64,000 bases of DNA from an uncultured Selenomonadales bacterium (GTDB taxonomy: Bacteria > Bacillota > Negativicutes > Selenomonadales > Selenomonadaceae), in NCBI GenBank assembly GCA_947307055.1, contig CAMZHX010000007.1, forward strand, positions 62,001-126,000. Direction: 5' to 3'. The notes under the pieces were generated by a model that worked only from the letters and a program-made list of their open reading frames with translations, had not been told where the DNA came from and searched no databases. Below are positions 1 through 64,000 of the stretch, one piece after another (the first letter of the stretch is position 1; each line of letters opens with the position of its first letter). Position numbers and translations under genes: made by a program.

Positions 1-883
1 ATTTATTTATGTTCGGCGCGACATTTTGAGCAATTGAGCCAATTTTTTTACGCAAAAGTACGATTGGTTTCTGCGGACTGTCTAAAAATGATTTTTCAAC
101 GTCGGAAAGGTAACATTCGCGCTCGACGGCAGAAATATTCCTAAACATGACGGCAAAAGGCTTAGTCGGACGCGTTTTTGAGTTGCGAAGGCGTTCAACG
201 GCATTAAAATTCCTCGCGTCGCAAGCCAAATGAAAGCCTCCAATGCCTTTTATAGCGATAATTCCGCCATTCGCCAAAATTTTACGAGAAAATTTAATTG
301 CGTCGTGCCCGCGCAGATTTTTTCCTAAAATATAGACTTCGCAACCGCAATCGTTGCAACAAATAGGCTGTGCGTCGAATCTTCGCGAATTTTTATCGAA
401 ATATTCAGCTTTGCAAGCGTCGCACATAGGAAAATCGCCCATTGAAGTCCTTTCGCGGTCGTATGGCATATTTTTTAGGATAGTCAGACGCGGTCCGCAA
501 GCCGTGCAGTTAATGAACGGGTGCAAATATCTGCGGTTATTCGGGTCAAAAAGCTCTTTTGCGCACTTTTCGCAGATAGAAATGTCCGGCGAGACAAAAA
601 TATCGCCTTTTTCGTGCACGCTCTCGATAATTTGGAAGTCAGAGAAGGTTTTATCTGGAAAAGTTGCAATATCGACCTTCAAAATGGTAGAACGCGGCGG
701 ATTTTGAGTTTTAAGCGCGGAAATGAAGTTATTTAGGTCAAAATCTGCGCCTTGAGCAAAAATTTCGACGTATGAACCGCGATTGGCAACATTTCCTAAG
801 ATTTTATGAAGGTCAGCAAGATTTTTAACGAATGGTCGAAAGCCTACGCCTTGAACAATCCCGAAAACTTTAATATTTAGCAA
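1..883 (-). CDS. hypF: HypF carbamoyltransferase, N-terminal part (runs off the window)
   Basis: This is the first roughly 294 residues of HypF, which turns carbamoyl phosphate into the cyanide ligands of the NiFe hydrogenase active site together with HypE. I translated it from the minus strand. It opens with an acylphosphatase-like segment containing IVQGVGFRPFV. Zinc-finger cysteine pairs follow (CEKC, CTAC, CDAC, CCNDC), then the start of a YrdC-like domain (IAIKGIGGFHLACDA). The start is a TTG at 883-881, with GGAGGT at 896-891 seven bases upstream; no ATG fits the conserved N-terminus. The gene continues left of the window. Its client is probably the hydrogenase at 25-28.8 kb, since no other hyp gene is visible here. 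Confidence 0.93.
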   Translation of the reverse strand, partial: MLNIKVFGIVQGVGFRPFVKNLADLHKILGNVANRGSYVEIFAQGADFDLNNFISALKTQNPPRSTILKVDIATFPDKTFSDFQIIESVHEKGDIFVSPDISICEKCAKELFDPNNRRYLHPFINCTACGPRLTILKNMPYDRERTSMGDFPMCDACKAEYFDKNSRRFDAQPICCNDCGCEVYILGKNLRGHDAIKFSRKILANGGIIAIKGIGGFHLACDARNFNAVERLRNSKTRPTKPFAVMFRNISAVERECYLSDVEKSFLDSPQKPIVLLRKKIGSIAQNVAPNINK

Positions 884-912
884 AAAAATCACCTCCAAGC
901 CGATTTTAACAT

Positions 913-935
913 AAAAAAACCCGCCTTTCGACGGG
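913..935 (-). terminator. Rho-independent terminator downstream of the RTX protein gene
   Basis: Read on the minus strand, CCCGTC and GGCGGG pair around a GAAA tetraloop and are followed directly by seven T. It lies 25 bases after the stop of the 960-3545 gene and just before hypF, so it separates the two transcription units. Confidence 0.8.
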
Positions 936-959
936 AAAAATTTTTTTACTCGGAAAATT

Positions 960-3545
960 TTATTTTAATAGCGAACTTCCGCTGATTTTGTACGTTTCTC
1001 CGTTAATATTGAAACTTGTTGCGGTAAAATCTTTTAATTTGATTGCGTTCTTTGTCGAGCCGACTTTGAAAGCGATTTCGCCTTTATTTTCGCTGTATGA
1101 CGTGGAAAAACTTCCCGTAATTTGTAAAATATCGGCGTCATCGAAGCCGTAAATAATATCTTTGCCGTCGCCCCTCGAATAAAAGAAAATATCGGCATTT
1201 TCGCCGCCCCAAAGCTTATCATTACCCTTTCCGCCCGAAATCGAGACGTTATTTCCGCTATTTTTGATAGAATCTCTGCCATTTCCGCCGAAAATCGTAG
1301 AATTATTGCCGCTTGAGCTGATAAAATCGTTACCGGCGTCAGTCAAAATGCTTGCGCGGTCGCCGAAATTGCTAATCGAATCTTTTCCCTTGCCGACGAG
1401 CATAAAAACTTCGGAACCTTCATTTTCGATAGAATCTTTGCCATTTCCGCCCGAAATTGAGACTTTATTGCCGCTTGTGTAAATAAAATCGTTGCCTTTT
1501 CCGCCGGAGATTGATGTTAAGTCGCCGTAATTTGTGAAATTATCGTTTCCGGCGTCGCCAATCAGCGTTGAACTATCGCCAGAGTTAATAAATTGGTCTT
1601 TACCCGCGCCGCCTTCAGCAGAAATCGAATTTGCGACATTTTCTAAAGAATCATTGCCCGCATCGAGGAAAATTCGAGAATATGCGCCGCCCGTCGTCGT
1701 TGTAGAGCTTTCGCCCTCAGAAATTACGACTTCGCCGTTAAAAACGTAGTCATTTCCCCTGCCGCCGCTGATTGAAACGTCTTTTCCGGCATTTCTGACC
1801 GTATCTCTATCATTTTGCCCGTAAATTTCTACATAATCGACGAGATTTAGGAATAAATCGTTGCCTTTATTGCCGAAAAGCTTAGTTTCAAGGCCTGTGA
1901 CTAGAATAATATCTTTATCGCCGCTTTTAGCTTTTTCAGCCTTAGAATTGACTTCGATTTCATCTTTATTGTTTAAAATGGTGTCGTGACCGTCGCCGCC
2001 GTAGATTGTGGAGTTAAAACCGTAATTTTCGATAGAATCTGCGCCATATTCGCCAAAAATTTGGACTTCGCTAGCCTGATTTATTAAATCATCATCGCCT
2101 TTACCGCCGACAATCGTAGAATAGTTACTGCCGAGCAATGCGGCATTCGATCTAGTGTATAAATTACTATTATCGCTGACTTCGATTGAAAAATTATCCG
2201 AATTTAAAGTTTCGTAGTCGAAAATGTTATTTTTAATTAAATCGTTGCCTAATTCGCCCTTGATTACGGATTTTTCGCCATAATTAGTGATAATATCGTC
2301 ATCATCGCCGCTATTTACTAAAACATTTGCGCCTTCGTTGATAATATCGTCCAAATAATCGCCGCCATTAGCGGTAACATTATTGCCGCTGTTAGAAATT
2401 ACGTTTGAACCGCCGCCGGCATTGATTACGACTTCTTGCGAGTAATTTTTAATGGTGTCGTCGTCATTTTGAGCGTTGATAATGACATTTTCGCCGGAAT
2501 TTACGATAGTAGTTGCGCTTTGACCGCCAATCATGGTTACTTCGTCCCAATAATTGATTGCGAAGTCATTTGAATCGGCCAAAACGGTCGGTTGATAGGT
2601 ATCGTAATCGAAAACAGTATCAGAGGCGGCTTGTTTAGCGAAATAACGCATGATAATGTATCCGCCGTCGTAAACTTCACTACGTGATTCAATACCCAAA
2701 GTCGTAAAAATTTCTTTAAGAGCGTCGGTATTTTGAATGGTGGAAATAATTCTATTGCGGTTTTCGTCGTCAAGCCCGTGAATTAGTTCAGCAGAGCCGC
2801 CTTCAGCCAAAAATCCTGGCAAATCTCCGAAATAATTGACGTTTGAGGACATAAGACCGTGAACGAGTTCATGAACAAGCGTTCTGTCCAAACCTTGCCC
2901 CTTATCGGTCTTTGGGTGGCGGTTAGTGGCGTCCATATCTTTAAAGAAAGCCATATTCACGCAAAGGACACGCGACTCAAATTCCTTGCCGTCAGAGCTG
3001 TCGAAGGAGACATAAGCGAGAAAATTTTCGTTTTCGTCATCGACGAACTTTAATTTCATGCGATTATTGGTCGTATCGGCTTTTGTGTAGGAAAAACCGT
3101 AACTTTCTTCGATTAAAGCGAGCGAATCGCGAATCCACCAGCTATAAAGCCCTTGCACGACGATTTGTTGGTCATCAGTGAGGTTTTCTTTAGGCGGAAT
3201 GCCGTAAATAGTGAGGCCGTTGACAGTAAAAGACGAGCCTTCGGGATAAATTGCGTCGCCTTCGGAAGGGAGAATATCCGCTGCGCCTTTTGAGGTCGAG
3301 CCGCCGGCATCAGAACCGGAAATTGCGCCTGTATCGTCGTTATCGAGGATAATTCCGCACTTTTCGACTAAAAAAGTCTGCCAATTCTTAGAGGCGGCCA
3401 AATCGTCGAAGAATTTCCTTTTGAATTCCTCAAAATTTTGGAAATTGGAGCTTGCTTGGATAGCCTCATCGAGTGCGGCGCGTCCGCTTAGCTCGGTATT
3501 GTCGAGGCTTTGCATAAAATTATAAATTACTTCTTGTTGAGTCAT
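960..3545 (-). CDS. Large RTX-like repeat protein with HEXXH metalloprotease domain and double-glycine leader
   Basis: The 861-residue protein has three parts. Residues 1-82 are a charged, helical-looking leader ending in GSDAGG, with no signal peptide. Residues about 100-320 hold HELVH (225-229) followed by FLAEGGSAE (E248 a likely third zinc ligand), the pattern of a gluzincin-type metalloprotease. From about residue 350 to the end run many degenerate RTX-like units (GGxGNDxI, alternating with N-S-G-N/D stretches), and the last 100 residues resemble RTX C-termini. RTX repeats bind calcium and are typical of proteins exported unfolded through type 1 systems. I infer an extracellular protease or adhesin. 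The double glycine suggests export by the C39 ABC transporter at 46259-48469. A GGAGGT sits just upstream of the ATG. The exact peptidase family is uncertain. Confidence 0.8.
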   Translation of the reverse strand: MTQQEVIYNFMQSLDNTELSGRAALDEAIQASSNFQNFEEFKRKFFDDLAASKNWQTFLVEKCGIILDNDDTGAISGSDAGGSTSKGAADILPSEGDAIYPEGSSFTVNGLTIYGIPPKENLTDDQQIVVQGLYSWWIRDSLALIEESYGFSYTKADTTNNRMKLKFVDDENENFLAYVSFDSSDGKEFESRVLCVNMAFFKDMDATNRHPKTDKGQGLDRTLVHELVHGLMSSNVNYFGDLPGFLAEGGSAELIHGLDDENRNRIISTIQNTDALKEIFTTLGIESRSEVYDGGYIIMRYFAKQAASDTVFDYDTYQPTVLADSNDFAINYWDEVTMIGGQSATTIVNSGENVIINAQNDDDTIKNYSQEVVINAGGGSNVISNSGNNVTANGGDYLDDIINEGANVLVNSGDDDDIITNYGEKSVIKGELGNDLIKNNIFDYETLNSDNFSIEVSDNSNLYTRSNAALLGSNYSTIVGGKGDDDLINQASEVQIFGEYGADSIENYGFNSTIYGGDGHDTILNNKDEIEVNSKAEKAKSGDKDIILVTGLETKLFGNKGNDLFLNLVDYVEIYGQNDRDTVRNAGKDVSISGGRGNDYVFNGEVVISEGESSTTTTGGAYSRIFLDAGNDSLENVANSISAEGGAGKDQFINSGDSSTLIGDAGNDNFTNYGDLTSISGGKGNDFIYTSGNKVSISGGNGKDSIENEGSEVFMLVGKGKDSISNFGDRASILTDAGNDFISSSGNNSTIFGGNGRDSIKNSGNNVSISGGKGNDKLWGGENADIFFYSRGDGKDIIYGFDDADILQITGSFSTSYSENKGEIAFKVGSTKNAIKLKDFTATSFNINGETYKISGSSLLK

Positions 3546-3560
3546 AAAATTACCTCCAAA

Positions 3561-4157
3561 TTAAACGCTAGCTTTAAGTTTAGCGATTTCCAGCATAATA
3601 TTTTGTGCGAAGTCGTTTAAAGCGTCTTTATCCTTAGTTGAGCCGGAAAATTTCATTGGCGAGCCGTAAATTACGGCGAGATTAGGGAATTTGACTTCGC
3701 GGGAGAAAATTTTTTCGGTATTCACGATAGCGGCCGGGATAATTATAGATTTAGTCATCGCGGCGATTAAACTGACGCCGGATTCAGCTTTTCCGAGTTT
3801 ACCGGTCTTTGAGCGGGTACCTTCGGGGAAAATTCCCAAACATTTGCCGTCTTTAAGGATTTTTACGGCGGTTTTGATAGCGGATTTATCAGCGGCACCT
3901 CTTTTTACCGGGAAAACGTGCAGAGCGCGGCAAATTTTAGCCATAATGGGGTTTTTGAAGAGTTCTTCCTTGCCCATGTAGGAAATTTCGCGGTCAATGA
4001 AGGTACCGAGAAAGGGCGGATCCCAGTTGCTGACGTGATTAGCCGCCAGAATGAATGCGCCGTGCTCTGGAATGTTTTCCGCGCCGATAACTTTAGTTTT
4101 AAGGACGATACTGAACCAAAAACGGCACAAAGCCTTAAAAATTTTATAAAAAGTCAT
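3561..4157 (-). CDS. plsC: 1-acyl-sn-glycerol-3-phosphate acyltransferase (PlsC family)
   Basis: This 198-residue PlsC-type enzyme transfers an acyl group to lysophosphatidic acid to make phosphatidic acid at the inner membrane. The catalytic NHxxxxD block is visible as NHVSNWD near residue 40, and the phosphate-binding block as FPEGTRSKTG near residue 113. There is a short hydrophobic N-terminus. Its start overlaps the stop of cmk by four bases (ATGA), so the two are translationally coupled. The cmk-plsC order is common in Firmicutes. The length is normal for the short form of the family. Confidence 0.92.
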   Translation of the reverse strand: MTFYKIFKALCRFWFSIVLKTKVIGAENIPEHGAFILAANHVSNWDPPFLGTFIDREISYMGKEELFKNPIMAKICRALHVFPVKRGAADKSAIKTAVKILKDGKCLGIFPEGTRSKTGKLGKAESGVSLIAAMTKSIIIPAAIVNTEKIFSREVKFPNLAVIYGSPMKFSGSTKDKDALNDFAQNIMLEIAKLKASV

Positions 4158-4786
4158 TGTGCGAGCTCCAAAATTTTATTTACGACCTGTTCGACAGTCA
4201 AATTGGTTGAATCAAGTAAAATTGCGTCGTCGGCTTGAGCTAGGGGTGCAATTTCGCGTTCGGAGTCTTGTTTATCGCGCAAAATGATTTCATTTTTGAT
4301 TTGGTCGAGGTTTGCAGGGAAATTTTTAGCTTTAAGCTCCTCGAAACGTCTTTTAGCGCGTTCATCGACGGAAGCGGTTAAAAAAATTTTCAAATCGGCG
4401 TTTGGTAGGACTTGCGTCCCTATGTCGCGCCCGTCCATTATAACTTTTCCGCGTTTAGCCATCTCGCGTTGAAGTTCGGTCAATTTTTTCCTGACGAAAC
4501 CGAATTTAGCGACGTTTGAGGCACCGCGACTGACTTCGGGCGTGCGAATTTCCTTTGTAACGTCGATTCCGTCGAGAAAAACTTTTCCGGACTCGTCCAA
4601 AGTGATTTCGATGTCCTTTATCAAGTTTTCGTCGAGATTTTTGCCGCTTTGAATGACTTTTAGCGCAACGGCTCTGTACATTGCGCCGGTATCGATGTAA
4701 GTATAGCCGAGCCGAGCCGCGCAGAGTTTCGAGACGGTACTTTTACCTGCGCCGGCGGGTCCGTCGACCGCGATAATTTTTTTCAT
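4154..4786 (-). CDS. cmk: Cytidylate kinase
   Basis: This 210-residue (d)CMP kinase phosphorylates CMP and dCMP with ATP for nucleotide recycling. The P-loop GPAGAGKST lies at residues about 8-16, and IDTGAMYRA and DGRDIGTQVLP are typical cmk blocks. The ATG is preceded by AAAGGAG. A promoter with TTGCAA and an extended -10 TGCTATAAC lies about 30-55 bases upstream, sharing its -35 with the divergent GGDEF gene. The gene leads the cmk-plsC unit. Confidence 0.96.
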   Translation of the reverse strand: MKKIIAVDGPAGAGKSTVSKLCAARLGYTYIDTGAMYRAVALKVIQSGKNLDENLIKDIEITLDESGKVFLDGIDVTKEIRTPEVSRGASNVAKFGFVRKKLTELQREMAKRGKVIMDGRDIGTQVLPNADLKIFLTASVDERAKRRFEELKAKNFPANLDQIKNEIILRDKQDSEREIAPLAQADDAILLDSTNLTVEQVVNKILELAQ

Positions 4787-4813
4787 AGGTATATCTCCTT
4801 TGTTTTTGAATCA

Positions 4814-4866
4814 GTTATAGCACCTGCGAAAATTTTTTGCAACCTTCGCCTTGTCCGTGATATAAT
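4814..4866. promoter_or_regulatory. Back-to-back promoters for cmk (-) and the GGDEF gene (+) sharing one palindromic -35
   Basis: TTGCAA at 4837-4842 reads the same on both strands. To the right it is followed after 18 bases by TATAAT (4861-4866). To the left, on the minus strand, it is followed after 17 bases by TATAAC (4819-4814), preceded by TGC as an extended -10. The two promoters cannot easily be occupied together, so transcription of the two genes may be mutually exclusive. Motif matching is by eye only. Confidence 0.6.
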
Positions 4867-4900
4867 CTGCAAAATATTTTTTGGAAGGGCAAAAGGATTT

Positions 4901-6841
4901 ATGAATAGAATCAGCTCGACTTACAAAATAATTCCGATTTGCGCAATGGGCATAATTTTAAACATATCCGGCGCGAGTTTGGCGAAATATCTTCATCTGC
5001 CGATTTTCCTAGACACTTACGGCACATTTTTTATCGCGGCACTTGGCGGATATGTGCCGGGCATAACGGTCGGATTTTTAACGAATCTGATTGGTAGCTG
5101 GTACGAAGAAGAGGATATGTATTTTGGCTTGGTGAGCATTTTGCTTGCAATGATTACAACATTTCTATATCAGCGCGGCTATTATAAGACGCTCCCGAAA
5201 ATTTTTTTGACAATCGCGATTACGGTTTTTGTAGCGACTTTTCTTGGCACGGTCATTGAGGAATTGATATTTATTTCGGAGCCGTTTGAGTCTCTGAATA
5301 AATTTTGGAGTCACTATCACGGCAACTTTCTAACCGAATTTCCCGACAAAGGTTTAGCGATTTTATTTACCTTTGCCATGATGAAAATTTTCCCAAGCGA
5401 TTTGAAAAACGAATTCGCCGCGCTCGGCAGGAAACAAGCTCCCATTCCCTCCGAAATGCAACGCAAATTAAGAGCCGAGAGCAAATTTATTGATTCGCTA
5501 CGGACGAAGATGATTTTCAATTTGATAGCGATAACATTGATTGTCGCCGTTTCGATTTCGGCGATTAGCTACGCGATTTATCACAAGTCGGCGGTCGAGG
5601 AGAGAACGCGCATTGCCGACGGAATAATTTCAATGGTCGTTAGCGAAATAAATCCCAATCGCGTCGACGAATTTTTAGAGCTCGGACACAAGGCGGAAGG
5701 TTATAACGAGGTTGAGCGCAATCTTTACAGGATACGCGCGAGCAATTCCGACATAAAATTTATTTACGTTTACAAGATTATGGAGGACGGTTGCCACGTC
5801 GTTTTTGATTTGGATACGGCAACTGTCGACGCTTCAAAACCTGGTTCGGTCGAAGAATTTGACGACGCATTTTTAAAATATCTTCCCGATTTGCTCGCCG
5901 GCAGACCTATTCCGCCAATTCCGAGCAACGAGACTTACGGCAACTTGCTGACGATTTACAAGCCGGTTTACAACAGCGTCGGCAAATGCGTTTGCTACGC
6001 CGGAATTGATTTTTCTATGGACAAGATTACAGATTACGGCAGAACTTTTATTTCAAAAGTCGTCGCGGTCTTCGCGGGGGCATTGATTTTTATTTTCGTG
6101 TTGGGGCTTACGTTCATTGAGAACAATATAATTTTGCCGGTGAATACTATGGCATTTTGCGCCCGAAATTTTGCCTACGACAGCGAGGCGGATCGCGAAA
6201 AAAATATCGAGAGCATAAAAAGTTTGGACATAAAAACTAATGACGAGATAGAAAATTTATACTCGGCATTCGTGAAGATGACGGCGGACAGTATGCACCA
6301 CTTTAACAATTTGCGCAAAGCAAAGATTGAAGTTGCGGTTATGGAGGAACTCGCGCATAAGGACGCTATGACCGGCATAAAAAATAAAACTTCCTACGGC
6401 GAGACGATTGCAAAACTCGACGGAAAAATTTTGTCGGGCGACGCGCAGTTTTGCATAATCATGATTGACATAAATTACCTAAAGCGCATCAACGATACCT
6501 ACGGGCACGAGCGCGGCAACGAATATCTTATCAACGCTTGCAATTTGGCCTGCGACATTTTCGGCAAGGAAGATGTTTACAGGGTCGGCGGTGATGAATT
6601 TGTCGTAGTTCTCGACGGTGAAAAAGTTTCAACTTGCGAGGAGAATGTTGCGCGACTTAGGGCGACGATTGAAAAGTTCCGCGCAGATGAATCGCTTGAG
6701 GCGTGGGAAAAAGTTTCGACGGCAGTCGGCGTGGCGTATTACGAGGCGGGCGTTGACAATTCAGCCGACGAAGTTTTCAAACGCGCCGATTCCGATATGT
6801 ACAAAAACAAGTTGGCTATGAAGGCAACGCGCAGAGACTGA
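4901..6841 (+). CDS. Membrane-bound diguanylate cyclase with multi-helix N-terminal sensor
   Basis: The 646-residue protein starts with about five membrane helices (residues 1-165) that look like an ECF-substrate-component or MASE-type module. A further helix near 205-225 follows, then a Cache-like extracellular domain to about 385, another helix, a HAMP-like linker, and a C-terminal GGDEF domain. The motif GGDEF is intact at 563-567, so cyclic di-GMP synthesis is expected. The residues just before it (GKEDVYRV) lack the RxxD inhibitory I-site, so product inhibition is probably absent. The promoter at 4837-4866 serves it. The ligand of the sensor cannot be told from the sequence. Confidence 0.85.
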   Translation: MNRISSTYKIIPICAMGIILNISGASLAKYLHLPIFLDTYGTFFIAALGGYVPGITVGFLTNLIGSWYEEEDMYFGLVSILLAMITTFLYQRGYYKTLPKIFLTIAITVFVATFLGTVIEELIFISEPFESLNKFWSHYHGNFLTEFPDKGLAILFTFAMMKIFPSDLKNEFAALGRKQAPIPSEMQRKLRAESKFIDSLRTKMIFNLIAITLIVAVSISAISYAIYHKSAVEERTRIADGIISMVVSEINPNRVDEFLELGHKAEGYNEVERNLYRIRASNSDIKFIYVYKIMEDGCHVVFDLDTATVDASKPGSVEEFDDAFLKYLPDLLAGRPIPPIPSNETYGNLLTIYKPVYNSVGKCVCYAGIDFSMDKITDYGRTFISKVVAVFAGALIFIFVLGLTFIENNIILPVNTMAFCARNFAYDSEADREKNIESIKSLDIKTNDEIENLYSAFVKMTADSMHHFNNLRKAKIEVAVMEELAHKDAMTGIKNKTSYGETIAKLDGKILSGDAQFCIIMIDINYLKRINDTYGHERGNEYLINACNLACDIFGKEDVYRVGGDEFVVVLDGEKVSTCEENVARLRATIEKFRADESLEAWEKVSTAVGVAYYEAGVDNSADEVFKRADSDMYKNKLAMKATRRD

Positions 6842-6846
6842 AAAAG

Positions 6847-6862
6847 CAGTTAGGAGTTAGGA
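6847..6862 (+). repeat. Heptad repeat (AGTTAGG type) supplying the trkA ribosome binding site
   Basis: CAGTTAG-GAGTTAG-GA lies between the stop of the GGDEF gene and the ATG of trkA. It belongs to the same family as the array at 60362-60389. The AGGAG inside it is the only visible ribosome binding sequence for trkA. Confidence 0.6.
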
Positions 6863-8203
6863 ATGAGAGTTGTTATAGTTGGAGCTGGTAAGCTCGGATA
6901 TACAATCGCGGAACTTTTGAGTAGCGAGGGCATGTCAGTTACGGTAATCGACCGCGACGAAGACCAACTAACCGCGATTAAAAATAATTTGGACGTTTTG
7001 ACGATAACAGCGAACGGCGCAAGCCCAATAACGATGGACGACCCCGACGTAAACGGCGCAGACGTGTTTATAGCGGTCACGGAGATTGATGAAGTCAATA
7101 TGGTGGCGTGTATTTTGGCGAAAAAACACGGAATCAAGCATACGGTCGCAAGAATTCGCGATATGCAATTTTTGAGCGAGGCGAAGGAGTATTTAAAGAA
7201 AAATTTCGATATAGATTTGATGTTGAACCCCGAAATGATAGCGGCGCGCGAAATTTATCGAATTTTGATGACGCCGGCGGCTTTGGACGTTGACGAGTTC
7301 GCTGGCGGGAAAATTCGGCTGTTTGAAGTCAAAATCAAGAAGGATAGCAAATATATTGACATTCCGTTTAAGAAATTGCGCTTACCGGAAGGAGTTTTAG
7401 CGGGATTGATTTATAGAGATGGTCAAATGATAATTCCGCATGGCGATGACGAGTTGAAAGTGGACGACAACGCATATTTTATCGGATTCCCCGACGCGAT
7501 AGAGAAATTTAGCACAAATTTTGTCCAACGCAATTCTCGTAAGCTGGAAAGGGTGATGATAATCGGTGCGGGCAGGATTGCGCGGACATTATCGGTAATG
7601 CTGATTCAAGCGGGCGTGCAAGTCAAAGTAATCGAGAAAGACCGCGAGCGGTGCGAGAACATGGCGCAACTTTTGAGCGGCGACAGCATAGCAATTTACG
7701 GCGACGGAACGAATGTAGATTTATTAGCGCAAGAAGGGATAACTTCGGCAGACGTGGTAGTTTTTTTGACGGAAGATGACAAATTGAATTTGATGATGGC
7801 GATATTGGCAAAGCATTTGGGCGCGAAAAAAACGGTCGTCAGAGTATATCGGACGGAGTACGCCGATTTGATAGAGGAATTAGGGATTGACATAGTAATT
7901 TCGGCGCGATTGTTATCAGCGAGTGAAGTTTTAGCATTTGTTAGGCGCGGAGGAGTAGTAAGCGTCTCGATTTTGGAAGGGGCAAGGGCAGAGGCGGTCG
8001 AAGTGATAGTTCAGAGCGGCGCGAAGGTCGCAGGGAAAAAGTTAATGGAAGTTCGGCTACCGAAATCGTGTTTGGTGTGCGCGTATGTCAGAAAAAATAA
8101 AGCCGCCATTCCAAACGGCAACACAATTCTTTTGCCTGGCGACAGAACGATATTATTTTGCTTAAGAGGAGCGGCGCAAGAGGTTATGACGTGGTTTAAC
8201 TAA
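6863..8203 (+). CDS. trkA: Trk potassium uptake regulator TrkA
   Basis: This 446-residue peripheral regulator gates the TrkH/TrkG potassium channel according to bound nucleotide. It holds two RCK units. Each begins with a Rossmann fold: GAGKLGYT near residue 7 and GAGRIART near residue 234. Acidic residues that would bind NAD follow (VIDRDED, VIEKDRE). Each unit ends with a TrkA-C domain. The length is the full double-unit form. No trkH is in view. The gene follows the GGDEF gene by 21 bases, so they may be cotranscribed. Its TAA stop is also the first three bases of a heptad repeat. Confidence 0.95.
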   Translation: MRVVIVGAGKLGYTIAELLSSEGMSVTVIDRDEDQLTAIKNNLDVLTITANGASPITMDDPDVNGADVFIAVTEIDEVNMVACILAKKHGIKHTVARIRDMQFLSEAKEYLKKNFDIDLMLNPEMIAAREIYRILMTPAALDVDEFAGGKIRLFEVKIKKDSKYIDIPFKKLRLPEGVLAGLIYRDGQMIIPHGDDELKVDDNAYFIGFPDAIEKFSTNFVQRNSRKLERVMIIGAGRIARTLSVMLIQAGVQVKVIEKDRERCENMAQLLSGDSIAIYGDGTNVDLLAQEGITSADVVVFLTEDDKLNLMMAILAKHLGAKKTVVRVYRTEYADLIEELGIDIVISARLLSASEVLAFVRRGGVVSVSILEGARAEAVEVIVQSGAKVAGKKLMEVRLPKSCLVCAYVRKNKAAIPNGNTILLPGDRTILFCLRGAAQEVMTWFN

Positions 8204-8275
8204 TGCGTAATTCGTAATGCGTAATGGAAAAATCTTCTCTTAATTACGCATTACGCATTGCGCATTCCTAATTGC
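8201..8275. repeat. Heptad repeat pair in inverted orientation (TAATGCG / CATTACG family)
   Basis: The left arm is TAATGCG-TAATTCG-TAATGCG-TAATGG (8201-8226). After about 14 bases the right arm carries the complement in inverted order (8243-8275: ATTACGC, ATTACGC, ATTGCGC, ATTCCTA, ATTGC). The arms could form a hairpin with a stem of about 25 base pairs. The trkA stop codon is the first triplet of the left arm. The element is nearly the same as the one at 53893-53975. Confidence 0.85.
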
Positions 8276-8293
8276 TTTTAAGGTGGTGATGAA

Positions 8294-8752
8294 ATGAGAA
8301 AATTTTTGTCAAGCTTAGCGATAATATTTTTGACGGTGATAATTTTTTCGTCGTGTTCGGCGCAACAAAGGGTAGATGTGAATAAATATCCGCTGGAAGT
8401 TTTGAGACTAGTGAACATTGAGCGGGCGCGAGTGGGATTAGCCCCTTTGACGCTAGCGCGGGACTTAACAGCGAGTGCGTATGTTCGGGCAAAGGAGTTA
8501 CCGTATAAATTTTCGCACACGCGGCCGAATGGCTCGAAATGTTTTACGGCAATGCCGCAGATAGGTCACGTGCTCGGAGAAAATTTAGCGGGCGGTCAAA
8601 GTACCCCTAAGCAAGTCGTGCAAGCGTGGATGGATTCTAAAACTCATCGCGAGAACATTTTGGGCAAGAATTTCAAGGAAATGGGCGTCGTTTACTATTA
8701 TCAATCGAACTCGAAGTACAAACATTATTGGGTACAGCACTTCAGAGGCTAG
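8294..8752 (+). CDS. CAP (SCP/YkwD-like) domain lipoprotein
   Basis: This is a 152-residue secreted CAP-superfamily protein. The N-terminus has charged residues, a hydrophobic stretch and a lipobox-like FSSC, with Cys21 as the likely lipidated residue. The CAP signature is clear: SHTRPNG, GENLAGG, then HRENIL and MGV. In YkwD-type proteins these place the conserved histidines and glutamate of the cleft. The function of bacterial CAP proteins is mostly unknown; some are linked to spore, envelope or metal roles. GGTGGTGA precedes the ATG. A terminator follows at once, and the inverted heptad element lies just upstream. Confidence 0.88.
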   Translation: MRKFLSSLAIIFLTVIIFSSCSAQQRVDVNKYPLEVLRLVNIERARVGLAPLTLARDLTASAYVRAKELPYKFSHTRPNGSKCFTAMPQIGHVLGENLAGGQSTPKQVVQAWMDSKTHRENILGKNFKEMGVVYYYQSNSKYKHYWVQHFRG

Positions 8753-8753
8753 C

Positions 8754-8791
8754 AAAAAAAACTCCCGCCAAACTTCGACGGGAGCTTTTTT
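8754..8791. terminator. Bidirectional terminator between the CAP gene and ptsI
   Basis: CTCCCGCC (8762-8769) pairs with GACGGGAG (8777-8784), flanked by eight A on the left and a run of T on the right. It can end both the rightward CAP gene and the leftward ptsI. Confidence 0.82.
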
Positions 8792-8813
8792 ATTTCCGAA
8801 CTTGCAAGACGAT

Positions 8814-10535
8814 TTATCCGAGTGTCGCGAGATATTTTTTGATTTCGTCGCCGTCTTCCATTTCCATAACTTTATCGAGAATTTCTTTAGCTTTGGTGAA
8901 GGTGATGTTGCGAATGCGTTCTTTGACGCGCGGGATTGAAGGCGCGCTCATCGACAATTCCTTAATTCCCATAGCCATAAGAATAATAGCCGCGTTCGGG
9001 TCGGACGCCATTTCGCCGCACATACCAGCCCATTTGCCTTCCTTATTCGCCGATTCAATCGTGCGTTTGATGAGGCGCAAAACTGCCGGGTTGAAGTGGT
9101 TATAGAGGTAAGAAATTTGCGCATTGCCGCGGTCGACCGCCAAAGTGTATTGGACAAGGTCATTGGTGCCGATTGAGAAGAAGTCGACATATTTTGCGAG
9201 AGCCGGAGCCATAACGGCGGCGGCAGGAGTTTCGACCATGATACCGACTTGGACGTTGTCAGCGAACTCTTTGCCCTCGTGAACGAGTTCCATTTTGGCA
9301 TCTTCGACGAATTGTTTAGCCGCGAGGAATTCTTGAACGTTGATAACCATCGGGAACATGATAGCGGCTTTGCCGTAGACGCCTGCGCGGAGAATTGCTT
9401 TGAGCTGAGGCATAAACAAATCTCTGCGCTGGAGGCTGATACGGATTGCGCGATAGCCCAAGAAGGGATTTTCTTCTACGCCGACTTGGATATAGGGCAG
9501 GGGTTTATCGCCGCCGATATCCATTGTGCGGATAACGCAGAGGCCTTCGCCGTGAGTGACGCTCGCGCAGTGCTCGACGGCTGCTTTATATTCTTTGAAT
9601 TGGTCTTCTTCCTTAGGAACATCGGTTTTGCCCATGAAGACGAATTCAGAACGGAAGAGACCAACGCCGGTCGCGCCGAAGTTTTTAACAGCAGCATCAG
9701 CATCAGCGGGCGAGCCGATATTTGCGACGAGCTCAACTTCTTTGCCGTCGAGGGTGATAGCGGGTTTGTCTTTGAGTTCTGCGTAATGGGCTTTGAGTTC
9801 TTCCTGCTTCTTGATTTTCTCGTCGTAGCTGGCGCGTTCTTCATCGGAGGGGCGGATTAAAATTTCGCCGGTTTCGCCGTCGAGGATAACGGGGTCGCCG
9901 TTCGCAATTTGTGCAATGCCGTCGCCGACGCCAACAACGGTCGGGATAGCGCGAGTTTTAGCGATGATAACGGCATGAGCGGTCGTGGAGCCGACGCCGA
10001 GAATAACGCCCGCGATTTTATCAGTGGGCAGGCCGGCGATAACGGAAGGCTCAATGTCTTTGCCCGCGACGACAACTTTGCCGACGATTTCGGGGTCTTT
10101 AATGCCGAGCAAATATTTAGCAATGCGTTTGCCTACGTCGCGCATATCGACGGCGCGGCCGCGGAAGTATTCATCTTCCATAGCCTCGAAGACTTGCGCG
10201 GTGGATTCGTAAGCGTCGAGGACAGCTTTGGGAGCCGAGCCGCTTTTTTCGATTTGCTCTTCGATTGCGCCGCTCATAGCGGGGTCTTCGACCATCATGC
10301 GGTGCGCTTCGAGAATGCCGGCTTGTTCCTTGAGGCCTTGTTCGTTGAAGCTGTCGATACTCTTCTTGAGATTTTCAGCGACCGCGACGAGGGCATCAGC
10401 AGCCTTTTTCTTTTCGGCGGCAGGTTTGCCGGGCTGATATTTTGCGAGGTAGCCGTCGAGGTTTTGACCCGCGAGCAGAATGTTACCAACAGCGATACCG
10501 GCTATAACGCCTTTACCTTTAATTTTCTCTGCCAT
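8814..10535 (-). CDS. ptsI: PTS enzyme I (phosphoenolpyruvate-protein phosphotransferase)
   Basis: The 573-residue enzyme I takes phosphate from PEP onto a histidine and passes it to HPr. The phospho-accepting histidine is His187 in the motif STTAHAVIIAK. The PEP-binding barrel follows, with LFRSEFVFMG, a second arginine block and GMCGEMASD carrying the conserved cysteine. The length matches the family. It lies 85 bases after ptsH on the same strand, and that gap holds a terminator-like hairpin. No enzyme II gene is in the window. GGAGGAAGAATT precedes the ATG. Confidence 0.97.
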   Translation of the reverse strand: MAEKIKGKGVIAGIAVGNILLAGQNLDGYLAKYQPGKPAAEKKKAADALVAVAENLKKSIDSFNEQGLKEQAGILEAHRMMVEDPAMSGAIEEQIEKSGSAPKAVLDAYESTAQVFEAMEDEYFRGRAVDMRDVGKRIAKYLLGIKDPEIVGKVVVAGKDIEPSVIAGLPTDKIAGVILGVGSTTAHAVIIAKTRAIPTVVGVGDGIAQIANGDPVILDGETGEILIRPSDEERASYDEKIKKQEELKAHYAELKDKPAITLDGKEVELVANIGSPADADAAVKNFGATGVGLFRSEFVFMGKTDVPKEEDQFKEYKAAVEHCASVTHGEGLCVIRTMDIGGDKPLPYIQVGVEENPFLGYRAIRISLQRRDLFMPQLKAILRAGVYGKAAIMFPMVINVQEFLAAKQFVEDAKMELVHEGKEFADNVQVGIMVETPAAAVMAPALAKYVDFFSIGTNDLVQYTLAVDRGNAQISYLYNHFNPAVLRLIKRTIESANKEGKWAGMCGEMASDPNAAIILMAMGIKELSMSAPSIPRVKERIRNITFTKAKEILDKVMEMEDGDEIKKYLATLG

Positions 10536-10557
10536 AATTCTTCCTCCAAAGAGTTAC

Positions 10558-10597
10558 ACAAAAAGGGAGGCGGAAAATCTTTTTAACCTCCTCCCTT
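10558..10597 (-). terminator. Hairpin with T-run between ptsH and ptsI (possible attenuator)
   Basis: On the minus strand AAGGGAGG (10597-10590) can pair with CCTCCCTT (10570-10563), followed by further T. It falls after the ptsH stop and before the ptsI ribosome binding site. It could lower ptsI transcription relative to ptsH. The loop is about 19 bases, so the strength is uncertain. Confidence 0.45.
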
Positions 10598-10620
10598 GAA
10601 ATTGCAACGGGATGCGCGAA

Positions 10621-10887
10621 TTACTCTTCGCCGAATTTTGCGTCGATCATAGCTTTGAGTTCGGAAACAGCTTGTGCTTCGTCGGGGCCGTCAGCGCAGA
10701 TGGTAACTTCGGTGCCTTTGACCAAGCCCATGCTCATGATCATGAGAATGCTCTTCGCGTCGACAGTTTTGCCCTTAGCTTTGAGCTGAACTTTGGATTT
10801 GAACGAGGACGCTTTCTGCACGAACACCGACGCGGGGCGCGCATGAATACCAGTTTTGTTTTCAATAGTGGTTGTTGCTTCTGTCAT
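10621..10887 (-). CDS. ptsH: PTS phosphocarrier HPr
   Basis: This 88-residue HPr relays phosphate from enzyme I to sugar permeases. The active histidine is His15 in TGIHARPAS. Ser46 is present in DAKSILMIMSMG, the site phosphorylated by HPr kinase in Firmicutes, which fits CcpA-type carbon control. I chose the ATG at 10887 because AGGAGAGG lies seven bases upstream and it puts His15 and Ser46 at standard positions; a longer in-frame opening to 10947 has no such support. It is cotranscribed with ptsI. Confidence 0.95.
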   Translation of the reverse strand: MTEATTTIENKTGIHARPASVFVQKASSFKSKVQLKAKGKTVDAKSILMIMSMGLVKGTEVTICADGPDEAQAVSELKAMIDAKFGEE

Positions 10888-11017
10888 TAGTGACCCTCTC
10901 CTATCTTTATACGTATGATTACAACGGCTGTCGCCCTTTGCGAGCAACTTTTAAAATGTGCTATTCGCCGCGCCTTTATATCTTCCTGCTTGCCGATAAA
11001 AAATTTTCCAAAAATTT

Positions 11018-12142
11018 TTAGGCGAAAATGTATTTGCAAATGGGGTTCATAATTTCTTCCTCCCAGATGTAGCCGGCACTAAATTTACCTGCGCTGCGTT
11101 CATCGTCGACGGCAAGCGCGGTTCCGTTCGTCATGAAAATCGCGCCGTCTTGAGTGTTCGGGACAAAGTACAAGCCCGAAATCAATCCGTAAGCCTCGCC
11201 GCTGTGCCCAATTAAATCAATCTCGAAATCCTTGCAAAGTCGCGCCCTACTCGCGCCGAAAATTTTATAAGTGCCCAGCCCGTAATTTTCCATGACGCCG
11301 CCGTAAGTATCACCGTTGGGATTAGTCGTGTCGAATTGCCAATGCGTCGAAGTCATTTCGTCGAAGGAAGTCGCGCTGATAATTTTTCGCCCGTCGTAGG
11401 TGCCACGATTCATCATCATAATCAAACATTTGCTGAGGTCGTCGAAAGAAATTCGCAAGCCACCTTGCGGAGCAAAAATCGTCGCGTCCGAGCCGATTTT
11501 GTAGTCGCTCAAAAAATTTTGCGGCTGAACTTTGTAATCATCAATTTGCGCAATCCAAATATTTTCCTTGCGATAAATCGTGCCGAGATTTTTAAACGCC
11601 TCCGCGCTCAAGTCGCTGACAACGTAGCCGCCGTCAATGTCCAACGGTTTCAAAATGTGATTTTGTTGGTATTGGTCGAAACGTTCTCCGCTGACGCGCT
11701 CGATAATCGTTCCGAGAATTCCAAAATTCAAATTGCAATACGTGAAGTATTTGCCGGGCGGTCGAGTCGCAGAAAAAATTTTCTCGTCGCGCAAAGATGA
11801 CGTATGGCAAGCGAGCATTTCAACAGTTATAGGCGCGTTTGGGAAATTGGGATTGCGAAACTTAAAGCCGATATATTTGCTCACGTCGTCGGACAGATTC
11901 AACTTGCCCTGCTCGACGAGTTGCATAATAGAAAAGGCAGCGAACATTTTCGACAACGACGCCGCCCTAAAAAGAGTTTTGCGCGTCAAAAGTTTATCGG
12001 GATTGAGATGTCGTCGCCCGCCGAAGTAGGAATAAATTTCGCGACCGCCTTTGAACGCGATGACGCCTAGCCCTAAAACTTTCGTGCTGCTATCGCCAAT
12101 CAGCGCGGAAAATTCGCTGTCCAAAATATTTTTTATTGTCAT
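11018..12142 (-). CDS. Beta-lactamase-fold serine hydrolase (class C-like esterase/peptidase family)
   Basis: This 374-residue member of the serine beta-lactamase-like family has the catalytic S62-L-S-K65 motif and a Tyr-x-Asn element (YCN) about 70 residues later. GHSGEAYG near the C-terminus is in the place of the third motif. No signal peptide is visible, so it may act in the cytoplasm on an ester or peptide. The start lies three bases after the stop of the C69 peptidase gene, so the two are likely coupled. True substrate unknown; a role in antibiotic resistance is not implied by this family. Confidence 0.85.
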   Translation of the reverse strand: MTIKNILDSEFSALIGDSSTKVLGLGVIAFKGGREIYSYFGGRRHLNPDKLLTRKTLFRAASLSKMFAAFSIMQLVEQGKLNLSDDVSKYIGFKFRNPNFPNAPITVEMLACHTSSLRDEKIFSATRPPGKYFTYCNLNFGILGTIIERVSGERFDQYQQNHILKPLDIDGGYVVSDLSAEAFKNLGTIYRKENIWIAQIDDYKVQPQNFLSDYKIGSDATIFAPQGGLRISFDDLSKCLIMMMNRGTYDGRKIISATSFDEMTSTHWQFDTTNPNGDTYGGVMENYGLGTYKIFGASRARLCKDFEIDLIGHSGEAYGLISGLYFVPNTQDGAIFMTNGTALAVDDERSAGKFSAGYIWEEEIMNPICKYIFA

Positions 12143-12145
12143 AGT

Positions 12146-13744
12146 TTAGTATTCTGACGGAGCATCGGGTGTGGGCAAATGCCTTTCGTCGTACTTGACG
12201 CCCTCGCCGCCGTTATATTGTATCAAAAGTTGCGCGTAAAGATTTTTCCAGTCATCGAAGACCTTCAGCGCGTTTTGATTCAATGTCTCGGCGAATTTCT
12301 CTTTGGAGAGTTTGCGCGACGCCGCGACAAGTTCCAGAGAATTTTTTTCAGATTGTTGAACGGCATTTTCTACCGTGTCTTTAAGCGAATTCCAATAGCC
12401 GCGACTTAAAGCCATGACTTGACTCGATGCCCAAAACATTTTTGAATCGTCATATTCATCTCTTAGGGCACTATTATAAGCGGCGGGCATTTGCGCAACT
12501 GCGAACGGGATAAACGGATTTTCAAGAGCTGTATTAGTCGCGAGCCAAAACATTGGCGCGGGCAAATTGTCATTGACTTGCGCGATGTATGTATAAGCCG
12601 TATCCGCCGAAAGAATTGCCTGCTCGCCGTATTCTATTGTGTAATCGTAGGGCGAACCATGCAAGCCCGCAAAATTGCTCGTCGTCTTGTCAAATTCGGT
12701 GTCTTGATAATAATCGCGGTACAATTTCATAATATCGGTTATCGCCAACTTTTTATCGGGTTTGACGCTCAACGGGTAATAATCGGAATCCCAATCGCTG
12801 ACAGTGGGCGAAAAATTTTGTGACGGCGCAACGGTACTAAATCCGCGCCAAACTCGACGCATTGAGTAATACGGGTGACTCCATTCCTCGCCGCGCAGAG
12901 ATTTTACCCAATCTAAATTACCCTGCTCGTCTTGAGCAACCCAGCCAAGTTCCTGCAACATCTGCGGCAATTTCGGATTAAAAATTTGGTTCGGGTCGCC
13001 CTCTCTGATTGCGCGGATTCTCAACTGATTAGCCGCTATGGAAAAATGCCCGTCGGGGATTTTCTCTGCAATCCATAAACCGCCCTTGCCAGAAGGTGTC
13101 GGCTGCATTTCAAAGAGCCAACCTTCTTCCCTATCCGCGACGAATAATGCTTCCGCCGTGCCGTAAAGCCCGTATTCGTCGATGAGCTCGCCCATAAGTT
13201 TAATTGCTTCCCGCGCAGTTTTGCAACGCTCCAGAGCTACGCGCCCAAGTTCCGACGAATAAAAAATACCAATGCCTTTTTCGTAAGGCAGTTCCGGTAA
13301 ATGTCCGGAAACGTCAGTGCATTCGCTGAGCATCAAGCCGTGTTCATTCATGACGGAGTATTCAGCGTCAATATAGGCGTAGGTGTGCTCGACTTCGGGA
13401 ATATAACCAATCGCTTTGGTGTGCTGATAACCTGGAAAATTATAAGCGTCGCTGCGTTCGGGCGCGATAAGTTGCGGGCAGTCAAAGGCGTTATATTCGG
13501 GCAATTCGTCAAGAGCGGCGGCACTGGGATAAACGGGGCGGCGACTGCCCTTTTTATGATTTTTAGCGGGCACAAAAGCTAAGTTAGGGTCGCTACCGTA
13601 TTCGTTGTCCGAGTGCCCAAGAAAAACGCTACCGTCCTCCGATGCGCCCTTAGTCACAAGAATTATCGTGCACGCCTCAACATTAACGCTCATAAGCGAC
13701 AGAGCCGCTAAGCCCGCCGCGATTTTAGACAAAAACTTTTTCAT
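12146..13744 (-). CDS. Secreted C69-family dipeptidase
   Basis: This is a 532-residue N-terminal-nucleophile peptidase of the PepD/C69 type. Residues 1-24 form a signal peptide ending VEA, and Cys25 (CTIILVTKGAS) becomes the exposed catalytic residue after cleavage. DGSVFLGHSDNE is the typical next block. Family members cleave dipeptides. Because of the signal peptide it should work outside the inner membrane, perhaps on peptides taken from the environment or murein. It lies nine bases after lpxI and just before the serine hydrolase. Confidence 0.9.
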   Translation of the reverse strand: MKKFLSKIAAGLAALSLMSVNVEACTIILVTKGASEDGSVFLGHSDNEYGSDPNLAFVPAKNHKKGSRRPVYPSAAALDELPEYNAFDCPQLIAPERSDAYNFPGYQHTKAIGYIPEVEHTYAYIDAEYSVMNEHGLMLSECTDVSGHLPELPYEKGIGIFYSSELGRVALERCKTAREAIKLMGELIDEYGLYGTAEALFVADREEGWLFEMQPTPSGKGGLWIAEKIPDGHFSIAANQLRIRAIREGDPNQIFNPKLPQMLQELGWVAQDEQGNLDWVKSLRGEEWSHPYYSMRRVWRGFSTVAPSQNFSPTVSDWDSDYYPLSVKPDKKLAITDIMKLYRDYYQDTEFDKTTSNFAGLHGSPYDYTIEYGEQAILSADTAYTYIAQVNDNLPAPMFWLATNTALENPFIPFAVAQMPAAYNSALRDEYDDSKMFWASSQVMALSRGYWNSLKDTVENAVQQSEKNSLELVAASRKLSKEKFAETLNQNALKVFDDWKNLYAQLLIQYNGGEGVKYDERHLPTPDAPSEY

Positions 13745-13753
13745 GCAGAAACC

Positions 13754-14557
13754 TCACATTGCGACGATTGCAATGCCTTGCGCGTCGGCAAAAGCGATCA
13801 TCTGTTCGCGCTCGACAAGAAGAGTTTTGCCCGCCTCGATTGCTAAAACCGTCGCGCCGACTTTCGCCATGTTCTCAATAGTGCGATAACCGACAGTGGG
13901 CACGTCGAAACGATTATCTTGTTGGGGCTTTGAAACTTTCGCGACGACCGCGCCGCCATGCGCCAATTTCCCGCCGCGCTCTATGCAAGCGTCGGTACCT
14001 TCAATCGCCTCCAATGCCATAACCGCACGATTTTTTACGACGACCGTCTGCCCTATGTCGAAGCGTCCAAGCTCCTTAGCGATTCTGAAGCCGAATTCCA
14101 TATCTTGCCGTTCAATTTCAGTCGGTTCGCGTTGAGTGATTGTCCCTTTGCTCGGCATGAGTTTTCTAATCAATTTAGTTTGGTCGAAAGTTTGAATGCC
14201 GACTTTAGCGAGTTCGCGCACGAAGGCAACCATAATCGTATCGTCTTTTCTGTCGGGCAATGACATTATCAGTTGCAACATTCGCGCATCGGGCATAACC
14301 GCGCCGTTATATAAAAGTTCTTTTGTGACCTTGCCGATAAGCGTGACTTGTTGGATTTGATTTTGCGCAAGGTAATTGAAAATGGCGTCGAGTTGCGCGA
14401 CGCTGATAAATTGAAAATCTTTTGTGAACTGCGCGATTTGCGGGTCGCTGTCCGCCAAAAGTCCTATGGCATAAACTTCATAACCGAGATTTTTAGCGGC
14501 GCGGGCGCATTCGACGGGCAGCTTACCTGCTCCGGCCAATATTCCGAGCCTTTTCAT
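13754..14557 (-). CDS. lpxI: UDP-2,3-diacylglucosamine pyrophosphatase LpxI
   Basis: The 267-residue protein matches LpxI (DUF1009). It hydrolyses UDP-2,3-diacylglucosamine to lipid X in lipid A synthesis, replacing LpxH in many bacteria. It starts GILAGAGKLPVECARAAK, a family hallmark. The C-terminal domain has EGTDACIERGG and KVSKPQQDNRFDVPTVG, which carry conserved acidic residues. GGGAGG precedes the ATG. It follows lpxA and the 120-residue unknown gene. lpxB, often next, is absent here; two hydrolase genes follow instead. Confidence 0.93.
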   Translation of the reverse strand: MKRLGILAGAGKLPVECARAAKNLGYEVYAIGLLADSDPQIAQFTKDFQFISVAQLDAIFNYLAQNQIQQVTLIGKVTKELLYNGAVMPDARMLQLIMSLPDRKDDTIMVAFVRELAKVGIQTFDQTKLIRKLMPSKGTITQREPTEIERQDMEFGFRIAKELGRFDIGQTVVVKNRAVMALEAIEGTDACIERGGKLAHGGAVVAKVSKPQQDNRFDVPTVGYRTIENMAKVGATVLAIEAGKTLLVEREQMIAFADAQGIAIVAM

Positions 14558-14576
14558 TAAAATAACCTCCCTTGTA

Positions 14577-14665
14577 AGGGGAAAGGGAAAAGGGGAAAGG
14601 GAAAAGGGAAAAGTCTTTTAAACTCCTCCCTACTTCTCCCTTTTCCCATCTCCCTTCTCCCTTTT
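14577..14665. repeat. Purine-rich heptad repeat pair (GGGAAAA family), inverted arms
   Basis: The left arm is made of GGGAAAA/GGGGAAA units (14578-14612) and ends in AAAAGTCT. After a short AT-rich loop the right arm holds the complementary CCCTTTT/CTCCCTT units (14624-14665). It sits between lpxI and the upstream 120-residue gene, and the right arm touches the TGA stop of that gene. The same plan and the same AAAAGTCT junction occur at 16347-16440 and 26094-26176. Confidence 0.85.
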
Positions 14666-15018
14666 CAGACCTTAATCGCGGGCATGACGGCGGCGAGCCT
14701 CTTAGCCTCTATCATTCGTGCGCATTCCATTTTCTCGAAGTAACCCGGAAGAATTTCGCTGATAGTTTTCACCGAAAAAGCTACTTCCTTAGGCTTTTGC
14801 GTTTCGTGAATGCGCCGCGTCAAAATTTCTTGAACTGCTCGCTCCGAATTCTCCAGTATAAATTTCCGTTCGCGTTGCCAATCTCTAAATATAGTTTGAA
14901 TGTATTCGCAAATAATATCTTCGCCCGCGCTGTCGATTGCCAAATCAATTTGCGCCAAACCGTTTTTAATTTTCCTCAAGCCAAAACGTTTAATCCGCTC
15001 TATTTCCCACTTAGTCAA
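14665..15018 (-). CDS. Small protein of unknown function in the lipid A cluster
   Basis: I do not recognise this protein of about 117 residues. It is highly charged, mostly helical by composition, has no signal peptide or membrane segment, and contains an IKRFG...KNGLAQIDLAIDSAGEDI stretch. It lies ten bases after lpxA and before lpxI, so it is part of the lipid A operon. I favour the TTG at 15018 because AGGAAG lies eight bases upstream; a GTG at 15027 would be only one base from it. Its stop codon abuts a purine-rich repeat. A link to envelope synthesis is inference from position only. Confidence 0.6.
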   Translation of the reverse strand: MTKWEIERIKRFGLRKIKNGLAQIDLAIDSAGEDIICEYIQTIFRDWQRERKFILENSERAVQEILTRRIHETQKPKEVAFSVKTISEILPGYFEKMECARMIEAKRLAAVMPAIKV

Positions 15019-15036
15019 AATTAGCACTTCCTGTGA

Positions 15037-15876
15037 TTATTTGTCATCAAAGTCGCGACGTTCACGACAAATCCCGCGCTCGGCATTGCGCAAAAATCTA
15101 AGGAAGTGTTCGACCTCCTCGCAAGAATCAACTTCCTGTTCGATAACCGCGATTGCCTCCGCTAAACTCAAGCCCGAACGATACAAAATTTTATAAGCCT
15201 TCTTGATGAGCCGGCGACTTTCGAGCGGCACGCCCGCCCGCGATATGCCAACATTATTCAAGCCGACGACTTTAGCGGGGTGCCCGTCAACCAAAGTATA
15301 GGGCACGACATCTTGAACAAGTTTACTCATGCCGCCGACCATAGCATTTCGCCCGATTTTAACGAATTGGTGAACGCCCGCCATGCCGCCGATAACAACT
15401 CTGTCCTCAACGGTCGCATGACCCGAACAGCTCGCCAAATTCGACATGATAACGTGATTGCCGAGCGAGCAATTATGCGCAATATGGATATAAGCCATTA
15501 ACAGACAATCGCTACCGATTCGAGTTTCATTACCCTCGCCGGTTGCGCGGTGAATCGTTGCGCCCTCGCGGATTACCGTCCTGTCGCCGATAATCGTTGA
15601 ACTTTGTTCGCCCTTGAATTTCAAATCCTGTGGCGCGTCGCCGACTGAAGCAAATTGAAAAACTCTGCAGCCTTTGCCAATCGTCGTCCACTTCTCTATA
15701 ACCGCATGAGGACCGATAATCGAGCCGTCGCCGATTTCGACTTCATCGCCAATCACGCAGTAGGGACCAATTGTAACGTTTTCGCCGAGCCGAGCACTTT
15801 TGGAAATGACCGCGCTCGGATGAATTTTTGTGCCGTTATTCGCGACCAATTCTTCTTTGCTTTCCAGTGTTATCAT
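15037..15876 (-). CDS. lpxA: Acyl-ACP--UDP-N-acetylglucosamine O-acyltransferase
   Basis: This 279-residue LpxA makes the first committed acyl transfer of lipid A synthesis. It is a left-handed beta helix: the N-terminal two thirds consist of hexapeptide repeats (IGPYCV, IGDEVE, IGDGSI, IGPHAV). The catalytic histidine is in AYIHIAHNCSLGN. The C-terminal helical domain starts near SRAGVPLESRRLIKKAYK. A 13-residue extension precedes the usual start (KIHPSAVIS), which is mildly long. It follows fabZ by 15 bases. Confidence 0.96.
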   Translation of the reverse strand: MITLESKEELVANNGTKIHPSAVISKSARLGENVTIGPYCVIGDEVEIGDGSIIGPHAVIEKWTTIGKGCRVFQFASVGDAPQDLKFKGEQSSTIIGDRTVIREGATIHRATGEGNETRIGSDCLLMAYIHIAHNCSLGNHVIMSNLASCSGHATVEDRVVIGGMAGVHQFVKIGRNAMVGGMSKLVQDVVPYTLVDGHPAKVVGLNNVGISRAGVPLESRRLIKKAYKILYRSGLSLAEAIAVIEQEVDSCEEVEHFLRFLRNAERGICRERRDFDDK

Positions 15877-15891
15877 TTTATTACTCCGCCC

Positions 15892-16332
15892 TTACAATTC
15901 CTCGCGACCTTTTAGCACGAAAGTAAAATCGGCGACCGCGACCAATTTGTCATCAACGTAGCCGTCAGTATGCAACACGCCGAAGAGCCCGCGCACTTTA
16001 ATGATTTCGGCTTTAGTGATGAGGGTATCGCCGGGCACGACCATTCTTTTAAATTTGATATTGTCCATTGCTCCGAAAAGGGCGATTTTCCCGCGATGTT
16101 CTTCGGGGTAGAGCATAGCGACGCCGCCGACTTGCGCCATTGCCTCAAGTTGCAGGACGCCCGGCATTATCGGGTGACTTGGAAAATGGCCGGCGAATTG
16201 TGGTTCGTTCATGGTGATATTTTTTAAGCCCGTCGCGGATTTGAACGGGTCGATTTCTAAAATTCTGTCCACCAAGAGCATCGGCGGGCGGTGCGGCAAA
16301 ATTTTCATTATGTCTTCGATTTCCAATACCAT
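15892..16332 (-). CDS. fabZ: (3R)-hydroxyacyl-ACP dehydratase FabZ
   Basis: The 146-residue hot-dog-fold enzyme dehydrates 3-hydroxyacyl-ACP in fatty acid elongation and competes with LpxA for the same substrate. The active-site histidine and the glutamate helix are in HFPSHPIMPGVLQLEAMAQ. AAAGGAG precedes the ATG. The lpxC-fabZ-lpxA order is conserved in diderm bacteria. It is separated from lpxC by the inverted purine-rich repeat. Confidence 0.96.
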   Translation of the reverse strand: MVLEIEDIMKILPHRPPMLLVDRILEIDPFKSATGLKNITMNEPQFAGHFPSHPIMPGVLQLEAMAQVGGVAMLYPEEHRGKIALFGAMDNIKFKRMVVPGDTLITKAEIIKVRGLFGVLHTDGYVDDKLVAVADFTFVLKGREEL

Positions 16333-16346
16333 CTATATCGCTCCTT

Positions 16347-16440
16347 TGAAAGGGAAAAGGGAAATGGGAAAAGGGAAATGGGAAAAGTCTAAAATCTCTT
16401 TCCTACCCTTTTCCCTTCTCCCATACCCCTTGCCCCTTGA
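16347..16440. repeat. Purine-rich heptad repeat pair between lpxC and fabZ, running into the lpxC C-terminus
   Basis: GGGAAAA-GGGAAAT-GGGAAAA-GGGAAAT-GGGAAAAG TCT (16352-16390) is followed by an inverted arm of CCCTTTT/CCCTTCT units up to about 16437. The lpxC stop lies within the element, so the last ten or so codons of lpxC are repeat sequence. A transcript through lpxC and fabZ would carry a long hairpin here. Confidence 0.85.
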
Positions 16441-17258
16441 TAAATTTTCTTAGCAAGTTGAGTGTTGAGCGCGTGACCCGACGCCGCCGCCACAATATGA
16501 CAACTCAAAAAGCCGGCAAGCCGCATATCCCCGATAACGTCCAAAATTTTATGGCGAACCAACTCGTCAGGATAATTTAGCTTATTGAGCCAGCCCTCGT
16601 CGTTGTACACGATAACATTTTCCAGATTGCCGCCGAGCCCCAATCCCATTGAGTGAAGCGCGTTAACTTCCTTTTCGTAAGCAATCGTCCGCGCAGAGGC
16701 AATTTCTTTAGCGTAAACTTCTGGGGTTATTTCGAAGTCAGCGTATTGAATGCCGATAAGCGGGTGGGGATTGACCGAGACGAAACTCACGCGGAAACCG
16801 TCGTAGGGCAAAGCCATAATGAATCGCTCGCCCTCTTCGCCGTCGACGCGATAAATTTTTTCGACGCGAATAATTTTGCGCTCCTTATCCTGTTCGACAA
16901 GTCCGACACGCTGAATCATCTTGAAAAAGTCAATCGAGTTGCCATTGAGGACGGGTGGCTCTTCGGCGTCTAGTTCGATTTCGCAGTTGTCGACGCCGCA
17001 AGCATTTAACGCGCTCATAAGGTGTTCGACGGTAAAAACTCTCGCGCCGTTCTCCTCCAAAGTCGTCGCCCTTAGCGTCGCGGTTACGTTTGCGGCGGTT
17101 GCGTGAATCTTCGGGCGCGTTGGCAAATCCATTCTCAAAAAAATTATCCCGCTATCAATGTCCGCAGGTTTCATGACGAGCCGAACTTCCTTGCCCGAAT
17201 GCAAGCCCACGCCGACGCAGGAAATTTCATTTCTTAAAGTCCGCTGTCTTTGCAACAC
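16389..17258 (-). CDS. lpxC: UDP-3-O-acyl-N-acetylglucosamine deacetylase
   Basis: The 289-residue zinc enzyme performs the committed deacetylation of lipid A synthesis. Zinc-ligand blocks are visible as VEHLMSALNACG, HKILDVIGD and SGHALNTQ. The GTG at 17258 has GGGAGGA just upstream (a TTG follows directly). The C-terminus, GARGMGEGKRVGKRF, is encoded by the heptad repeat and is unlike the usual LpxC end, though the catalytic core is complete. An extended -10 promoter lies at 17289-17297, so lpxC leads the operon. Confidence 0.95.
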   Translation of the reverse strand: MLQRQRTLRNEISCVGVGLHSGKEVRLVMKPADIDSGIIFLRMDLPTRPKIHATAANVTATLRATTLEENGARVFTVEHLMSALNACGVDNCEIELDAEEPPVLNGNSIDFFKMIQRVGLVEQDKERKIIRVEKIYRVDGEEGERFIMALPYDGFRVSFVSVNPHPLIGIQYADFEITPEVYAKEIASARTIAYEKEVNALHSMGLGLGGNLENVIVYNDEGWLNKLNYPDELVRHKILDVIGDMRLAGFLSCHIVAAASGHALNTQLAKKIYQGARGMGEGKRVGKRF

Positions 17259-17288
17259 TTATCCTCCCTTCAGAAAATATTCGCGGTT

Positions 17289-17297
17289 ATTATAGCA
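17289..17297 (-). promoter_or_regulatory. Extended -10 promoter of the lpxC operon
   Basis: TGCTATAAT is read on the minus strand about 30 bases before the lpxC start. No good -35 is seen, which is common with an extended -10. The same TGCTAYAAT element precedes cmk, the AAA ATPase gene and the genes at 18709 and 20745. Confidence 0.55.
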
Positions 17298-17348
17298 CTA
17301 ATTATTTTTAACGTCGATAAATTTTTGCCGCAAATTTTCTTTATCTGC

Positions 17349-18650
17349 TCAAATCACGACGCCTTTAAGCAACCAGGTTTGAGCTTGAGTGATTTTGACT
17401 TTGGCGAGTTCGCCGGTGAGTTCGTTACCGTGTTCAAACAGCACGAGTTTATTAGAACGAGTTCGACCCGTGAAAATTTTTTCGTCGGTCTTACTTGAGC
17501 CCTCGACCAAAACTTCGACGACGGAATTTTCAAGCGCGCGATTTTTAGCAAGGCTTATCTCGTTCTGGACTTTCATGAGTTCTTCTAGGCGGCGATGTTT
17601 AGTTGCGTCGTCAATCTGGTTTTCAAAAGTTGCGGCGGGCGTCCCGCTCCTTTTCGAGTAGATAAAAGTAAACGCCGCGTCGAATTGAACAGCCTTTATA
17701 AAGTCGAGCGTCTCGGAAAAATCTTCATCGGTCTCGCCAGGGAAGCCGACAATTAAGTCAGTGGTCAAGCTGACATTCGGAATGGCGGCGCGAATTTTCT
17801 CGACGAGCCGCAAATATTTTTCGACTGTATAAACGCGATTCATGCGCCGCAAAATTTTATCGCTACCGTATTGAACGGGCAAATGAATATGCTCGCAAAT
17901 ATTTTTCCCGCTGGCAATCGCGGCAATCAACTCGTCGGATAAATCTTTTGGGTGGCTCGTCATGAATCGGAGCCGCTCAACGCCCGCAATTTTATCGACC
18001 GCGCTAAGCAACTCTGCAAAAGTCATACCGCCCGAATACGAATTGACATTTTGACCGAGCAGGGTAATTTCCTTGAAACCTTCGGCGACGGCTTGTTTGA
18101 CTTCGGTGAAAATTTCTTCGGGCTTGCGACTGCGCTCGCGACCTCTGACGTAGGGGACAATGCAATAGGTGCAGAAATTATTGCAGCCGTACATAATCGG
18201 CACGAACGTTGAGACTTGTCCGCCTCGCAGGGGGAAAACTTCGTTGGGAATTTCTCCGCTGACGTTTGACACGTCGACGAAATGATTACGTTTGCGCTCC
18301 AAACTTTGAACGACGCGAGCGACTTCCGAGCTTTGACCTGTCCCTAAGACAAAATCGACATGCGGCGCACGTTTAATCAAATTTGCTCCTTCCTTTTGCG
18401 CCATACAACCCGCTACGCCCAAAATCAGCGACGGCTTTTCACGCTTGAGGCTTTTGAATCTGCCGATTTGCCCGAAGACTTTATCTTCCGCCGTAGCCCG
18501 CACGCAACACGTATTGATTAGAATTAAATCTGCGGCTTCGGCGTCATCAGTCAAAGTGTAGCCGATTTTCTTCAGAAGTCCCGCCATTCGCTCCGAGTCG
18601 GCGACATTCATTTGACAGCCGTAAGTTAAAATTTTTAATTTTTTATCCAT
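17349..18650 (-). CDS. miaB: tRNA-2-methylthio-N6-isopentenyladenosine37 synthase MiaB
   Basis: The 433-residue methylthiotransferase adds the 2-methylthio group to A37 of tRNAs reading codons that start with U. The N-terminal domain carries the three iron-sulfur cysteines (YGCQMN, NTCCVR, GCMAQ). The radical SAM motif is CNNFCTYC near residue 155, and a TRAM domain closes the protein. There is no Shine-Dalgarno sequence, and the -10 box ends only seven bases before the ATG, so the message may be leaderless. Confidence 0.95.
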   Translation of the reverse strand: MDKKLKILTYGCQMNVADSERMAGLLKKIGYTLTDDAEAADLILINTCCVRATAEDKVFGQIGRFKSLKREKPSLILGVAGCMAQKEGANLIKRAPHVDFVLGTGQSSEVARVVQSLERKRNHFVDVSNVSGEIPNEVFPLRGGQVSTFVPIMYGCNNFCTYCIVPYVRGRERSRKPEEIFTEVKQAVAEGFKEITLLGQNVNSYSGGMTFAELLSAVDKIAGVERLRFMTSHPKDLSDELIAAIASGKNICEHIHLPVQYGSDKILRRMNRVYTVEKYLRLVEKIRAAIPNVSLTTDLIVGFPGETDEDFSETLDFIKAVQFDAAFTFIYSKRSGTPAATFENQIDDATKHRRLEELMKVQNEISLAKNRALENSVVEVLVEGSSKTDEKIFTGRTRSNKLVLFEHGNELTGELAKVKITQAQTWLLKGVVI

Positions 18651-18657
18651 GCGGCGT

Positions 18658-18687
18658 ATTGTATCACATTGAAATTTTTGCTACAAT
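18658..18687. promoter_or_regulatory. Overlapping face-to-face promoters for miaB (-) and the 18709 gene (+)
   Basis: ATTGTA (18658-18663) and TACAAT (18682-18687) are exact inverted copies. Rightward: TTGTAT, 17 bases, TACAAT. Leftward: TTGTAG, 17 bases, TACAAT. Each -10 therefore overlaps the other promoter's -35. The rightward -10 is extended (TGCTACAAT). Confidence 0.55.
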
Positions 18688-18708
18688 CGCGGGCAAGGAG
18701 GTCTTTCA

Positions 18709-19914
18709 ATGGAAAATGATGAAATTCTTCTAATCAAGTTACGCGATTGTTTCACGGGCGGCTACACGCTCCCGCAGTATTGCATCGACAACGATATAAA
18801 AAAGCCGCTGTTTGTATCCGAAGAAAAATTTTTAACGTTCACGTGGGAAATCCATGTTCAATTTCGCTACGACAAAAGAATTTTCGCTGAGTTCAGTTTT
18901 CTCGACCTGCCGTCGGGTAAAACGTCTTTTGCTCTAGGGAACACCACTTCGGCTATGAGCTATCAAAATTTCTCTGAGATAAATCTCGCTGATTTTGATG
19001 CGATTATTCTTCTTACCGAAAAAAATGTTGAAGTTGAGGTAAATACAATTTCCTTAGAAAATCTTTGCAATTATTTTTTTTATAAAACTTATGCCGAAAT
19101 CCCTACCCTCAACTTTTTGCAACGCTATCCGCAAGTGAAATTTTTTCTGACGTACTATCCTATCTTCAATGAAGAATACAATAATAAATCATTTAATAAA
19201 CAACTTATGCATTATCCTGCTTTTAGAAGAGCTATTCGTGCAAGTAAACACACTCCAATCGAAACTACCCTTGATAAATTCGGTTATACAAATCGTCAGT
19301 TGCGTGCTTTAATAAAAGGCGGAAAAGCTGTAAAAAATTTCGACGGTTCAAGTTCAATGATAGATAACAATGACCCATTGGTAAGAATAAAAGACGGCAA
19401 GCGCGAAACCGCCGACCAGCCTGAACATTTCCGAAATAAAATTTATATTTGTGGCACTTGTCACGATTACGGTGTTAATGCCCCTTTCGACAAAACGATT
19501 GCCAGCTATCTGCAAAAAATGTTAAACGAAGCTAATTTGCCCTATCGCGTCGAAAATGAAAGTCAACGTTATGGTAGCAGATATCAAGATATTTTTTATA
19601 ATCTCAATAATATAGAGCCTTTGCCCGGCGACATTATTTTTTTGTATATCCACAGTATTCACTCGAATAATCAAAAAAGGCTACCATTTTTAGATTTGCT
19701 TAATGCTTTTTCTCCGCCGCTAGACTTCAGGGAATTTTTTTGCGCAAGGAATCATTTAAACGAGCTGGGCTATAAAACTTTGGCGGAAGGATATTTTAAA
19801 TTTCTAACGGAGAATAATTTCTTCCGCGACAAAGAATTTAATTATCCTACACCCCCCCCCCACTGCATCGCTACGGAATCCCTCCACAGTTCGAGGCAGG
19901 CGGCAGCAATGTAA
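18709..19914 (+). CDS. 5' part of a phase-variable gene: SGNH-hydrolase-like protein, out of frame with its CitC-like half
   Basis: As written this frame encodes 401 residues, but the last 17 or so (HCIATESLHSSRQAAAM) come after a run of ten C at 19852-19861 and look like out-of-frame sequence. Residues about 245-375 suggest an SGNH-type hydrolase: a beta-strand leading into YICGTCHDYG, and RNHLNELGYKTLAEGYFKFL, like the block with the catalytic histidine. The first 230 residues are unrecognised. With eleven (or eight) C the frame continues through LHRYGIPPQFEAGG into the CitC-like protein at 19992-20657, giving a single protein of about 649 residues. AAGGAGG precedes the ATG. Base use is more AT-rich than in neighbours. 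Function unknown; modification of a surface glycan is a guess. Confidence 0.75.
   Translation: MENDEILLIKLRDCFTGGYTLPQYCIDNDIKKPLFVSEEKFLTFTWEIHVQFRYDKRIFAEFSFLDLPSGKTSFALGNTTSAMSYQNFSEINLADFDAIILLTEKNVEVEVNTISLENLCNYFFYKTYAEIPTLNFLQRYPQVKFFLTYYPIFNEEYNNKSFNKQLMHYPAFRRAIRASKHTPIETTLDKFGYTNRQLRALIKGGKAVKNFDGSSSMIDNNDPLVRIKDGKRETADQPEHFRNKIYICGTCHDYGVNAPFDKTIASYLQKMLNEANLPYRVENESQRYGSRYQDIFYNLNNIEPLPGDIIFLYIHSIHSNNQKRLPFLDLLNAFSPPLDFREFFCARNHLNELGYKTLAEGYFKFLTENNFFRDKEFNYPTPPPHCIATESLHSSRQAAAM
19852..19861 (+). repeat. Run of ten C, putative phase-variation tract
   Basis: Ten consecutive C lie inside a coding sequence. The frame entering them stops at 19914; the frame one base away is open to 20657. 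The count decides whether the fusion protein is made. Slippage in such tracts is a well-known switch in other bacteria. Confidence 0.85.
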
Positions 19915-19991
19915 AAATTTCTTATGGCGAAGAGTTAGAAGCTTACAAGGAAAGTCTTAGGGCGAAAAAAATTCCAATAGGTGCAATCGTC

Positions 19992-20657
19992 ATGAATTGC
20001 AATCCCTTCACGCTCGGTCATCAATATCTTGTCGAGTACGCCGCGGCTAAAGTTACTAGGCTTTATATCTTCGTCGTCGAGGAGGACAGGAGCGAATTTC
20101 CCTTTGCAGACAGGATTGAACTTGTTCGGCAGGGCGTCAAACATATTCCCAACGTTGAAGTCTTGCCGAGCGGGAAGTTTATCATATCGCAGACGACTTT
20201 TAGCGGCTACTTCAATAAAGCCGAGCTTCAAGACGTGCAAGTTGATTCGAGCGAGGACGTTGAGATTTTCGCTAAAGAAATCGCGCCGACTTTGGGAATT
20301 ACAGTTCGTTTTGCTGGCGAGGAACCTAAAGACAACGTCACGCGCCAATACAACGAAACTATGAAAAAAATTCTGCCGCGCTACGGTGTCGAGTTCTGCG
20401 AAATCCCGCGCAAAAAAGTTTCTCCGGAATCATTTATTACAAACTTAGTCCGCGAGGCTATCCAATCAGGCGACCTCGGCAAAATTAAAAAGCTTGTCGA
20501 GTTTTGCGAAAGTCCAGACAAAGAAATTTCGGTCGAACCAATCAGCGCGAGTTCAGTCCGCGAGGCTCTCAAGCGCGGCGACTTCGATAAAATTCAAAAG
20601 CTCGTCCCAGAATCAACTCTAAATTATCTGCGCGAAAGATATTCTACAAACAAATAA
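19992..20657 (+). CDS. 3' part of the phase-variable gene: CitC-like nucleotidyltransferase domain
   Basis: The frame is open from 19863 and this part begins at the first ATG within it. The sequence IPIGAIVMNCNPFTLGHQYLVEYAA is the nucleotidyltransferase signature (T/HxGH type) seen in the C-terminal domain of citrate lyase ligase (CitC). FAGEEP and ISASSVREAL match the later ISxTxxR-type motif. No citrate lyase genes are nearby, so a CitC role is unlikely. I see no ribosome binding site before 19992, which supports synthesis only as part of the longer fusion. The chemistry is probably adenylyl or cytidylyl transfer to a small acid or glycan precursor. A terminator follows at 20664-20689. Confidence 0.75.
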   Translation: MNCNPFTLGHQYLVEYAAAKVTRLYIFVVEEDRSEFPFADRIELVRQGVKHIPNVEVLPSGKFIISQTTFSGYFNKAELQDVQVDSSEDVEIFAKEIAPTLGITVRFAGEEPKDNVTRQYNETMKKILPRYGVEFCEIPRKKVSPESFITNLVREAIQSGDLGKIKKLVEFCESPDKEISVEPISASSVREALKRGDFDKIQKLVPESTLNYLRERYSTNK

Positions 20658-20663
20658 ATTTCC

Positions 20664-20689
20664 AGCGGAGTCTGCGGGCTCCGTTTTTT
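20664..20689 (+). terminator. Rho-independent terminator after the CitC-like gene
   Basis: CGGAG (20666-20670) and CTCCG (20679-20683) flank an eight-base loop and are followed by six T. Confidence 0.75.
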
Positions 20690-20690
20690 A

Positions 20691-20719
20691 TTGCGCGGCG
20701 AAAAATCTTTTGCTACAAT
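20691..20719 (+). promoter_or_regulatory. Promoter of the zinc-ribbon gene
   Basis: TTGCGC (20691-20696), 17 bases, TACAAT (20714-20719), with an extended TGC before the -10. It lies 25 bases before the ATG at 20745 and directly after the terminator. Confidence 0.6.
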
Positions 20720-20744
20720 CGGGAAAAATTTTGGAGGCGATAAT

Positions 20745-21845
20745 ATGGCTGATTCATCGGTTAGTTATAAATGTCCGAATTGCGGCGCACCACTTAGTTT
20801 TCTGCCCGGCAAAAAAACTGTCACTTGCGAATATTGCGGCACGGAATTTGAAGTCAGCGCGATTGAAGAACTTTTCCGCGATAAGCAAGAATCGGCAGTC
20901 CATGCGGCAGAGGCTCAAGAGGCTAAGTGGGCGACCGAAGATGCCGGCTCCGAATGGGCTAGCGACGAGGCGAAAGCTCTGCACGCCTTTACCTGTTCGA
21001 GTTGCGGCGCGGAACTCGTTTGCGACGAAAACACTATGGCGACCGAATGCGTTTACTGCGGCAACCCTACCATGATTCCTAAACGCTTCGACGGTATGCT
21101 AAAGCCCGATTACGTTATCCCGTTTAAAAAGACTAAGCAGGAAGCCGTCGCCGCGCTCAAAGAATTTTACAAAGGGCATATGCTCCTGCCGAGCAATTTC
21201 ACTGCAAATAACCGCGTCGAGGCTATCCAACCTATGTATGTTCCCTTTTGGCTGTTCGATTCCAAAATCACCGCGAAAGCTCAATTCCGCGCAGAAAAAC
21301 ATCACGTCATAAACACGCCCAAAGAAGTCATAACCGAAATAAGCGTTTACAACTGCAAGCGCGCCGGCACTATGAGTTTTGAAAGAATCCCCGTCGACGG
21401 CTCAAAGCGGATTGATGATGCTTACATGGACAGCATCGAGCCGTTCAATTATGGCGACCTCGTCGAATTCAGCGCGGCTTATCTTACCGGCTACCTCGCT
21501 GACAAGTACGACGTGACCGCAGAGGCTTGCGCTCCCCGCGCTGATAAACGCGTCGAAAACAGCGCGATTGAAGTTTTGCAGGGTACGCTTGAAGATTACG
21601 ACGCCTACGAGCTAGAAAATATCGCTGTAGTTAAAGATGTCGGCAAAGTTAGTTATGCTATGGTGCCCGTGTGGATTTTGACGACGCGCTACAACGATAA
21701 GCCATACACCTTCATGATGAACGGGCAAACCGGAAAATTTGTCGGCTCGCTGCCCTATGACAAGACTAAGGCTTTCCTATATCCCGCGCTGTGTTCGCTA
21801 GTGCTAATGCCGATAATTTATTTCCTGTTGCTCATGCTGAATTGA
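20745..21845 (+). CDS. Membrane-anchored double zinc-ribbon protein
   Basis: The 366-residue protein has two CxxC...CxxC zinc ribbons: CPNCGAPL with CEYCGTEF near residues 10-35, and CSSCGAEL with CVYCGNP near 83-110. A large soluble domain with several aromatic blocks (IQPMYVPFWLFDSK, VPVWILTTRYNDKPYTFMMNGQTGK) follows, then a C-terminal membrane helix at about 345-365. Similar proteins are often mislabelled as helicase-like because of the ribbons; no helicase motif is present. I chose the ATG at 20745 because TTGGAGG lies just upstream. Function unknown. The TPM-domain gene follows 14 bases later and is probably cotranscribed. Confidence 0.8.
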   Translation: MADSSVSYKCPNCGAPLSFLPGKKTVTCEYCGTEFEVSAIEELFRDKQESAVHAAEAQEAKWATEDAGSEWASDEAKALHAFTCSSCGAELVCDENTMATECVYCGNPTMIPKRFDGMLKPDYVIPFKKTKQEAVAALKEFYKGHMLLPSNFTANNRVEAIQPMYVPFWLFDSKITAKAQFRAEKHHVINTPKEVITEISVYNCKRAGTMSFERIPVDGSKRIDDAYMDSIEPFNYGDLVEFSAAYLTGYLADKYDVTAEACAPRADKRVENSAIEVLQGTLEDYDAYELENIAVVKDVGKVSYAMVPVWILTTRYNDKPYTFMMNGQTGKFVGSLPYDKTKAFLYPALCSLVLMPIIYFLLLMLN

Positions 21846-21857
21846 GGAGGGCGAGGA

Positions 21858-21892
21858 TAATGCGTAATGCGCAATGCGTAATGCGTAATGTT
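21858..21892 (+). repeat. Heptad repeat array forming the start of the TPM gene
   Basis: Five units: TAATGCG, TAATGCG, CAATGCG, TAATGCG, TAATGTT. The ATG start codon of the next gene lies in the first unit, and residues MRNAQCVMRN are repeat-encoded. No inverted arm follows. Confidence 0.85.
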
Positions 21893-22651
21893 ATAAGTTT
21901 TATATTGGGCTTTATTTTGTTGGCAGGACAAGTTGCAAGTGCTGAACGCCTCGCCCCCGTCACCGACCAAGCTAAAGTCATGAAGGCGCAGGAAGTAGAA
22001 CTGCTCAACCAGAGGATTAAGAAAGTCGAGCAGGCGCACAAAATTGAAATCGGCGTCGCGTTCGTCAAGTCAATCAAAGGGCAAGATATAATTACTGCGG
22101 CGGACGACTTCCTAAGGGAAAATTTCAACAACGGCAAAAATGGCGGGATTGTCCTTCTGGTCGACATGGGAAGTCGCAAATACGAAATCACGACTGATAC
22201 GCGCATGACGGAGATAATCACCGACAATAGCGGCGTGCCCGCTTTGAAGGAAAGTTTTCAATCGGACTTGAGCGCGGGCAATTACTTTGGCGCGGTGAAT
22301 AATTTTGTTGACGGCGTCGACGAGCTCTTGACCTACTACGAGACAAACGGAGTGCCCTACGGACAAAGGAAGCCCGGCGAGATTGACCCTATGGCGGCGG
22401 TCGTCGCGGCGGCGACAGCTATTTTCTTGGGCGTGTTTATTCGCTCAATTCTTATCGGCTCCATGAGCAATATCCATCGAGCTATGGCGGCGATTGACTA
22501 CCTAAAGAAAAAAAGCGTCAAGATTACCGAGAATCGCGACACGTTTTTATTTATGAATGTCCAGCGGCGGGCGAAGAGTAGCGGCGGCGGCAAACGTAGC
22601 GGCGGCAGCGGTCATAGTGGCGGCTTTGGCGGCGGAGGAGGTAGTTTTTAA
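21860..22651 (+). CDS. TPM-domain (YgcG-like) membrane protein
   Basis: The 263-residue protein has a signal sequence (hydrophobic from about residue 11, ending QVASA) and a TPM domain at about residues 30-170 (RIKKVEQAHKIEIGVAFVKS, GGIVLLVDMGSRKYEI). A membrane helix lies near 180-205, and the tail is glycine-rich (GGSGHSGGFGGGGGSF). Members of this family hold a soluble domain outside the membrane; their role is unclear, with links to envelope maintenance and photosystem repair in other groups. The ATG at 21860 lies in a heptad repeat, eight bases after GAGGAGGG; the ATG at 21881 is an alternative but far from the site. The last codons contain the GGAGGAGG used by the next gene. Confidence 0.82.
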   Translation: MRNAQCVMRNVISFILGFILLAGQVASAERLAPVTDQAKVMKAQEVELLNQRIKKVEQAHKIEIGVAFVKSIKGQDIITAADDFLRENFNNGKNGGIVLLVDMGSRKYEITTDTRMTEIITDNSGVPALKESFQSDLSAGNYFGAVNNFVDGVDELLTYYETNGVPYGQRKPGEIDPMAAVVAAATAIFLGVFIRSILIGSMSNIHRAMAAIDYLKKKSVKITENRDTFLFMNVQRRAKSSGGGKRSGGSGHSGGFGGGGGSF

Positions 22652-23787
22652 ATGAACGTTGCAATCTTAGGAACAGACCAAATATCTCAAACAGTCGCGA
22701 ACATAATCGAGAACGGCTACAATCCCTGGCTGAAAAGCAAACTTGCCGAACCGCTCAATGTCGTGGCATATACGCCGTGGGGGGGGGGGTTGGCTTTGCT
22801 GTTATTGATGACAAGGCGATTTTGAACTACGAACAATTTATCGCGCTCTATCACAAGAAGGTTATCGACAAAATTATTTTTCCGCGCGAAGTTTATCGCA
22901 GACAAAGAAAAATTTTGAACTACCTGCGCGGGCAGGGCATAAGCATAAGGGACGTTTTGATAGCAAATCGCTTAAACAATGAAATTTCCTTGCCGAATTT
23001 TATAGAGCCTTATATCTCGACGAAATATCTTCCGTATCTTGAATTTCATATCGCCGACCATTGCAATTTGAACTGCAAAGCTTGCGAGCATTATTCCGGC
23101 TTGGTTAGGGAGCCGCACTTTCCGAACTTGGAAAGATTCACGCGAGATTTTGAACGCCTTCACGAATTTATTGACGACTTGGGCATGATAAGGATTTTGG
23201 GTGGCGAACCGCTTTTGAATCCCGAAATTAACGAGTACATAAAACTTAGCCGCCGACTTTATCCGCAAGCAATTATTCATGTCGTGACGAATGGGCTACT
23301 CCTTCCGAAAATGTCTGAAGAATTTTTCGAGACTATGCGCCAGTGCAATGCAGGAATATGGATTTCATTTTATCCGCCGCTTGAAAGTAAAATGCCCGCA
23401 ATCAAACGCTTGCTGGAAGAAAAAGGCGTTCAATTTAAAATTACCCGCTTGAATAAAACTTTCACGGTCAAGCAAACTTTGAAACGTCACGACTTCCCAA
23501 AGGAAATTTTCCTGCAATGCTTTCAAGCTAATTGCCATAACTTGTACGAAGGGAAAATTGCATCATGTTTTCTGCCGTTCACGACGAAATATTTCAACGC
23601 CTATTACGGGAAAAATTTGCCAGAAGACGGCGCGCTTAACCTCTACGACCCGACCTTGACGACCGAAAAACTCAAGGCGCATTTACTTACACCTTTCGAG
23701 CGTTGCCGATATTGCACGCCGCCAGTTGAGGTTGAGTGGTCGACAATTAAAAATCCCAGCCCCATAACCGATTGGGTTCACGATTGA
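22652..23787 (+). CDS. Radical SAM protein, phase-variable, OFF in this sequence
   Basis: The ATG at 22652 follows the TPM stop directly and has GGAGGAGG upstream. The frame runs 43 codons (MNVAILGTDQISQ...VVAYTPW) into a run of eleven G at 22779-22789 and then ends at 22825. The main domain is open in another frame to 23787. Twelve (or nine) G would join them into one protein of about 378 residues. The main part carries the radical SAM motif CNLNCKAC, then RILGGEPLLNPEI and HVVTNGLLL, as in SPASM/MoaA-type enzymes. Three later cysteine groups (C in FLQCFQANC, then RCRYC) may bind a further cluster. A GTG inside the G run could start a shorter form but lacks a proper ribosome binding site. 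Substrate unknown. Confidence 0.75.
22779..22789 (+). repeat. Run of eleven G, putative phase-variation tract
   Basis: Eleven consecutive G lie 128 bases into the radical SAM gene. Upstream and downstream frames are offset by one base. This is the second such tract within 3 kb. Confidence 0.85.
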
Positions 23788-23800
23788 AAAAGGAGACTAT

Positions 23801-24862
23801 ATGGCAAGTAAAAATAAAAACCTAAACACCGCCGCACGCGCAAAAAAAGATGAGTTCTACACCCGAATTGTCGACATCGAAAACGAATTGCGCTACTATC
23901 AAAAATTTTTCGCGGGCAAAACCGTCCTGTGCAACTGCGACGACCCCTACGAAAGCGACTTCTTTAAATACTTCACGATTTATTTCAATCAGCTCGGTCT
24001 CAAAAAGTTAATCGCCACTTGCTACGTCGGCTCGCCCATTGTACAGACCGAATTGGACTTTTTCGGCACGCCTAACGAAAATCCCAACTTCGACAAGAAA
24101 AAATCCGCTATCAGGTTCGATGTTACCGAAGTGCGCGACTTCAACGGCGACGGCGCAATAAATTTGGCGGACGTAAGGTGGCTACTCGAAAATAATCGCA
24201 ACGTCGTGACCTATCTCGAAGGCGACGGAGATTTTCGCTCGCCCGAATGTATCGCCGCGCTAAAGGAAGCTGATATTGTCGTCACGAACCCGCCTTTTAG
24301 TTTGTTTCGCGAATACGTCGCCCAACTTATTCAATACGATAAAAAATTCCTCATCATTGGCAACATTAACTGTATAACTTATAAAGAAATTTTCCCGCTC
24401 ATTATGCAAAACAAAATTTGGCTCGGCTACAGAATGGGGCGCGGGATTTCTGGATTTTTTGTTCCTGATAATTACGAACTTTACGGCACAGAAACTCGCG
24501 TTGACAATAATGGTAGACGCATTGTTGCAACTAATCAATGTCTTTGGCTAACTAACTTGGATATTCGCAAGCGACACGAAGACATTTTGCTGTACATGAA
24601 GTATACGCCGGAAAAATATCCGCGCTACGACAACTACGACGCAATAGAAGTTTCAAAGACAGCCGAGATACCCGAAGATTATTTTGGGGTCATGGGCGTC
24701 CCGATTACTTTCCTTGACAAGTACAATCCCGATCAGTTTGAAATTATCGGTTGCACTTATCTTTATGGCGACCCCGGCTGCCACGTCGAAGGAACTTCTT
24801 GGGGCGCGAAGATTAACGGCAAAGATATTTATAAGCGGCTATTTATTCGGCGGCGTCGATAG
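23801..24862 (+). CDS. EcoRI-family adenine-specific DNA methyltransferase (orphan)
   Basis: The 353-residue protein matches the EcoRI methylase family, which methylates adenine using S-adenosylmethionine. The catalytic motif is NPPF (ADIVVTNPPFSLFREYV) near residue 165. The opening AARAKKDEFYTRIVDIENELRYY is typical of the family. At about residues 108-120 there is an EF-hand-like loop, DFNGDGAINLAD. No restriction endonuclease gene is adjacent, so the enzyme may act in regulation or be a remnant of a restriction system. It lies 13 bases after the radical SAM gene with AAAGGAG upstream, so they share an operon. M.EcoRI itself recognises GAATTC; the site here cannot be inferred. Confidence 0.88.
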   Translation: MASKNKNLNTAARAKKDEFYTRIVDIENELRYYQKFFAGKTVLCNCDDPYESDFFKYFTIYFNQLGLKKLIATCYVGSPIVQTELDFFGTPNENPNFDKKKSAIRFDVTEVRDFNGDGAINLADVRWLLENNRNVVTYLEGDGDFRSPECIAALKEADIVVTNPPFSLFREYVAQLIQYDKKFLIIGNINCITYKEIFPLIMQNKIWLGYRMGRGISGFFVPDNYELYGTETRVDNNGRRIVATNQCLWLTNLDIRKRHEDILLYMKYTPEKYPRYDNYDAIEVSKTAEIPEDYFGVMGVPITFLDKYNPDQFEIIGCTYLYGDPGCHVEGTSWGAKINGKDIYKRLFIRRRR

Positions 24863-24924
24863 CTTTTAACTTTTTAGCGGGCAGGATTTACAAAAGATAT
24901 GGCGAAAGTGTTGCCAATAAGGCA

Positions 24925-24951
24925 TTGATATTGCGCAGGTTGTGTTAAAAT
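24925..24951 (+). promoter_or_regulatory. Possible hydrogenase operon promoter
   Basis: TTGATA (24925-24930) and TAAAAT (24946-24951) are 15 bases apart, a short spacing, about 60 bases before the hyaA start. It lies upstream of the heptad array. No other candidate stands out in the 150-base gap. Confidence 0.35.
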
Positions 24952-24962
24952 TATTTTGAACT

Positions 24963-24997
24963 CATTACGCATTGCGCATTACGAATTACGCATTATC
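24963..24997 (+). repeat. Heptad repeat array upstream of hyaA
   Basis: Five units: CATTACG, CATTGCG, CATTACG, AATTACG, CATTATC. It ends two bases before the AAGGAGGGG of hyaA, so it forms most of the leader of the hydrogenase message. Confidence 0.85.
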
Positions 24998-25013
24998 TAA
25001 GGAGGGGCGTAAA

Positions 25014-26093
25014 TTGGAAAAAAGGGAGAGCTTATGGGAGGCATATCTGAAGCGCGGCTTATCACGTCGGAGCTTTTTAAAGGGTTGCGTCGCGTTGACA
25101 TCGCTAATGGGCTTTAGTACGGATATGTTCTCGAAAGTGGTGGAGGCGGCGGAAACAAAGCCTTTGCCGGTAGTGATTTGGATTCACGGCCACGAGTGCA
25201 CGGGCTGTGACGAATCGTTTATCCGTTCGGGCGCACCTTTAGCGTCTGATGTGGTGTTGTCGTCAATCGCGCTGGAGTACGACCATTTATTGAGCGCGGC
25301 TTGCGGAGCACCGTTTGAAGCGCACCTCGACGAGACCATTGCCAAATATAACGGGCAATACATTTTGGCGGTTGAAGGGGCGGTCGCGACTAAAGACAGC
25401 GGCGTTTATTGCATGTCAGGCGGTCATACTTTTACGCACTTATTGGAAAAGGCCGCAAAGGGCGCGGCGGCCATTATCGCATACGGTAGTTGCTCGGCTT
25501 ACGGCGGGATTCAAGCGGCCAAACCTAATCCGACGGGCTCGGCTGGCATTGAGCGTTTTGTTGGCGGCAAACCTGTCGTCAAAGTGCCGGGCTGTCCTCC
25601 GATTCCGGAAGTTATGACGGGCGTTGTTATGCATGTGGCGTTATTTGGAACGATTCCGCCTTGCGACAGCGACGGGCGTCCGAAACAATTTTACGGCAAC
25701 AGGATTCATGATACTTGTTATCGTCGGCCGTTCTTTGATGCGGGCATGTTCGCGGAGAATTTCGACGACGCGGGCGCGAAGGCTGGTTGGTGTCTTTACA
25801 AGCTGGGTTGTCGCGGCCCCGAAACTTATAATTCTTGTGGCAATTTGCGTTGGTGGCAGGGCATGAGTTATCCTATTCAATCGGGCGCGCCTTGCATTGG
25901 CTGTTCCAATTCTAATTTCTGGGACGAAGACCCTTTTACTGACAGGCTGCCCAAATATGGCAAGCTCGGCGACGTTGATAAGATTGGCGCGGCACTTGGA
26001 GTTTTGACGGCGGCGGGCGTCGCAGGTCATGCTGTTGCCAGTATCATTCAGCGTAACCAGCGCGAAAATCTTATCGACGAGGAACATGATTGA
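25014..26093 (+). CDS. hyaA: NiFe hydrogenase small subunit
   Basis: The 359-residue small subunit carries the iron-sulfur clusters that link the NiFe site to the membrane cytochrome. Residues 1-45 hold a twin-arginine signal (LSRRSFLKGC), so the folded dimer is exported by Tat. HECTGCDES gives the proximal cluster cysteines; later cysteines are in VPGCPPIPE, LYKLGCRGPETYNSC and APCIGCSNSNF. A C-terminal helix (LGVLTAAGVAGHAVASII) anchors it in the membrane. The start is a TTG at 25014 with AAGGAGGGG seven bases upstream; the next in-frame ATG is too far into the protein. Confidence 0.94.
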   Translation: MEKRESLWEAYLKRGLSRRSFLKGCVALTSLMGFSTDMFSKVVEAAETKPLPVVIWIHGHECTGCDESFIRSGAPLASDVVLSSIALEYDHLLSAACGAPFEAHLDETIAKYNGQYILAVEGAVATKDSGVYCMSGGHTFTHLLEKAAKGAAAIIAYGSCSAYGGIQAAKPNPTGSAGIERFVGGKPVVKVPGCPPIPEVMTGVVMHVALFGTIPPCDSDGRPKQFYGNRIHDTCYRRPFFDAGMFAENFDDAGAKAGWCLYKLGCRGPETYNSCGNLRWWQGMSYPIQSGAPCIGCSNSNFWDEDPFTDRLPKYGKLGDVDKIGAALGVLTAAGVAGHAVASIIQRNQRENLIDEEHD

Positions 26094-26176
26094 TAAGGGA
26101 AAAGGGAAATGGGAAATGGGAAAAGTCTAAAACCTTATCCCTCCCCTTTTCCCTTCTCCCTTCTCCCATTTCCCTT
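26094..26176. repeat. Purine-rich heptad repeat pair between hyaA and hyaB
   Basis: The left arm (TAAGGGAAAAGGGAAATG..., 26094-26123) begins directly after the hyaA stop codon and ends AAAAGTCT. The inverted arm (CCCTTTT, CCCTTCT, CCCATTT units) runs from about 26138 to 26176. It could form a strong hairpin inside the operon message without a T-run. Confidence 0.85.
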
Positions 26177-26193
26177 ACAGAGGAGGAACTTTT

Positions 26194-28092
26194 ATGCAAC
26201 ACGTTGTAGTAGACCCTATCACGAGGATTGAAGGGCACTTGCGCGTTGAAGTTACAGTAGACGAGACGACCGGCACAGTCACCGACGCAATTAGTAGCGG
26301 TACGGCTTGGCGCGGTTTGGAATTGGTTTTGAGAGACCGCGACCCCCGCGACGCTTGGGCATATATCCAACGCATTTGCGGCGTCTGCACGACAGCTCAC
26401 GCACTCGCCTCCGTCCGCGCAGTTGAGGACGCGCTCGGCATCGCAATCCCGCTCAACGCAAATTATATTCGCAACATCATGGCGGCGACTCTGACTGTGC
26501 AAGACCATTTAATCCACTTCTACCACTTGCACGCGCTCGATTGGGTTAGCCCTGTCGAAGCCCTCGCCGCTGACCCTGCTAAGACTGCTGAACTGCAAGT
26601 CGCGATTCTCAATGCTTATCGCGTCGACTTGAAAGTCCCAAACGAAGTCGCCACCGAAGCTTATCCGCACGACTTCCCCGCCGCTACTCCGCAATATTTC
26701 GCGGGCATCAAGGCTAAAGTTCAAGCAATCGTTGCCAGCGGTCAACTCGGAATTTTCGCGGCGCAATGGTGGGATCACCCCGACTATAAACTTTTGCCGC
26801 CCGAAGTCCATTTAATGGCGGTCGCTCACTATCTCGAAATGCTCGACAAACAGCGCGAGATTATTACGCCACATGTAGTTTTCGGCGGCAAGAATCCTCA
26901 CCCTCATTACGTCGTAGGCGGTATGCCCTGTTCGATTTCGCTGACTGACGGCAACGCCCCCATTAACACGGCACGCCTTGCAATCGTCGACCGCGCTATC
27001 AATATGGCTCGCGACCTCGTCAACAATTATTATCTGCCTGACCTCGTAGCAATCGGCGCGATTTACGCTAAGGCCGGACGCGTCGACGGCGGCGGCTTGT
27101 CGAAAACTCGCGTGCTTGCTTTCGGCGATTATCCGCTGACGGGTTACAAAGGCACTTCGAGCGGCGGCTACTTTGAAAATCTTCTTGTCCGTTCAAATGG
27201 CGTCGTCGAGAATTTCGGAATGGGCGTCAATAAAGCTGTCTTTACTCCGGTCACGGCCGAAGATTTGAAAGCCCCCGACATCATCTCCGAAGGCGTCGAG
27301 CACGCTTGGTACGAATACCCCGCCAACGCCGCGAAAGATTTGCACCCGTGGAAGGGCGTTACCAAAGACAAATACACCGGGCCTAAGACGGGTACGCCGA
27401 CTATGTGGGAGACTCTCAATGAGGGCGGAAAATATTCTTGGCTCAAAACTCCGAAATGGAAGGGCAAACTCTGCGAAGTTGGCCCGCTCGCTCATTACAT
27501 TGTTATTTACACCAAAGCCGCTAAAGGTTTGCTTCCCGACCCGACTTGGGCTGAACAAATGATGCTCAAGCAAATCGAAGTCGTCTCGAAAGTTTTGGGC
27601 GTATCCGCTGAAGTTTGGATGCCGACTATGTTGGGCAGAACCGCTTGCCGTTGCCTAGACGCACAACTTGCCGCTGAAGTTAATAAATTCTTTTTCGACA
27701 AGCTCATCGCAAATATAAAAATGGGCGATACGTCCGTCATGAACAACGAGAAGTGGACGCCTGATACTTGGTCGCCTGATTGCATGGGCGTTGGGCTTTA
27801 CGAGGCTCCTCGCGGCGGCTTAAGTCATTGGGTGCACATAAAGGACGGCAAAGTTTTCAACTATCAATGCATAGTCCCGACGACGTGGAATGCTTGTCCG
27901 CGTGACGATAAGGCGGGGCATGGTGCGTATGAACTCGCGATGATGACTACCCATGTTGCCATTCCCGACAAGCCGCTTGAGATTGCAAAAGTTATTCGTT
28001 CGTTCGACCCGTGCATGGCTTGCGCAACTCACATGTACAACGCGAAGGGCGAGGAAATTAACATCTTTTCTACCGACCACTTCGGGAGGTGA
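26194..28092 (+). CDS. hyaB: NiFe hydrogenase large subunit
   Basis: The 632-residue large subunit binds the NiFe(CN)2CO centre that oxidises or makes hydrogen. The N-terminal ligand motif is RICGVCTTAH at about residues 64-73 and the C-terminal one is DPCMACATH. After the final His there are 19 residues (MYNAKGEEI...) that should be removed by a HyaD-type endopeptidase once nickel is in place. No such protease gene is next to it. GAGGAGG precedes the ATG. The purine-rich hairpin separates it from hyaA. Confidence 0.97.
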   Translation: MQHVVVDPITRIEGHLRVEVTVDETTGTVTDAISSGTAWRGLELVLRDRDPRDAWAYIQRICGVCTTAHALASVRAVEDALGIAIPLNANYIRNIMAATLTVQDHLIHFYHLHALDWVSPVEALAADPAKTAELQVAILNAYRVDLKVPNEVATEAYPHDFPAATPQYFAGIKAKVQAIVASGQLGIFAAQWWDHPDYKLLPPEVHLMAVAHYLEMLDKQREIITPHVVFGGKNPHPHYVVGGMPCSISLTDGNAPINTARLAIVDRAINMARDLVNNYYLPDLVAIGAIYAKAGRVDGGGLSKTRVLAFGDYPLTGYKGTSSGGYFENLLVRSNGVVENFGMGVNKAVFTPVTAEDLKAPDIISEGVEHAWYEYPANAAKDLHPWKGVTKDKYTGPKTGTPTMWETLNEGGKYSWLKTPKWKGKLCEVGPLAHYIVIYTKAAKGLLPDPTWAEQMMLKQIEVVSKVLGVSAEVWMPTMLGRTACRCLDAQLAAEVNKFFFDKLIANIKMGDTSVMNNEKWTPDTWSPDCMGVGLYEAPRGGLSHWVHIKDGKVFNYQCIVPTTWNACPRDDKAGHGAYELAMMTTHVAIPDKPLEIAKVIRSFDPCMACATHMYNAKGEEINIFSTDHFGR

Positions 28093-28098
28093 GCGGCG

Positions 28099-28797
28099 AT
28101 GGCGATTAAATCTGTCAAAGACGTTAAGCGCAAGGAATATTATCTCTTTAGTCCGTTCCTTAGAATTTTCCATTGGATTATGGCTTCGCAAATTGTAGTT
28201 CTATTCGTGACGGGCTTGCTTATTACAAAACCTATGAACGTCGGCGCAATCGAACCGACTTTTACAAATACTTCAATGGATTTAGTGCGCGACATACATT
28301 TTATGGCGGCGTTTATTCTTTGCGCGTCGTTAATTCTTAGGATTTACGGTTTCATAATCAACAAGGGCGATAGACTTTTCCCGCGCTTTTGGGAAGGGCA
28401 TTTTTACGAAGAGACCGTCGACGTTGCGCTACACTATATGCTTTTGAGAGGGCACCACGCATCGTTTTTGAGAAATCCTCTGGCTCGCGGCTCCTACGCA
28501 ATGCTTTACGTCCTGCTCGCGATTGAAATTTTAACGGGCTTTGCAATGTACCTTATGGCGAATCCGTCGTCAATGTTCGGGAAATTATTCGGCTGGGTTA
28601 ATGTGCTTGTCGGCTCCGAGATGATGAGCCATTACATTCATCATTACGTTGCGTGGTTTATAATTCTGTTCGCGATTGGTCATTTTTATATGGTCGTCCG
28701 CGCAGAGTTCATGGAAGGCGAGAGCGAAATTTCCAGCATGTTCTCCGGTAAAAAAATCTTGGCTCACACGCCCAAAGATGCTAACGAACTCGATTGA
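28099..28797 (+). CDS. hyaC: NiFe hydrogenase cytochrome b subunit
   Basis: The 232-residue integral membrane cytochrome b takes electrons from HyaA to the quinone pool. Four membrane segments are visible, with histidines placed for two b hemes (RIFHWIMA, IHFMAAF, HYIHHYVAWF, IGHFYMV). It starts six bases after hyaB with GGGAGGTGAG upstream. It is the last gene of the operon; a strong terminator follows. Maturation genes (hypA-E, hyaD) are not present here. Confidence 0.94.
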   Translation: MAIKSVKDVKRKEYYLFSPFLRIFHWIMASQIVVLFVTGLLITKPMNVGAIEPTFTNTSMDLVRDIHFMAAFILCASLILRIYGFIINKGDRLFPRFWEGHFYEETVDVALHYMLLRGHHASFLRNPLARGSYAMLYVLLAIEILTGFAMYLMANPSSMFGKLFGWVNVLVGSEMMSHYIHHYVAWFIILFAIGHFYMVVRAEFMEGESEISSMFSGKKILAHTPKDANELD

Positions 28798-28800
28798 AAA

Positions 28801-28855
28801 GCAATGCGCGATGATTTTGGTTTTAATTATGTATTAGGCATTGATAATTCTTGAT
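28801..28855. repeat. Possible decayed copy of the TAATGCG/CATTACG element
   Basis: GCAATGCGCGATGA, TTTTAATTATG, TATTAGGCATTGATAATTC follow the order of the full element at 53893-53975 but with many changes. It lies between the hyaC stop and the terminator. Confidence 0.35.
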
Positions 28856-28857
28856 TG

Positions 28858-28890
28858 AAAATCCCCTTTCAAAGTTGGAAGGGGATTTTT
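28858..28890 (+). terminator. Rho-independent terminator of the hydrogenase operon
   Basis: ATCCCCTT (28861-28868) pairs with AAGGGGAT (28879-28886), flanked by A and followed by a T-run. Confidence 0.85.
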
Positions 28891-28987
28891 GCTTTCGCGT
28901 CGAACAAGTAAATTTCTAATTCCTCATTGATTTCGCTTTTCAGTTTTATCTTTGCAGGTGAAATTTATTGTTTTGAGGAGGGATTTG

Positions 28988-30763
28988 GTGGAAGATAAAA
29001 TTTTGGATTGGGTATTGCCGGCGGAAAAATTTTCTCAGGACGGTGAGCCGCAATCCATGCACGCAGTAGCGAGCGAAATTTTGCAACTCGATAAAAATTC
29101 TGCGGAAGGTCTCGCGATTATGGCGGAGGCGTCGTTGTACTTGGGCGACTTGCAAGCGGCAGAAACTTTCGCGCAAAAAGCCCTAGCGGTCGAGCCGAAT
29201 AATTTACGCGGGCGATTGGTCACGGGCGGCGTCGCTATTAAAAATTTCGCGCTCAAAGCTCAACTGGAAATTTTATCTGGCGTGATAGCCGACGCGCAAA
29301 AAGAACTCAAAAATTTGCGGGCGACCCTTCAAGAACATAATCACAAGTTCGCGTTCAATCGGCGCAAAAGAACTTCGACCGACGAGGACTTTGAAAAGCT
29401 AATCGGCAAGAAAATTTTCATAACGCGCTCGCTTTTGTTCAAAGCGTTGACTTGGCTATCGAACGGACTTTATTTGACGGGCGAACCTGCGCGGGCGGCG
29501 CAATCTTTGTTCGAGGCGAGCGCATTGACCGATAACAACGACTTAGCCGCCGAGCTTTACTCCAAACATTTATTCCTGCGCAATTATCGCGACACTTCTC
29601 AAGCGCAGTCTAAGGAGCTGGCGCAAAAATATAACGCCTTCTTCGCGAATGTCGCGCCCTTGATGCACAATCGAAATCGCGCCGATAAAAAAATTCACGT
29701 CGGCTACATCTCGCCCGATTTCCGCGAACATGCCGTTGCGAATTTTATTCCGCCGCTCCTGCAGGATTACGACACCGAAAATTTTTCTGTCACGTGCTAT
29801 TCGACCGGCAGAAAAGATTTGGTCACGGCTAAGCTGAAAAGTTTCAACGTCGGTTGGCGCGATTTAATCGGCAAGCCTCCCGCCCTGATTGCAAACATTA
29901 TCGCCGATGATGACGTTGACATTCTGGTTGACTTGTCGGGGCATTCGCAAGATAGTTGCCTGCCGGTTTTGGCGTACAAGCCCGCGCCCGTTCAAATTTG
30001 CGGAATCGGCTACACCGCCACGACTGGTCTTGCTGCCGTCGATTATTTTCTGTCCGATAAAATTTGTTCGCCCGAAAACCTCCCAACTAATTTCACCGAA
30101 AAAATTTTGCGCGTCGACCCGTGCAATTTGTGTTACGCGCCAGGCTTCGTAAAAGATATGCCCGCGCTCGAATCTTCCGCGCCCGTTCTGAAAAATAATT
30201 TCGTGACATTCGGAAGCTTTAACAACTTCGCCAAAATCAGTGACGAATTGCTTTACCTATGGCGGGCGATTTTGGAGCGCGTCCCCGATTCCAGACTGAT
30301 TCTCAAAAATAAAATTTGCAGTCTCGACGAGGGCAGGGAACTTGTCCGCGAGAAATTGTCCAAGATGAGTTTCCCGCTCAATCGCGTTGAGTTGCGGCCC
30401 TACAGCCCCGACTACCTCGAACAATATCGCGAGGTCGACATTGCGCTTGACACCTTCCCCTACACCGGCGGCACGACTACTTGCGAGGCGTTATATATGG
30501 GCGTGCCGGTCGTGACGTTGCGCGGCAAAACTCACGGCTCGCGATTTGGCGCGTCGATTTTAAATGCCGCCGATTTGCCGGAGCTGATTGCTCAAAATTC
30601 AATGGATTACGTCAACAAAGCGATTCAACTTGCGCGGCGCACCGAACTTTTAGCGGCGTATCACGTCGGACTTAGAGAGCACGTAAAAAATTCCGCGCTC
30701 ATGAATTCCGCAAAATATATTCGCGAGTTGGAGAAAATTTATCGGGAGGTTGTAAGATTGTGA
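28988..30763 (+). CDS. GT41 family (O-GlcNAc transferase/SPINDLY-like) glycosyltransferase with TPR region
   Basis: About 591 residues. The N-terminal 230 residues are helical with TPR-like units (SLYLGDLQAAETFAQKALAVEP). The C-terminal two thirds form the GT41 catalytic region: HVGYISPDFREHAVANF, LVDLSGHSQDSCLPVLAYKPAPVQ, FGSFNNFAKIS and LDTFPYTGGTTTCEAL. Bacterial members glycosylate proteins, sometimes adhesins or flagellins, using UDP- or GDP-sugars. The GTG at 28988 is favoured because GAGGAGG lies five bases upstream; a TTG at 28985 is too close and 28952 has no binding site. The U32 gene follows closely. Acceptor unknown. Confidence 0.9.
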   Translation: MEDKILDWVLPAEKFSQDGEPQSMHAVASEILQLDKNSAEGLAIMAEASLYLGDLQAAETFAQKALAVEPNNLRGRLVTGGVAIKNFALKAQLEILSGVIADAQKELKNLRATLQEHNHKFAFNRRKRTSTDEDFEKLIGKKIFITRSLLFKALTWLSNGLYLTGEPARAAQSLFEASALTDNNDLAAELYSKHLFLRNYRDTSQAQSKELAQKYNAFFANVAPLMHNRNRADKKIHVGYISPDFREHAVANFIPPLLQDYDTENFSVTCYSTGRKDLVTAKLKSFNVGWRDLIGKPPALIANIIADDDVDILVDLSGHSQDSCLPVLAYKPAPVQICGIGYTATTGLAAVDYFLSDKICSPENLPTNFTEKILRVDPCNLCYAPGFVKDMPALESSAPVLKNNFVTFGSFNNFAKISDELLYLWRAILERVPDSRLILKNKICSLDEGRELVREKLSKMSFPLNRVELRPYSPDYLEQYREVDIALDTFPYTGGTTTCEALYMGVPVVTLRGKTHGSRFGASILNAADLPELIAQNSMDYVNKAIQLARRTELLAAYHVGLREHVKNSALMNSAKYIRELEKIYREVVRL

Positions 30764-30790
30764 TTATTGATAATCAAAGGGGAGATGGCA

Positions 30791-32695
30791 TTGAATAAAA
30801 ATTCGGTTGAACTTTTAGCACCGGCCGGACAATGGGAATCGTTAGTGGCGGCGATAGAGGCGGGCGCGGACGCAATTTATTTGGGCGGCAAGGCGTTCAA
30901 TATGCGCGTTCACCGTAGCGATTTCAATTTTGACGACGCCCAACTCAAATCGGCGATTGAATTCGCGCACGCTCGCGGCGTCAAAATTTACGTCACATTG
31001 AACAACCTAATCAGCGCGGAGGAAATTGCGCCGCTCGAAAAATATCTGGCGTACCTTAACGAAATTCAGCCCGATTCGATTTTGGTTCAAGACTTGGCGG
31101 TCATAAATCTCGTCCGCAAACTTGGCATAAAAATCCCAATGCACGCGTCGGTTATGATGAACACGCACAATTTCCACGCGGTCGAACTGCTCAAAAAGTT
31201 CGGGATAACTCGCGTAGTTGTCGGGCGCGAACTGACTTTGACGGAAGTTTCATTGCTCAAAGAGCGCACCGGCATTGAGGTAGAATATTTTATGCATGGC
31301 GACATGTGCTTTGCGGAATCGGGGCAATGCATTCATTCGGGCGTAGTGTTCGGGCAGAGCGGCAATCGCGGACGTTGCATGAAGCCTTGCCGCTGGATTT
31401 ACAAATTTATTGACGAGGCGACCGGCGAAACTCTCAACGATTGGTCGTACAAGCTCGCGCTAAATGACATGTGCATGTTCAGAAATATTCCCGATTTGAT
31501 TCAAGCGGGCGTTACGAGTTTCAAAATCGAAGGGCGCATGAGGCCGCCCGAATTTGTTCGCCGCTTGGTCACGACTTATCGCCGCGAAATTGATTCCTAC
31601 CTTGCCGACCCGACAGGTTACGCCGTCGACGAGGAACGCTGGCAAACTTTGTATAAAAATCGGGTGCGCGACTTCACGACGACTTTTGCATTTGGTCAGC
31701 CGACTGTCAAGGATATTGGGCTTACGGGCGAGCGCGAGCCGAAAATTTTTAGCCGCGCAGTCGTCGAGCCTGCCTTTGATGATGACGCCGTTAAAGAAAT
31801 TTTCGCAACAGAACGCGCTATTAAACCTGTTGGCAAGCCGAAATTATCTGTGCGGGTGTCGAGTTTAGAAAGTGCAAAGGCGGCATTGCAAAGCGGCGCG
31901 GACGTGATTTACGTTGGCGGAGAAGCTTTTAAGCCGCTCAAACCCTGGACGATTGCCGAATTAAAAAAAGCCGTCGAGTTGGCTCACGAGGCAGGCAAGA
32001 AAATTATTTTGGCGACGCCGCGAACCTCAAAAGACAAAGACCTTGCCGAGCTGACAGAAATTTTTTCGCAGACGATAAATTTTGACGGCGTACTTGTCGG
32101 GAATTTGGGCGCGCTAAATTTGGTAAAAACTTTGACGGACGCGCCGATTTATACGGACGTATCGTTCAGCGTATTTAATCCGGTCGCGGCAGATTTCCTA
32201 AAGCAGCTCGGAGCGGTTCAGGCGACAGCGTCACTTGAATTAAGTTTCGCGCAAGTCCGGAGCGTCGTAGAAAATTCTCCCCTGCCGATTGAAATTATCA
32301 TTCACGGCGCGACCGAGTCAATGATTTGCGACCACGACTTCGCCAAACTTTATCTTCCCGATTACGACGAGTTCGCGACGCCCGACAAGTTGAATCGTCA
32401 CTACGCGCTACAAGACGAAGCCGGAGAAATTCATTCGTTGCGCGTCGACCAGTTCAAGCGTTGGCATATACATTTCGGCAAGGATTTATGTTTGCTGCCC
32501 TACGTCGAGAAATTTTTAGGCGCGTCGTCCTTGCGTATCGAGGCGCAAAATTATTCTCCAGAACTCACCGCGCAGATTGTCAAAACTTATCGCAACGCTA
32601 TCGACGGGGAATCAAGGGAAATGGGAAATGGGAAATGGGAAAAGCAATGGGGAGCCGGAGTTTATCGCTTTAAGCAAAGTAAAAATTCTATTTAA
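30791..32695 (+). CDS. U32 family peptidase-like protein
   Basis: About 634 residues. The N-terminus [28 protein letters not shown] is the U32 opening, and [16 protein letters not shown]...GRCMKPCRW is the U32 signature with four cysteines that can hold an iron-sulfur cluster. A second barrel-like repeat starts near residue 350 ([20 protein letters not shown]). Family members are collagenase-like proteases or RNA hydroxylation factors such as RlhA and TrhP; which applies here is open. The TTG at 30791 sits six bases after AAGGGGAG. An ATG at 30785 is directly against that site. The last 25 residues include repeat-encoded GNGKWEKQW. Confidence 0.88.
32616..32643 (+). repeat. Purine-rich heptad array in the 3' end of the U32 gene
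   Basis: GGGAAAT three times, then GGGAAAA. It is a single arm within the coding frame, close to the stop, and matches the left arms at 16347 and 26094. Confidence 0.85.
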
Positions 32696-32697
32696 TA

Positions 32698-32725
32698 TTG
32701 ACATTTACTTTTTAAACGGTATCAT
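32698..32725 (+). promoter_or_regulatory. Sigma-A type promoter of ald
   Basis: TTGACA (32698-32703), 16 bases, TATCAT (32720-32725). It overlaps the end of the U32 gene's coding region and lies 34 bases before the ald ATG. Confidence 0.65.
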
Positions 32726-32759
32726 GTATACAAAGAGTTTTTCTGGGAGGTATAGCAGT

Positions 32760-33881
32760 ATGATTATCGGCGTATCGAAGGAAATCAAGAACAATGAAAA
32801 TCGCGTCGGCTTGACACCGGCCGGAGCTGATGCGCTCGTCAAGGCGGGGCATAAAGTTTTAATAGAGGCGACTTCGGGTATTGGTTCCGGTTTCGAGGAC
32901 GACGACTATAAAGCGGTCGGCGCGCAAATCGTCGCGGACAAGAAAAAAATCTTCGACGATTCCGAGATGATTATAAAAGTCAAAGAGCCGCTCGAACCTG
33001 AATACGAACTTTTCCACGAAGGGCAGACCCTCTTTACATACTTGCACCTCGCGCCCGAACCCGAACTTACTAAAGCTCTGCTCGATAAAAAAGTTACGGG
33101 CATAGCTTACGAGACGGTTGTTGGTCGCGACGGCAGAACTTTGCCTTTGCTCGCGCCCATGAGCGAAATTGCTGGTCGTATGTCAATCCAACTTGGTGCG
33201 CAATTCCTTGAGAGCCAATACGGCGGGCGCGGCGTCTTACTCGGCGGTGTCAGCGGCGTTGCGGCGGGTCAAGTCGTCATAATCGGCGGCGGCGTCGTCG
33301 GCACCAATGCGGCGAAAATTGCGCTCGGTATGCGTGCTCGCGTCACGATTATCGATTTGTCGATTGAGCGTCTGCGTTACCTCGATGACATTTTCGGCGG
33401 CAAAGTCTGCACCGTCATGAGCAATAGCTATAACATTGCGCAATGGGTCAAGCAAGCTGATTTACTTGTTGGCGCGGTGCTCGTTCCTGGCGCGAAGACT
33501 CCGCAACTCGTGACGGAAGAAATGGTTAAGAGCATGAAGAAAGGCTCGGTTATCGTCGACGTTGCGATTGATCAGGGCGGCTCGATTGCTACTTGCGACC
33601 ACGTCACGACCCATAGCGACCCGACTTTTGTCAAGCACGGCGTCATTCATTATTCCGTTGCGAATATTCCGGGCGCGGTCTCCAGAACCTCGACGCTTGC
33701 GCTGACTAATGCCACGTTGCCCTATGCTTTGAGGATTGCGGGCAAAGGTTGGAAGGCGGCTTGTCAAGAGGACGCCGGCCTTGCCAAAGGGCTCAACACG
33801 ATTGACGGCAAACTCACTAACAAAGCGGTCGCGGAGGCTCTCGGTCTCGAATACGTCGACTATGCAAAATTTCTCGCGTAA
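32760..33881 (+). CDS. ald: Alanine dehydrogenase
   Basis: The 373-residue NAD-dependent enzyme interconverts alanine with pyruvate and ammonia. [22 protein letters not shown] is the family start. The nucleotide-binding motif is [16 protein letters not shown], and the conserved [16 protein letters not shown] and HSDPTF blocks follow. I chose the ATG at 32760 because GGGAGG lies nine bases upstream and the length then matches the family. It has its own promoter and ends in a bidirectional terminator. Confidence 0.97.
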
Positions 33882-33923
33882 TTAAACGGGGTGACACTCC
33901 CCGATAAAATCTTCGGTAATCCG

Positions 33924-33959
33924 AAAAAATCAGCAGCTCTGGACGGGTTGCTGATTTTT
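33924..33959. terminator. Bidirectional terminator between ald and ecfA2
   Basis: AAAAAATCAGCA (33924-33935) pairs with TGCTGATTTTT (33949-33959). A smaller CGGGG/CCCCG hairpin at 33887-33903 comes directly after ald. The converging genes share it. Confidence 0.8.
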
Positions 33960-34778
33960 CTATTTGCGCGGGCAGTGCTTCAAAATAATTTTCTCTGCCT
34001 CGTCGATTGTCAAAGCGTTTTCTGTTATGTTGAGTTTGCGCAGGATTTGAGTAACGGCGGGCGGCTCCAGACCTGCGCGGTTTAAAATTTCATTTTGGCT
34101 GAAGAGTTCGCGAGGCGTCCCGACGAATAAAATTTTCCCTTGCGCCAACACCACGACGCGATTTGCGAAGCGGGCGATGTCTTCCATGTTGTGCGAGACT
34201 AAAATTATTGTGACGCCCGATTTTTTGATTGCGCCGAAAATTTCTTTGAGCAGATTTTCTTTGGCGAGCGGGTCAAGTCCGGCGGTCGGCTCGTCTAGGA
34301 TTAAATATTTCGGCTTGAGTGCTAAAATCCCCGCGATTGCGACGCGCCGTCTTTGTCCGCCAGATAACTCGAACGGCGAAACTTTTTTCAACTCGGCGGG
34401 CAGTCCGACTTGCCGCATTGCCTCTTCTACTCGCGCTGAAATTTCCGCGTCACTTAGTCCGAAATTTTTCGGACCAAAGGCGATGTCGCTTTCAACGGTC
34501 TCCTCGAAAAGTTGATGTTCGGGATATTGGAAGACGATTCCGACGAGCCGCCGAATTTTTTTATCAGCGACGGGCAAATCGTCAATCACGACCGAGCCGC
34601 TTTGCAAATCGATTAGTCCCGCGACAATTTGAATCAGCGTCGACTTGCCCGAACCCGTATGCCCCGCAATCGCTAAAACTTCGCCGTCGGTCACGTCGAA
34701 CGAAATATTTTTCAGTGCGAGCTTTTCAAACGGCGTGCTCGTCATGTAGGTGTAACTTACGTCCTTAACTGAAATCAT
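33960..34778 (-). CDS. ecfA2: Energy-coupling factor transporter ATPase 2
   Basis: The 272-residue ABC ATPase is one half of the ATPase pair that drives ECF vitamin and metal importers. Walker A is GHTGSGKST, the signature is ELSGGQRRRVAIAG and Walker B is YLILDEPTAGLD. Its start overlaps ecfA1 by four bases. ecfT, which normally follows, is absent: the gene ends against a terminator, so the T component must be encoded elsewhere. Confidence 0.92.
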   Translation of the reverse strand: MISVKDVSYTYMTSTPFEKLALKNISFDVTDGEVLAIAGHTGSGKSTLIQIVAGLIDLQSGSVVIDDLPVADKKIRRLVGIVFQYPEHQLFEETVESDIAFGPKNFGLSDAEISARVEEAMRQVGLPAELKKVSPFELSGGQRRRVAIAGILALKPKYLILDEPTAGLDPLAKENLLKEIFGAIKKSGVTIILVSHNMEDIARFANRVVVLAQGKILFVGTPRELFSQNEILNRAGLEPPAVTQILRKLNITENALTIDEAEKIILKHCPRK

Positions 34779-35590
34779 TTCAACGCCTCGACTAGTTCAT
34801 TTGCTGTTAAAATTTTGGGCGGGAGTTTGAATTTTTTTTGGCGAAGTCGTTCGGCGAGCTCTGCGGCAATCGGGACGTCAAATCCGAGCCGTTTCATTTC
34901 GCGGACGTCCGTAAAAATTTCTCGTGGCGTATCGTCTCTGATAATTCGCCCGCCTTCCATTACGAAAACTCGTTGAGCCTGCGCGGCCTCGTTCATGAAG
35001 TGCGTTATATAAATTATCGTCTTGCCTTGCGCGTGGAGCTTTTTGACCATCGATAAAATTTCGCGGCGACCTTGCGGGTCGAGCATAGCGGTTGGCTCGT
35101 CGAATACGATAATTTTTGTTTGCATAGCGATAACGCCCGCGATAGCGATTCTTTGTTTCTGCCCGCCGCTTAGTTTGTTCGGAGCGAATTTTTTATAATC
35201 GGACATGTTGACGGCATCAAGTGCAAGGTCGACGCGCTCGCGAATTTTTTCGGGCGCAATGCCTAAGTTCTCAAGTCCGAAGGCAACGTCATCTTCGACA
35301 ATCGCGGCGACTATTTCGCTGTCGGGATTTTGGAAGACCATGCCGACATTTTCGCGGACACGCCAGAGATTTTTTTCGTCAGAAGTGTCGAGGCCGTCAA
35401 CGAAAATTTTGCCGCTCGTCGGGAGAAGGAGCGCGTTGAAATGTTTAGCGAGCGTCGATTTGCCCGAACCGTTTGTGCCGATTATCGCGACGAATTCTCC
35501 CGCGTCAATCGAAAAATTTATCCCGTCGAGCGCGACCTTATCGCCCGAAGAACTTTTGTAGACGTGGCGCAAATTTTCTACGCGAATCAT
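34775..35590 (-). CDS. ecfA1: Energy-coupling factor transporter ATPase 1
   Basis: The 271-residue partner ATPase has Walker A GTNGSGKST, signature KLSGGQKQRIAIAG and Walker B IIVFDEPTAMLD. In group II ECF systems one A1A2T module serves many substrate-binding S components. It overlaps ridA and ecfA2 by four bases each, so all three are translated together. Confidence 0.92.
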   Translation of the reverse strand: MIRVENLRHVYKSSSGDKVALDGINFSIDAGEFVAIIGTNGSGKSTLAKHFNALLLPTSGKIFVDGLDTSDEKNLWRVRENVGMVFQNPDSEIVAAIVEDDVAFGLENLGIAPEKIRERVDLALDAVNMSDYKKFAPNKLSGGQKQRIAIAGVIAMQTKIIVFDEPTAMLDPQGRREILSMVKKLHAQGKTIIYITHFMNEAAQAQRVFVMEGGRIIRDDTPREIFTDVREMKRLGFDVPIAAELAERLRQKKFKLPPKILTANELVEALK

Positions 35591-35958
35591 TTAGCCGCAA
35601 TCAACTCGATTTCGCAGAGCGCGCCCGCAGGTAAATCTTTAACTGCTACGCAACTCCGCGCAGGTTTGCTGATGAAATATTTTTCGTAGACGGCGTTAAA
35701 CGCTTTGAAGTCGGCAATGTCAGCGAGGAAACAAGTTGTCTTGAAAACTTCGCTGAAATCGTAGCCAGCCGCCTCAAGCACCGCCGCTAAATTCTTACAA
35801 CATTGCTCGGTTTGCCCCTCGATAGTTGTCGCGACGATTTTCCCGACGGCAGGGTCGATAGCGATTTGCCCCGACGTGTAGAGAAGCCCGTTGACCTTAA
35901 TCGCCTGGCTGTAAGGACCAACGGCGGCGGGCGCGTTGTTCGTGTGAATTATTCTCAT
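35587..35958 (-). CDS. ridA: RidA-family enamine/imine deaminase
   Basis: The 123-residue protein clears reactive enamines made by PLP enzymes by hydrolysing them to keto acids. The family blocks GPYSQAIKVNGLLYTSGQI and the C-terminal arginine-containing stretch PARSCVAVKDLPAGALCEIELIA are clear. GGAGGTAACATC precedes the ATG. Pairing with ecfA1A2 is not a functional pairing I know of. Confidence 0.94.
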   Translation of the reverse strand: MRIIHTNNAPAAVGPYSQAIKVNGLLYTSGQIAIDPAVGKIVATTIEGQTEQCCKNLAAVLEAAGYDFSEVFKTTCFLADIADFKAFNAVYEKYFISKPARSCVAVKDLPAGALCEIELIAAK

Positions 35959-35981
35959 GATGTTACCTCCAAAAATTTTTT

Positions 35982-36779
35982 TCAGATAAGAGGCGCAAGT
36001 TCTTTTTGCTTTTCGGGCGGAATGTCGAGATTATCCATTGCAACTTCTGCCGTCCAATGCAAACGTTTCATCAAAGTGCGAATGTTTTCGAGCAAATTTT
36101 TCTTTTCGCCTTCCGCTCTGCCCTCAGCAATCAATTCTTCTGATGCATTTGACATAACAACATTACCTCCTTTATCAGGATTCTTAAAAAATTCCGAGCA
36201 CTTCGCAAGCGGCTCGTGTTTCATTTCCGAAGGATTCTTGCAGAAAAAATCGTGCATCAAATCGCCAATGGAACTCCCGCTACGAATGCTGCCGTTGACG
36301 TAGACGATATGCGAGCCGTCGTTGAAAAGTTTGCCGCTCTTTTGAATCGTGCGCTCAATAAAATAAATTTGCTCGCCGCCCTTAAGTACGTCGTTTTCCG
36401 TGATGAAAATTACGTAAGCCTCCGGCAAATTTTTATAGACTTCGCCCTTGTTGAGACTGTGATAATCAAGCATTGCGCTATTGTAGCGGGCGCGTTGCGG
36501 AATCGCGCCTTCGTCCGAACGCTGAATTTCTATGTCGTAAAATTTCCCCGCGCTGTCTTTAGCGAATACGTCAAGCCGCACCGACCGCCCATAAAAAATG
36601 TCGACGCTCTGCTGACTGTGAACCTCCTCGACAATCAAATCCTGCTTATCAAGAATGATGCGCAAAATGTATTGAACGCACTCAATATTCCCGTCAAAGC
36701 AGACGCTGAAAAAAATATCGTCCATGAAACAATAATTTTGAATGCGCACGCCATGCTTTTGCCATAAGTCTTCAGCCAT
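35982..36779 (-). CDS. PD-(D/E)XK nuclease family protein (Rpn/transposase-associated)
   Basis: The 265-residue protein belongs to the PDDEXK_2 group often called recombination-promoting nuclease or putative transposase. The catalytic core is seen in VRLDVFAKDSAGKFYDIEIQR (Asp and ExQ). The C-terminal helical region ends with ELIAEGRAEGEKKNLLENIRTLMK. Members occur in many copies in rumen and gut Firmicutes and are not insertion sequences by themselves. No terminal inverted repeats are seen. GGGGTGA precedes the ATG. Confidence 0.85.
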   Translation of the reverse strand: MAEDLWQKHGVRIQNYCFMDDIFFSVCFDGNIECVQYILRIILDKQDLIVEEVHSQQSVDIFYGRSVRLDVFAKDSAGKFYDIEIQRSDEGAIPQRARYNSAMLDYHSLNKGEVYKNLPEAYVIFITENDVLKGGEQIYFIERTIQKSGKLFNDGSHIVYVNGSIRSGSSIGDLMHDFFCKNPSEMKHEPLAKCSEFFKNPDKGGNVVMSNASEELIAEGRAEGEKKNLLENIRTLMKRLHWTAEVAMDNLDIPPEKQKELAPLI

Positions 36780-36890
36780 TGCGTCACCCCTTTTGATGAT
36801 ATTTTAACGAATCGCCCGCACTTTGTGAAGAGCTTACAAAAGTTTTTCAGATAGGCTTGATATATTGGCGGAAAAGATTTGGAAAGGACG

Positions 36891-38048
36891 ATGTTCAAAA
36901 TGAGCGCGTTGAAATTTTTCACGGCAATTATTTTTATCTTAAGTTTGCTTACTGCGCCCGCAAATGCCGAGAAAAAAATTTATATCAACTCGGCAAGTCG
37001 CCTCATGCTTTTCTACGACGGCAACACCCGCTTAGCAATGTATCACTTGGGCTTGGGCAAAGTCAGTACCCCGACGCCTTCGGGCTATTTCACAATCAAT
37101 TCAAAAGAAATCAATCCGCCGTGGATTGACCCTTCCGACCCTGAATACGAAGTTCCTTCCGGTCCCGATAATCCGCTTGGTTATCGCTGGATGCAATTTT
37201 CGGGCAACTACGGCATTCACGGCACCAATCGCCCCGAAAGTATTGGCGGCTACGTCTCGAACGGTTGCATTCGCATGAACGAGCGCGACGTTGAGGAACT
37301 CTTTGAGGCGGTCGAAGTCGGCACGCCCGTAGAGATTACTTATAATCGCGTCGTCGTCGAGAAATCGCCCGATGATGAGGTCGTCTATTACATTTACCCC
37401 GACGGCTACGGCATTCAAGATGTTTCCGTTGCCGACGTGACGAAATGGCTTGAACCTTTTGGCGTGTTGCCCTTCGAGAGCGAATACGACATTTCCCAGA
37501 AAATTGAGGCGGCTGACGGCGAACCAACTTATGTCGGCAAGCCTTACAACGTCGAAATCAATGGCGAAATCGCGCAGCCTACTGACGCCAATAACACCCG
37601 ATTTTACGCAAAGGCCGTGATTCGCGACGGCATTTCCTATTTGCCGGTCGTGCCTATCGCTAAAATTTTGCGCACAAAGCTCGAATGGAATAAGACTGCC
37701 GCGACGCTCTCAAGTCGTTTCGGCAAAGTCATCTGCTACGAGCGCAAAGGCCAACTCTATTGCAACGCCGATGATATGATGATTTTGTTTAATTTGGAAG
37801 GCGGCTTGCAGACAGGTAGCGACGGCAAGAAAATTTTCCGGTTTAAGTCCGTGCCGCAAGCCACGACGCCAGTTGAAAAGCCTAAGAAGTCTAAAGAAAT
37901 AGAAAAGCCCTTCGAGCAATCGAAAGTCGAAGAGCCTAAGCCCGAAGAATCTAAGCCGGAAGAAATCAAATCGGAAGAAAAAGTGCGACCGGCTCCGGAC
38001 ACTCAAACCGAATTGCAACCTAGATTAAACGAGGCGGAAAGCTTATGA
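36891..38048 (+). CDS. L,D-transpeptidase (YkuD) with copper-amine-oxidase-like domain and charged tail
   Basis: About 385 residues. The N-terminus is a signal peptide (hydrophobic core, ending APANA). The YkuD domain has HGTNRPESIGGYVSNGCIRM with the catalytic cysteine. These enzymes make 3-3 crosslinks in murein or attach proteins to it. A second domain at about 225-310 (YLPVVPIAKILRTKLEWNKTAATLSS) resembles the Cu_amine_oxidN stalk domain common in Firmicutes. The tail is rich in Pro, Lys and Glu. The start is uncertain: ATG at 36891 or 36900, both close to AAAGGA. It overlaps polA by four bases, an unusual pairing. Confidence 0.88.
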   Translation: MFKMSALKFFTAIIFILSLLTAPANAEKKIYINSASRLMLFYDGNTRLAMYHLGLGKVSTPTPSGYFTINSKEINPPWIDPSDPEYEVPSGPDNPLGYRWMQFSGNYGIHGTNRPESIGGYVSNGCIRMNERDVEELFEAVEVGTPVEITYNRVVVEKSPDDEVVYYIYPDGYGIQDVSVADVTKWLEPFGVLPFESEYDISQKIEAADGEPTYVGKPYNVEINGEIAQPTDANNTRFYAKAVIRDGISYLPVVPIAKILRTKLEWNKTAATLSSRFGKVICYERKGQLYCNADDMMILFNLEGGLQTGSDGKKIFRFKSVPQATTPVEKPKKSKEIEKPFEQSKVEEPKPEESKPEEIKSEEKVRPAPDTQTELQPRLNEAESL

Positions 38049-40540
38049 AAAAATTTTTGATAATCGACGGCAGTAGCCTTTTCTATCGTGCGTTTTATGC
38101 TATGCCGCCTTTGAATGCTCCAAACGGCGAGCCGACTAACGCCGTTACAGGTTTTGCGAATACGCTTCTAAAAATTTTGCGCGAATATTCGCCTGACCTC
38201 GCGGCGGTTGCTCTCGACTCCGCTAAGAAAACTTTTCGTAACGAAATTTTCAGCGACTACAAAGCGACCCGTCCCGAAATGCCTGACGACCTCGCAACGC
38301 AACTTCCTATGCTTAAAGAGTTCGTCGAGGTGTTAGGAATTAAAACCTGCGCGGCGATTGGCTACGAGGCCGACGACATTATCGGCACGCTGACTACTCA
38401 AGCCGCTGAAAATTTTTCCGTAGACATTTTGACCGGCGACCGCGACGCGCTCCAACTTATCGGTTCGAATGTTCGCGTTCTGCTCAACAAGAAGTCCGAC
38501 ATTGAGATTTACGACGAGGAAAAATTTCTGGCGGAATACGGATTTACGCCGTCAAAGCTCGTCGACTTCAAAGGGCTAAGCGGCGACACCTCCGATAATA
38601 TTCCTGGCGTCAAAGGTATCGGCCCGAAGAACGCGACCGCTTTGATTAAAGAATTCGGCTCGCTCGAAAATGTCCTCGAACACCGCGCAGATGTCAAGCC
38701 GACGAAAATCCGCAACGCTCTTGAGAAATTCGCTGATAACGCGGTCTTGAGTAAGAAACTCGCGCAGATTGTCCGCGACGTTCCGGAAATTACTTTTGAC
38801 GCCGCGCAGTTTAAAATTGTTCCCGACCTCGACCGTATCGACGATTTTTGCAGACGGCTCGCGCTCAAGAAAATCAATCCGATTATCCACAAATTTTTTG
38901 GCGTAGGCAGTCTCTTTTCGATGGTGCCCGAAAAAATTCTCCCAGAACCCCAACCACTGAATCACGACGCTTTGAATGCGGCGGAGAAAATTTTCATTGC
39001 CGAACGCGGTATGAGATATTTTGCGGTGAAAATTTTAGGCGGAGAAATTTTTACGGCGACCCGCGATGACGTTCAGAAAATTTTCGACGACTTCGGCGGG
39101 CAAATCTTTTTGAGCGGCTTGAAAAATTACCTGAAAACATTACGCATTACGCATTACGCATTACGCATTATTTTCGACTTCGACCTTGCCGCCTACCTGC
39201 TCTACCCTGAACGCACCAAATCAATGCGCGATGACGAATTAGGAATTGGGAATGACTTGGCGGCGACCGTCACGACATTTGAGAAGCTCGCGCCGCGCTA
39301 CGAAAAAAATTTGCTCGACGCGGATTTAATGAAACTTTATCGGGAAATGGAATTGCCGCTGACAAAAGTTTTGGCGCAAATGGAAATGCGCGGCGTGTTC
39401 GTCGACAAAGTCAGCCTAGAAAGAAAATCGGCGGAGATGTCAGAGAGAATCGCCGCGCTTGAGCAAAAAATTTACGAGTTGGCCGGCGAAACCTTCAACA
39501 TAAATTCGCCCAAACAACTCGCCGACGTTTTGTTTGTGAGTTTGAAATTGCCCGCCGTCAAGAAAACTAAGACGGGCTTTTCGACCGACGCCGAAGTTTT
39601 GGAGGAGCTCAAAGGGCGTCACCCGATTGTAAACGAGATTTTAAATTTTCGTGCGCTGACCAAATTGAAATCGACTTACCTTGACGGGCTCGGCAAGTTA
39701 ATCGACAGAAGCGGGCGCGTTCACACGAATTTTAATCAGACCGTCACCGCGACCGGCAGACTTTCCAGCTCCGACCCCAACTTACAAAATATCCCCGTGC
39801 GCACCGATGAAGGCAGAGCGATTCGCGCGTTGTTCGTGCCCGGCGAAGGTTACGATTGCATTTTGTCCGCCGATTACTCGCAGATTGAATTGCGTTTGCT
39901 CGCGCATATGTCCGGCGATGAAAATTTAATCGACGCCTTCAAGAGAGGTCAGGACATTCACGCCCGCACCGCTTCCGAAGTTTTCGGCGTGCCGATTGAC
40001 GACGTGACGCCCGACTTGCGCCGCAAAGCTAAGGCCGTCAACTTCGGTATCGTCTACGGCATGAGCGATTACGGCCTTTCGCAAGATTTGCATATCAGCC
40101 GCAAAGAGGCCGGCGAATATATCGTCAAATATTTCGAGCGTTATCCCAAAGTCAAAGATTTTCTCGACGCAACCGTCGCGCAGGCTCACCTTAACGGTTA
40201 CGTTACGACGATTTTCGGACGGCGCAGACTTCTCGACACCATTAACAGCAAAAATTTCAATGTCCGCTCCAATGCCGAGCGCATGGCGATGAATACTCCG
40301 ATTCAGGGTAGCGCGGCTGATATTATCAAACTTGCGATGATTCGCGCCGAAGAAAATCTGCGCGGCTTCGACAGCCGAATTATTATCCAGGTTCATGATG
40401 AACTTGTCCTTGAGGCGAAGACTTCCGAACTTGCCGACGTTGAAAAAATTTTGCGCGAGTCAATGGAGAATGTCGTGGAACTTTTGGTGCCCTTAGTCGT
40501 CGACGTTCACAGCGGGAAAAATTGGTCGCTCGCTAAATAA
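38045..40540 (+). CDS. polA: DNA polymerase I
   Basis: The 831-residue enzyme fills gaps and removes RNA primers. Residues 1-290 are the 5' nuclease (IDGSSLFYRAFYA, DYKATRPEMP, GLSGDTSDNIPGVKGIG). Residues about 300-420 are a degenerate 3'-5' exonuclease-like domain without the DxE motif, so proofreading is unlikely. Residues 430-831 are the polymerase (TATGRLSSSDPNLQNIPVR, DYSQIELRLLAHMSGD, RRKAKAVNFGIVYGMSDYGL, QVHDELVLE). Two heptad repeat segments lie in the degenerate domain, at 39138-39172 and 39223-39256, encoding ITHYALRI and RDDELGIGND. They keep the frame. Its start overlaps the transpeptidase gene. Confidence 0.96.
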   Translation: MKKFLIIDGSSLFYRAFYAMPPLNAPNGEPTNAVTGFANTLLKILREYSPDLAAVALDSAKKTFRNEIFSDYKATRPEMPDDLATQLPMLKEFVEVLGIKTCAAIGYEADDIIGTLTTQAAENFSVDILTGDRDALQLIGSNVRVLLNKKSDIEIYDEEKFLAEYGFTPSKLVDFKGLSGDTSDNIPGVKGIGPKNATALIKEFGSLENVLEHRADVKPTKIRNALEKFADNAVLSKKLAQIVRDVPEITFDAAQFKIVPDLDRIDDFCRRLALKKINPIIHKFFGVGSLFSMVPEKILPEPQPLNHDALNAAEKIFIAERGMRYFAVKILGGEIFTATRDDVQKIFDDFGGQIFLSGLKNYLKTLRITHYALRIIFDFDLAAYLLYPERTKSMRDDELGIGNDLAATVTTFEKLAPRYEKNLLDADLMKLYREMELPLTKVLAQMEMRGVFVDKVSLERKSAEMSERIAALEQKIYELAGETFNINSPKQLADVLFVSLKLPAVKKTKTGFSTDAEVLEELKGRHPIVNEILNFRALTKLKSTYLDGLGKLIDRSGRVHTNFNQTVTATGRLSSSDPNLQNIPVRTDEGRAIRALFVPGEGYDCILSADYSQIELRLLAHMSGDENLIDAFKRGQDIHARTASEVFGVPIDDVTPDLRRKAKAVNFGIVYGMSDYGLSQDLHISRKEAGEYIVKYFERYPKVKDFLDATVAQAHLNGYVTTIFGRRRLLDTINSKNFNVRSNAERMAMNTPIQGSAADIIKLAMIRAEENLRGFDSRIIIQVHDELVLEAKTSELADVEKILRESMENVVELLVPLVVDVHSGKNWSLAK
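39138..39172 (+). repeat. Heptad repeat array inside polA
   Basis: Four exact CATTACG units and a fifth CATTATT, encoding residues about 365-376. It falls in the loop just before the conserved FDFDLAAYLLYP segment, in the inactive exonuclease-like domain. Confidence 0.9.
39223..39256 (+). repeat. Second, degenerate heptad segment inside polA
   Basis: CAATGCG, CGATGAC, GAATTAG, GAATTGG, GAATGAC. The GAATTAGGAAT part matches the complement of the outer right-arm ends at 8264-8275 and 53964-53975. Confidence 0.5.
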
Positions 40541-40546
40541 AGTTCA

Positions 40547-41167
40547 TTACCGCTTGATTGCCTCCGGATAAAATTTCTTGTCGTCAACGTGCCAATGACA
40601 TTCCACGTCGATAGTCTGATTGTGCAACTTGTAGCGGAAAACAATTTTGTTATCTTGGGTGAAAATTTCGTTCAGCGTGCCATTCGAGCCGATACCGAAT
40701 TTCCTTTGAAAATCGAGCGTGTCGAGGCACTCAACCCATTTGCCGTCGAGCTTGCCGAGAACTTTAGCCGAATCGCCGGAAGCAGAAGTTTTTCTAATCA
40801 CGTAGAAAGGCAAGCCGGCGGTATTTTCTACGCGAAAAATTTCGGTTCTACTGACCATGAATTCGTTACTATCGATTACGCTAATTTTGACGGTGTTGGT
40901 AAAACTTTGGTCGCCGAAATAACTATTCTTCTTGCTGGTGTCGAAGTGGAAATAAAAATCTTGGTCGAAAGTCATCACGCCCTCGAAATTATCTTCCCTA
41001 GTTTTTTTCGAGATGTCGATTTTGTGATTGTCGAGCGTGATTTGAAGATTATAGCTGTTGTCGCATAAAATTTTCCCGATTGGTTGCGGAATCATTTCCA
41101 ATCTTGTGGCCGACGCCGGTACGCAAATCATCATCAACAAAATCATCACTGCTAAAAATTTTTTCAT
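40547..41167 (-). CDS. Secreted protein of unknown function
   Basis: I do not recognise this 206-residue protein. It has a clear signal peptide (MKKFLAVMILLMMICVPASA) and then a beta-rich sequence with paired polar and aromatic residues (FEGVMTFDQDFYFHFDTSKK, VVFRYKLHNQTIDVECHWH-like end). Only two mature-region cysteines are easy to place. It ends seven bases from polA on the opposite strand. It lies after the AAA gene's terminator, so it is probably a separate unit. Confidence 0.7.
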   Translation of the reverse strand: MKKFLAVMILLMMICVPASATRLEMIPQPIGKILCDNSYNLQITLDNHKIDISKKTREDNFEGVMTFDQDFYFHFDTSKKNSYFGDQSFTNTVKISVIDSNEFMVSRTEIFRVENTAGLPFYVIRKTSASGDSAKVLGKLDGKWVECLDTLDFQRKFGIGSNGTLNEIFTQDNKIVFRYKLHNQTIDVECHWHVDDKKFYPEAIKR

Positions 41168-41199
41168 GACGAAACCTCCTTTGCCTCGAATTTTACCAC

Positions 41200-41233
41200 A
41201 AAAAAAGACAGCCGGAAAATATTTTTCCGACCG
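41200..41233 (-). terminator. Rho-independent terminator of the AAA ATPase gene
   Basis: On the minus strand CGGTCGGAAAA and TTTTCCGGCTG (two G-T pairs) form an 11-pair stem with an ATA loop, followed by TC and seven T. Confidence 0.8.
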
Positions 41234-41245
41234 CCCGAAAAGTTT

Positions 41246-43300
41246 TTACATCACAAAGCCGAGCTTGCGTTCATCCTTATATTTCTTGTCGACGTTGACA
41301 TTAAAATCTTCGACCTTGAAACTAATCAAATCATCTTTGGTGACGGTGCCGCCCTCATTCTCCTTGACAATGCGTTGAGCCTGTTTGAGCCACGCCTGCT
41401 CCAGAAGATTGCGGACGAAGCGACCGTTGCCAAAATTTTTTTTCTTAGCGACGCGCTTAAAAATTTTTCTACAATATTCGGCGACCTCATCGGAAATTTT
41501 GTAGCCGCGCTTCTTCGCCATGAGCTTAAAAATATCGGTGAGTTCGTCGGGCGTGTAGTCCGGGAAATCGATATGGAATGCGATTCGACTGCGCAAGCCT
41601 TCGTTATGGTCGAGGAAATATTTCATCTTGTCGGGATAGCCCGCGAAAATTACAATGACGTTCTCTCGATGATTTTCCATTTCCTGAACGATTGTATTTA
41701 TCGCCTCTTCGCCGAAAGTCGCGTGCTCGCCGTCGCTCAAGCTGTAGGCCTCGTCAATGAACAGGACGCCGCCGCGAGCCTCTCTGAATTTAGCGCGAAC
41801 AGCTTTAGCCGTCCAGCCGACGTACTTAGCAACCAAATCTGCGCGGCCGCACTCGACAAAGCGTCCGGTCTTCAAGACGCCGTCGCGAGCTAAAATTTGC
41901 GCGATAAGCCGAGCGACCGTCGTTTTGGCCGAACCAGGATTGCCCGTGAAGCACATATGCAACGCGGCCTTTTGCTTATCGAGATTCATATCCATGCGCA
42001 TTTTCTGTACGCGATGCGCCGCGATAATCTGTTCGATAAGAGCCTTTTGCTCGGTCAGGCCAATCATTTCCTGAAAATCGGCGTAAGCGTCGTTACTCTT
42101 AGTCTCGTCCGCCAAAGTCAAGCGGTCGACCTCTCGATAAGCCGGATAAGTTTTGTTTTTCAGCGAGTTATTGAAAAGTTTCTCGCGAATGTTGTAAATG
42201 TCGGACGCGCTGAAGGTCAACTTATCGCCCATAGCCTCTAAAAGTTCGTCGTCGGTGTAGAGCGCGGAGGCGTCATCGGTCATCAACTTTTTCAGATAAT
42301 CAAGGGCGGTCTCACGATTGCCCGCGCCCTCATGCAGTTCGATTATATGTAAATCGTCTTGAAGGTGCGCAGTCAGTTGGGGAGCAAAGCCGGGTTTGTC
42401 AGCTAGCTCGACGAAAATAAAAAGTGTGTTGCGCTGAAAACGCTTGACGGTCTCGGAGATGAAATTGACAACTTCCTCGTAAGCATGAGCAAATTGGCTA
42501 CTGTTGACGCGCTCGCCGCTCAGCTCGATAATCACGGTGCCGCCCGCCGCGTTCTCAAGAATTTTTTCAAAGTCGACCTCGTCGTAGCAATTCTCGCTGA
42601 TGTTGTTGATTAGATTCATGCGGCGGCTGACGAGGCGTTTATTAGTGTATAGCGCGGCGACAAGCAGATTAGCTAGGGACAACGCCGCATTGCTATTGCC
42701 CGCGAGGATTTTGTAATGGACGGGCTGCCCGTAAAATCGTCGGGCATTTTCTTTAGCGTAAATCCTTTTGAACTCTTCCTTGAAAGTTTCGTCGGCAAGG
42801 AGCTTTTCTGCCTTAGCAGTCGCCTTGTCGAAGGTCAGCCGTTTATCGGGGCAAATCGCCTCGCTGACTTTGAAAGTCCGATTGTCCAAGCTGTCAAGCC
42901 CTAAGTCTTGATTGACTTGATAATAATCAAAATTGAAATTATCGGAGCGATTAGCCCGCTCGAAAATTTTGCTGAACTTCGAGGTTGTAATTTCTTCCAA
43001 GTCTCTAATCCTAACATTTCGGATTCGGAATTCGTCATGGTCGTCGAAAAAATTTTCAAAAAGATTGGTCAAAGCCGCGGCAGTCATTTCCTTAAAGCCC
43101 TCAACCGCGACTAGGCATTGATAATAATTTTGTCTGGCGCGGTGAATGAAAACTCTGACTTTCTCGCCGTCAATGCCCTCAGAAAGAGCCGCGCTCAAAT
43201 CGTTTAGTTGCATACGCCAAGTGCGGCGGTCTTCTGGGAGATCTCCTCCGATTGAATTTCTCGCGCAATAGCAATCCATCTGAAATTTGTAGAAAAGCAT
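41246..43300 (-). CDS. CbbX/SpoVK-like AAA ATPase with two AAA modules
   Basis: The 684-residue protein has an unrecognised N-terminal 185 residues, a first AAA-like module with a degenerate P-loop (ILAGNSNAALSLANLL, lacking the Lys), and a second intact module. The latter has FTGNPGSAKTTVARLIAQIL, the Walker B GVLFIDEAYSLSDGE, and the arginine-finger region GLRSRIAFHIDFPDY, all typical of CbbX and SpoVK. These proteins remodel partner proteins. The neighbour on the same strand is the export operon, so a helper role in export is possible but unproven. GGAGGATAAATTC precedes the ATG. The message would have a leader of about 145 bases from the -10 at 43451. Confidence 0.82.
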   Translation of the reverse strand: MLFYKFQMDCYCARNSIGGDLPEDRRTWRMQLNDLSAALSEGIDGEKVRVFIHRARQNYYQCLVAVEGFKEMTAAALTNLFENFFDDHDEFRIRNVRIRDLEEITTSKFSKIFERANRSDNFNFDYYQVNQDLGLDSLDNRTFKVSEAICPDKRLTFDKATAKAEKLLADETFKEEFKRIYAKENARRFYGQPVHYKILAGNSNAALSLANLLVAALYTNKRLVSRRMNLINNISENCYDEVDFEKILENAAGGTVIIELSGERVNSSQFAHAYEEVVNFISETVKRFQRNTLFIFVELADKPGFAPQLTAHLQDDLHIIELHEGAGNRETALDYLKKLMTDDASALYTDDELLEAMGDKLTFSASDIYNIREKLFNNSLKNKTYPAYREVDRLTLADETKSNDAYADFQEMIGLTEQKALIEQIIAAHRVQKMRMDMNLDKQKAALHMCFTGNPGSAKTTVARLIAQILARDGVLKTGRFVECGRADLVAKYVGWTAKAVRAKFREARGGVLFIDEAYSLSDGEHATFGEEAINTIVQEMENHRENVIVIFAGYPDKMKYFLDHNEGLRSRIAFHIDFPDYTPDELTDIFKLMAKKRGYKISDEVAEYCRKIFKRVAKKKNFGNGRFVRNLLEQAWLKQAQRIVKENEGGTVTKDDLISFKVEDFNVNVDKKYKDERKLGFVM

Positions 43301-43342
43301 TGAATTTATCCTCCATTAACAGATATTCAATTTTCAAAGATA

Positions 43343-43531
43343 CCGGTGACCGGATTGTCACACCGCCTCGACCAAAAAATTTCCTCCTTTCCGCTTTTCA
43401 GTCGGTGAAAGTTTTATCGAAAATTTTTGGCAGTATCTTAAGCGGCTTTCTATTATAGCACAAAAAATAATCTGGTGTTGCATTAGAAAACCATTCTGCT
43501 AAAAATTTTTTAATCTCAAGTCCGGTCACCG
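43343..43531. promoter_or_regulatory. Promoter of the AAA gene flanked by inverted CGGTGACCGG-type sites
   Basis: The 275-base gap between the AAA gene and the export operon holds an extended -10 TGCTATAAT on the minus strand (43459-43451). CGGTGACCGGA at 43344-43354 is repeated in inverted form as TCCGGTCACCG at about 43521-43531. Each copy is itself nearly palindromic, so a dimeric regulator may bind both and loop the promoter. Apart from this and the terminator I see no gene here. Confidence 0.45.
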
Positions 43532-43560
43532 AAAAAAATCCTCGGCCGCACAATCGGAGG
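43532..43560 (-). terminator. Probable terminator of the export operon
   Basis: On the minus strand CCTCCGATTGTGCGGCCGAGG forms an imperfect stem (CCTC/GAGG plus inner pairs) followed by seven T, 15 bases after the last stop of the operon. Confidence 0.45.
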
Positions 43561-43575
43561 TAATTTTTTAAGCCG

Positions 43576-46296
43576 TTATGCCGTTTGACGTTTGACGAGC
43601 CCCGCGAAAATGCCGCCCTTCGCGACGAGTTCATCAAAGCCGCCCGTCTCTACAATTTTGCCCGCGTCCATAACGATTATCCTATCGCAATTCCGAATCG
43701 TAGAAAGTCTGTGCGCTACGATAATCCGCGTGGCCTTCAAGTTGTCCAAACTCCTCGTGACGATTGCTTGAGTTCTGTTATCGAGTGCGCTCGTTGCCTC
43801 GTCGAAAATCAAAATGGAAGGCTTCGTGACTAAAGCTCGCGCTATCAAAAGTCGTTGCCGTTGTCCGCCCGAAATATTTTTGCTGCCCTCCGAGATAACC
43901 GTTTGCATTCCCATTGGCATCATCGCAATATCCTGCGCAATGCCCGCCGCCTCAGCCGCTCGCCATGCGTCGTCTTGCGTCAAAGCGTTCGTGCCGATTA
44001 TGTTCGTGAAAATATCGCCCTGCATGAGCTGCCCATTTTGCAACACCACGCCTAATTGAGTTCGGACGCTCGGCATATTCAGTTCGGATAAGTCTTGTCC
44101 GTCGTAGTAAATCGCGCCCTTCTTTGGAGTTTCAAAACCGAGCAGCAATCTTACAAGCGTCGACTTGCCACAACCCGACCGCCCAACTATCGCGACATTC
44201 TCGCCCGCATTGATTTTAAAATTCAAGTTGTGCAAAACGTCTCTGCCCTCGACGTAGCCAAAAGTTAAATTGCTGACCTCAATCGCGCCCGATAAAATTC
44301 CCGCGTCGGGTTTATCGCCAACACTCTCCGGAACTTCCTTGAGAATCGGGCGGAAATTTTCAATGTGCGGCTGAATCGCGAAGTACTGACCGACCAAAGG
44401 AACTATGCCGTTGATAGTGCCGTTAAAACTCGTGAACGCCGCTTGAAACGCTATGAATTGCGCGTAACCTATGCCCTGAACCGTCTGACCGTTGGGGCCG
44501 ACTTCGTTCATGCCGTAAACCGCGATATAGTAAAGTGCCATCGTCAAAATAAACGGCTGAACGCTCCCGATAATTTGATTATAGTTGCCCTGCCAGCGCA
44601 GTTTTAAATTCCAATTCCAGGTCTCGCCGAAAACTTTGCTCCAAAGATAGTAAGCTTGCTTTTCTGCTCCGTGCTCGCGGAACTTCGCTAGCCCCGCGAA
44701 AATCTGTTGAATCATGCCCGCCTCGCGGTTATTCGCGTCAATCAATTTGCGGTTGAACCCGATGACCCGCCGATAGATAAACGCCGTGATAATCGCGTAG
44801 ACGAACCAAACCACAATCGCGACCGCCGTCAATTTCAAACTGTAGTAGCACATCAAAAAGACGCTCCAGAATGAAAAGACGAATCCGAACAGGCTGCCGA
44901 TAAATTCCGGACTGACAAGCCCTTTGATAACGCCCATGCCGCCCATACGACTTGCCAACTCGCCCGAAGGATATTGCCTGAAAAATTTCGTCGGCAAAGT
45001 CAAAAGCCTGTTCCAAAGTGCCGCTTCGGTCGCCATATCAATTCGCGTCGTGATTCTCATAACCGCAATCGTCCGGACAATTCCGAGCGATGCCATTGTA
45101 AAACTTGTGACCATTGTGACTTGCGTGACGGTCGCGAGCCCTTCGCGGTCGAGTATCGGAATTATGTCTTGGAAAATCGTTTCGGTGACTATCGGCATGA
45201 CCAGCGGGATTAGCCCCGAAAATAATCCGACCGCGATAACCGTTTTGTAATCGGCTATCCAACACTGCTTGAAGATGAATTTCAGCAGGTCGAAAATTTT
45301 CAGCTCCCGCGCAGGGAATCCGCCATAACATTCAAACGCGCTCGCGTCGATTTTTTTCGCGACCTCGTCAGTAACTTTTATGCCGTCGTAATGTTTCCGC
45401 GTAACGAGTTTGTAATTGCCAGGACCAATCGGAATAATAGCCGCCAACAATTTTTCATCGCCGTAGTAGCCAATCAAAGTGCCGCTGTCTTTTTTGTACC
45501 AATCCTCAACGAGCGTCACGAGTCGCATTTGCATATTGCCCTTTTGAATGAGCCGCCGTAGCAATCTTATCTGGTCAAATTTGCGCGTGAGTTCTGCCGC
45601 AATGGTGATATTATCTGTCGGCATGTTGAGATGCCTCGCGATGCGGTGGACGATAAATGTTGCCTCCTCAAGTTTTTCGTCGCGGGAAATGGTTTCGCTG
45701 AAATTGGAAGTCTCCTCGCCGAAAAGACTTGAGATAGCGTCGTCGACAATGCGCCGCTGATTTCTTTCGCGAACTTCGACGCGCCGCGAAAATTTTTTAT
45801 CTTCTGCCGTGAATCGCACGCCCAACAGCATGGAAAAAATTCCCTCGTTCTCGCTGAAGGCTTCCATTAAATCTTCCTCGTCGTCGAGGAAATTTTCTTC
45901 GCGCCACTTTATCAAAATGTCGTCGCCCTTATCTGCCAAAAGGCTCAGCCACGACAACTTTATCAGCTCCGCGAACCACTTGCGCATTAAAATTTTCAAT
46001 TCTTCGCGCTCAACTTCGTCGAACGTCAAAATTTTTATCTGCGAATCTTCGACGGCATAAATTTGCGTTTCGGTCTGCTCGAACTCGTCCAAACTCGGAA
46101 AGGCAGCCTCGCCCGCCGCCAACTCGCATAAAAATTGTTGACGGAAGGAGCCTTCGGCGCGGGTCACGGCGTAAACTTCAATCTTGCCCGCCTCGACCAA
46201 TGCGAGCCTTGCGCCGTCCTCAACTTTGAATCTGTCGCCCGCCGTCAGCGATATACTTTTATTCAATAGGCTCAACTTCCTGGCTCCTCTCCTCAA
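43576..46296 (-). CDS. NHLP-type export ABC transporter, permease/ATPase without peptidase
   Basis: The 906-residue protein matches the second ABC protein of NHLP (nitrile-hydratase-leader) bacteriocin export systems. Residues 1-330 are a soluble region that starts with a cyclic-nucleotide-binding-like fold (ISLTAGDRFKVEDGARL). A six-helix permease spans about 345-620. The ATPase has GRSGCGKSTL, NISGGQRQRLLIARAL and ILIFDEATSALD. It overlaps the C39 transporter gene by 38 bases. The two probably form a heterodimer. No precursor peptide gene is next to it. Confidence 0.88.
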   Translation of the reverse strand: MRRGARKLSLLNKSISLTAGDRFKVEDGARLALVEAGKIEVYAVTRAEGSFRQQFLCELAAGEAAFPSLDEFEQTETQIYAVEDSQIKILTFDEVEREELKILMRKWFAELIKLSWLSLLADKGDDILIKWREENFLDDEEDLMEAFSENEGIFSMLLGVRFTAEDKKFSRRVEVRERNQRRIVDDAISSLFGEETSNFSETISRDEKLEEATFIVHRIARHLNMPTDNITIAAELTRKFDQIRLLRRLIQKGNMQMRLVTLVEDWYKKDSGTLIGYYGDEKLLAAIIPIGPGNYKLVTRKHYDGIKVTDEVAKKIDASAFECYGGFPARELKIFDLLKFIFKQCWIADYKTVIAVGLFSGLIPLVMPIVTETIFQDIIPILDREGLATVTQVTMVTSFTMASLGIVRTIAVMRITTRIDMATEAALWNRLLTLPTKFFRQYPSGELASRMGGMGVIKGLVSPEFIGSLFGFVFSFWSVFLMCYYSLKLTAVAIVVWFVYAIITAFIYRRVIGFNRKLIDANNREAGMIQQIFAGLAKFREHGAEKQAYYLWSKVFGETWNWNLKLRWQGNYNQIIGSVQPFILTMALYYIAVYGMNEVGPNGQTVQGIGYAQFIAFQAAFTSFNGTINGIVPLVGQYFAIQPHIENFRPILKEVPESVGDKPDAGILSGAIEVSNLTFGYVEGRDVLHNLNFKINAGENVAIVGRSGCGKSTLVRLLLGFETPKKGAIYYDGQDLSELNMPSVRTQLGVVLQNGQLMQGDIFTNIIGTNALTQDDAWRAAEAAGIAQDIAMMPMGMQTVISEGSKNISGGQRQRLLIARALVTKPSILIFDEATSALDNRTQAIVTRSLDNLKATRIIVAHRLSTIRNCDRIIVMDAGKIVETGGFDELVAKGGIFAGLVKRQTA

Positions 46297-48469
46297 TCAG
46301 TCTGCGGTATGGCCCGTCGTGTTGAATCATTTCGCGATGCGTGCCGCGCTCCATAACGTGGCCATGCTCCAAAACGATTATCTCGTCGCAGTCGCGAATC
46401 GTTGAAAGTCTATGCGCAACTATCAAGCACGAACAACCGCGCCGCCTTATATTTTCAAGAACAGTCTGTTCAGTCATTGGGTCGAGAGCGGAAGTTGCTT
46501 CGTCGAGAATCAGCAGGGAAGGATTTATCGCCAAAGCTCGCGCAATTTCTAAGCGTTGACGTTGCCCGCCGCTGAAGTTTAAACCGCCCTCCGAAACTTT
46601 CGAGTCGTAACCGTTTTCGAGTTGCAAAATATCTTCGTGAATGCAAGCGTCTTTAGCGGCACGAATGACTTCCGCCTTTTCAATCGACGAATCAAACAGC
46701 GTCAAATTTTCTGTGACGGTGCCGGTGATTTGGAAAATATCTTGGTCGACCGCCGCAACCGAATTGACTATCGCGGCTCGCGGAATCTCACGACGCAATT
46801 TGCCATCGAAACGAACTTCGCCGCTCCACTCCTCGTAAATGCCCGTGACGACCTTTGCGACCGTCGATTTGCCAGAGCCACTCGCCCCGACAACCGCAAT
46901 CCAATGACCAGGCTTTATGTGCAAAGAAAATTTATTCAGCAACGGCTTTTCGAGCGGGCTGTAACCAAAATCAATTTCGCGCAATTCCAAATCGCCATTC
47001 AACCTGTCGACCGTCCCTGAAACTTCTTCGTCGCGGCAATTCAAATCGTCAATTTCATAGCGGCGCACGTCGTCGAGCCTTTGCATTTGCATTTCAGTTG
47101 ATTGCAACGTCGAGCCCAAACCTAACAGCGCATTCACCGGAGCTTGGAAACTCCCCATCAAATTTTGGAACGCCATAAACATACCGGCAGTCATTGCGCC
47201 ATCCATTATCGAGAAGCCGCCCAGCGTCATAATCAACGCGCCGTTTATGCCGCCCAGCAACGTCGGAATAATTGTCGCGGTCATCTGCCACAACGCCGCG
47301 TCTTGGCTCGCCGATAAAACTTTTGCCTTGTAGCCTGCCCACTTCGCGAAAAAGTCTGCCTCGTTGCCATTGGCCTTTATCGTCTCAATCATCATCAGCC
47401 CATTCATTGTCACGCCGTAACCTTTGCCCGCGTCCTGTTGAATTTTCATGTTCAAATCGGTTAGGTGCCTTCGGAGCGCGAAGAAAATTATTATGTCGAT
47501 ACTCGAAAAGAATATGCCGATGATTGTCAGCGTGACGTTATATTGAAGGAGCAGGAGCAAATAAAAAATCGCGACGAGCAAATTTAAAACCGCCGTCGCT
47601 GCCGGTCCGCTCAATACGCCCGCGATTGATTCGTTGAAGCTGACACGCGACGCGACTTCCGCCGCATAACGCTGATTGAAAAATTGCATGGGCAAGCGCA
47701 GTAAGTGCCAGAAGAAACTAGACGAATCGGCGAGCGTCAATTTCCTTTGCCAGCGCGTCAAGATTACCGCTTGCAGCCAAGTCATTGAGCCGCAAACTAA
47801 AAATGATACCGTCATTGCCAAGCAGAAATTGAACATCCAATCGGGGTGTTTGCGCGTCAAAATGTCGTCGAGGAAAACTTGACCCATGACCGGCGACGCT
47901 AGACCTGGAATTATCATGCCCAAGTTCAAAAGCAAAATGAATAACGCTGACCATTTGTCCTGCATGAGTTTTTCCGCGACGGCTTTGAAAATGTTATAGC
48001 GGCGACCTTCGGGCTTGAAATCTTCAGTGGGGGTTATGTGCAACGCGACGCCCGTATAAGACGTGCGGAACTCGTCCCATTTGACGGTTCGTCGACCCAT
48101 TGCCGGATCATTTAAATAAACTGTCTCGCCCTTAATGCCTTCGAGAACCACAAAATGATTGAACTCCCAATGGATTATTAGCGGATATGCGCCGACCTCC
48201 CTTAACCTGTCGGCATTCCATTTGTAGCCATTCGCCTTGCAATTTCGATTACGCGCCGCACGGATTACGCAACTGGCCTTCGAGCCGTCGCGATTAACGC
48301 CGCATTCTTGACGCAACTTTTCGAGCGGGAGCCATAACTTGTAATGCGCCAAAATCATTGACAGAGACGCCGCGCCGCACTCGGTCGCCTCCATTTGCAA
48401 TATCGTCGGCACCTTCACTCGCGTAGAGCTTATGCCGAAAAAATCTTTTATCTTGTCTATCAAACTCAT
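46259..48469 (-). CDS. NHLP-type export ABC transporter with C39 peptidase
   Basis: The 736-residue protein has three parts: a C39 peptidase (1-150), a permease with about six helices (165-450) and an ATPase (490-736). The peptidase is intact: Gln25, Cys31 (MEATECGAAS), His105 (FNHFVVLEG) and Asp121 (LNDPAMG). Such domains cut cargo leaders after a double glycine during export. The ATPase has GASGSGKST, NFSGGQRQRLEIARAL and LLILDEATSALD. It starts directly after the stop of the adaptor gene. Candidate cargo in this window is the RTX protein at 960-3545. Confidence 0.92.
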   Translation of the reverse strand: MSLIDKIKDFFGISSTRVKVPTILQMEATECGAASLSMILAHYKLWLPLEKLRQECGVNRDGSKASCVIRAARNRNCKANGYKWNADRLREVGAYPLIIHWEFNHFVVLEGIKGETVYLNDPAMGRRTVKWDEFRTSYTGVALHITPTEDFKPEGRRYNIFKAVAEKLMQDKWSALFILLLNLGMIIPGLASPVMGQVFLDDILTRKHPDWMFNFCLAMTVSFLVCGSMTWLQAVILTRWQRKLTLADSSSFFWHLLRLPMQFFNQRYAAEVASRVSFNESIAGVLSGPAATAVLNLLVAIFYLLLLLQYNVTLTIIGIFFSSIDIIIFFALRRHLTDLNMKIQQDAGKGYGVTMNGLMMIETIKANGNEADFFAKWAGYKAKVLSASQDAALWQMTATIIPTLLGGINGALIMTLGGFSIMDGAMTAGMFMAFQNLMGSFQAPVNALLGLGSTLQSTEMQMQRLDDVRRYEIDDLNCRDEEVSGTVDRLNGDLELREIDFGYSPLEKPLLNKFSLHIKPGHWIAVVGASGSGKSTVAKVVTGIYEEWSGEVRFDGKLRREIPRAAIVNSVAAVDQDIFQITGTVTENLTLFDSSIEKAEVIRAAKDACIHEDILQLENGYDSKVSEGGLNFSGGQRQRLEIARALAINPSLLILDEATSALDPMTEQTVLENIRRRGCSCLIVAHRLSTIRDCDEIIVLEHGHVMERGTHREMIQHDGPYRRLIEERSQEVEPIE

Positions 48470-49438
48470 TTATCTGCTCCGCAACCACTGACTTAATTTG
48501 TAGAAAACTTTTTGAATCGGCGGTTTGCGCTCGATTATGATTGAGCCCGTGCAGAAACTGCCCGGCGTTATCGGCTTATGCTCCCCGACTTTTGAAGTCC
48601 ACAAATAGCCCGATTTATCATCTGCATCTTTTACCAAATCGAATGTCACTTCCATAACCGCCGAATTGTTCTGCGATTGCAAAATCCATTGCGCGAGTTG
48701 CGCGTTGCCTAAGTGTTGCTGTATTCCTTGAATCGTCATTGGGTATTGCGAGATGTTCCGCACGACGCCCAATAAATTCCCCGACTGCGATACGTCAACG
48801 CCATTTGGCGCAAGTTGAATCGACATGCCAGGCTCTATGCGCTTGCCCTTGTCGACCGGAATATATAAAAGCCCCGTCAATTCGTCGCGATTTTGCGTGA
48901 TTCGCACAGAGCAAATTGGCATACCCGCATTCACCATCGAGCCCTCATCGACCATAACTTCATCAATTATGCCGTCGTAGTCGCTGTAAATATTTTCCGC
49001 GACCGTCTGCTGATATTCTTTAGCATTGTATTGGTAGGCGCGCCCCATAGCGTCTTTGTCGCTCGACGCAAGCCCCATGCCGTATTGAGCCATTCGCGTA
49101 TCAGCCGATTGTGAAGCCTGTTCCACATACGCTATTAAATCGCCCTTCTTTACTCTCATGCCTGGTTTGGCGTAAAGACGTTCTATTTTCCCGTTTGTTA
49201 CGTGCGTTATGTTCAAGACGCCTGCCGAGTCCATGATTAGCCCCATGCCGTCAGCTTTGACCGTGAACGCACCGTATATCGACCACAACACCACAGAGAA
49301 TAACAAAACTAATATAGCCACTAACGCCATCCAACTTATCGGCGTGGTTATCGGCAACATTGTATCCAATTTTTCGGGCGAGCGTAATTTGTCGAGGGCT
49401 TCCTGACTAAATATCTGACTTTTATTCGCCTGCTGCAT
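48470..49438 (-). CDS. HlyD-like export adaptor, NHLP system type
   Basis: The 322-residue membrane fusion protein has one N-terminal helix at about 33-55 and a barrel-sandwich (biotinyl-lipoyl-like) domain: GLIMDSAGVLNITHVTNGKIERLYAKPGMRVKKGDLI, with its partner half at about 150-175. It should link the inner-membrane ABC pair to the outer channel. Its TAA/ATG junction with the upstream adaptor overlaps by one base. Confidence 0.87.
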   Translation of the reverse strand: MQQANKSQIFSQEALDKLRSPEKLDTMLPITTPISWMALVAILVLLFSVVLWSIYGAFTVKADGMGLIMDSAGVLNITHVTNGKIERLYAKPGMRVKKGDLIAYVEQASQSADTRMAQYGMGLASSDKDAMGRAYQYNAKEYQQTVAENIYSDYDGIIDEVMVDEGSMVNAGMPICSVRITQNRDELTGLLYIPVDKGKRIEPGMSIQLAPNGVDVSQSGNLLGVVRNISQYPMTIQGIQQHLGNAQLAQWILQSQNNSAVMEVTFDLVKDADDKSGYLWTSKVGEHKPITPGSFCTGSIIIERKPPIQKVFYKLSQWLRSR

Positions 49439-50604
49439 TACTTCCCGCCTCCCACCAAAGTCACAGTAACTTTCGCGCCTTCCTCCAAACCTTTAGTCGC
49501 GGAAGTTATGACGGTATCGCCTTCCCTTAGCCCCGTCAAAATCTCAACGTATTTACCGTCGTCCGCGCCCGTCGTGATTCTGCGGCGGTCGAGGGTATTT
49601 TCGGGCGTCACTATGAAAACGTATTGCCTATTTTCGCTTAGAGCCGTCAGAGGTATCGTCAAGGCGTTGTGAGATGTCGACCTTATCAGCTCAACGTCGC
49701 TATAGGCTTGCTGCTCCAAAATCCCGACGCTGTTATCGACTTCAAAAACGACTTTGCGCATAGCGGCTTGGTGATTCAAATCGGGCATAATCTCTTTGAC
49801 GTAGACGGGGAAAATTTGTTTGCTACCCAGATTGCCCGCGCCGTATTCGGTGTCGTAAGCCTTCTTAAAAGATTTGCTGTTCATGAAGTTTAGCTCGAAT
49901 CGCTCGCCAACGCTCAAAGTTCTTGCGCCGGCGTCTTCTACTGGTACTGAAAATGTCAGCCGCTCGAAATTACCGACAAGGGCAATCGGGGTGCCCGCGT
50001 TGACATACGCGCCGATTTGTTTATACATAATCAAAATTTCGCCGTCAATCGGAGCTATGACTTCCTGCCGCGAATCCTGAACCAATAATTGTTCTTTGAC
50101 GGCTTGCGCCTCGCGAAGACTAGCCTGAGCCGCCTCGTAATTCAATTTTGCCTCGTCGTATTTCTCAAGCGACGTAGCGTTTCTATCTTTAAGTCTGGTG
50201 TAGCGGTCGAAAGAATTTTTTGCTCTCAGGAGTTGCGCTTCGGCCTTAGCTATCGAGCTGTCTGCCTGTTGAATTTTTATCGGAATGTCTTCGTTGACGA
50301 GCTCGAAAATAGTTTGCCCGCGAGTTACGTAAGAATTTTTTTTGACAAAGGAATTTTCGATTCGCCCGTTAATCAGCGCGACGGCGTCAGCCATTTCGTC
50401 CGAGCTCAAATTTATCGTCTCAAGCTTAAAGACCGGGCTCAAATTGCGATACTTAGCCCTTTCGCCCTGCAATGGGATTGTGCGTTCTTTCATGCGCATT
50501 GCTATTTGATTTTCGCCGCTCTCGTTCAGATACGTCCCGTAGACTATCAGCCCAATCGCCATCATCAAAATCACTACGAGCCCGACGGCATAAAACTTTT
50601 TCAT
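49438..50604 (-). CDS. Periplasmic adaptor (HlyD/RND-type)
   Basis: The 388-residue adaptor has an N-terminal membrane helix, then NGRIENSFVKKNSYVTRGQTIFELVN (lipoyl-like half), a helical hairpin at about 120-180, the second half (VIAPIDGEILIMYKQIGAYVNAG) and a C-terminal barrel with GDTVITSATKGLEEGAKV. Having two adaptors in one export operon is typical when a TolC channel is used in a diderm cell. It overlaps tolC by four bases. Confidence 0.88.
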   Translation of the reverse strand: MKKFYAVGLVVILMMAIGLIVYGTYLNESGENQIAMRMKERTIPLQGERAKYRNLSPVFKLETINLSSDEMADAVALINGRIENSFVKKNSYVTRGQTIFELVNEDIPIKIQQADSSIAKAEAQLLRAKNSFDRYTRLKDRNATSLEKYDEAKLNYEAAQASLREAQAVKEQLLVQDSRQEVIAPIDGEILIMYKQIGAYVNAGTPIALVGNFERLTFSVPVEDAGARTLSVGERFELNFMNSKSFKKAYDTEYGAGNLGSKQIFPVYVKEIMPDLNHQAAMRKVVFEVDNSVGILEQQAYSDVELIRSTSHNALTIPLTALSENRQYVFIVTPENTLDRRRITTGADDGKYVEILTGLREGDTVITSATKGLEEGAKVTVTLVGGGK

Positions 50605-52193
50605 TGTGCGTCCTCCGTGAACGGCTCTTCAGATGCCTCCGCCGATTCCATTATCGGTCGTATATCTTTTTCCGAACGCCGTTTGACTTTGCCTTTCTCG
50701 TCGAAAATTTCAAGCGGCACTTGCGCCGATTCTTTCAACGCTTGAGGTTCGGGCGTGCCCTCGTCGATTTTATTCGCGTAAATTGCCGCGTCGATTCCTA
50801 TCGGTACGCCCATTGCCTTTTCGAGTTGCGCCCGACTTGTATAAAAATTATAAAGTGCTGAATAATAATTCGTGCGCGCCGTCGTCAATTTTTCCTGCGC
50901 GTCCATGACCATTAAGTTTGTGTCGACGCCCTCTTCGTAGCGAACTTTGGCAATTAGAAATTGTTCCTCTGCCTGCTTGACCGCGCCGAATGTCACGCCG
51001 ATATTTTTTTCCGCGACTTTCAAATTAGTATAGGCCTCGCGAATGTCTAGGCGAATTTGTTCGATTTGCTGACGGGCTTGGGATTCGGCCTTGCGCTGTT
51101 GAGCTTTAGCCTCTTGAACATTTGCGGACGTGACGTGGTTATCAAAAATATTCCAATCCAACTGAAGACCGGCTGTCCAATGTTCTTGTCCGCCGTTGTG
51201 GTCAGCTTTGAAAGCACCTTCGCCGACGATTGAACCTCTTACGATTGCAGAGACAGTTGGACGGAATCCGGACTTGGTCGAGTCGACACGCGCCTCAGCC
51301 TGTTTGACGGCGTACATTGCCGCGATTCCGTCGGGTCGATGTTCCAGCGCGTAATTCAAACACTCTGCCTCGCTCAAGTCGTAGTCCGAATAATTTTGCT
51401 CGCCGGTCAAAACCAAATCGGTATTCTCCGGCAAGCCCATTATATTATTCAATTCGGTGAGCGCGTTTTCGTAATTGCCCTGCGCGGTGTTGTAAGCCTG
51501 TTGAGAATTCGCCAGCTGAACATTAGTCGCCAAAACGTCAGACATAGCGACCGTGCCGACCTCGTATTGAATTTGAACCGTGCGCAAGTGTTCGTTGAGA
51601 AGGTTAATCGCCTCCTGTTGAACGTCGATATTGTTGCGATACTGCAACGCCCGATAGTAAGCTTGCGAGGTCTGCCATTTGACTACCTGCTTAGAATTTT
51701 CCAAACTCAAATCCGCCGTGTTCAAACCGTAACGCGCTGCCTTGCGTTGATTCTCCAACTGCCCGCCGGTATAAAGTGGCATGGACAAAGTCAACGTGTT
51801 GGCGTTTTCGCTCTGATACAGCGGATAATCTTTAGGATCAAAACTTCTGTTGGGATAATAAGCAGAATAAGCTCTTCGTTCTTCAGGCGTCATTCCGTAA
51901 AGTTGATAGCGTTGCTCGCGGAAGTCGTGATAATATCTACCGCCGATTCGATTTGCCGTGCTGTACCAATTCAATCTCAGTCCCGAACTTCGACGCACTG
52001 CCGATAAATTCCACCTTGCCATCTCGCGATCCTCTGCGCTCTGCTCGATTTGCCGATTGTTTTGCAACGCGAGTTCTATTGCCTCTTCAATCGTCAGCGA
52101 TTTTGTTTCGGCGGAACCTATCGCGGGCACAAAAAAAAATGTCGACAGCATGACGCCGATTCTCAATGCTTGTTTCGTCAAATACCATCTCAT
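50601..52193 (-). CDS. TolC-family outer-membrane channel
   Basis: The 530-residue protein has a signal peptide (residues 1-28, ending GSA) and two TolC repeats: SLTIEEAIELALQNNRQIEQS near the start, and AECLNYALEHRPDGIAAMYAVKQAEARVDSTKSGFRP in the second half. Long helical stretches with ANVQEAKAQQRKAESQARQQIEQI fit the tunnel helices. It completes a trans-envelope export path with the adaptors and ABC proteins. The signal sequence includes a run of nine T coding FFF. Confidence 0.9.
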   Translation of the reverse strand: MRWYLTKQALRIGVMLSTFFFVPAIGSAETKSLTIEEAIELALQNNRQIEQSAEDREMARWNLSAVRRSSGLRLNWYSTANRIGGRYYHDFREQRYQLYGMTPEERRAYSAYYPNRSFDPKDYPLYQSENANTLTLSMPLYTGGQLENQRKAARYGLNTADLSLENSKQVVKWQTSQAYYRALQYRNNIDVQQEAINLLNEHLRTVQIQYEVGTVAMSDVLATNVQLANSQQAYNTAQGNYENALTELNNIMGLPENTDLVLTGEQNYSDYDLSEAECLNYALEHRPDGIAAMYAVKQAEARVDSTKSGFRPTVSAIVRGSIVGEGAFKADHNGGQEHWTAGLQLDWNIFDNHVTSANVQEAKAQQRKAESQARQQIEQIRLDIREAYTNLKVAEKNIGVTFGAVKQAEEQFLIAKVRYEEGVDTNLMVMDAQEKLTTARTNYYSALYNFYTSRAQLEKAMGVPIGIDAAIYANKIDEGTPEPQALKESAQVPLEIFDEKGKVKRRSEKDIRPIMESAEASEEPFTEDAQ

Positions 52194-52213
52194 TTTATGT
52201 TACTCCGTTCAAA

Positions 52214-52636
52214 TTATATTTCGTCACGAATTTTATCATTGCTAGAAAGATTTTTCAATGCTAAAACACGCTTGACTAAAATTTCCGCGACAATGGCATC
52301 GACGGGTTCGGGCGGCACTTGCATTGATGTAGGTAAAAATTTCCGCCAACCTCGCGGGGGATTTTTCTTCCAGAATTCGCGCCTGGCCTCTTCGGTCGTA
52401 TGCTTTTCGTCGACGAGTTCAAAAGCTAAGGCCGCCGCAGAAATTTTTTTAGCCGCCGCCTTATGGGTGGTGCCGTCGCCCAAAATCACTTTTTCTATCG
52501 TGAATTCCGCCGCGAGATTTTTTATCACGGTGTCGAGTTCTTCAGTCGGCACGACGCGTTGAAATTTTATATCGCCTGCCGCCGTCAAAACTGCCACGCC
52601 GCATTTGTCGCGACCAGGATCTATTCCCATGAACAT
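52214..52636 (-). CDS. YqgF/RuvX-like RNase H-fold protein
   Basis: The 140-residue protein starts MFMGIDPGRDKCGVAVLTAAG, the D-P-G opening of the YqgF/RuvX RNase H fold, and has VILGDGT and a late PVDAIVAEI with a conserved Asp. Related proteins trim pre-16S rRNA; this shorter divergent form is usually found beside DUF3084 genes. Its start overlaps the DUF3084 stop (TAATG). Role here uncertain. Confidence 0.75.
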   Translation of the reverse strand: MFMGIDPGRDKCGVAVLTAAGDIKFQRVVPTEELDTVIKNLAAEFTIEKVILGDGTTHKAAAKKISAAALAFELVDEKHTTEEARREFWKKNPPRGWRKFLPTSMQVPPEPVDAIVAEILVKRVLALKNLSSNDKIRDEI

Positions 52637-53874
52637 TATCTCTGCTCCAATTTTATATTCAATCTGAGCGGCCCAATCGAAGTCGTTTCGTCGCGAGCCG
52701 TCGCCGTCAATAAAACTTCGCCCTTCGCTGTCATCAACGAATCAAGAATTTCATAAAGTTGCGTGCCGTCCATACTCCCGACGCTCCCCGTTAGCGGGTC
52801 TGCCAAACTGCCTTTCTCGACCGCGATTTGATTTATCTCTGTCAGGAAGTCGCGCAAAATTATTTCGGGCTGATTCTCTTCGCTGATTTCGTACGCCTTC
52901 GACAGAATGACTTCGCCCTTCTTGAAAACTAAATTATTCGGATAAAGTTCGAGCCGACTGCGCACGGGTTCGCCGCGAACAAGATTGCCCGCCGCCGTGA
53001 TTCTCAAAACCATATCGCGCCCGCTCGATTCAATCTCCGCAATCACGCGCTGCAATTCCGGCTGATACATCCAAACCGAATTATCCTCATCGCCGCCGAA
53101 TCGTTGAATCAAAATTTGCGTCGCCTGTTCGGCCAGCGCGTTAATATCATTGGAAATTTCTTCGGCAGTCTGCCCGCCGCGTATGATTCCGCTTGCTAAA
53201 ACTTCGCCCGCACGCAATGTTATATCGCCCTCACGAATCGCAATGATTCCATCGCGCAGACGTTTATTGCGTTCTTCAAGCTCGCTGTTATCGGAGGAAA
53301 GTTTTTCGTTGTCGGAAGAAAGTTTTTCGTTATCGGCGGTCAACGTCACGTTGAATTCACCTAGCTTTTTATTGTCAGCCTCAAGCGTGGCATTAGTTCC
53401 GGAAAGAGTTTCGTTTTGCGCGGAAAGTTCGGAGTTAGTCGCCTCAAGCCGCTCGTTACCCTCCTTGAGCCGTTTGGATTCTTCGCGCAAACCTTCCTGT
53501 TCGGATTTGAGCGCGACAATTTCTTCCTTCGACTCGCGCAAATTATCATTAGCCTTTTCAAATTCCGATTGCGCTAGGGAAAGATTTTCTGTCGCCTCGT
53601 CGAGTTCTTTTAGAGTCAAGTCCATAGTCTGCCGCAATTCTTCCATGCCGAATAAGGCCGTGCGAACATTTTCGGAGATGAGTGCCATAAAGCCGATTGA
53701 CAAGCCCGTTATCAGGCAGCCCGTCACGACAGTTACAATCATTGACGTGTGGCGCGGACGTAAGCCCAATATTGATAGGCGTTTCTTGCCGATTTTCGTG
53801 CCGAGCTTGTCGCCGATAAACGCTATCGCCCCGCCCGTCACTATCATCACCAGTATTAAATAAATTCCTTCCAA
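52636..53874 (-). CDS. DUF3084 membrane coiled-coil protein
   Basis: The 412-residue protein has two N-terminal membrane helices (residues 3-22 and 45-68), then a long coiled coil at about 75-215 with near-repeats (DNEKLSSDNEKLSSDN). The C-terminal domain contains VLASGIIRGGQTAEEISNDINALAEQA, which fits DUF3084. The family occurs in Negativicutes and cyanobacteria; function unknown. The TTG at 53874 has GGAGGT six bases upstream. It follows relA after a heptad repeat hairpin and leads into yqgF-like and tolC, probably as one message. Confidence 0.88.
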   Translation of the reverse strand: MEGIYLILVMIVTGGAIAFIGDKLGTKIGKKRLSILGLRPRHTSMIVTVVTGCLITGLSIGFMALISENVRTALFGMEELRQTMDLTLKELDEATENLSLAQSEFEKANDNLRESKEEIVALKSEQEGLREESKRLKEGNERLEATNSELSAQNETLSGTNATLEADNKKLGEFNVTLTADNEKLSSDNEKLSSDNSELEERNKRLRDGIIAIREGDITLRAGEVLASGIIRGGQTAEEISNDINALAEQATQILIQRFGGDEDNSVWMYQPELQRVIAEIESSGRDMVLRITAAGNLVRGEPVRSRLELYPNNLVFKKGEVILSKAYEISEENQPEIILRDFLTEINQIAVEKGSLADPLTGSVGSMDGTQLYEILDSLMTAKGEVLLTATARDETTSIGPLRLNIKLEQR

Positions 53875-53892
53875 TCAAACACCTCCAAAAGG

Positions 53893-53975
53893 CAATGCGT
53901 AATTCGTAATGCGTAATGCGTAATGAAGAGAGAGTTTTTTTAATTGCGCATTACGCATTGCGCATTTCTAATTGC
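53893..53975. repeat. Heptad repeat pair in inverted orientation at the end of relA
   Basis: Left arm CAATGCG-TAATTCG-TAATGCG-TAATGCG-TAATGAA (53893-53927), then about 14 bases, then the inverted arm (53942-53975) ending TTTCTAATTGC. The relA TAA stop (53953-53951) is inside the inverted arm. Arrangement and end sequences match the element at 8201-8275. Confidence 0.88.
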
Positions 53976-56182
53976 TTCTTCATCGGGCGCGTGACGCTGT
54001 AAACATTTTCGACGCGCCGCAATTTATTAAGAACCGTTTCTACCTGCGCGGCGTTCTGAACCTCAATCCCAAGATTAACCGTCGAAGTCTTATTAGTTTT
54101 ATTGGGCACGGCGTGTATCGAGTGCAGATTGAGCTTCATTTCGGCGGGCACCGCGATTAGGTCGGCAAGGACGCCCGTTTTATCCGCGCAGACAACTTCA
54201 AGCTCGACGTTGTAAAGCGTATTGCTCGCCGTGTCCCAACTGACCTCAATCATGCGATTAATATCGGAGACGCCGTTTAAAATGTTCGGGCAATCGGCGC
54301 GGTGAATCGAAACTCCATGCCCGCGCGTTATATAGCCGGAAATTTCATCGCCAGGAATAGGATTGCAACACTTCGCGAGCCGCACAAAATATCCGCGTTC
54401 GCCCTCGACCAATACGCCGCTTTCAGAGCTATCTTGCTTGCGTTCGGGGATTTTTTTAATCTCGGCTAAGAGCGCGGAGACATCAGGCGAATTATTATCG
54501 GCCATTTCTTTTTTATGCATCTCGACGAGCTTTGTTATCACCGAGTGAACCGAAGTCCCGCCGTAACCAATGCCCGCTAACAAGTCGTCTTCGTCGGCAA
54601 TGTTCATGCGCTTAGCGATTTTCTCTAGCCGATTTTCTTTAAGCAAATCTTTTGGCACGTAGCCGAGTTTTTTGAGTTCAGTCTCAATCATCTCGCGCCC
54701 ATGCTCGATATTTTCTTCGCGATTCTCCTTTTTGAACCACGACCGAATTTTACTGCGCGTATCACTCGACGCGACGATATTTAACCAATCGCGGCTGGGG
54801 CCATTGTTTGAACGATTCGTCACGACCTCGACAAAATCGCCATTTTGCAACTTGTATTCGAGCGGAACAATTTTTCCATTGACCTTCGCGCCTACGCAAT
54901 GATGACCAACTTCGGTATGAATCCTGTAGGCAAAGTCAATCGGGTTGGAACCTTTCGGCAGGACGACCAAATCCCGTCCGGGTGTGAAGACAAAAACTTC
55001 GTCGCTGAAAAAATCCAACTTCAACGCCTCAAGATATTCTTTCGGGTCTTTGATTTCCTTTTGCAACTTCGCCATTTGACGCAGCCACGAAATTTTTTGG
55101 TCTCTATCGCTATTGGCAGCTTTGGACGCGCCACTTTCCTTGTACTTCCAATGAGCCGCCACTCCGTATTCCGAAATTTTATGCATTGCGAAAGTCCTAA
55201 TCTGAATTTCGAGCGGGTAACCCAACGCCATAACGGTCGTGTGCAACGAGCGATAGCCATTACTTTTGGGCATAGCGATATAGTCTTTGAACCTGCCTGG
55301 AATCGGTCGCCACTTAGCATGAATCACGCCCAAGACATTATAGCAGTCCTTCACGTCGTCGACCAAAATCCGCACCGCCGACAAGTCATAAATTTCGCCA
55401 ATGCCTTTATGATCGCGCATCATTTTTTTGTAAATGCTATAGAAATGTTTAGCGCGCCCCGTTATCGAAGCGTGAATTTCCAATTCGTCGAACTCCTCCT
55501 CAATCAGCCGCACCGCCTCGCTTATATAAATTTGCCGCTCGCGTCGTTTCTGCTTGACGTGTTCGACCAACTCATAATAAATATCCGGCTCAAGGTAGCG
55601 CAGGCATAAATCTTCCAGCTCCCATTTGATATTTGATATGCCCAAGCGATTTGCCAGCGGCGCGTAAAGTTCCATAGTCTCTTGAGCGATTCGTTTACGT
55701 TTATCTTCGCGCATGAATTTTAGCGTTCGCATGTTGTGCAGGCGGTCGGCTAGTTTTATCAGAATGACCCGCAAATCTTTTGCCGTCGCGATTATCAATT
55801 TCCTATACGCTTCGATTTGCTGTTGCTCTTTGGTCTTGAAGTATATTTGTCCGATTTTCGTCACGCCGTCGATTAGCAGCGCGATTTCGTCGCCGAACAT
55901 GTCTTGAATTTCTTCGAGCGTAAAAAGTGTATCTTCAACTACATCGTGCAGGAGCGCGGCGGCAATCGTGGTGTCATCTAGTTGGAGTTCCGCCAAAATC
56001 ATTGCGACGTTGAGCGGGTGATTTATATACGGCTCGCCCGATGCGCGGGTTTGTCCGGCGTGACCTTCTTTGGCGACCAGATACGCTCGCTCTATCAAGC
56101 CAAAATCCGCGTCGGGTTGATAACTTTTGACCGTGTCCATTATAAGGTTTATTGTGACGGGTGGTTTGCCCTTATCGTTCAT
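53951..56182 (-). CDS. relA: Bifunctional (p)ppGpp synthetase/hydrolase
   Basis: The 743-residue Rel protein makes and degrades the stringent-response alarmone. Domains in order: HD hydrolase with intact AALLHDVVEDT, synthetase with NGYRSLHTTV and LEIQIRTFAMH, TGS (VFTPGRDLVVLPKG), a conserved-cysteine region (AKCCNPIPGDEI) and a C-terminal ACT domain. Both catalytic centres look complete. The final residues, KKQLEMRNA, and the stop come from the heptad repeat. GGAGGCGATAAG precedes the ATG. Confidence 0.96.
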   Translation of the reverse strand: MNDKGKPPVTINLIMDTVKSYQPDADFGLIERAYLVAKEGHAGQTRASGEPYINHPLNVAMILAELQLDDTTIAAALLHDVVEDTLFTLEEIQDMFGDEIALLIDGVTKIGQIYFKTKEQQQIEAYRKLIIATAKDLRVILIKLADRLHNMRTLKFMREDKRKRIAQETMELYAPLANRLGISNIKWELEDLCLRYLEPDIYYELVEHVKQKRRERQIYISEAVRLIEEEFDELEIHASITGRAKHFYSIYKKMMRDHKGIGEIYDLSAVRILVDDVKDCYNVLGVIHAKWRPIPGRFKDYIAMPKSNGYRSLHTTVMALGYPLEIQIRTFAMHKISEYGVAAHWKYKESGASKAANSDRDQKISWLRQMAKLQKEIKDPKEYLEALKLDFFSDEVFVFTPGRDLVVLPKGSNPIDFAYRIHTEVGHHCVGAKVNGKIVPLEYKLQNGDFVEVVTNRSNNGPSRDWLNIVASSDTRSKIRSWFKKENREENIEHGREMIETELKKLGYVPKDLLKENRLEKIAKRMNIADEDDLLAGIGYGGTSVHSVITKLVEMHKKEMADNNSPDVSALLAEIKKIPERKQDSSESGVLVEGERGYFVRLAKCCNPIPGDEISGYITRGHGVSIHRADCPNILNGVSDINRMIEVSWDTASNTLYNVELEVVCADKTGVLADLIAVPAEMKLNLHSIHAVPNKTNKTSTVNLGIEVQNAAQVETVLNKLRRVENVYSVTRPMKKQLEMRNA

Positions 56183-56281
56183 CTTATCGCCTCCTATCCC
56201 CGTTTTGATTGTACAATTCTTTATTCAAACTGTCTACAAAAAAAATAACCGCGCAGATTTTTTTCTACGCAGTTTGCAAAT

Positions 56282-58348
56282 TTACATTTTCAGCGAACGC
56301 CGCTTAACCTCTTCGGTCAGCGAAATTATTTTATCGCTCGCCGGCTCCCGATATTCTGACTTCCGGCTTTCCAATCTGAATGTTCGCGAGTTGTTCAGCT
56401 CCAATTTATTTTTCGGGCGCGGTAGCTCGAATGTATTTTTTTCCGCGTCGATTATCAGCAAGCCGAGTTCCTCGAAAATTTTTATCACGCCGTCGAAACT
56501 GTACGTCGATAAATCTTTCCCGCTCTGGCTATTGAATTCCTTGACGAGCGCGCACAAATTAAATTTCTCGGTGACACTCCGCGCCTTGCGTAAGTAATTG
56601 TAAATCTCCAGCAGTTGGTCTCGCTCCAAAATCGCCTCGCCGGTCTCGGTCGGCTCCAAACTCGAAATGTTGCATTGAATCCGGACTTCGTCTTTCCACT
56701 CGTTTATTTCGGGTTCGTAGGCGATGTCAATCGATTCGTTCTCGACCAATGGCGCGAGATTCCCACAACTCCACGCGACCGCACGAATATTTTTTTCCGC
56801 ATCAATAATGAAGCTCAAATGCGCACCGTCCTTGCCGATTGTCCGCGCATTGCTCCCGCGAAAATTTTTATACGCCAAGACCGGTCGCGGATTGCCTATG
56901 CCATACGGCTCAAACTTGTTAAACTCTTGCGCGACCTCCAAAGTTATCTGCGCGGGGTCGACGAGCGCATCGACATGCAAAATCGGCTGAAAATCTTCGT
57001 CGCTCAACTTCGCCCGAACGTATTCATCAAAGCGCGTCGCGAACTCTTCAACATTTTTCGCCGATATGCTTAGGCCTGCCGCTTGCGAGTGTCCGCCGTA
57101 TTGCTCGAAAAGTTCGGCCATTGAGTCGAGAGCATTTTTCATGTGCAATGTTGAAATGCTCCGGCAAGACCCGCGATAATTTATCCCGTCCTGCGTCGTC
57201 AGAATTATCGTCGGCAAGTTGTATCGCTCAACCAATTTCGACGCCGTCAGCCCGATTACACCTTCCAACCAACCTTCGCCCGCCACTACTAACGAATTCA
57301 AATTGCCGCCGCGTTCGGAGCGCATAACTCGGACTTTTTCTTCCGCTTCTGACAAAATTTTTTCTTCAATCTCTTTGCGCTTCTGATTCATTTTGTTTAA
57401 TCGCCGCGCCAAAACTCTTGCTTCTTCTTCGTCTTCCATTAAAAGAAGTTTCAGACCCTCGCTGGCCTCTCTCAAACGCCCGACTGAGTTTAATCGCGGC
57501 GCGATTTGAAAGGCGACGTGACCCGCAGAAATTTTTTTATTAGCAAGCCCCGTCGAACTCACCAAAGCTTTAAGGCCTATGCAATCACTATCGCGCATTA
57601 TCTTTAAGCCCATGCGGACAATTTTGCGATTCTCACCGACAAGCTGGACTAAATCGGCGACAGTCGCGAGCGCGGCAATTTCAATGTCGGTCGTGTAGCT
57701 TTGAACGTCGACGCCGTTAAATTCCTGCGCGAGGGCTTGACTGATTTTGAATGCGACACCTGCTCCGCACAAATTTTTTTCGGGATAGGGACAGCCCTTC
57801 TGATTGGGATTGACGACCGCGACCGCCGATTGAATTTTGTCGAGCGCGGGCAGGTGGTGGTCGGTGACTATCACGTCGAGCAAATCTTTGACCGCGAAAA
57901 TTTCTTTCTCGTTAGTGATTCCGCAATCGACGCTGATTAGAAGTTCGGCACCATCGGCGGCAATTTTTTGCAAGGCGGGGACGTTCAGCCCGTAACCTTC
58001 CGAGCGCGCCGGAATATAACTTTCGACATTCGCGCCGAATTTCCTAAGCGTCCGAATCAAAATCGCCGACGCGCTCATTCCGTCAACGTCGTAATCTCCA
58101 TAGACGCAAATTTTTTCGCCGGCGTCAAGAGCCTTTTTGATTCTGTCGACAGCCTCGCGCATTCCCAACATCAAAAACGGGTCGTGAAATGGCGCGGCTT
58201 CGGGCTCCAAATAATTTTTTGCCGATTGTGCATCCCTTATCCCGCGCTGATATAAAACTTTAGCTGTCAACTCGCTGATTCCGAGTTCGCTCGCAATCTC
58301 TTGTACGTCGTATGAGTTCGCCTCTTTGACAATCCACTTTTTACGCAT
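56282..58348 (-). CDS. recJ: Single-stranded-DNA-specific exonuclease RecJ
   Basis: The 688-residue 5'-3' exonuclease works in recombination and mismatch repair. The DHH phosphoesterase motifs are seen in CVYGDYDVDGMSAS and VTDHHLPA; the DHHA1 motif includes GGHSQAAGLSI. The C-terminus extends past the core, as in Firmicute RecJ. I prefer the ATG at 58348, eight bases after GGAG; a TTG at 58354 is too close. recJ before relA is a common order in Firmicutes. Confidence 0.94.
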   Translation of the reverse strand: MRKKWIVKEANSYDVQEIASELGISELTAKVLYQRGIRDAQSAKNYLEPEAAPFHDPFLMLGMREAVDRIKKALDAGEKICVYGDYDVDGMSASAILIRTLRKFGANVESYIPARSEGYGLNVPALQKIAADGAELLISVDCGITNEKEIFAVKDLLDVIVTDHHLPALDKIQSAVAVVNPNQKGCPYPEKNLCGAGVAFKISQALAQEFNGVDVQSYTTDIEIAALATVADLVQLVGENRKIVRMGLKIMRDSDCIGLKALVSSTGLANKKISAGHVAFQIAPRLNSVGRLREASEGLKLLLMEDEEEARVLARRLNKMNQKRKEIEEKILSEAEEKVRVMRSERGGNLNSLVVAGEGWLEGVIGLTASKLVERYNLPTIILTTQDGINYRGSCRSISTLHMKNALDSMAELFEQYGGHSQAAGLSISAKNVEEFATRFDEYVRAKLSDEDFQPILHVDALVDPAQITLEVAQEFNKFEPYGIGNPRPVLAYKNFRGSNARTIGKDGAHLSFIIDAEKNIRAVAWSCGNLAPLVENESIDIAYEPEINEWKDEVRIQCNISSLEPTETGEAILERDQLLEIYNYLRKARSVTEKFNLCALVKEFNSQSGKDLSTYSFDGVIKIFEELGLLIIDAEKNTFELPRPKNKLELNNSRTFRLESRKSEYREPASDKIISLTEEVKRRSLKM

Positions 58349-58416
58349 GTTCAATTCTCCTTTGCCGCCCGATTTTACAATGCTTTAGCGAAACTGTCCA
58401 CACATGGATTTTCGCC

Positions 58417-58447
58417 TTGACTTGAAGTTGACTTTAGCTGATAAAAT
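58417..58447 (+). promoter_or_regulatory. MerR-type promoter and operator of the adhR-like gene
   Basis: TTGACT (58417-58422) and TAAAAT (58442-58447) are 19 bases apart, the long spacer typical of MerR-controlled promoters. The spacer contains the imperfect dyad CTTGAAGTTGACTTTAG (58421-58437), close to operators of the AdhR/NmlR group. This suggests autoregulation. Confidence 0.7.
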
Positions 58448-58477
58448 CGAAATAGAAGTTTTTTAGGGGGGATAAGT

Positions 58478-58834
58478 ATGACGATTGGCGAAGTCAGCGA
58501 AAAATACGGAATGACGACGGATACCTTGAGATATTATGAGCGAATCGGCTTGATTCCGCCCGTGCCGCGCAAAAAGAATGGGATTCGCGACTACGACGAA
58601 AAAGCTTGCGGGTGGGTCTCTCTGGTCAAGTGTATGAGGAGTGCAGGCGTTCAGATTGAACCGCTCATCGAATACGTCGCACTCGTCCAAGCTAACACGG
58701 GGCTTGAGCGTCGCAAAAATATTCTGCTCGAACAAAGGGAAAAGCTCCTCGCGCAAGCCGAACAGTTGCGCTCGACTATCGAACTGCTCAACTATAAAAT
58801 CGAACACTACACAGAAATGATTCCAAAAAAATAA
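58478..58834 (+). CDS. AdhR-like MerR family regulator
   Basis: The 118-residue regulator has the MerR helix-turn-helix (TIGEVSEKYGMTTDTLRYYERIGLIPP), the RKKNGIRDYDE wing and a C-terminal dimerising coil. The block around Cys52 (LVKCMRSAGVQIEPLIEYVAL) is very like AdhR of Bacillus, where the cysteine senses aldehydes. An aldehyde or electrophile response is therefore likely. No adhA-type dehydrogenase is adjacent; the nearest gene on the strand is the dcu carrier 130 bases on. That gap holds a weak hairpin (58834-58868) and otherwise nothing clear. Confidence 0.88.
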   Translation: MTIGEVSEKYGMTTDTLRYYERIGLIPPVPRKKNGIRDYDEKACGWVSLVKCMRSAGVQIEPLIEYVALVQANTGLERRKNILLEQREKLLAQAEQLRSTIELLNYKIEHYTEMIPKK

Positions 58835-58964
58835 AGCTTAGTCGGTCTCGCAAGCGCGGGGCTTTTTATTTTATGATAAATGCGTCCTATGTTGCAGGAA
58901 TTGCCCGAAAAGCAACGAATAATTTTTGCGATACCAACAAATTTTTTGAGAGAGGTGAACCTTT

Positions 58965-60305
58965 ATGGAAATGTTTCTAGGGTTCGTCGTGTTATTGGCG
59001 TGTTTAATCGTCGGCGTGCGACACGGCGGAATCGGGCTGGCCGTCATAAGCGGTATAGGTCTCGTAATTTTTACATTTGTCTTCGGCTACAAGCCCGGCA
59101 CGCCGCCAATCGACGTTATGCTGACGATTTTGGCGGTTGTCACCTGCGCGGGTTTTCTACAAACTTCGGGCGGCTTAACGGTCATGCTCAAGTACGCGGA
59201 AAAATTCCTGCGCAACAATCCAAAGCACGTCACAATTCTCGCGCCGCTCACGACGTGGTTTTTAACGGTCTTATGCGGCACAGGGCACGTCGTCTATACG
59301 ATGTTCCCGATTATCTACGACATAGCGATTAAACAGAACATACGCCCCGAACGTCCTATGGCGGTGGCGTCGGTGGCGTCGCAGATGGGGATCTGCGCGT
59401 CGCCGGTCTCGGTCGCTATAGTTTCAATCGTCGGCTTCATGGCGGCGGCAGGGCATAACTATTCCGTCCTGCAACTTTTAGCGGTCGCTATGCCCGCAAC
59501 TGGTATTGGCGTATTAGTCGCGGCTCTTTGGAGTTATCGTCGCGGCAAAGACCTCGACAAGGACGAAGCCTTCCAAGAATTCATCAAAGACCCGACCAAC
59601 CGCGATTATGTCTACGGCGAATCCGAATCCCTGCTCAATAAGGAATTGCCGCCAAGTTTCTATCACGCAATGTATATTTTCTTCGGCGGAATTATCGTTA
59701 TTGCGGCTCTGGGCAATTTCCCCGACTTGTTGCCGCACTTCCCGAACGCTAAGGGCGATTTAAAACCGATTTCAATGACTCAAGTTATCCAAATGGTTAT
59801 GTTGCTCGTGGCGGCGATTATTCTTTTCGTCTGCAAAGTCAAAGCTAAAGACGTTGGCAACAGTCAAGTTTTCAAATCGGGTATTGTCGCGCTCGTCTCG
59901 GTTTACGGCGTCGCGTGGATGGCTAACACTTGCTTTGCGGCGCATATGGATTTCTTGAAAGAGTTCTTAGGCAATGCGGTCGCCGAATACCCTTGGGCAT
60001 TTGCTATCATCGCGTTCTTGACTTCTAAGCTTGTCAACTCGCAAGCGGCGGCTATTGCAATCGTGTTCCCTATGGCTTTGAGCGTCGGCATGGATCCTGT
60101 TATTATCATGTCGTTTATCAGCGCGTGCTATGGTTACTTCTTCCTTCCGACTTATCCTTCCGACTTGGCGTGCATAGGCTTTGACCGTTCGGGCACGACG
60201 CGCATTGGCAAATACATTTTGAATCACTCCTTCATGATTCCTGGTCTTATCGGCGTCATAAGTGGTTGCTGTGTTGGCTTCGTTATGGCTCACATAGTCT
60301 TGTAA
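58965..60305 (+). CDS. Anaerobic C4-dicarboxylate transporter (DcuA/DcuB family)
   Basis: The 446-residue carrier has about 11 hydrophobic segments. In anaerobes this family exchanges fumarate or aspartate for succinate. Signature stretches are VVTCAGFLQTSGGLTVML, LCGTGHVVYTMFPIIYD, RPERPMAVASVASQMGICASPVS and FFLPTYPSDLACIGFDRSGTTRIG. It fits succinate-producing metabolism. GAGAGGTG precedes the ATG. It ends in a strong terminator. Whether it is DcuA or DcuB cannot be decided. Confidence 0.93.
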   Translation: MEMFLGFVVLLACLIVGVRHGGIGLAVISGIGLVIFTFVFGYKPGTPPIDVMLTILAVVTCAGFLQTSGGLTVMLKYAEKFLRNNPKHVTILAPLTTWFLTVLCGTGHVVYTMFPIIYDIAIKQNIRPERPMAVASVASQMGICASPVSVAIVSIVGFMAAAGHNYSVLQLLAVAMPATGIGVLVAALWSYRRGKDLDKDEAFQEFIKDPTNRDYVYGESESLLNKELPPSFYHAMYIFFGGIIVIAALGNFPDLLPHFPNAKGDLKPISMTQVIQMVMLLVAAIILFVCKVKAKDVGNSQVFKSGIVALVSVYGVAWMANTCFAAHMDFLKEFLGNAVAEYPWAFAIIAFLTSKLVNSQAAAIAIVFPMALSVGMDPVIIMSFISACYGYFFLPTYPSDLACIGFDRSGTTRIGKYILNHSFMIPGLIGVISGCCVGFVMAHIVL

Positions 60306-60322
60306 TTATCAACTTGAAAAAT

Positions 60323-60356
60323 AAAATCGCTCGTCGAAGGTGGCGGGCGATTTTTT
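60323..60356 (+). terminator. Rho-independent terminator of the dcu gene
   Basis: AAAATCGCTCG (60323-60333) pairs with CGGGCGATTTT (60344-60354) and is followed by more T. Confidence 0.82.
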
Positions 60357-60361
60357 CATTC

Positions 60362-60389
60362 CTAACTACTAACTCCTAACTACTAACTG
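60362..60389. repeat. CTAACTA-type heptad array next to hinT
   Basis: CTAACTA, CTAACTC, CTAACTA, CTAACTG. It lies four bases past the hinT stop, between converging genes. It is the same family as 6847-6862. Confidence 0.8.
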
Positions 60390-60393
60390 CCTT

Positions 60394-60741
60394 TCAGCCT
60401 GGCGGCCAAGTCATTTTTCTTTTGGCGAGGAAGTGAACGTGTAAATGCGGAACGGTTTGCCCACCGTCCTTGCCTGTGTTCATGATGAGGCGAAAGCCCT
60501 TTTCAGCGACGCCGAGTTCGTTAGCGAGTTTAGGCACCACGTCAACGAAAATGTGCGCGGCGAGTTCTTTATCTTCCGCTTGAAAATGCGCGACGCTCTG
60601 AATGTGTTTCTTCGGGACAATCAGAATATGCACGGGGGCTTTGGGCGACAGGTCTTTAAACGCAATAACCGTGTCGTCCTCGTAAACTTTTTGCGAAGGA
60701 ATTTCTCCCGCCGCAATCTTGCAGAAAATACAATCAGCCAT
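60394..60741 (-). CDS. hinT: HIT-family nucleotide hydrolase HinT
   Basis: The 115-residue purine nucleoside phosphoramidase-type protein has the histidine triad in PHLHVHFLA and the N-terminal CIFCKIAAGEIPSQKVYEDD block with zinc-type cysteines. AGGAGGTTTTAAA precedes the ATG. It is probably cotranscribed after the polytopic membrane protein and sirtuin genes, which lie upstream on the same strand with short gaps. Confidence 0.95.
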   Translation of the reverse strand: MADCIFCKIAAGEIPSQKVYEDDTVIAFKDLSPKAPVHILIVPKKHIQSVAHFQAEDKELAAHIFVDVVPKLANELGVAEKGFRLIMNTGKDGGQTVPHLHVHFLAKRKMTWPPG

Positions 60742-60756
60742 TTTAAAACCTCCTAA

Positions 60757-62190
60757 TTATTCTTTCGCCGCGATGACGTGACGAACGCCGTAATATTGCG
60801 AGACGAGCATATTTAAACAGAAATTCGGATTGTCGATAATACCCGCGAAATGTTTAAGGTAGGGGACTGCGCTCCGGTCGCCGTGAATTTTTTCAAAGCG
60901 ATGACGAATCGGCATAGGCGGCATAGGAATCGGGTCGAGGTGAGTATTGCGCTCAATGAATCGGACTTGCCGCCGCGCCGCATTGAAAATCGAAATGTCG
61001 ACGTAAATAAATGTCATGAAGTACGCGAACAAAATCGACGTTAGCGCAACCGCTAAGCCGCGTTGAAATTTTTTCGGCAAAGTCAGAGAAATTGTTAAGC
61101 GTTGCCGCTCCCATTCCAAAATCGCGCTCGTCGACGCGACTAAGATAAACGCTAGCGACGGCACCGACACCCGCAAATTAAATTCGGGCGAGAATAACAT
61201 TGCGGTTGGCACGAGCAAGCCCGCCGTCGTGAACGCCAGCATCAAAATTTCCGCAGTGGTTAAGCCGCCCTCCTTGCGCCGCAAAAAATATATGAACATC
61301 GGAATCAGCGCGAGGAAATCCGCCGCAATTACTCGGTCAAAGCCTTCCGTCAAATGCTCAAAGAAAATATCAATCGTGTATTGGAAATGCGGGTGAGCGA
61401 ACTCCAAGCGCGCAAAATTTCCCGGCGCAAGTATCATGAACGCGCAGCCGATTATCAACGCCACTAGCCCCGCTATCATCCATACGCGGAAAACATTTCG
61501 CGCCTTGCACATGATGACTAAAAAAATCGTCAGGCAAACCGTCGCCAATGCGCCCGCCTCGTTCGACCAGCCCGCCGCTAATCCTAACAAAATCATCAGC
61601 AGGAAATTTAAAATCGAATTGCCCACCTCGCCCGACCTCAACGCTTTGACGTACGGCGTCAGGAAGAACAGTTGGAAGAACGACATCCACATATAATTAC
61701 ACGCGCCCGTTAGCCAGAATAAACTCATCAGCGACGCCGCCGAAAATAGGAACAAGCTCAAGAAAATCCAAATCAAAGCTTGCCGCGAAATTTTTAACCA
61801 CGTGTTCGCCAAGTTGATTATCGTAAGCACTAGGAAGATAAAAATTATCGTATTGGCTATGTCGAAAGCGGGCTTGCCGAGCCAGATAAAAAATTGCGAT
61901 AGCCCGTGCGCGAAAATCCTTCCGCCCCATGTGAAGTAATGCGATTCCATTGATTGGAAAATGTCGTTGAGAGATTCGACGCGCTGACGATTTTCGACTT
62001 CCTCCGAGCCAAAATGCATTTGCTCCAAATTGCCGCCGTTCGCGCCGTCCCAAATAAATGCGTAGGCGTAATCGTCGTGACTTAGCGGCAAAAACGTCGT
62101 GCGCAGGAAAAAGAATCCCGCGAAAATCACGAACAGAATCAGCGAGCGCGAAGAATTCAAAGTTTGGTTTATGAATTGGAAAAATGTCAA
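60757..62190 (-). CDS. Polytopic membrane protein (DUF6056-like)
   Basis: The 477-residue protein has about ten to twelve membrane segments. An early periplasmic-type loop contains LSHDDYAYAFIWDGANGG and a later WGGRIFAHGLSQF, which fits the DUF6056 / glycosyltransferase-C-like group that may act on lipid-linked sugars. The start is a TTG at 62190 with AAGGAGA upstream. It lies 12 bases after the sirtuin gene. Function not established. Confidence 0.75.
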   Translation of the reverse strand: MTFFQFINQTLNSSRSLILFVIFAGFFFLRTTFLPLSHDDYAYAFIWDGANGGNLEQMHFGSEEVENRQRVESLNDIFQSMESHYFTWGGRIFAHGLSQFFIWLGKPAFDIANTIIFIFLVLTIINLANTWLKISRQALIWIFLSLFLFSAASLMSLFWLTGACNYMWMSFFQLFFLTPYVKALRSGEVGNSILNFLLMILLGLAAGWSNEAGALATVCLTIFLVIMCKARNVFRVWMIAGLVALIIGCAFMILAPGNFARLEFAHPHFQYTIDIFFEHLTEGFDRVIAADFLALIPMFIYFLRRKEGGLTTAEILMLAFTTAGLLVPTAMLFSPEFNLRVSVPSLAFILVASTSAILEWERQRLTISLTLPKKFQRGLAVALTSILFAYFMTFIYVDISIFNAARRQVRFIERNTHLDPIPMPPMPIRHRFEKIHGDRSAVPYLKHFAGIIDNPNFCLNMLVSQYYGVRHVIAAKE

Positions 62191-62202
62191 AGGAAGATCT
62201 CC

Positions 62203-62940
62203 TTACTTCAACAGCGCGACGGCTTTTGAGAGCGTCTCGCCGATTGGTTCGCGGATAACTAGTTCGGCATCGGCGTCAGCGTGCGTGGCAGTCTTATTTA
62301 TCAAAATCAGATGCCGCCCGCGAAAATAATCAATCAGCCCCGCCGCAGGGTAGACGATTAAACTTGTGCCGCCGACAATCAAAGTGTCCGCGTTTGAAAT
62401 CGCGCGAATCGAATTGGAAATGGTGTCGCTGTCGAGATTCTCGCCGTAAAGAACGACATCGGGCTTGACGACTCCGCCGCATTTTTCGCAGTAGGGAATC
62501 GGCTTGTTGTTCATGACAAATTTAACGTCATACTTCGCGCCGCACTTGACGCAGTAACTGCGCCTAATCGAACCGTGTAATTCGTAAACGACTTTCGAGT
62601 CGGCGACTTGATGAAGTCCATCAATATTTTGCGTGACGACCGCGCTCAAAATCCCGCGCCGTTCCAACTCGGCAAGCGCAATGTGACCCGCATTGGGTTT
62701 GGCGTCGAGGTAAACAAAACGCTCGCGATAGAAAGCGAAAAATTCTTCGGGGTGCGTTACGAAAAAATTATACGAAGCCATTTCCTCCGGCGAAAAAGTT
62801 TGATTAAGTTTCTGATTGTAAATGCCCGACGCGCTCCGAAAGTCCGGTATGCCAGATTCGGTCGACATGCCCGCGCCCCCGAAAAATACCGCGCTCGCAC
62901 TGTGCGATAAAATCTCGGCTAGTTTCTCTATGTTAGTCAT
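62203..62940 (-). CDS. cobB: NAD-dependent protein deacylase (sirtuin)
   Basis: The 245-residue Sir2-family enzyme removes acyl groups from lysines using NAD. GAGMSTESGIPDFR, VVTQNIDGLHQ and the zinc site CVKC...CEKC are intact, as is the late VGGTSLIVYPAAGLI. It controls enzymes such as acetyl-CoA synthetase in other bacteria. GGAGGCAGAGAA precedes the ATG. The gene symbol is by family. Confidence 0.94.
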   Translation of the reverse strand: MTNIEKLAEILSHSASAVFFGGAGMSTESGIPDFRSASGIYNQKLNQTFSPEEMASYNFFVTHPEEFFAFYRERFVYLDAKPNAGHIALAELERRGILSAVVTQNIDGLHQVADSKVVYELHGSIRRSYCVKCGAKYDVKFVMNNKPIPYCEKCGGVVKPDVVLYGENLDSDTISNSIRAISNADTLIVGGTSLIVYPAAGLIDYFRGRHLILINKTATHADADAELVIREPIGETLSKAVALLK

Positions 62941-63003
62941 TTCTCTGCCTCCGAATGTTTTTCTAAAGATTTTAATTCACGGCGCAGATTTTGGCAACTT
63001 GCC

Positions 63004-63031
63004 TTGAAATTTATTTTAGGTTTGATATAAT
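63004..63031 (+). promoter_or_regulatory. Promoter of metQ
   Basis: TTGAAA (63004-63009), 16 bases, TATAAT (63026-63031), 33 bases before the ATG. No S-box or other riboswitch fold fits in the short leader. Confidence 0.65.
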
Positions 63032-63063
63032 GCGCGGCAGAAATCCTAAGGAGGCAATCACTT

Positions 63064-63900
63064 ATGAAGGGAAAATTTTTAGCCGCAATAACTTTGGCGA
63101 TGTCGCTTTTGCTGACGGGTTGCGGCGGCGGCGATAAACCTGCCGAAAAACCTGCTGATAAACCTGCCGCAGGTGCCGAGACAACTTTGAAAATCGGCGC
63201 GACCCCCGCTCCGCACTCTGAAATTCTGGAGCAGATTAGACCCGACCTCAAGGAAAAGGGAATCAATCTTGAAATCGTCGAGTTCAATGACTACGTGCAG
63301 CCGAATATCGCGCTCAACGACAAGGAACTCGACGCGAACTTTTTCCAGCACGAGCCCTATCTCAACGACTTCATCAAGGAACATAAAGACCTTAAGTTGA
63401 AAAATGCGGGCGGCGTGCACGTCGAGCCGATGGGCATTTACTCCAAGAAGATTAAGGACTTGAAGGAACTTGCCGACGGCGCGACAGTCTCAATCCCGAA
63501 CGACCCGACGAACGGCGGACGCGCTCTGCTCCTCTTGCAAAAGGCTAATCTGCTCAAGCTCAAAGACGGCACCGGCGCAGAGGCGACCCTCCAAGACATT
63601 GCCGACAATCCCAAGAACTTGAAGATTCAGGAAGTCGAAGCGGCACAACTTCCGCGCACGCTCGAAGACGTTGACATTTCGATTATCAACACCAACTTTG
63701 CGCTCAACGCCGACCTCAATCCTATGAAAGACGCGCTGTTCATTGAGGATAAAGATTCGCCGTACGTGAATATAATTGCGGTGCGCGACGGCGACGAGAA
63801 TCGCGACGACATCAAAAAACTTTTGACGGCGATTAAATCCGACAAGGTCAAGAAATTTATCGAGGACAAATACAAAGGCGCAATCGTTCCTGCGTTCTAA
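63064..63900 (+). CDS. metQ: MetQ/NlpA-family substrate-binding lipoprotein
   Basis: The 278-residue lipoprotein has a lipobox LLTGC (Cys20), a short Lys/Pro/Ala linker and the NlpA fold: LKIGATPAPHSEILEQIRPDLKEKG, ELDANFFQHEPYLNDF, VSIPNDPTNGGRALLLLQ and SIINTNFAL. Members bind D- or L-methionine for the MetNI importer. metN and metI are not on either side, so this may be a stand-alone binding protein. AAGGAGG precedes the ATG. Confidence 0.93.
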   Translation: MKGKFLAAITLAMSLLLTGCGGGDKPAEKPADKPAAGAETTLKIGATPAPHSEILEQIRPDLKEKGINLEIVEFNDYVQPNIALNDKELDANFFQHEPYLNDFIKEHKDLKLKNAGGVHVEPMGIYSKKIKDLKELADGATVSIPNDPTNGGRALLLLQKANLLKLKDGTGAEATLQDIADNPKNLKIQEVEAAQLPRTLEDVDISIINTNFALNADLNPMKDALFIEDKDSPYVNIIAVRDGDENRDDIKKLLTAIKSDKVKKFIEDKYKGAIVPAF

Positions 63901-63948
63901 AAACTTTTTAGCTTGAAAATATTTTTTTGCTGTGTTAAACTTTAATCA

Positions 63949-64000
63949 ATGAAGGAAAACCACAATCACGGCGCACAAAAAGTAAAAGCCCCCGGTTGGC
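63949..64000 (+). CDS. Possible start of a further gene (truncated by the window)
   Basis: An ATG opens a frame (MKENHNHGAQKVKAPGW) that runs off the end. A weak promoter (TTGAAA at 63913, 17 bases, TAAACT) lies just before it, but there is no clear ribosome binding site. Too short to identify. Confidence 0.3.
   Translation, partial: MKENHNHGAQKVKAPGW

Follow-up and report, generated by a model that had tools for sequence, protein, structure and literature searches.

A homopolymeric C tract between the SGNH-like and CitC-like halves of a probable contingency gene in the rumen genus Quinella

A run of ten C residues in the window, the whole 64,000-nucleotide stretch of uncultured Selenomonadales DNA analysed here, separates an SGNH-like half from a CitC-like half that lies in another reading register, as the first-pass annotation of this DNA had described. 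The present assembly encodes a truncated form that ends just past the SGNH-like domain. The same annotation took the tract to be likely phase variable, and a comparison of 48 homologous junctions strongly supports that proposal: the place of the tract is conserved, its length varies among relatives, and the split copies are under selection. We conclude that the SGNH-CitC gene is very probably a contingency (phase-variable) gene. The features of the locus, and of a second tract gene nearby, are as follows.

18682-18701, + strand: extended -10-like motif TG-C-TACAAT, with its last base at 18687, followed by the gene's ribosome site AAGGAGG at 18695-18701; both identified by eye
18709-19851, + strand: N-terminal half P0001, 381 aa, an N-terminal domain of unknown fold followed by the SGNH-like domain; aligned with 23 homologues
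19357-19839, + strand: SGNH-like domain, aa 217-377, borders approximate; from alignments and weak GDSL matches in homologues
19459-19461 and 19753-19755, + strand: Cys251 of the block-I-like GxCHxxG and His349 of the block-V-like HxNELGY; from alignments
19852-19861, + strand: C10 tract in a Pro-rich inter-domain linker, the proposed switch element; C7-C14 at the same position in 19 of 48 junctions
19862-19914, + strand: out-of-register tail and stop of the current frame
19863-20657, + strand: P0002, the C-terminal half, read in the second register, with linker HRYGIPPQFE and then a CitC-type nucleotidyltransferase domain
19977-20498, + strand: match to PF08218 (Citrate_ly_lig), from the profile search
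20001-20021 and 20541-20561, + strand: NPFTLGH, and ISASSVR directly past the PF08218 match; invariant alignment columns
20412-20519, + strand: 36-residue insertion in the CitC domain, from the alignment
20664-20685, + strand: terminator-like stem-loop 3′ of the second half, from the scan
22652-23787, + strand: second tract-split gene, with an N-terminal piece from ATG 22652, a G11 tract at 22779-22789, and a radical SAM open reading frame at 22777-23787 in another register

Both of the frames reported earlier are present. The open reading frame that begins at ATG 18709 is 401 aa long, passes through the C10 tract and stops at 19914, and the other register is open and stop-free from 19863 to 20657 (264 aa). 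The 3′ half was said to lack a ribosome binding site, and it appears to have no convincing start of its own: the earliest ATG, GTG or TTG in the P0002 frame is ATG 19992, which falls within the conserved VMNCNPFT stretch and is preceded by a weak AGGTG at best, as judged by eye. The terminator scan of the + strand lists no site between the two halves, and it provides weak evidence for the stem-loop beyond the second, as four terminator-like sites were found where 3.1 are expected in shuffled sequence. The promoter scan does not list the extended -10-like site, and its -35 match is weak.

The CitC-type assignment of the second half is confirmed by profile search, in which P0002 matches PF08218 with an E-value of 1.5e-65 (220.8 bits, against a gathering score of 20.9) and is the only long match to this family in the window genome. 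Scanned alone, it scores 200.2 bits with TIGR00124, below the equivalog cut-off of 262.1. There are weaker matches to PF01467 (0.0055) and TIGR00125 (2e-6, just above its cut-off), and a PDB sequence search with this half returns only phosphopantetheine adenylyltransferases and one UPF0348 protein. The 36-residue insertion is present in the window copy only, among 21 aligned; the end of the PF08218 profile matches twice in this copy, and the insertion looks as if the segment after it had been partly duplicated and had then diverged. In L113, L117 and L119 (the same as L087, L091 and L092) the CitC half is followed by some 130 additional C-terminal residues, and the second halves of L114 and L118 are also long.

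The SGNH label given to the first half is plausible, but the support from profiles is weak. P0001 has no Pfam or NCBIfam match in the profile search, including no GDSL model over its gathering score, and a PDB sequence search with this half gives no match. Among 24 homologues, PF00657 is matched by two (best 4e-4) and PF13472 by two (best 0.061), with L114 reaching 22.4 against the PF13472 gathering score of 32.9. GxCHxxG and HxNELGY are nonetheless reminiscent of SGNH blocks I and V, with the block residues taken as set out in the relevant part of PMC9558356. In two alignments the block V His is invariant (24 of 24 and 25 of 25 rows) within an HxNExG context, and the block I residue is Cys rather than the Ser nucleophile in 23 of 24 and 24 of 25 rows; Ser is found only in L095 and L128, which are the same gene on one contig. 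No membrane segment is seen in either window half, the largest 19-residue hydropathy being 0.94, and the AT3 Pfam domain has no match in the window protein or in the homologues scanned.

The C10 tract exceeds what chance would provide. G/C runs of lengths 1 to 6 number 19622, 3935, 866, 116, 12 and 1 in the window, beyond which there is only one run of 10 and one of 11; two extrapolations give an expectation of 0.0003-0.0005 runs of at least 10 per window. The 2.46 Mb genome to which the window belongs (88% complete, 56 contigs) has 10 G/C runs of at least 9 against 0.09-0.15 expected. Sixty-six genomes of the window's genus were searched, and the genus is shared with G177, the carrier of the Quinella sp. 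1Q7 locus L120 (100% identity); NCBI places Quinella in Negativicutes, Veillonellaceae. Among the 28 genomes of the genus that were sampled, the median is 20.5 runs of at least 9 per genome (range 4-88), compared with a median of 3 in 123 genomes of other genera; yet 4 of these 123 have 20 or more, and high tract abundance is thus not unique to the genus. One genome of the genus, G040, has 88 such runs, four times the genus median.

P0001 has matches in 30 of 151 sampled genomes of the family, 18 of which are from the 28 of its own genus (its own genome included), and a scan of named genomes gives 47 loci, mostly in rumen Selenomonadales MAGs and in Clostridia from rabbit (records named Ruminiclostridium or Acetatifactor). 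A viral or prophage origin was considered and rejected, one scan of viral contigs having yielded no relative. Two halves were paired when no more than 120 bases apart, a rule that allows no free test for separate CitC-half genes, and this gives 48 junctions, 47 in 42 loci plus that of the window; 43 are Selenomonadales-labelled (window included) and five are from the rabbit Clostridia. L086 is excluded as a duplicate of L111. L129, L140 and L141 are unpaired because their contigs stop short of the C half, and L148 and L149 because they are fragments; in L123 a cut copy and in L138 a second gene are left unpaired because their C-half matches begin past query residue 20. All tract lengths are as assembled, with one assembly per species. 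Single uninterrupted homologues, for which the first-pass annotation had suggested a search, do exist: there are 27 natural full-length frames, 25 of them aligned, and the natural joined relatives are mostly 605-637 residues long.

Several properties of the junctions bear on the switch. First, C7-C14 is found at the same place in the linker in 19 of the 43 Selenomonadales-labelled junctions. Second, the two halves are in register at 7 of the 19 junctions with a tract of at least seven C, against 23 of the 24 without one (recounted numbers; Fisher's exact p=3e-5), the single exception among the latter being L113, which is split with C5 at the linker. Raw script flags give 6 of 19 and 22 of 24 as joined; L118 is recounted as in register because its junction keeps the frame and the split flag arose only from an earlier stop, and L135 because it is in register through the linker, its break lying later. 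Third, 7 of 19 fits one third (p=0.81, recounted numbers), which is the expectation for a free-running switch. Fourth, junctions with similar flanks differ in both length and state. A single contig at L111 carries a C14 joined and a C10 split paralogue (flanks 83% and 83% identical), L117 with C8 is split where L119 with C9 is joined (80% and 84%), and L104 with C9 is joined where L110 with C10 is split (83% and 77%); the flanks compared are 90 bases on each side, and the pairs, 77-84% identical, are homologues or paralogues rather than same-species alleles. Tract length, to judge from these comparisons, decides the register at the linker. The L086/L111 contig (G138 contig 35) holds four tandem SGNH-CitC paralogues in all, the C14 and C10 copies and two tract-free ones, one of the latter with a break within the N half.

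The second half of split copies shows the marks of purifying selection. In the 12 copies split at a C tract it is open to an end of the usual length in nine and to the contig end in three, and the median dN/dS is 0.12 for split-split pairs (31 pairs), 0.12 for split-joined pairs (135) and 0.14 for joined-joined pairs (116). These are Nei-Gojobori values from pairs with dS of 0.05-1.5, all others having been dropped, and the split label here also takes in L113, L135, L138 and L146, with L118 counted as joined. For the window copy against L112, dS is 0.99, dN 0.087 and dN/dS 0.088. Because the second half stays open and the median dN/dS is 0.12, the split copies are not simply dead. Some members of the family evidently do decay, with six copies broken away from the junction (the third copy of L111, L118, L135, L143, L148 and L149).

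The tracts are also restricted in where they lie. In the 86,644 bases of the 48 genes there are 28 G/C runs of at least 7, 19 of them at the junction, five in the linker of the rabbit relatives and four in the last codons, with none elsewhere in these genes; the stretch that opens with the N half and reaches roughly residue 215 of the C half (82,834 bases in total) accounts for 24 (19 + 5), and the remaining 3,810 bases of 3′ ends for the other four. All five rabbit relatives have G7-G11 in the same linker, about 15 codons farther on, with copies of G9, G10 and G9 joined and copies of G7 and G11 split. Among the more distant SGNH-CitC proteins of the family's other genera, 4 of 12 loci (L070-L081) have G8-G11 in the N-terminal portion, L070 being split and L071, L072 and L074 joined. 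Because both positions and letters differ, the tract has probably arisen more than once in the SGNH-CitC family, and such repeated origin would be the strongest sign of selection for the tract. The last-codon tracts form a second, 3′-end position, at L130:7826, L131:7826 and L132:7865 (C9 each) and L134:5291 (C24), in four loci that are without a linker tract.

It is very unlikely that the gene is a fixed pseudogene of the window species, in which one slippage in the C tract was followed by decay. The window copy is indeed split, and in one assembly only, and the six relatives with other breaks indicate that such an outcome occurs; however, 264 stop-free codons, a dN/dS of 0.088 against L112 at a dS of 0.99, a split-split median of 0.12 and an in-register share of 7 of 19, as a free switch would give, all run counter to it. 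Still harder to credit is a homopolymer assembly or sequencing error in a plain intact fusion gene, an outcome that the first-pass annotation had raised as systematic read error. Homopolymer lengths are error-prone and this is a draft assembly, but both states occur in the records of several projects with lengths of 7 to 14, the C14 joined and C10 split paralogues of L111 share one contig, and 10 long G/C runs where 0.09-0.15 are expected would demand an explanation regardless. Programmed ribosomal or transcriptional slippage, constantly yielding both the short and the joined protein from unchanged DNA, would likewise need a long homopolymer within the gene and selection on both frames, and transcriptional slippage is mentioned for Buchnera tracts in the pertinent section of PMC2831843. 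This seems improbable nonetheless, since the register is unconserved (7 of 19), so that no single decoding rule has been kept, and since such decoding is unneeded at 23 of the 24 tract-free junctions.

There is a somewhat better, but still minor, chance that the switch is real and alternates between two functional proteins, one having the CitC domain and one lacking it, rather than between on and off. The tract lies past the whole SGNH-like half, which is complete in both states, and C-terminal phase variation, in one case merging two coding regions, is described for Helicobacter canadensis in the sections of PMC2823697 on such genes. Against this, 23 of the 24 paired tract-free junctions are joined, and the five unpaired loci are explained by contig ends (L129, L140, L141) or are fragments (L148, L149).

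Our preferred reading remains that of a contingency gene switched at the linker. The C tract would gain or lose C by slipped-strand mispairing at replication, and each change would toggle between the full SGNH-CitC protein and a truncated protein ending past the SGNH-like domain; that length changes within a population, and that slippage is the cause, we infer from the differences among relatives. The CitC-like domain could use ATP to activate acetate or a similar carboxylate; the SGNH-like domain would then receive the acyl group and, still in the cytoplasm, transfer it to the precursor of a surface glycan. Lacking the activating domain, the protein would leave the modification off, though the truncated form could have activity of its own. 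This function, an acylation of surface glycan that depends on ATP, is one that we suggest from the domain names and the neighbours; it is a tentative assignment with a little under an even chance of being right. A doubtful but appreciable alternative is that the CitC-like half makes a CDP- or ADP-linked head group for glycan decoration, without acylation: the weaker cytidylyltransferase matches (PF01467, 0.0055; TIGR00125, 2e-6) favor it, but Citrate_ly_lig is by far the best match at 1.5e-65, and citrate lyase ligase is an enzyme that uses ATP to acetylate a thiol. The most elaborate version of the acylation proposal, which is unlikely to hold in full, is a cytoplasmic glycan acyltransferase in which a CitC-like acyl-adenylate loads the SGNH Cys, much as CitC loads the thiol on citrate lyase, and in which the linker tract (poly-C in Quinella, poly-G in rabbit Clostridia, of separate origins) uncouples activation from transfer and, together with other tract genes, yields a mixture of coated and smooth Quinella cells.

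The Quinella neighborhood is uninformative where looked at, most other flanking open reading frames being represented by their lengths only. The window gene is followed downstream by zinc-ribbon and TPM genes, with no recognised glycan cluster; a CTP_transf_like gene, which we take to be CoaD, and a hypothetical gene lie upstream in L106, and SPFH genes lie upstream in L130 and L142. The reading frame L106:7885-9219, which has no family, looks by eye like a wrong-strand ORF and was set aside. Most of the clostridial neighbor proteins scanned also belong to no informative family, with no Pfam family for P0005, P0006, L136:545-2257, L144:4245-5981 and L137:4435-5400, and those of L144 include one FrhB/ferredoxin protein and one HAD hydrolase. 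The rabbit locus L136 has among its neighbors an FkbH domain protein (TIGR01686, 4.8e-49, above cut-off); P0001 shows homology to part of the C-terminal region of this protein (38% over 93 aa, 1e-12), which has Ser at the motif. This FkbH-SGNH protein (L136:2284-5529, 1075 aa) is encoded upstream of the SGNH-CitC gene, and its gene contains a C9 tract about 40 residues past the FkbH domain. This gene and the FrhB-type gene of L144, each beside one clostridial relative, are indirect hints at function.

Other genes of the window genome contain tracts as well. The second tract-split gene, of radical SAM type, is 3 kb from the SGNH-CitC gene, and its homologues L156 (G9) and L159 (G10) each form one uninterrupted frame with the tract at the same place. 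An EcoRI-type adenine methyltransferase gene (PF13651, 1.1e-141; window 23801-24862) lies beside both tract genes. Elsewhere in the genome the tract genes comprise glycosyltransferases, two of GT8 and one of GT92, as well as one of DUF1919 and one RTX-repeat frame downstream of a tract, while L014 and L017 have no family. The RTX-repeat frame (L018; PF00353) has G10 ahead of it, which might affect its expression, and at L020 no long reading frame spans the G10 tract.

By these observations hypermutable switching probably operates in Quinella, a rumen genus without cultured members that, according to the portion of PMC9585023 on the subject, is increased in some low-methane sheep. The same genome paper, where it treats electron microscopy, describes two surface types, coated and smooth cells, within a single enrichment sample; neither 'phase var' nor 'homopolymer' occurs in its main text. 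Tract genes spread through the genome would provide a testable explanation of such mixed surfaces. The presence of a C tract and a G tract at one linker in two lineages suggests selection for detaching the domain that activates from the one that transfers, which would refine simple on/off phase variation. In the open-licence literature searched we found no description of an SGNH and CitC protein pair, no conserved inter-domain tract with measured selection or repeated tract use in this family, and no report of phase variation in Quinella. The type of switch itself is known.

Translational phase variation through homopolymeric tracts is familiar from the contingency loci of Helicobacter, Campylobacter and Neisseria. 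The likeness is close, with a long G/C tract in a coding region, a frame set by its length, and many such genes per genome; the differences are that the present case is from another phylum and an uncultured rumen genus, and that the tract lies between domains rather than at the 5′ end. The second half shares with CitC (TIGR00124, PF08218) the nucleotidyltransferase domain with NPFTxGH and ISASxVR, but falls below the TIGR00124 cut-off and is fused to an SGNH-like half. According to the survey results in PMC2831843, which cover 99 prokaryote genomes, poly-G and poly-C tracts are as a rule underrepresented, though exceptions occur. In Helicobacter canadensis, the sections of Snyder et al. 2010 (PMC2823697) on late tracts describe alteration or removal of the C-terminal part, and HCAN_0660 and HCAN_0661 would merge; these cases are from one strain, mostly affect hypothetical proteins or a small number of residues, and come with read-level evidence of length variation, whereas in Quinella a whole catalytic-type domain is at stake, at a conserved position in many genomes and with selection measured, from assemblies only. 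The AT3-SGNH acyltransferases OafB and OatA, as presented in the parts of PMC9558356 used here, have an acyl-supplying domain fused to SGNH and act on surface glycans, and oafB-linked acetylation is reported there as phase variable (epigenetic). The SGNH-CitC protein would also pair an acyl-supplying domain with SGNH, but it has no membrane domain, carries Cys for Ser, would rely on ATP-dependent activation in the cytoplasm, and would be switched by a DNA tract.
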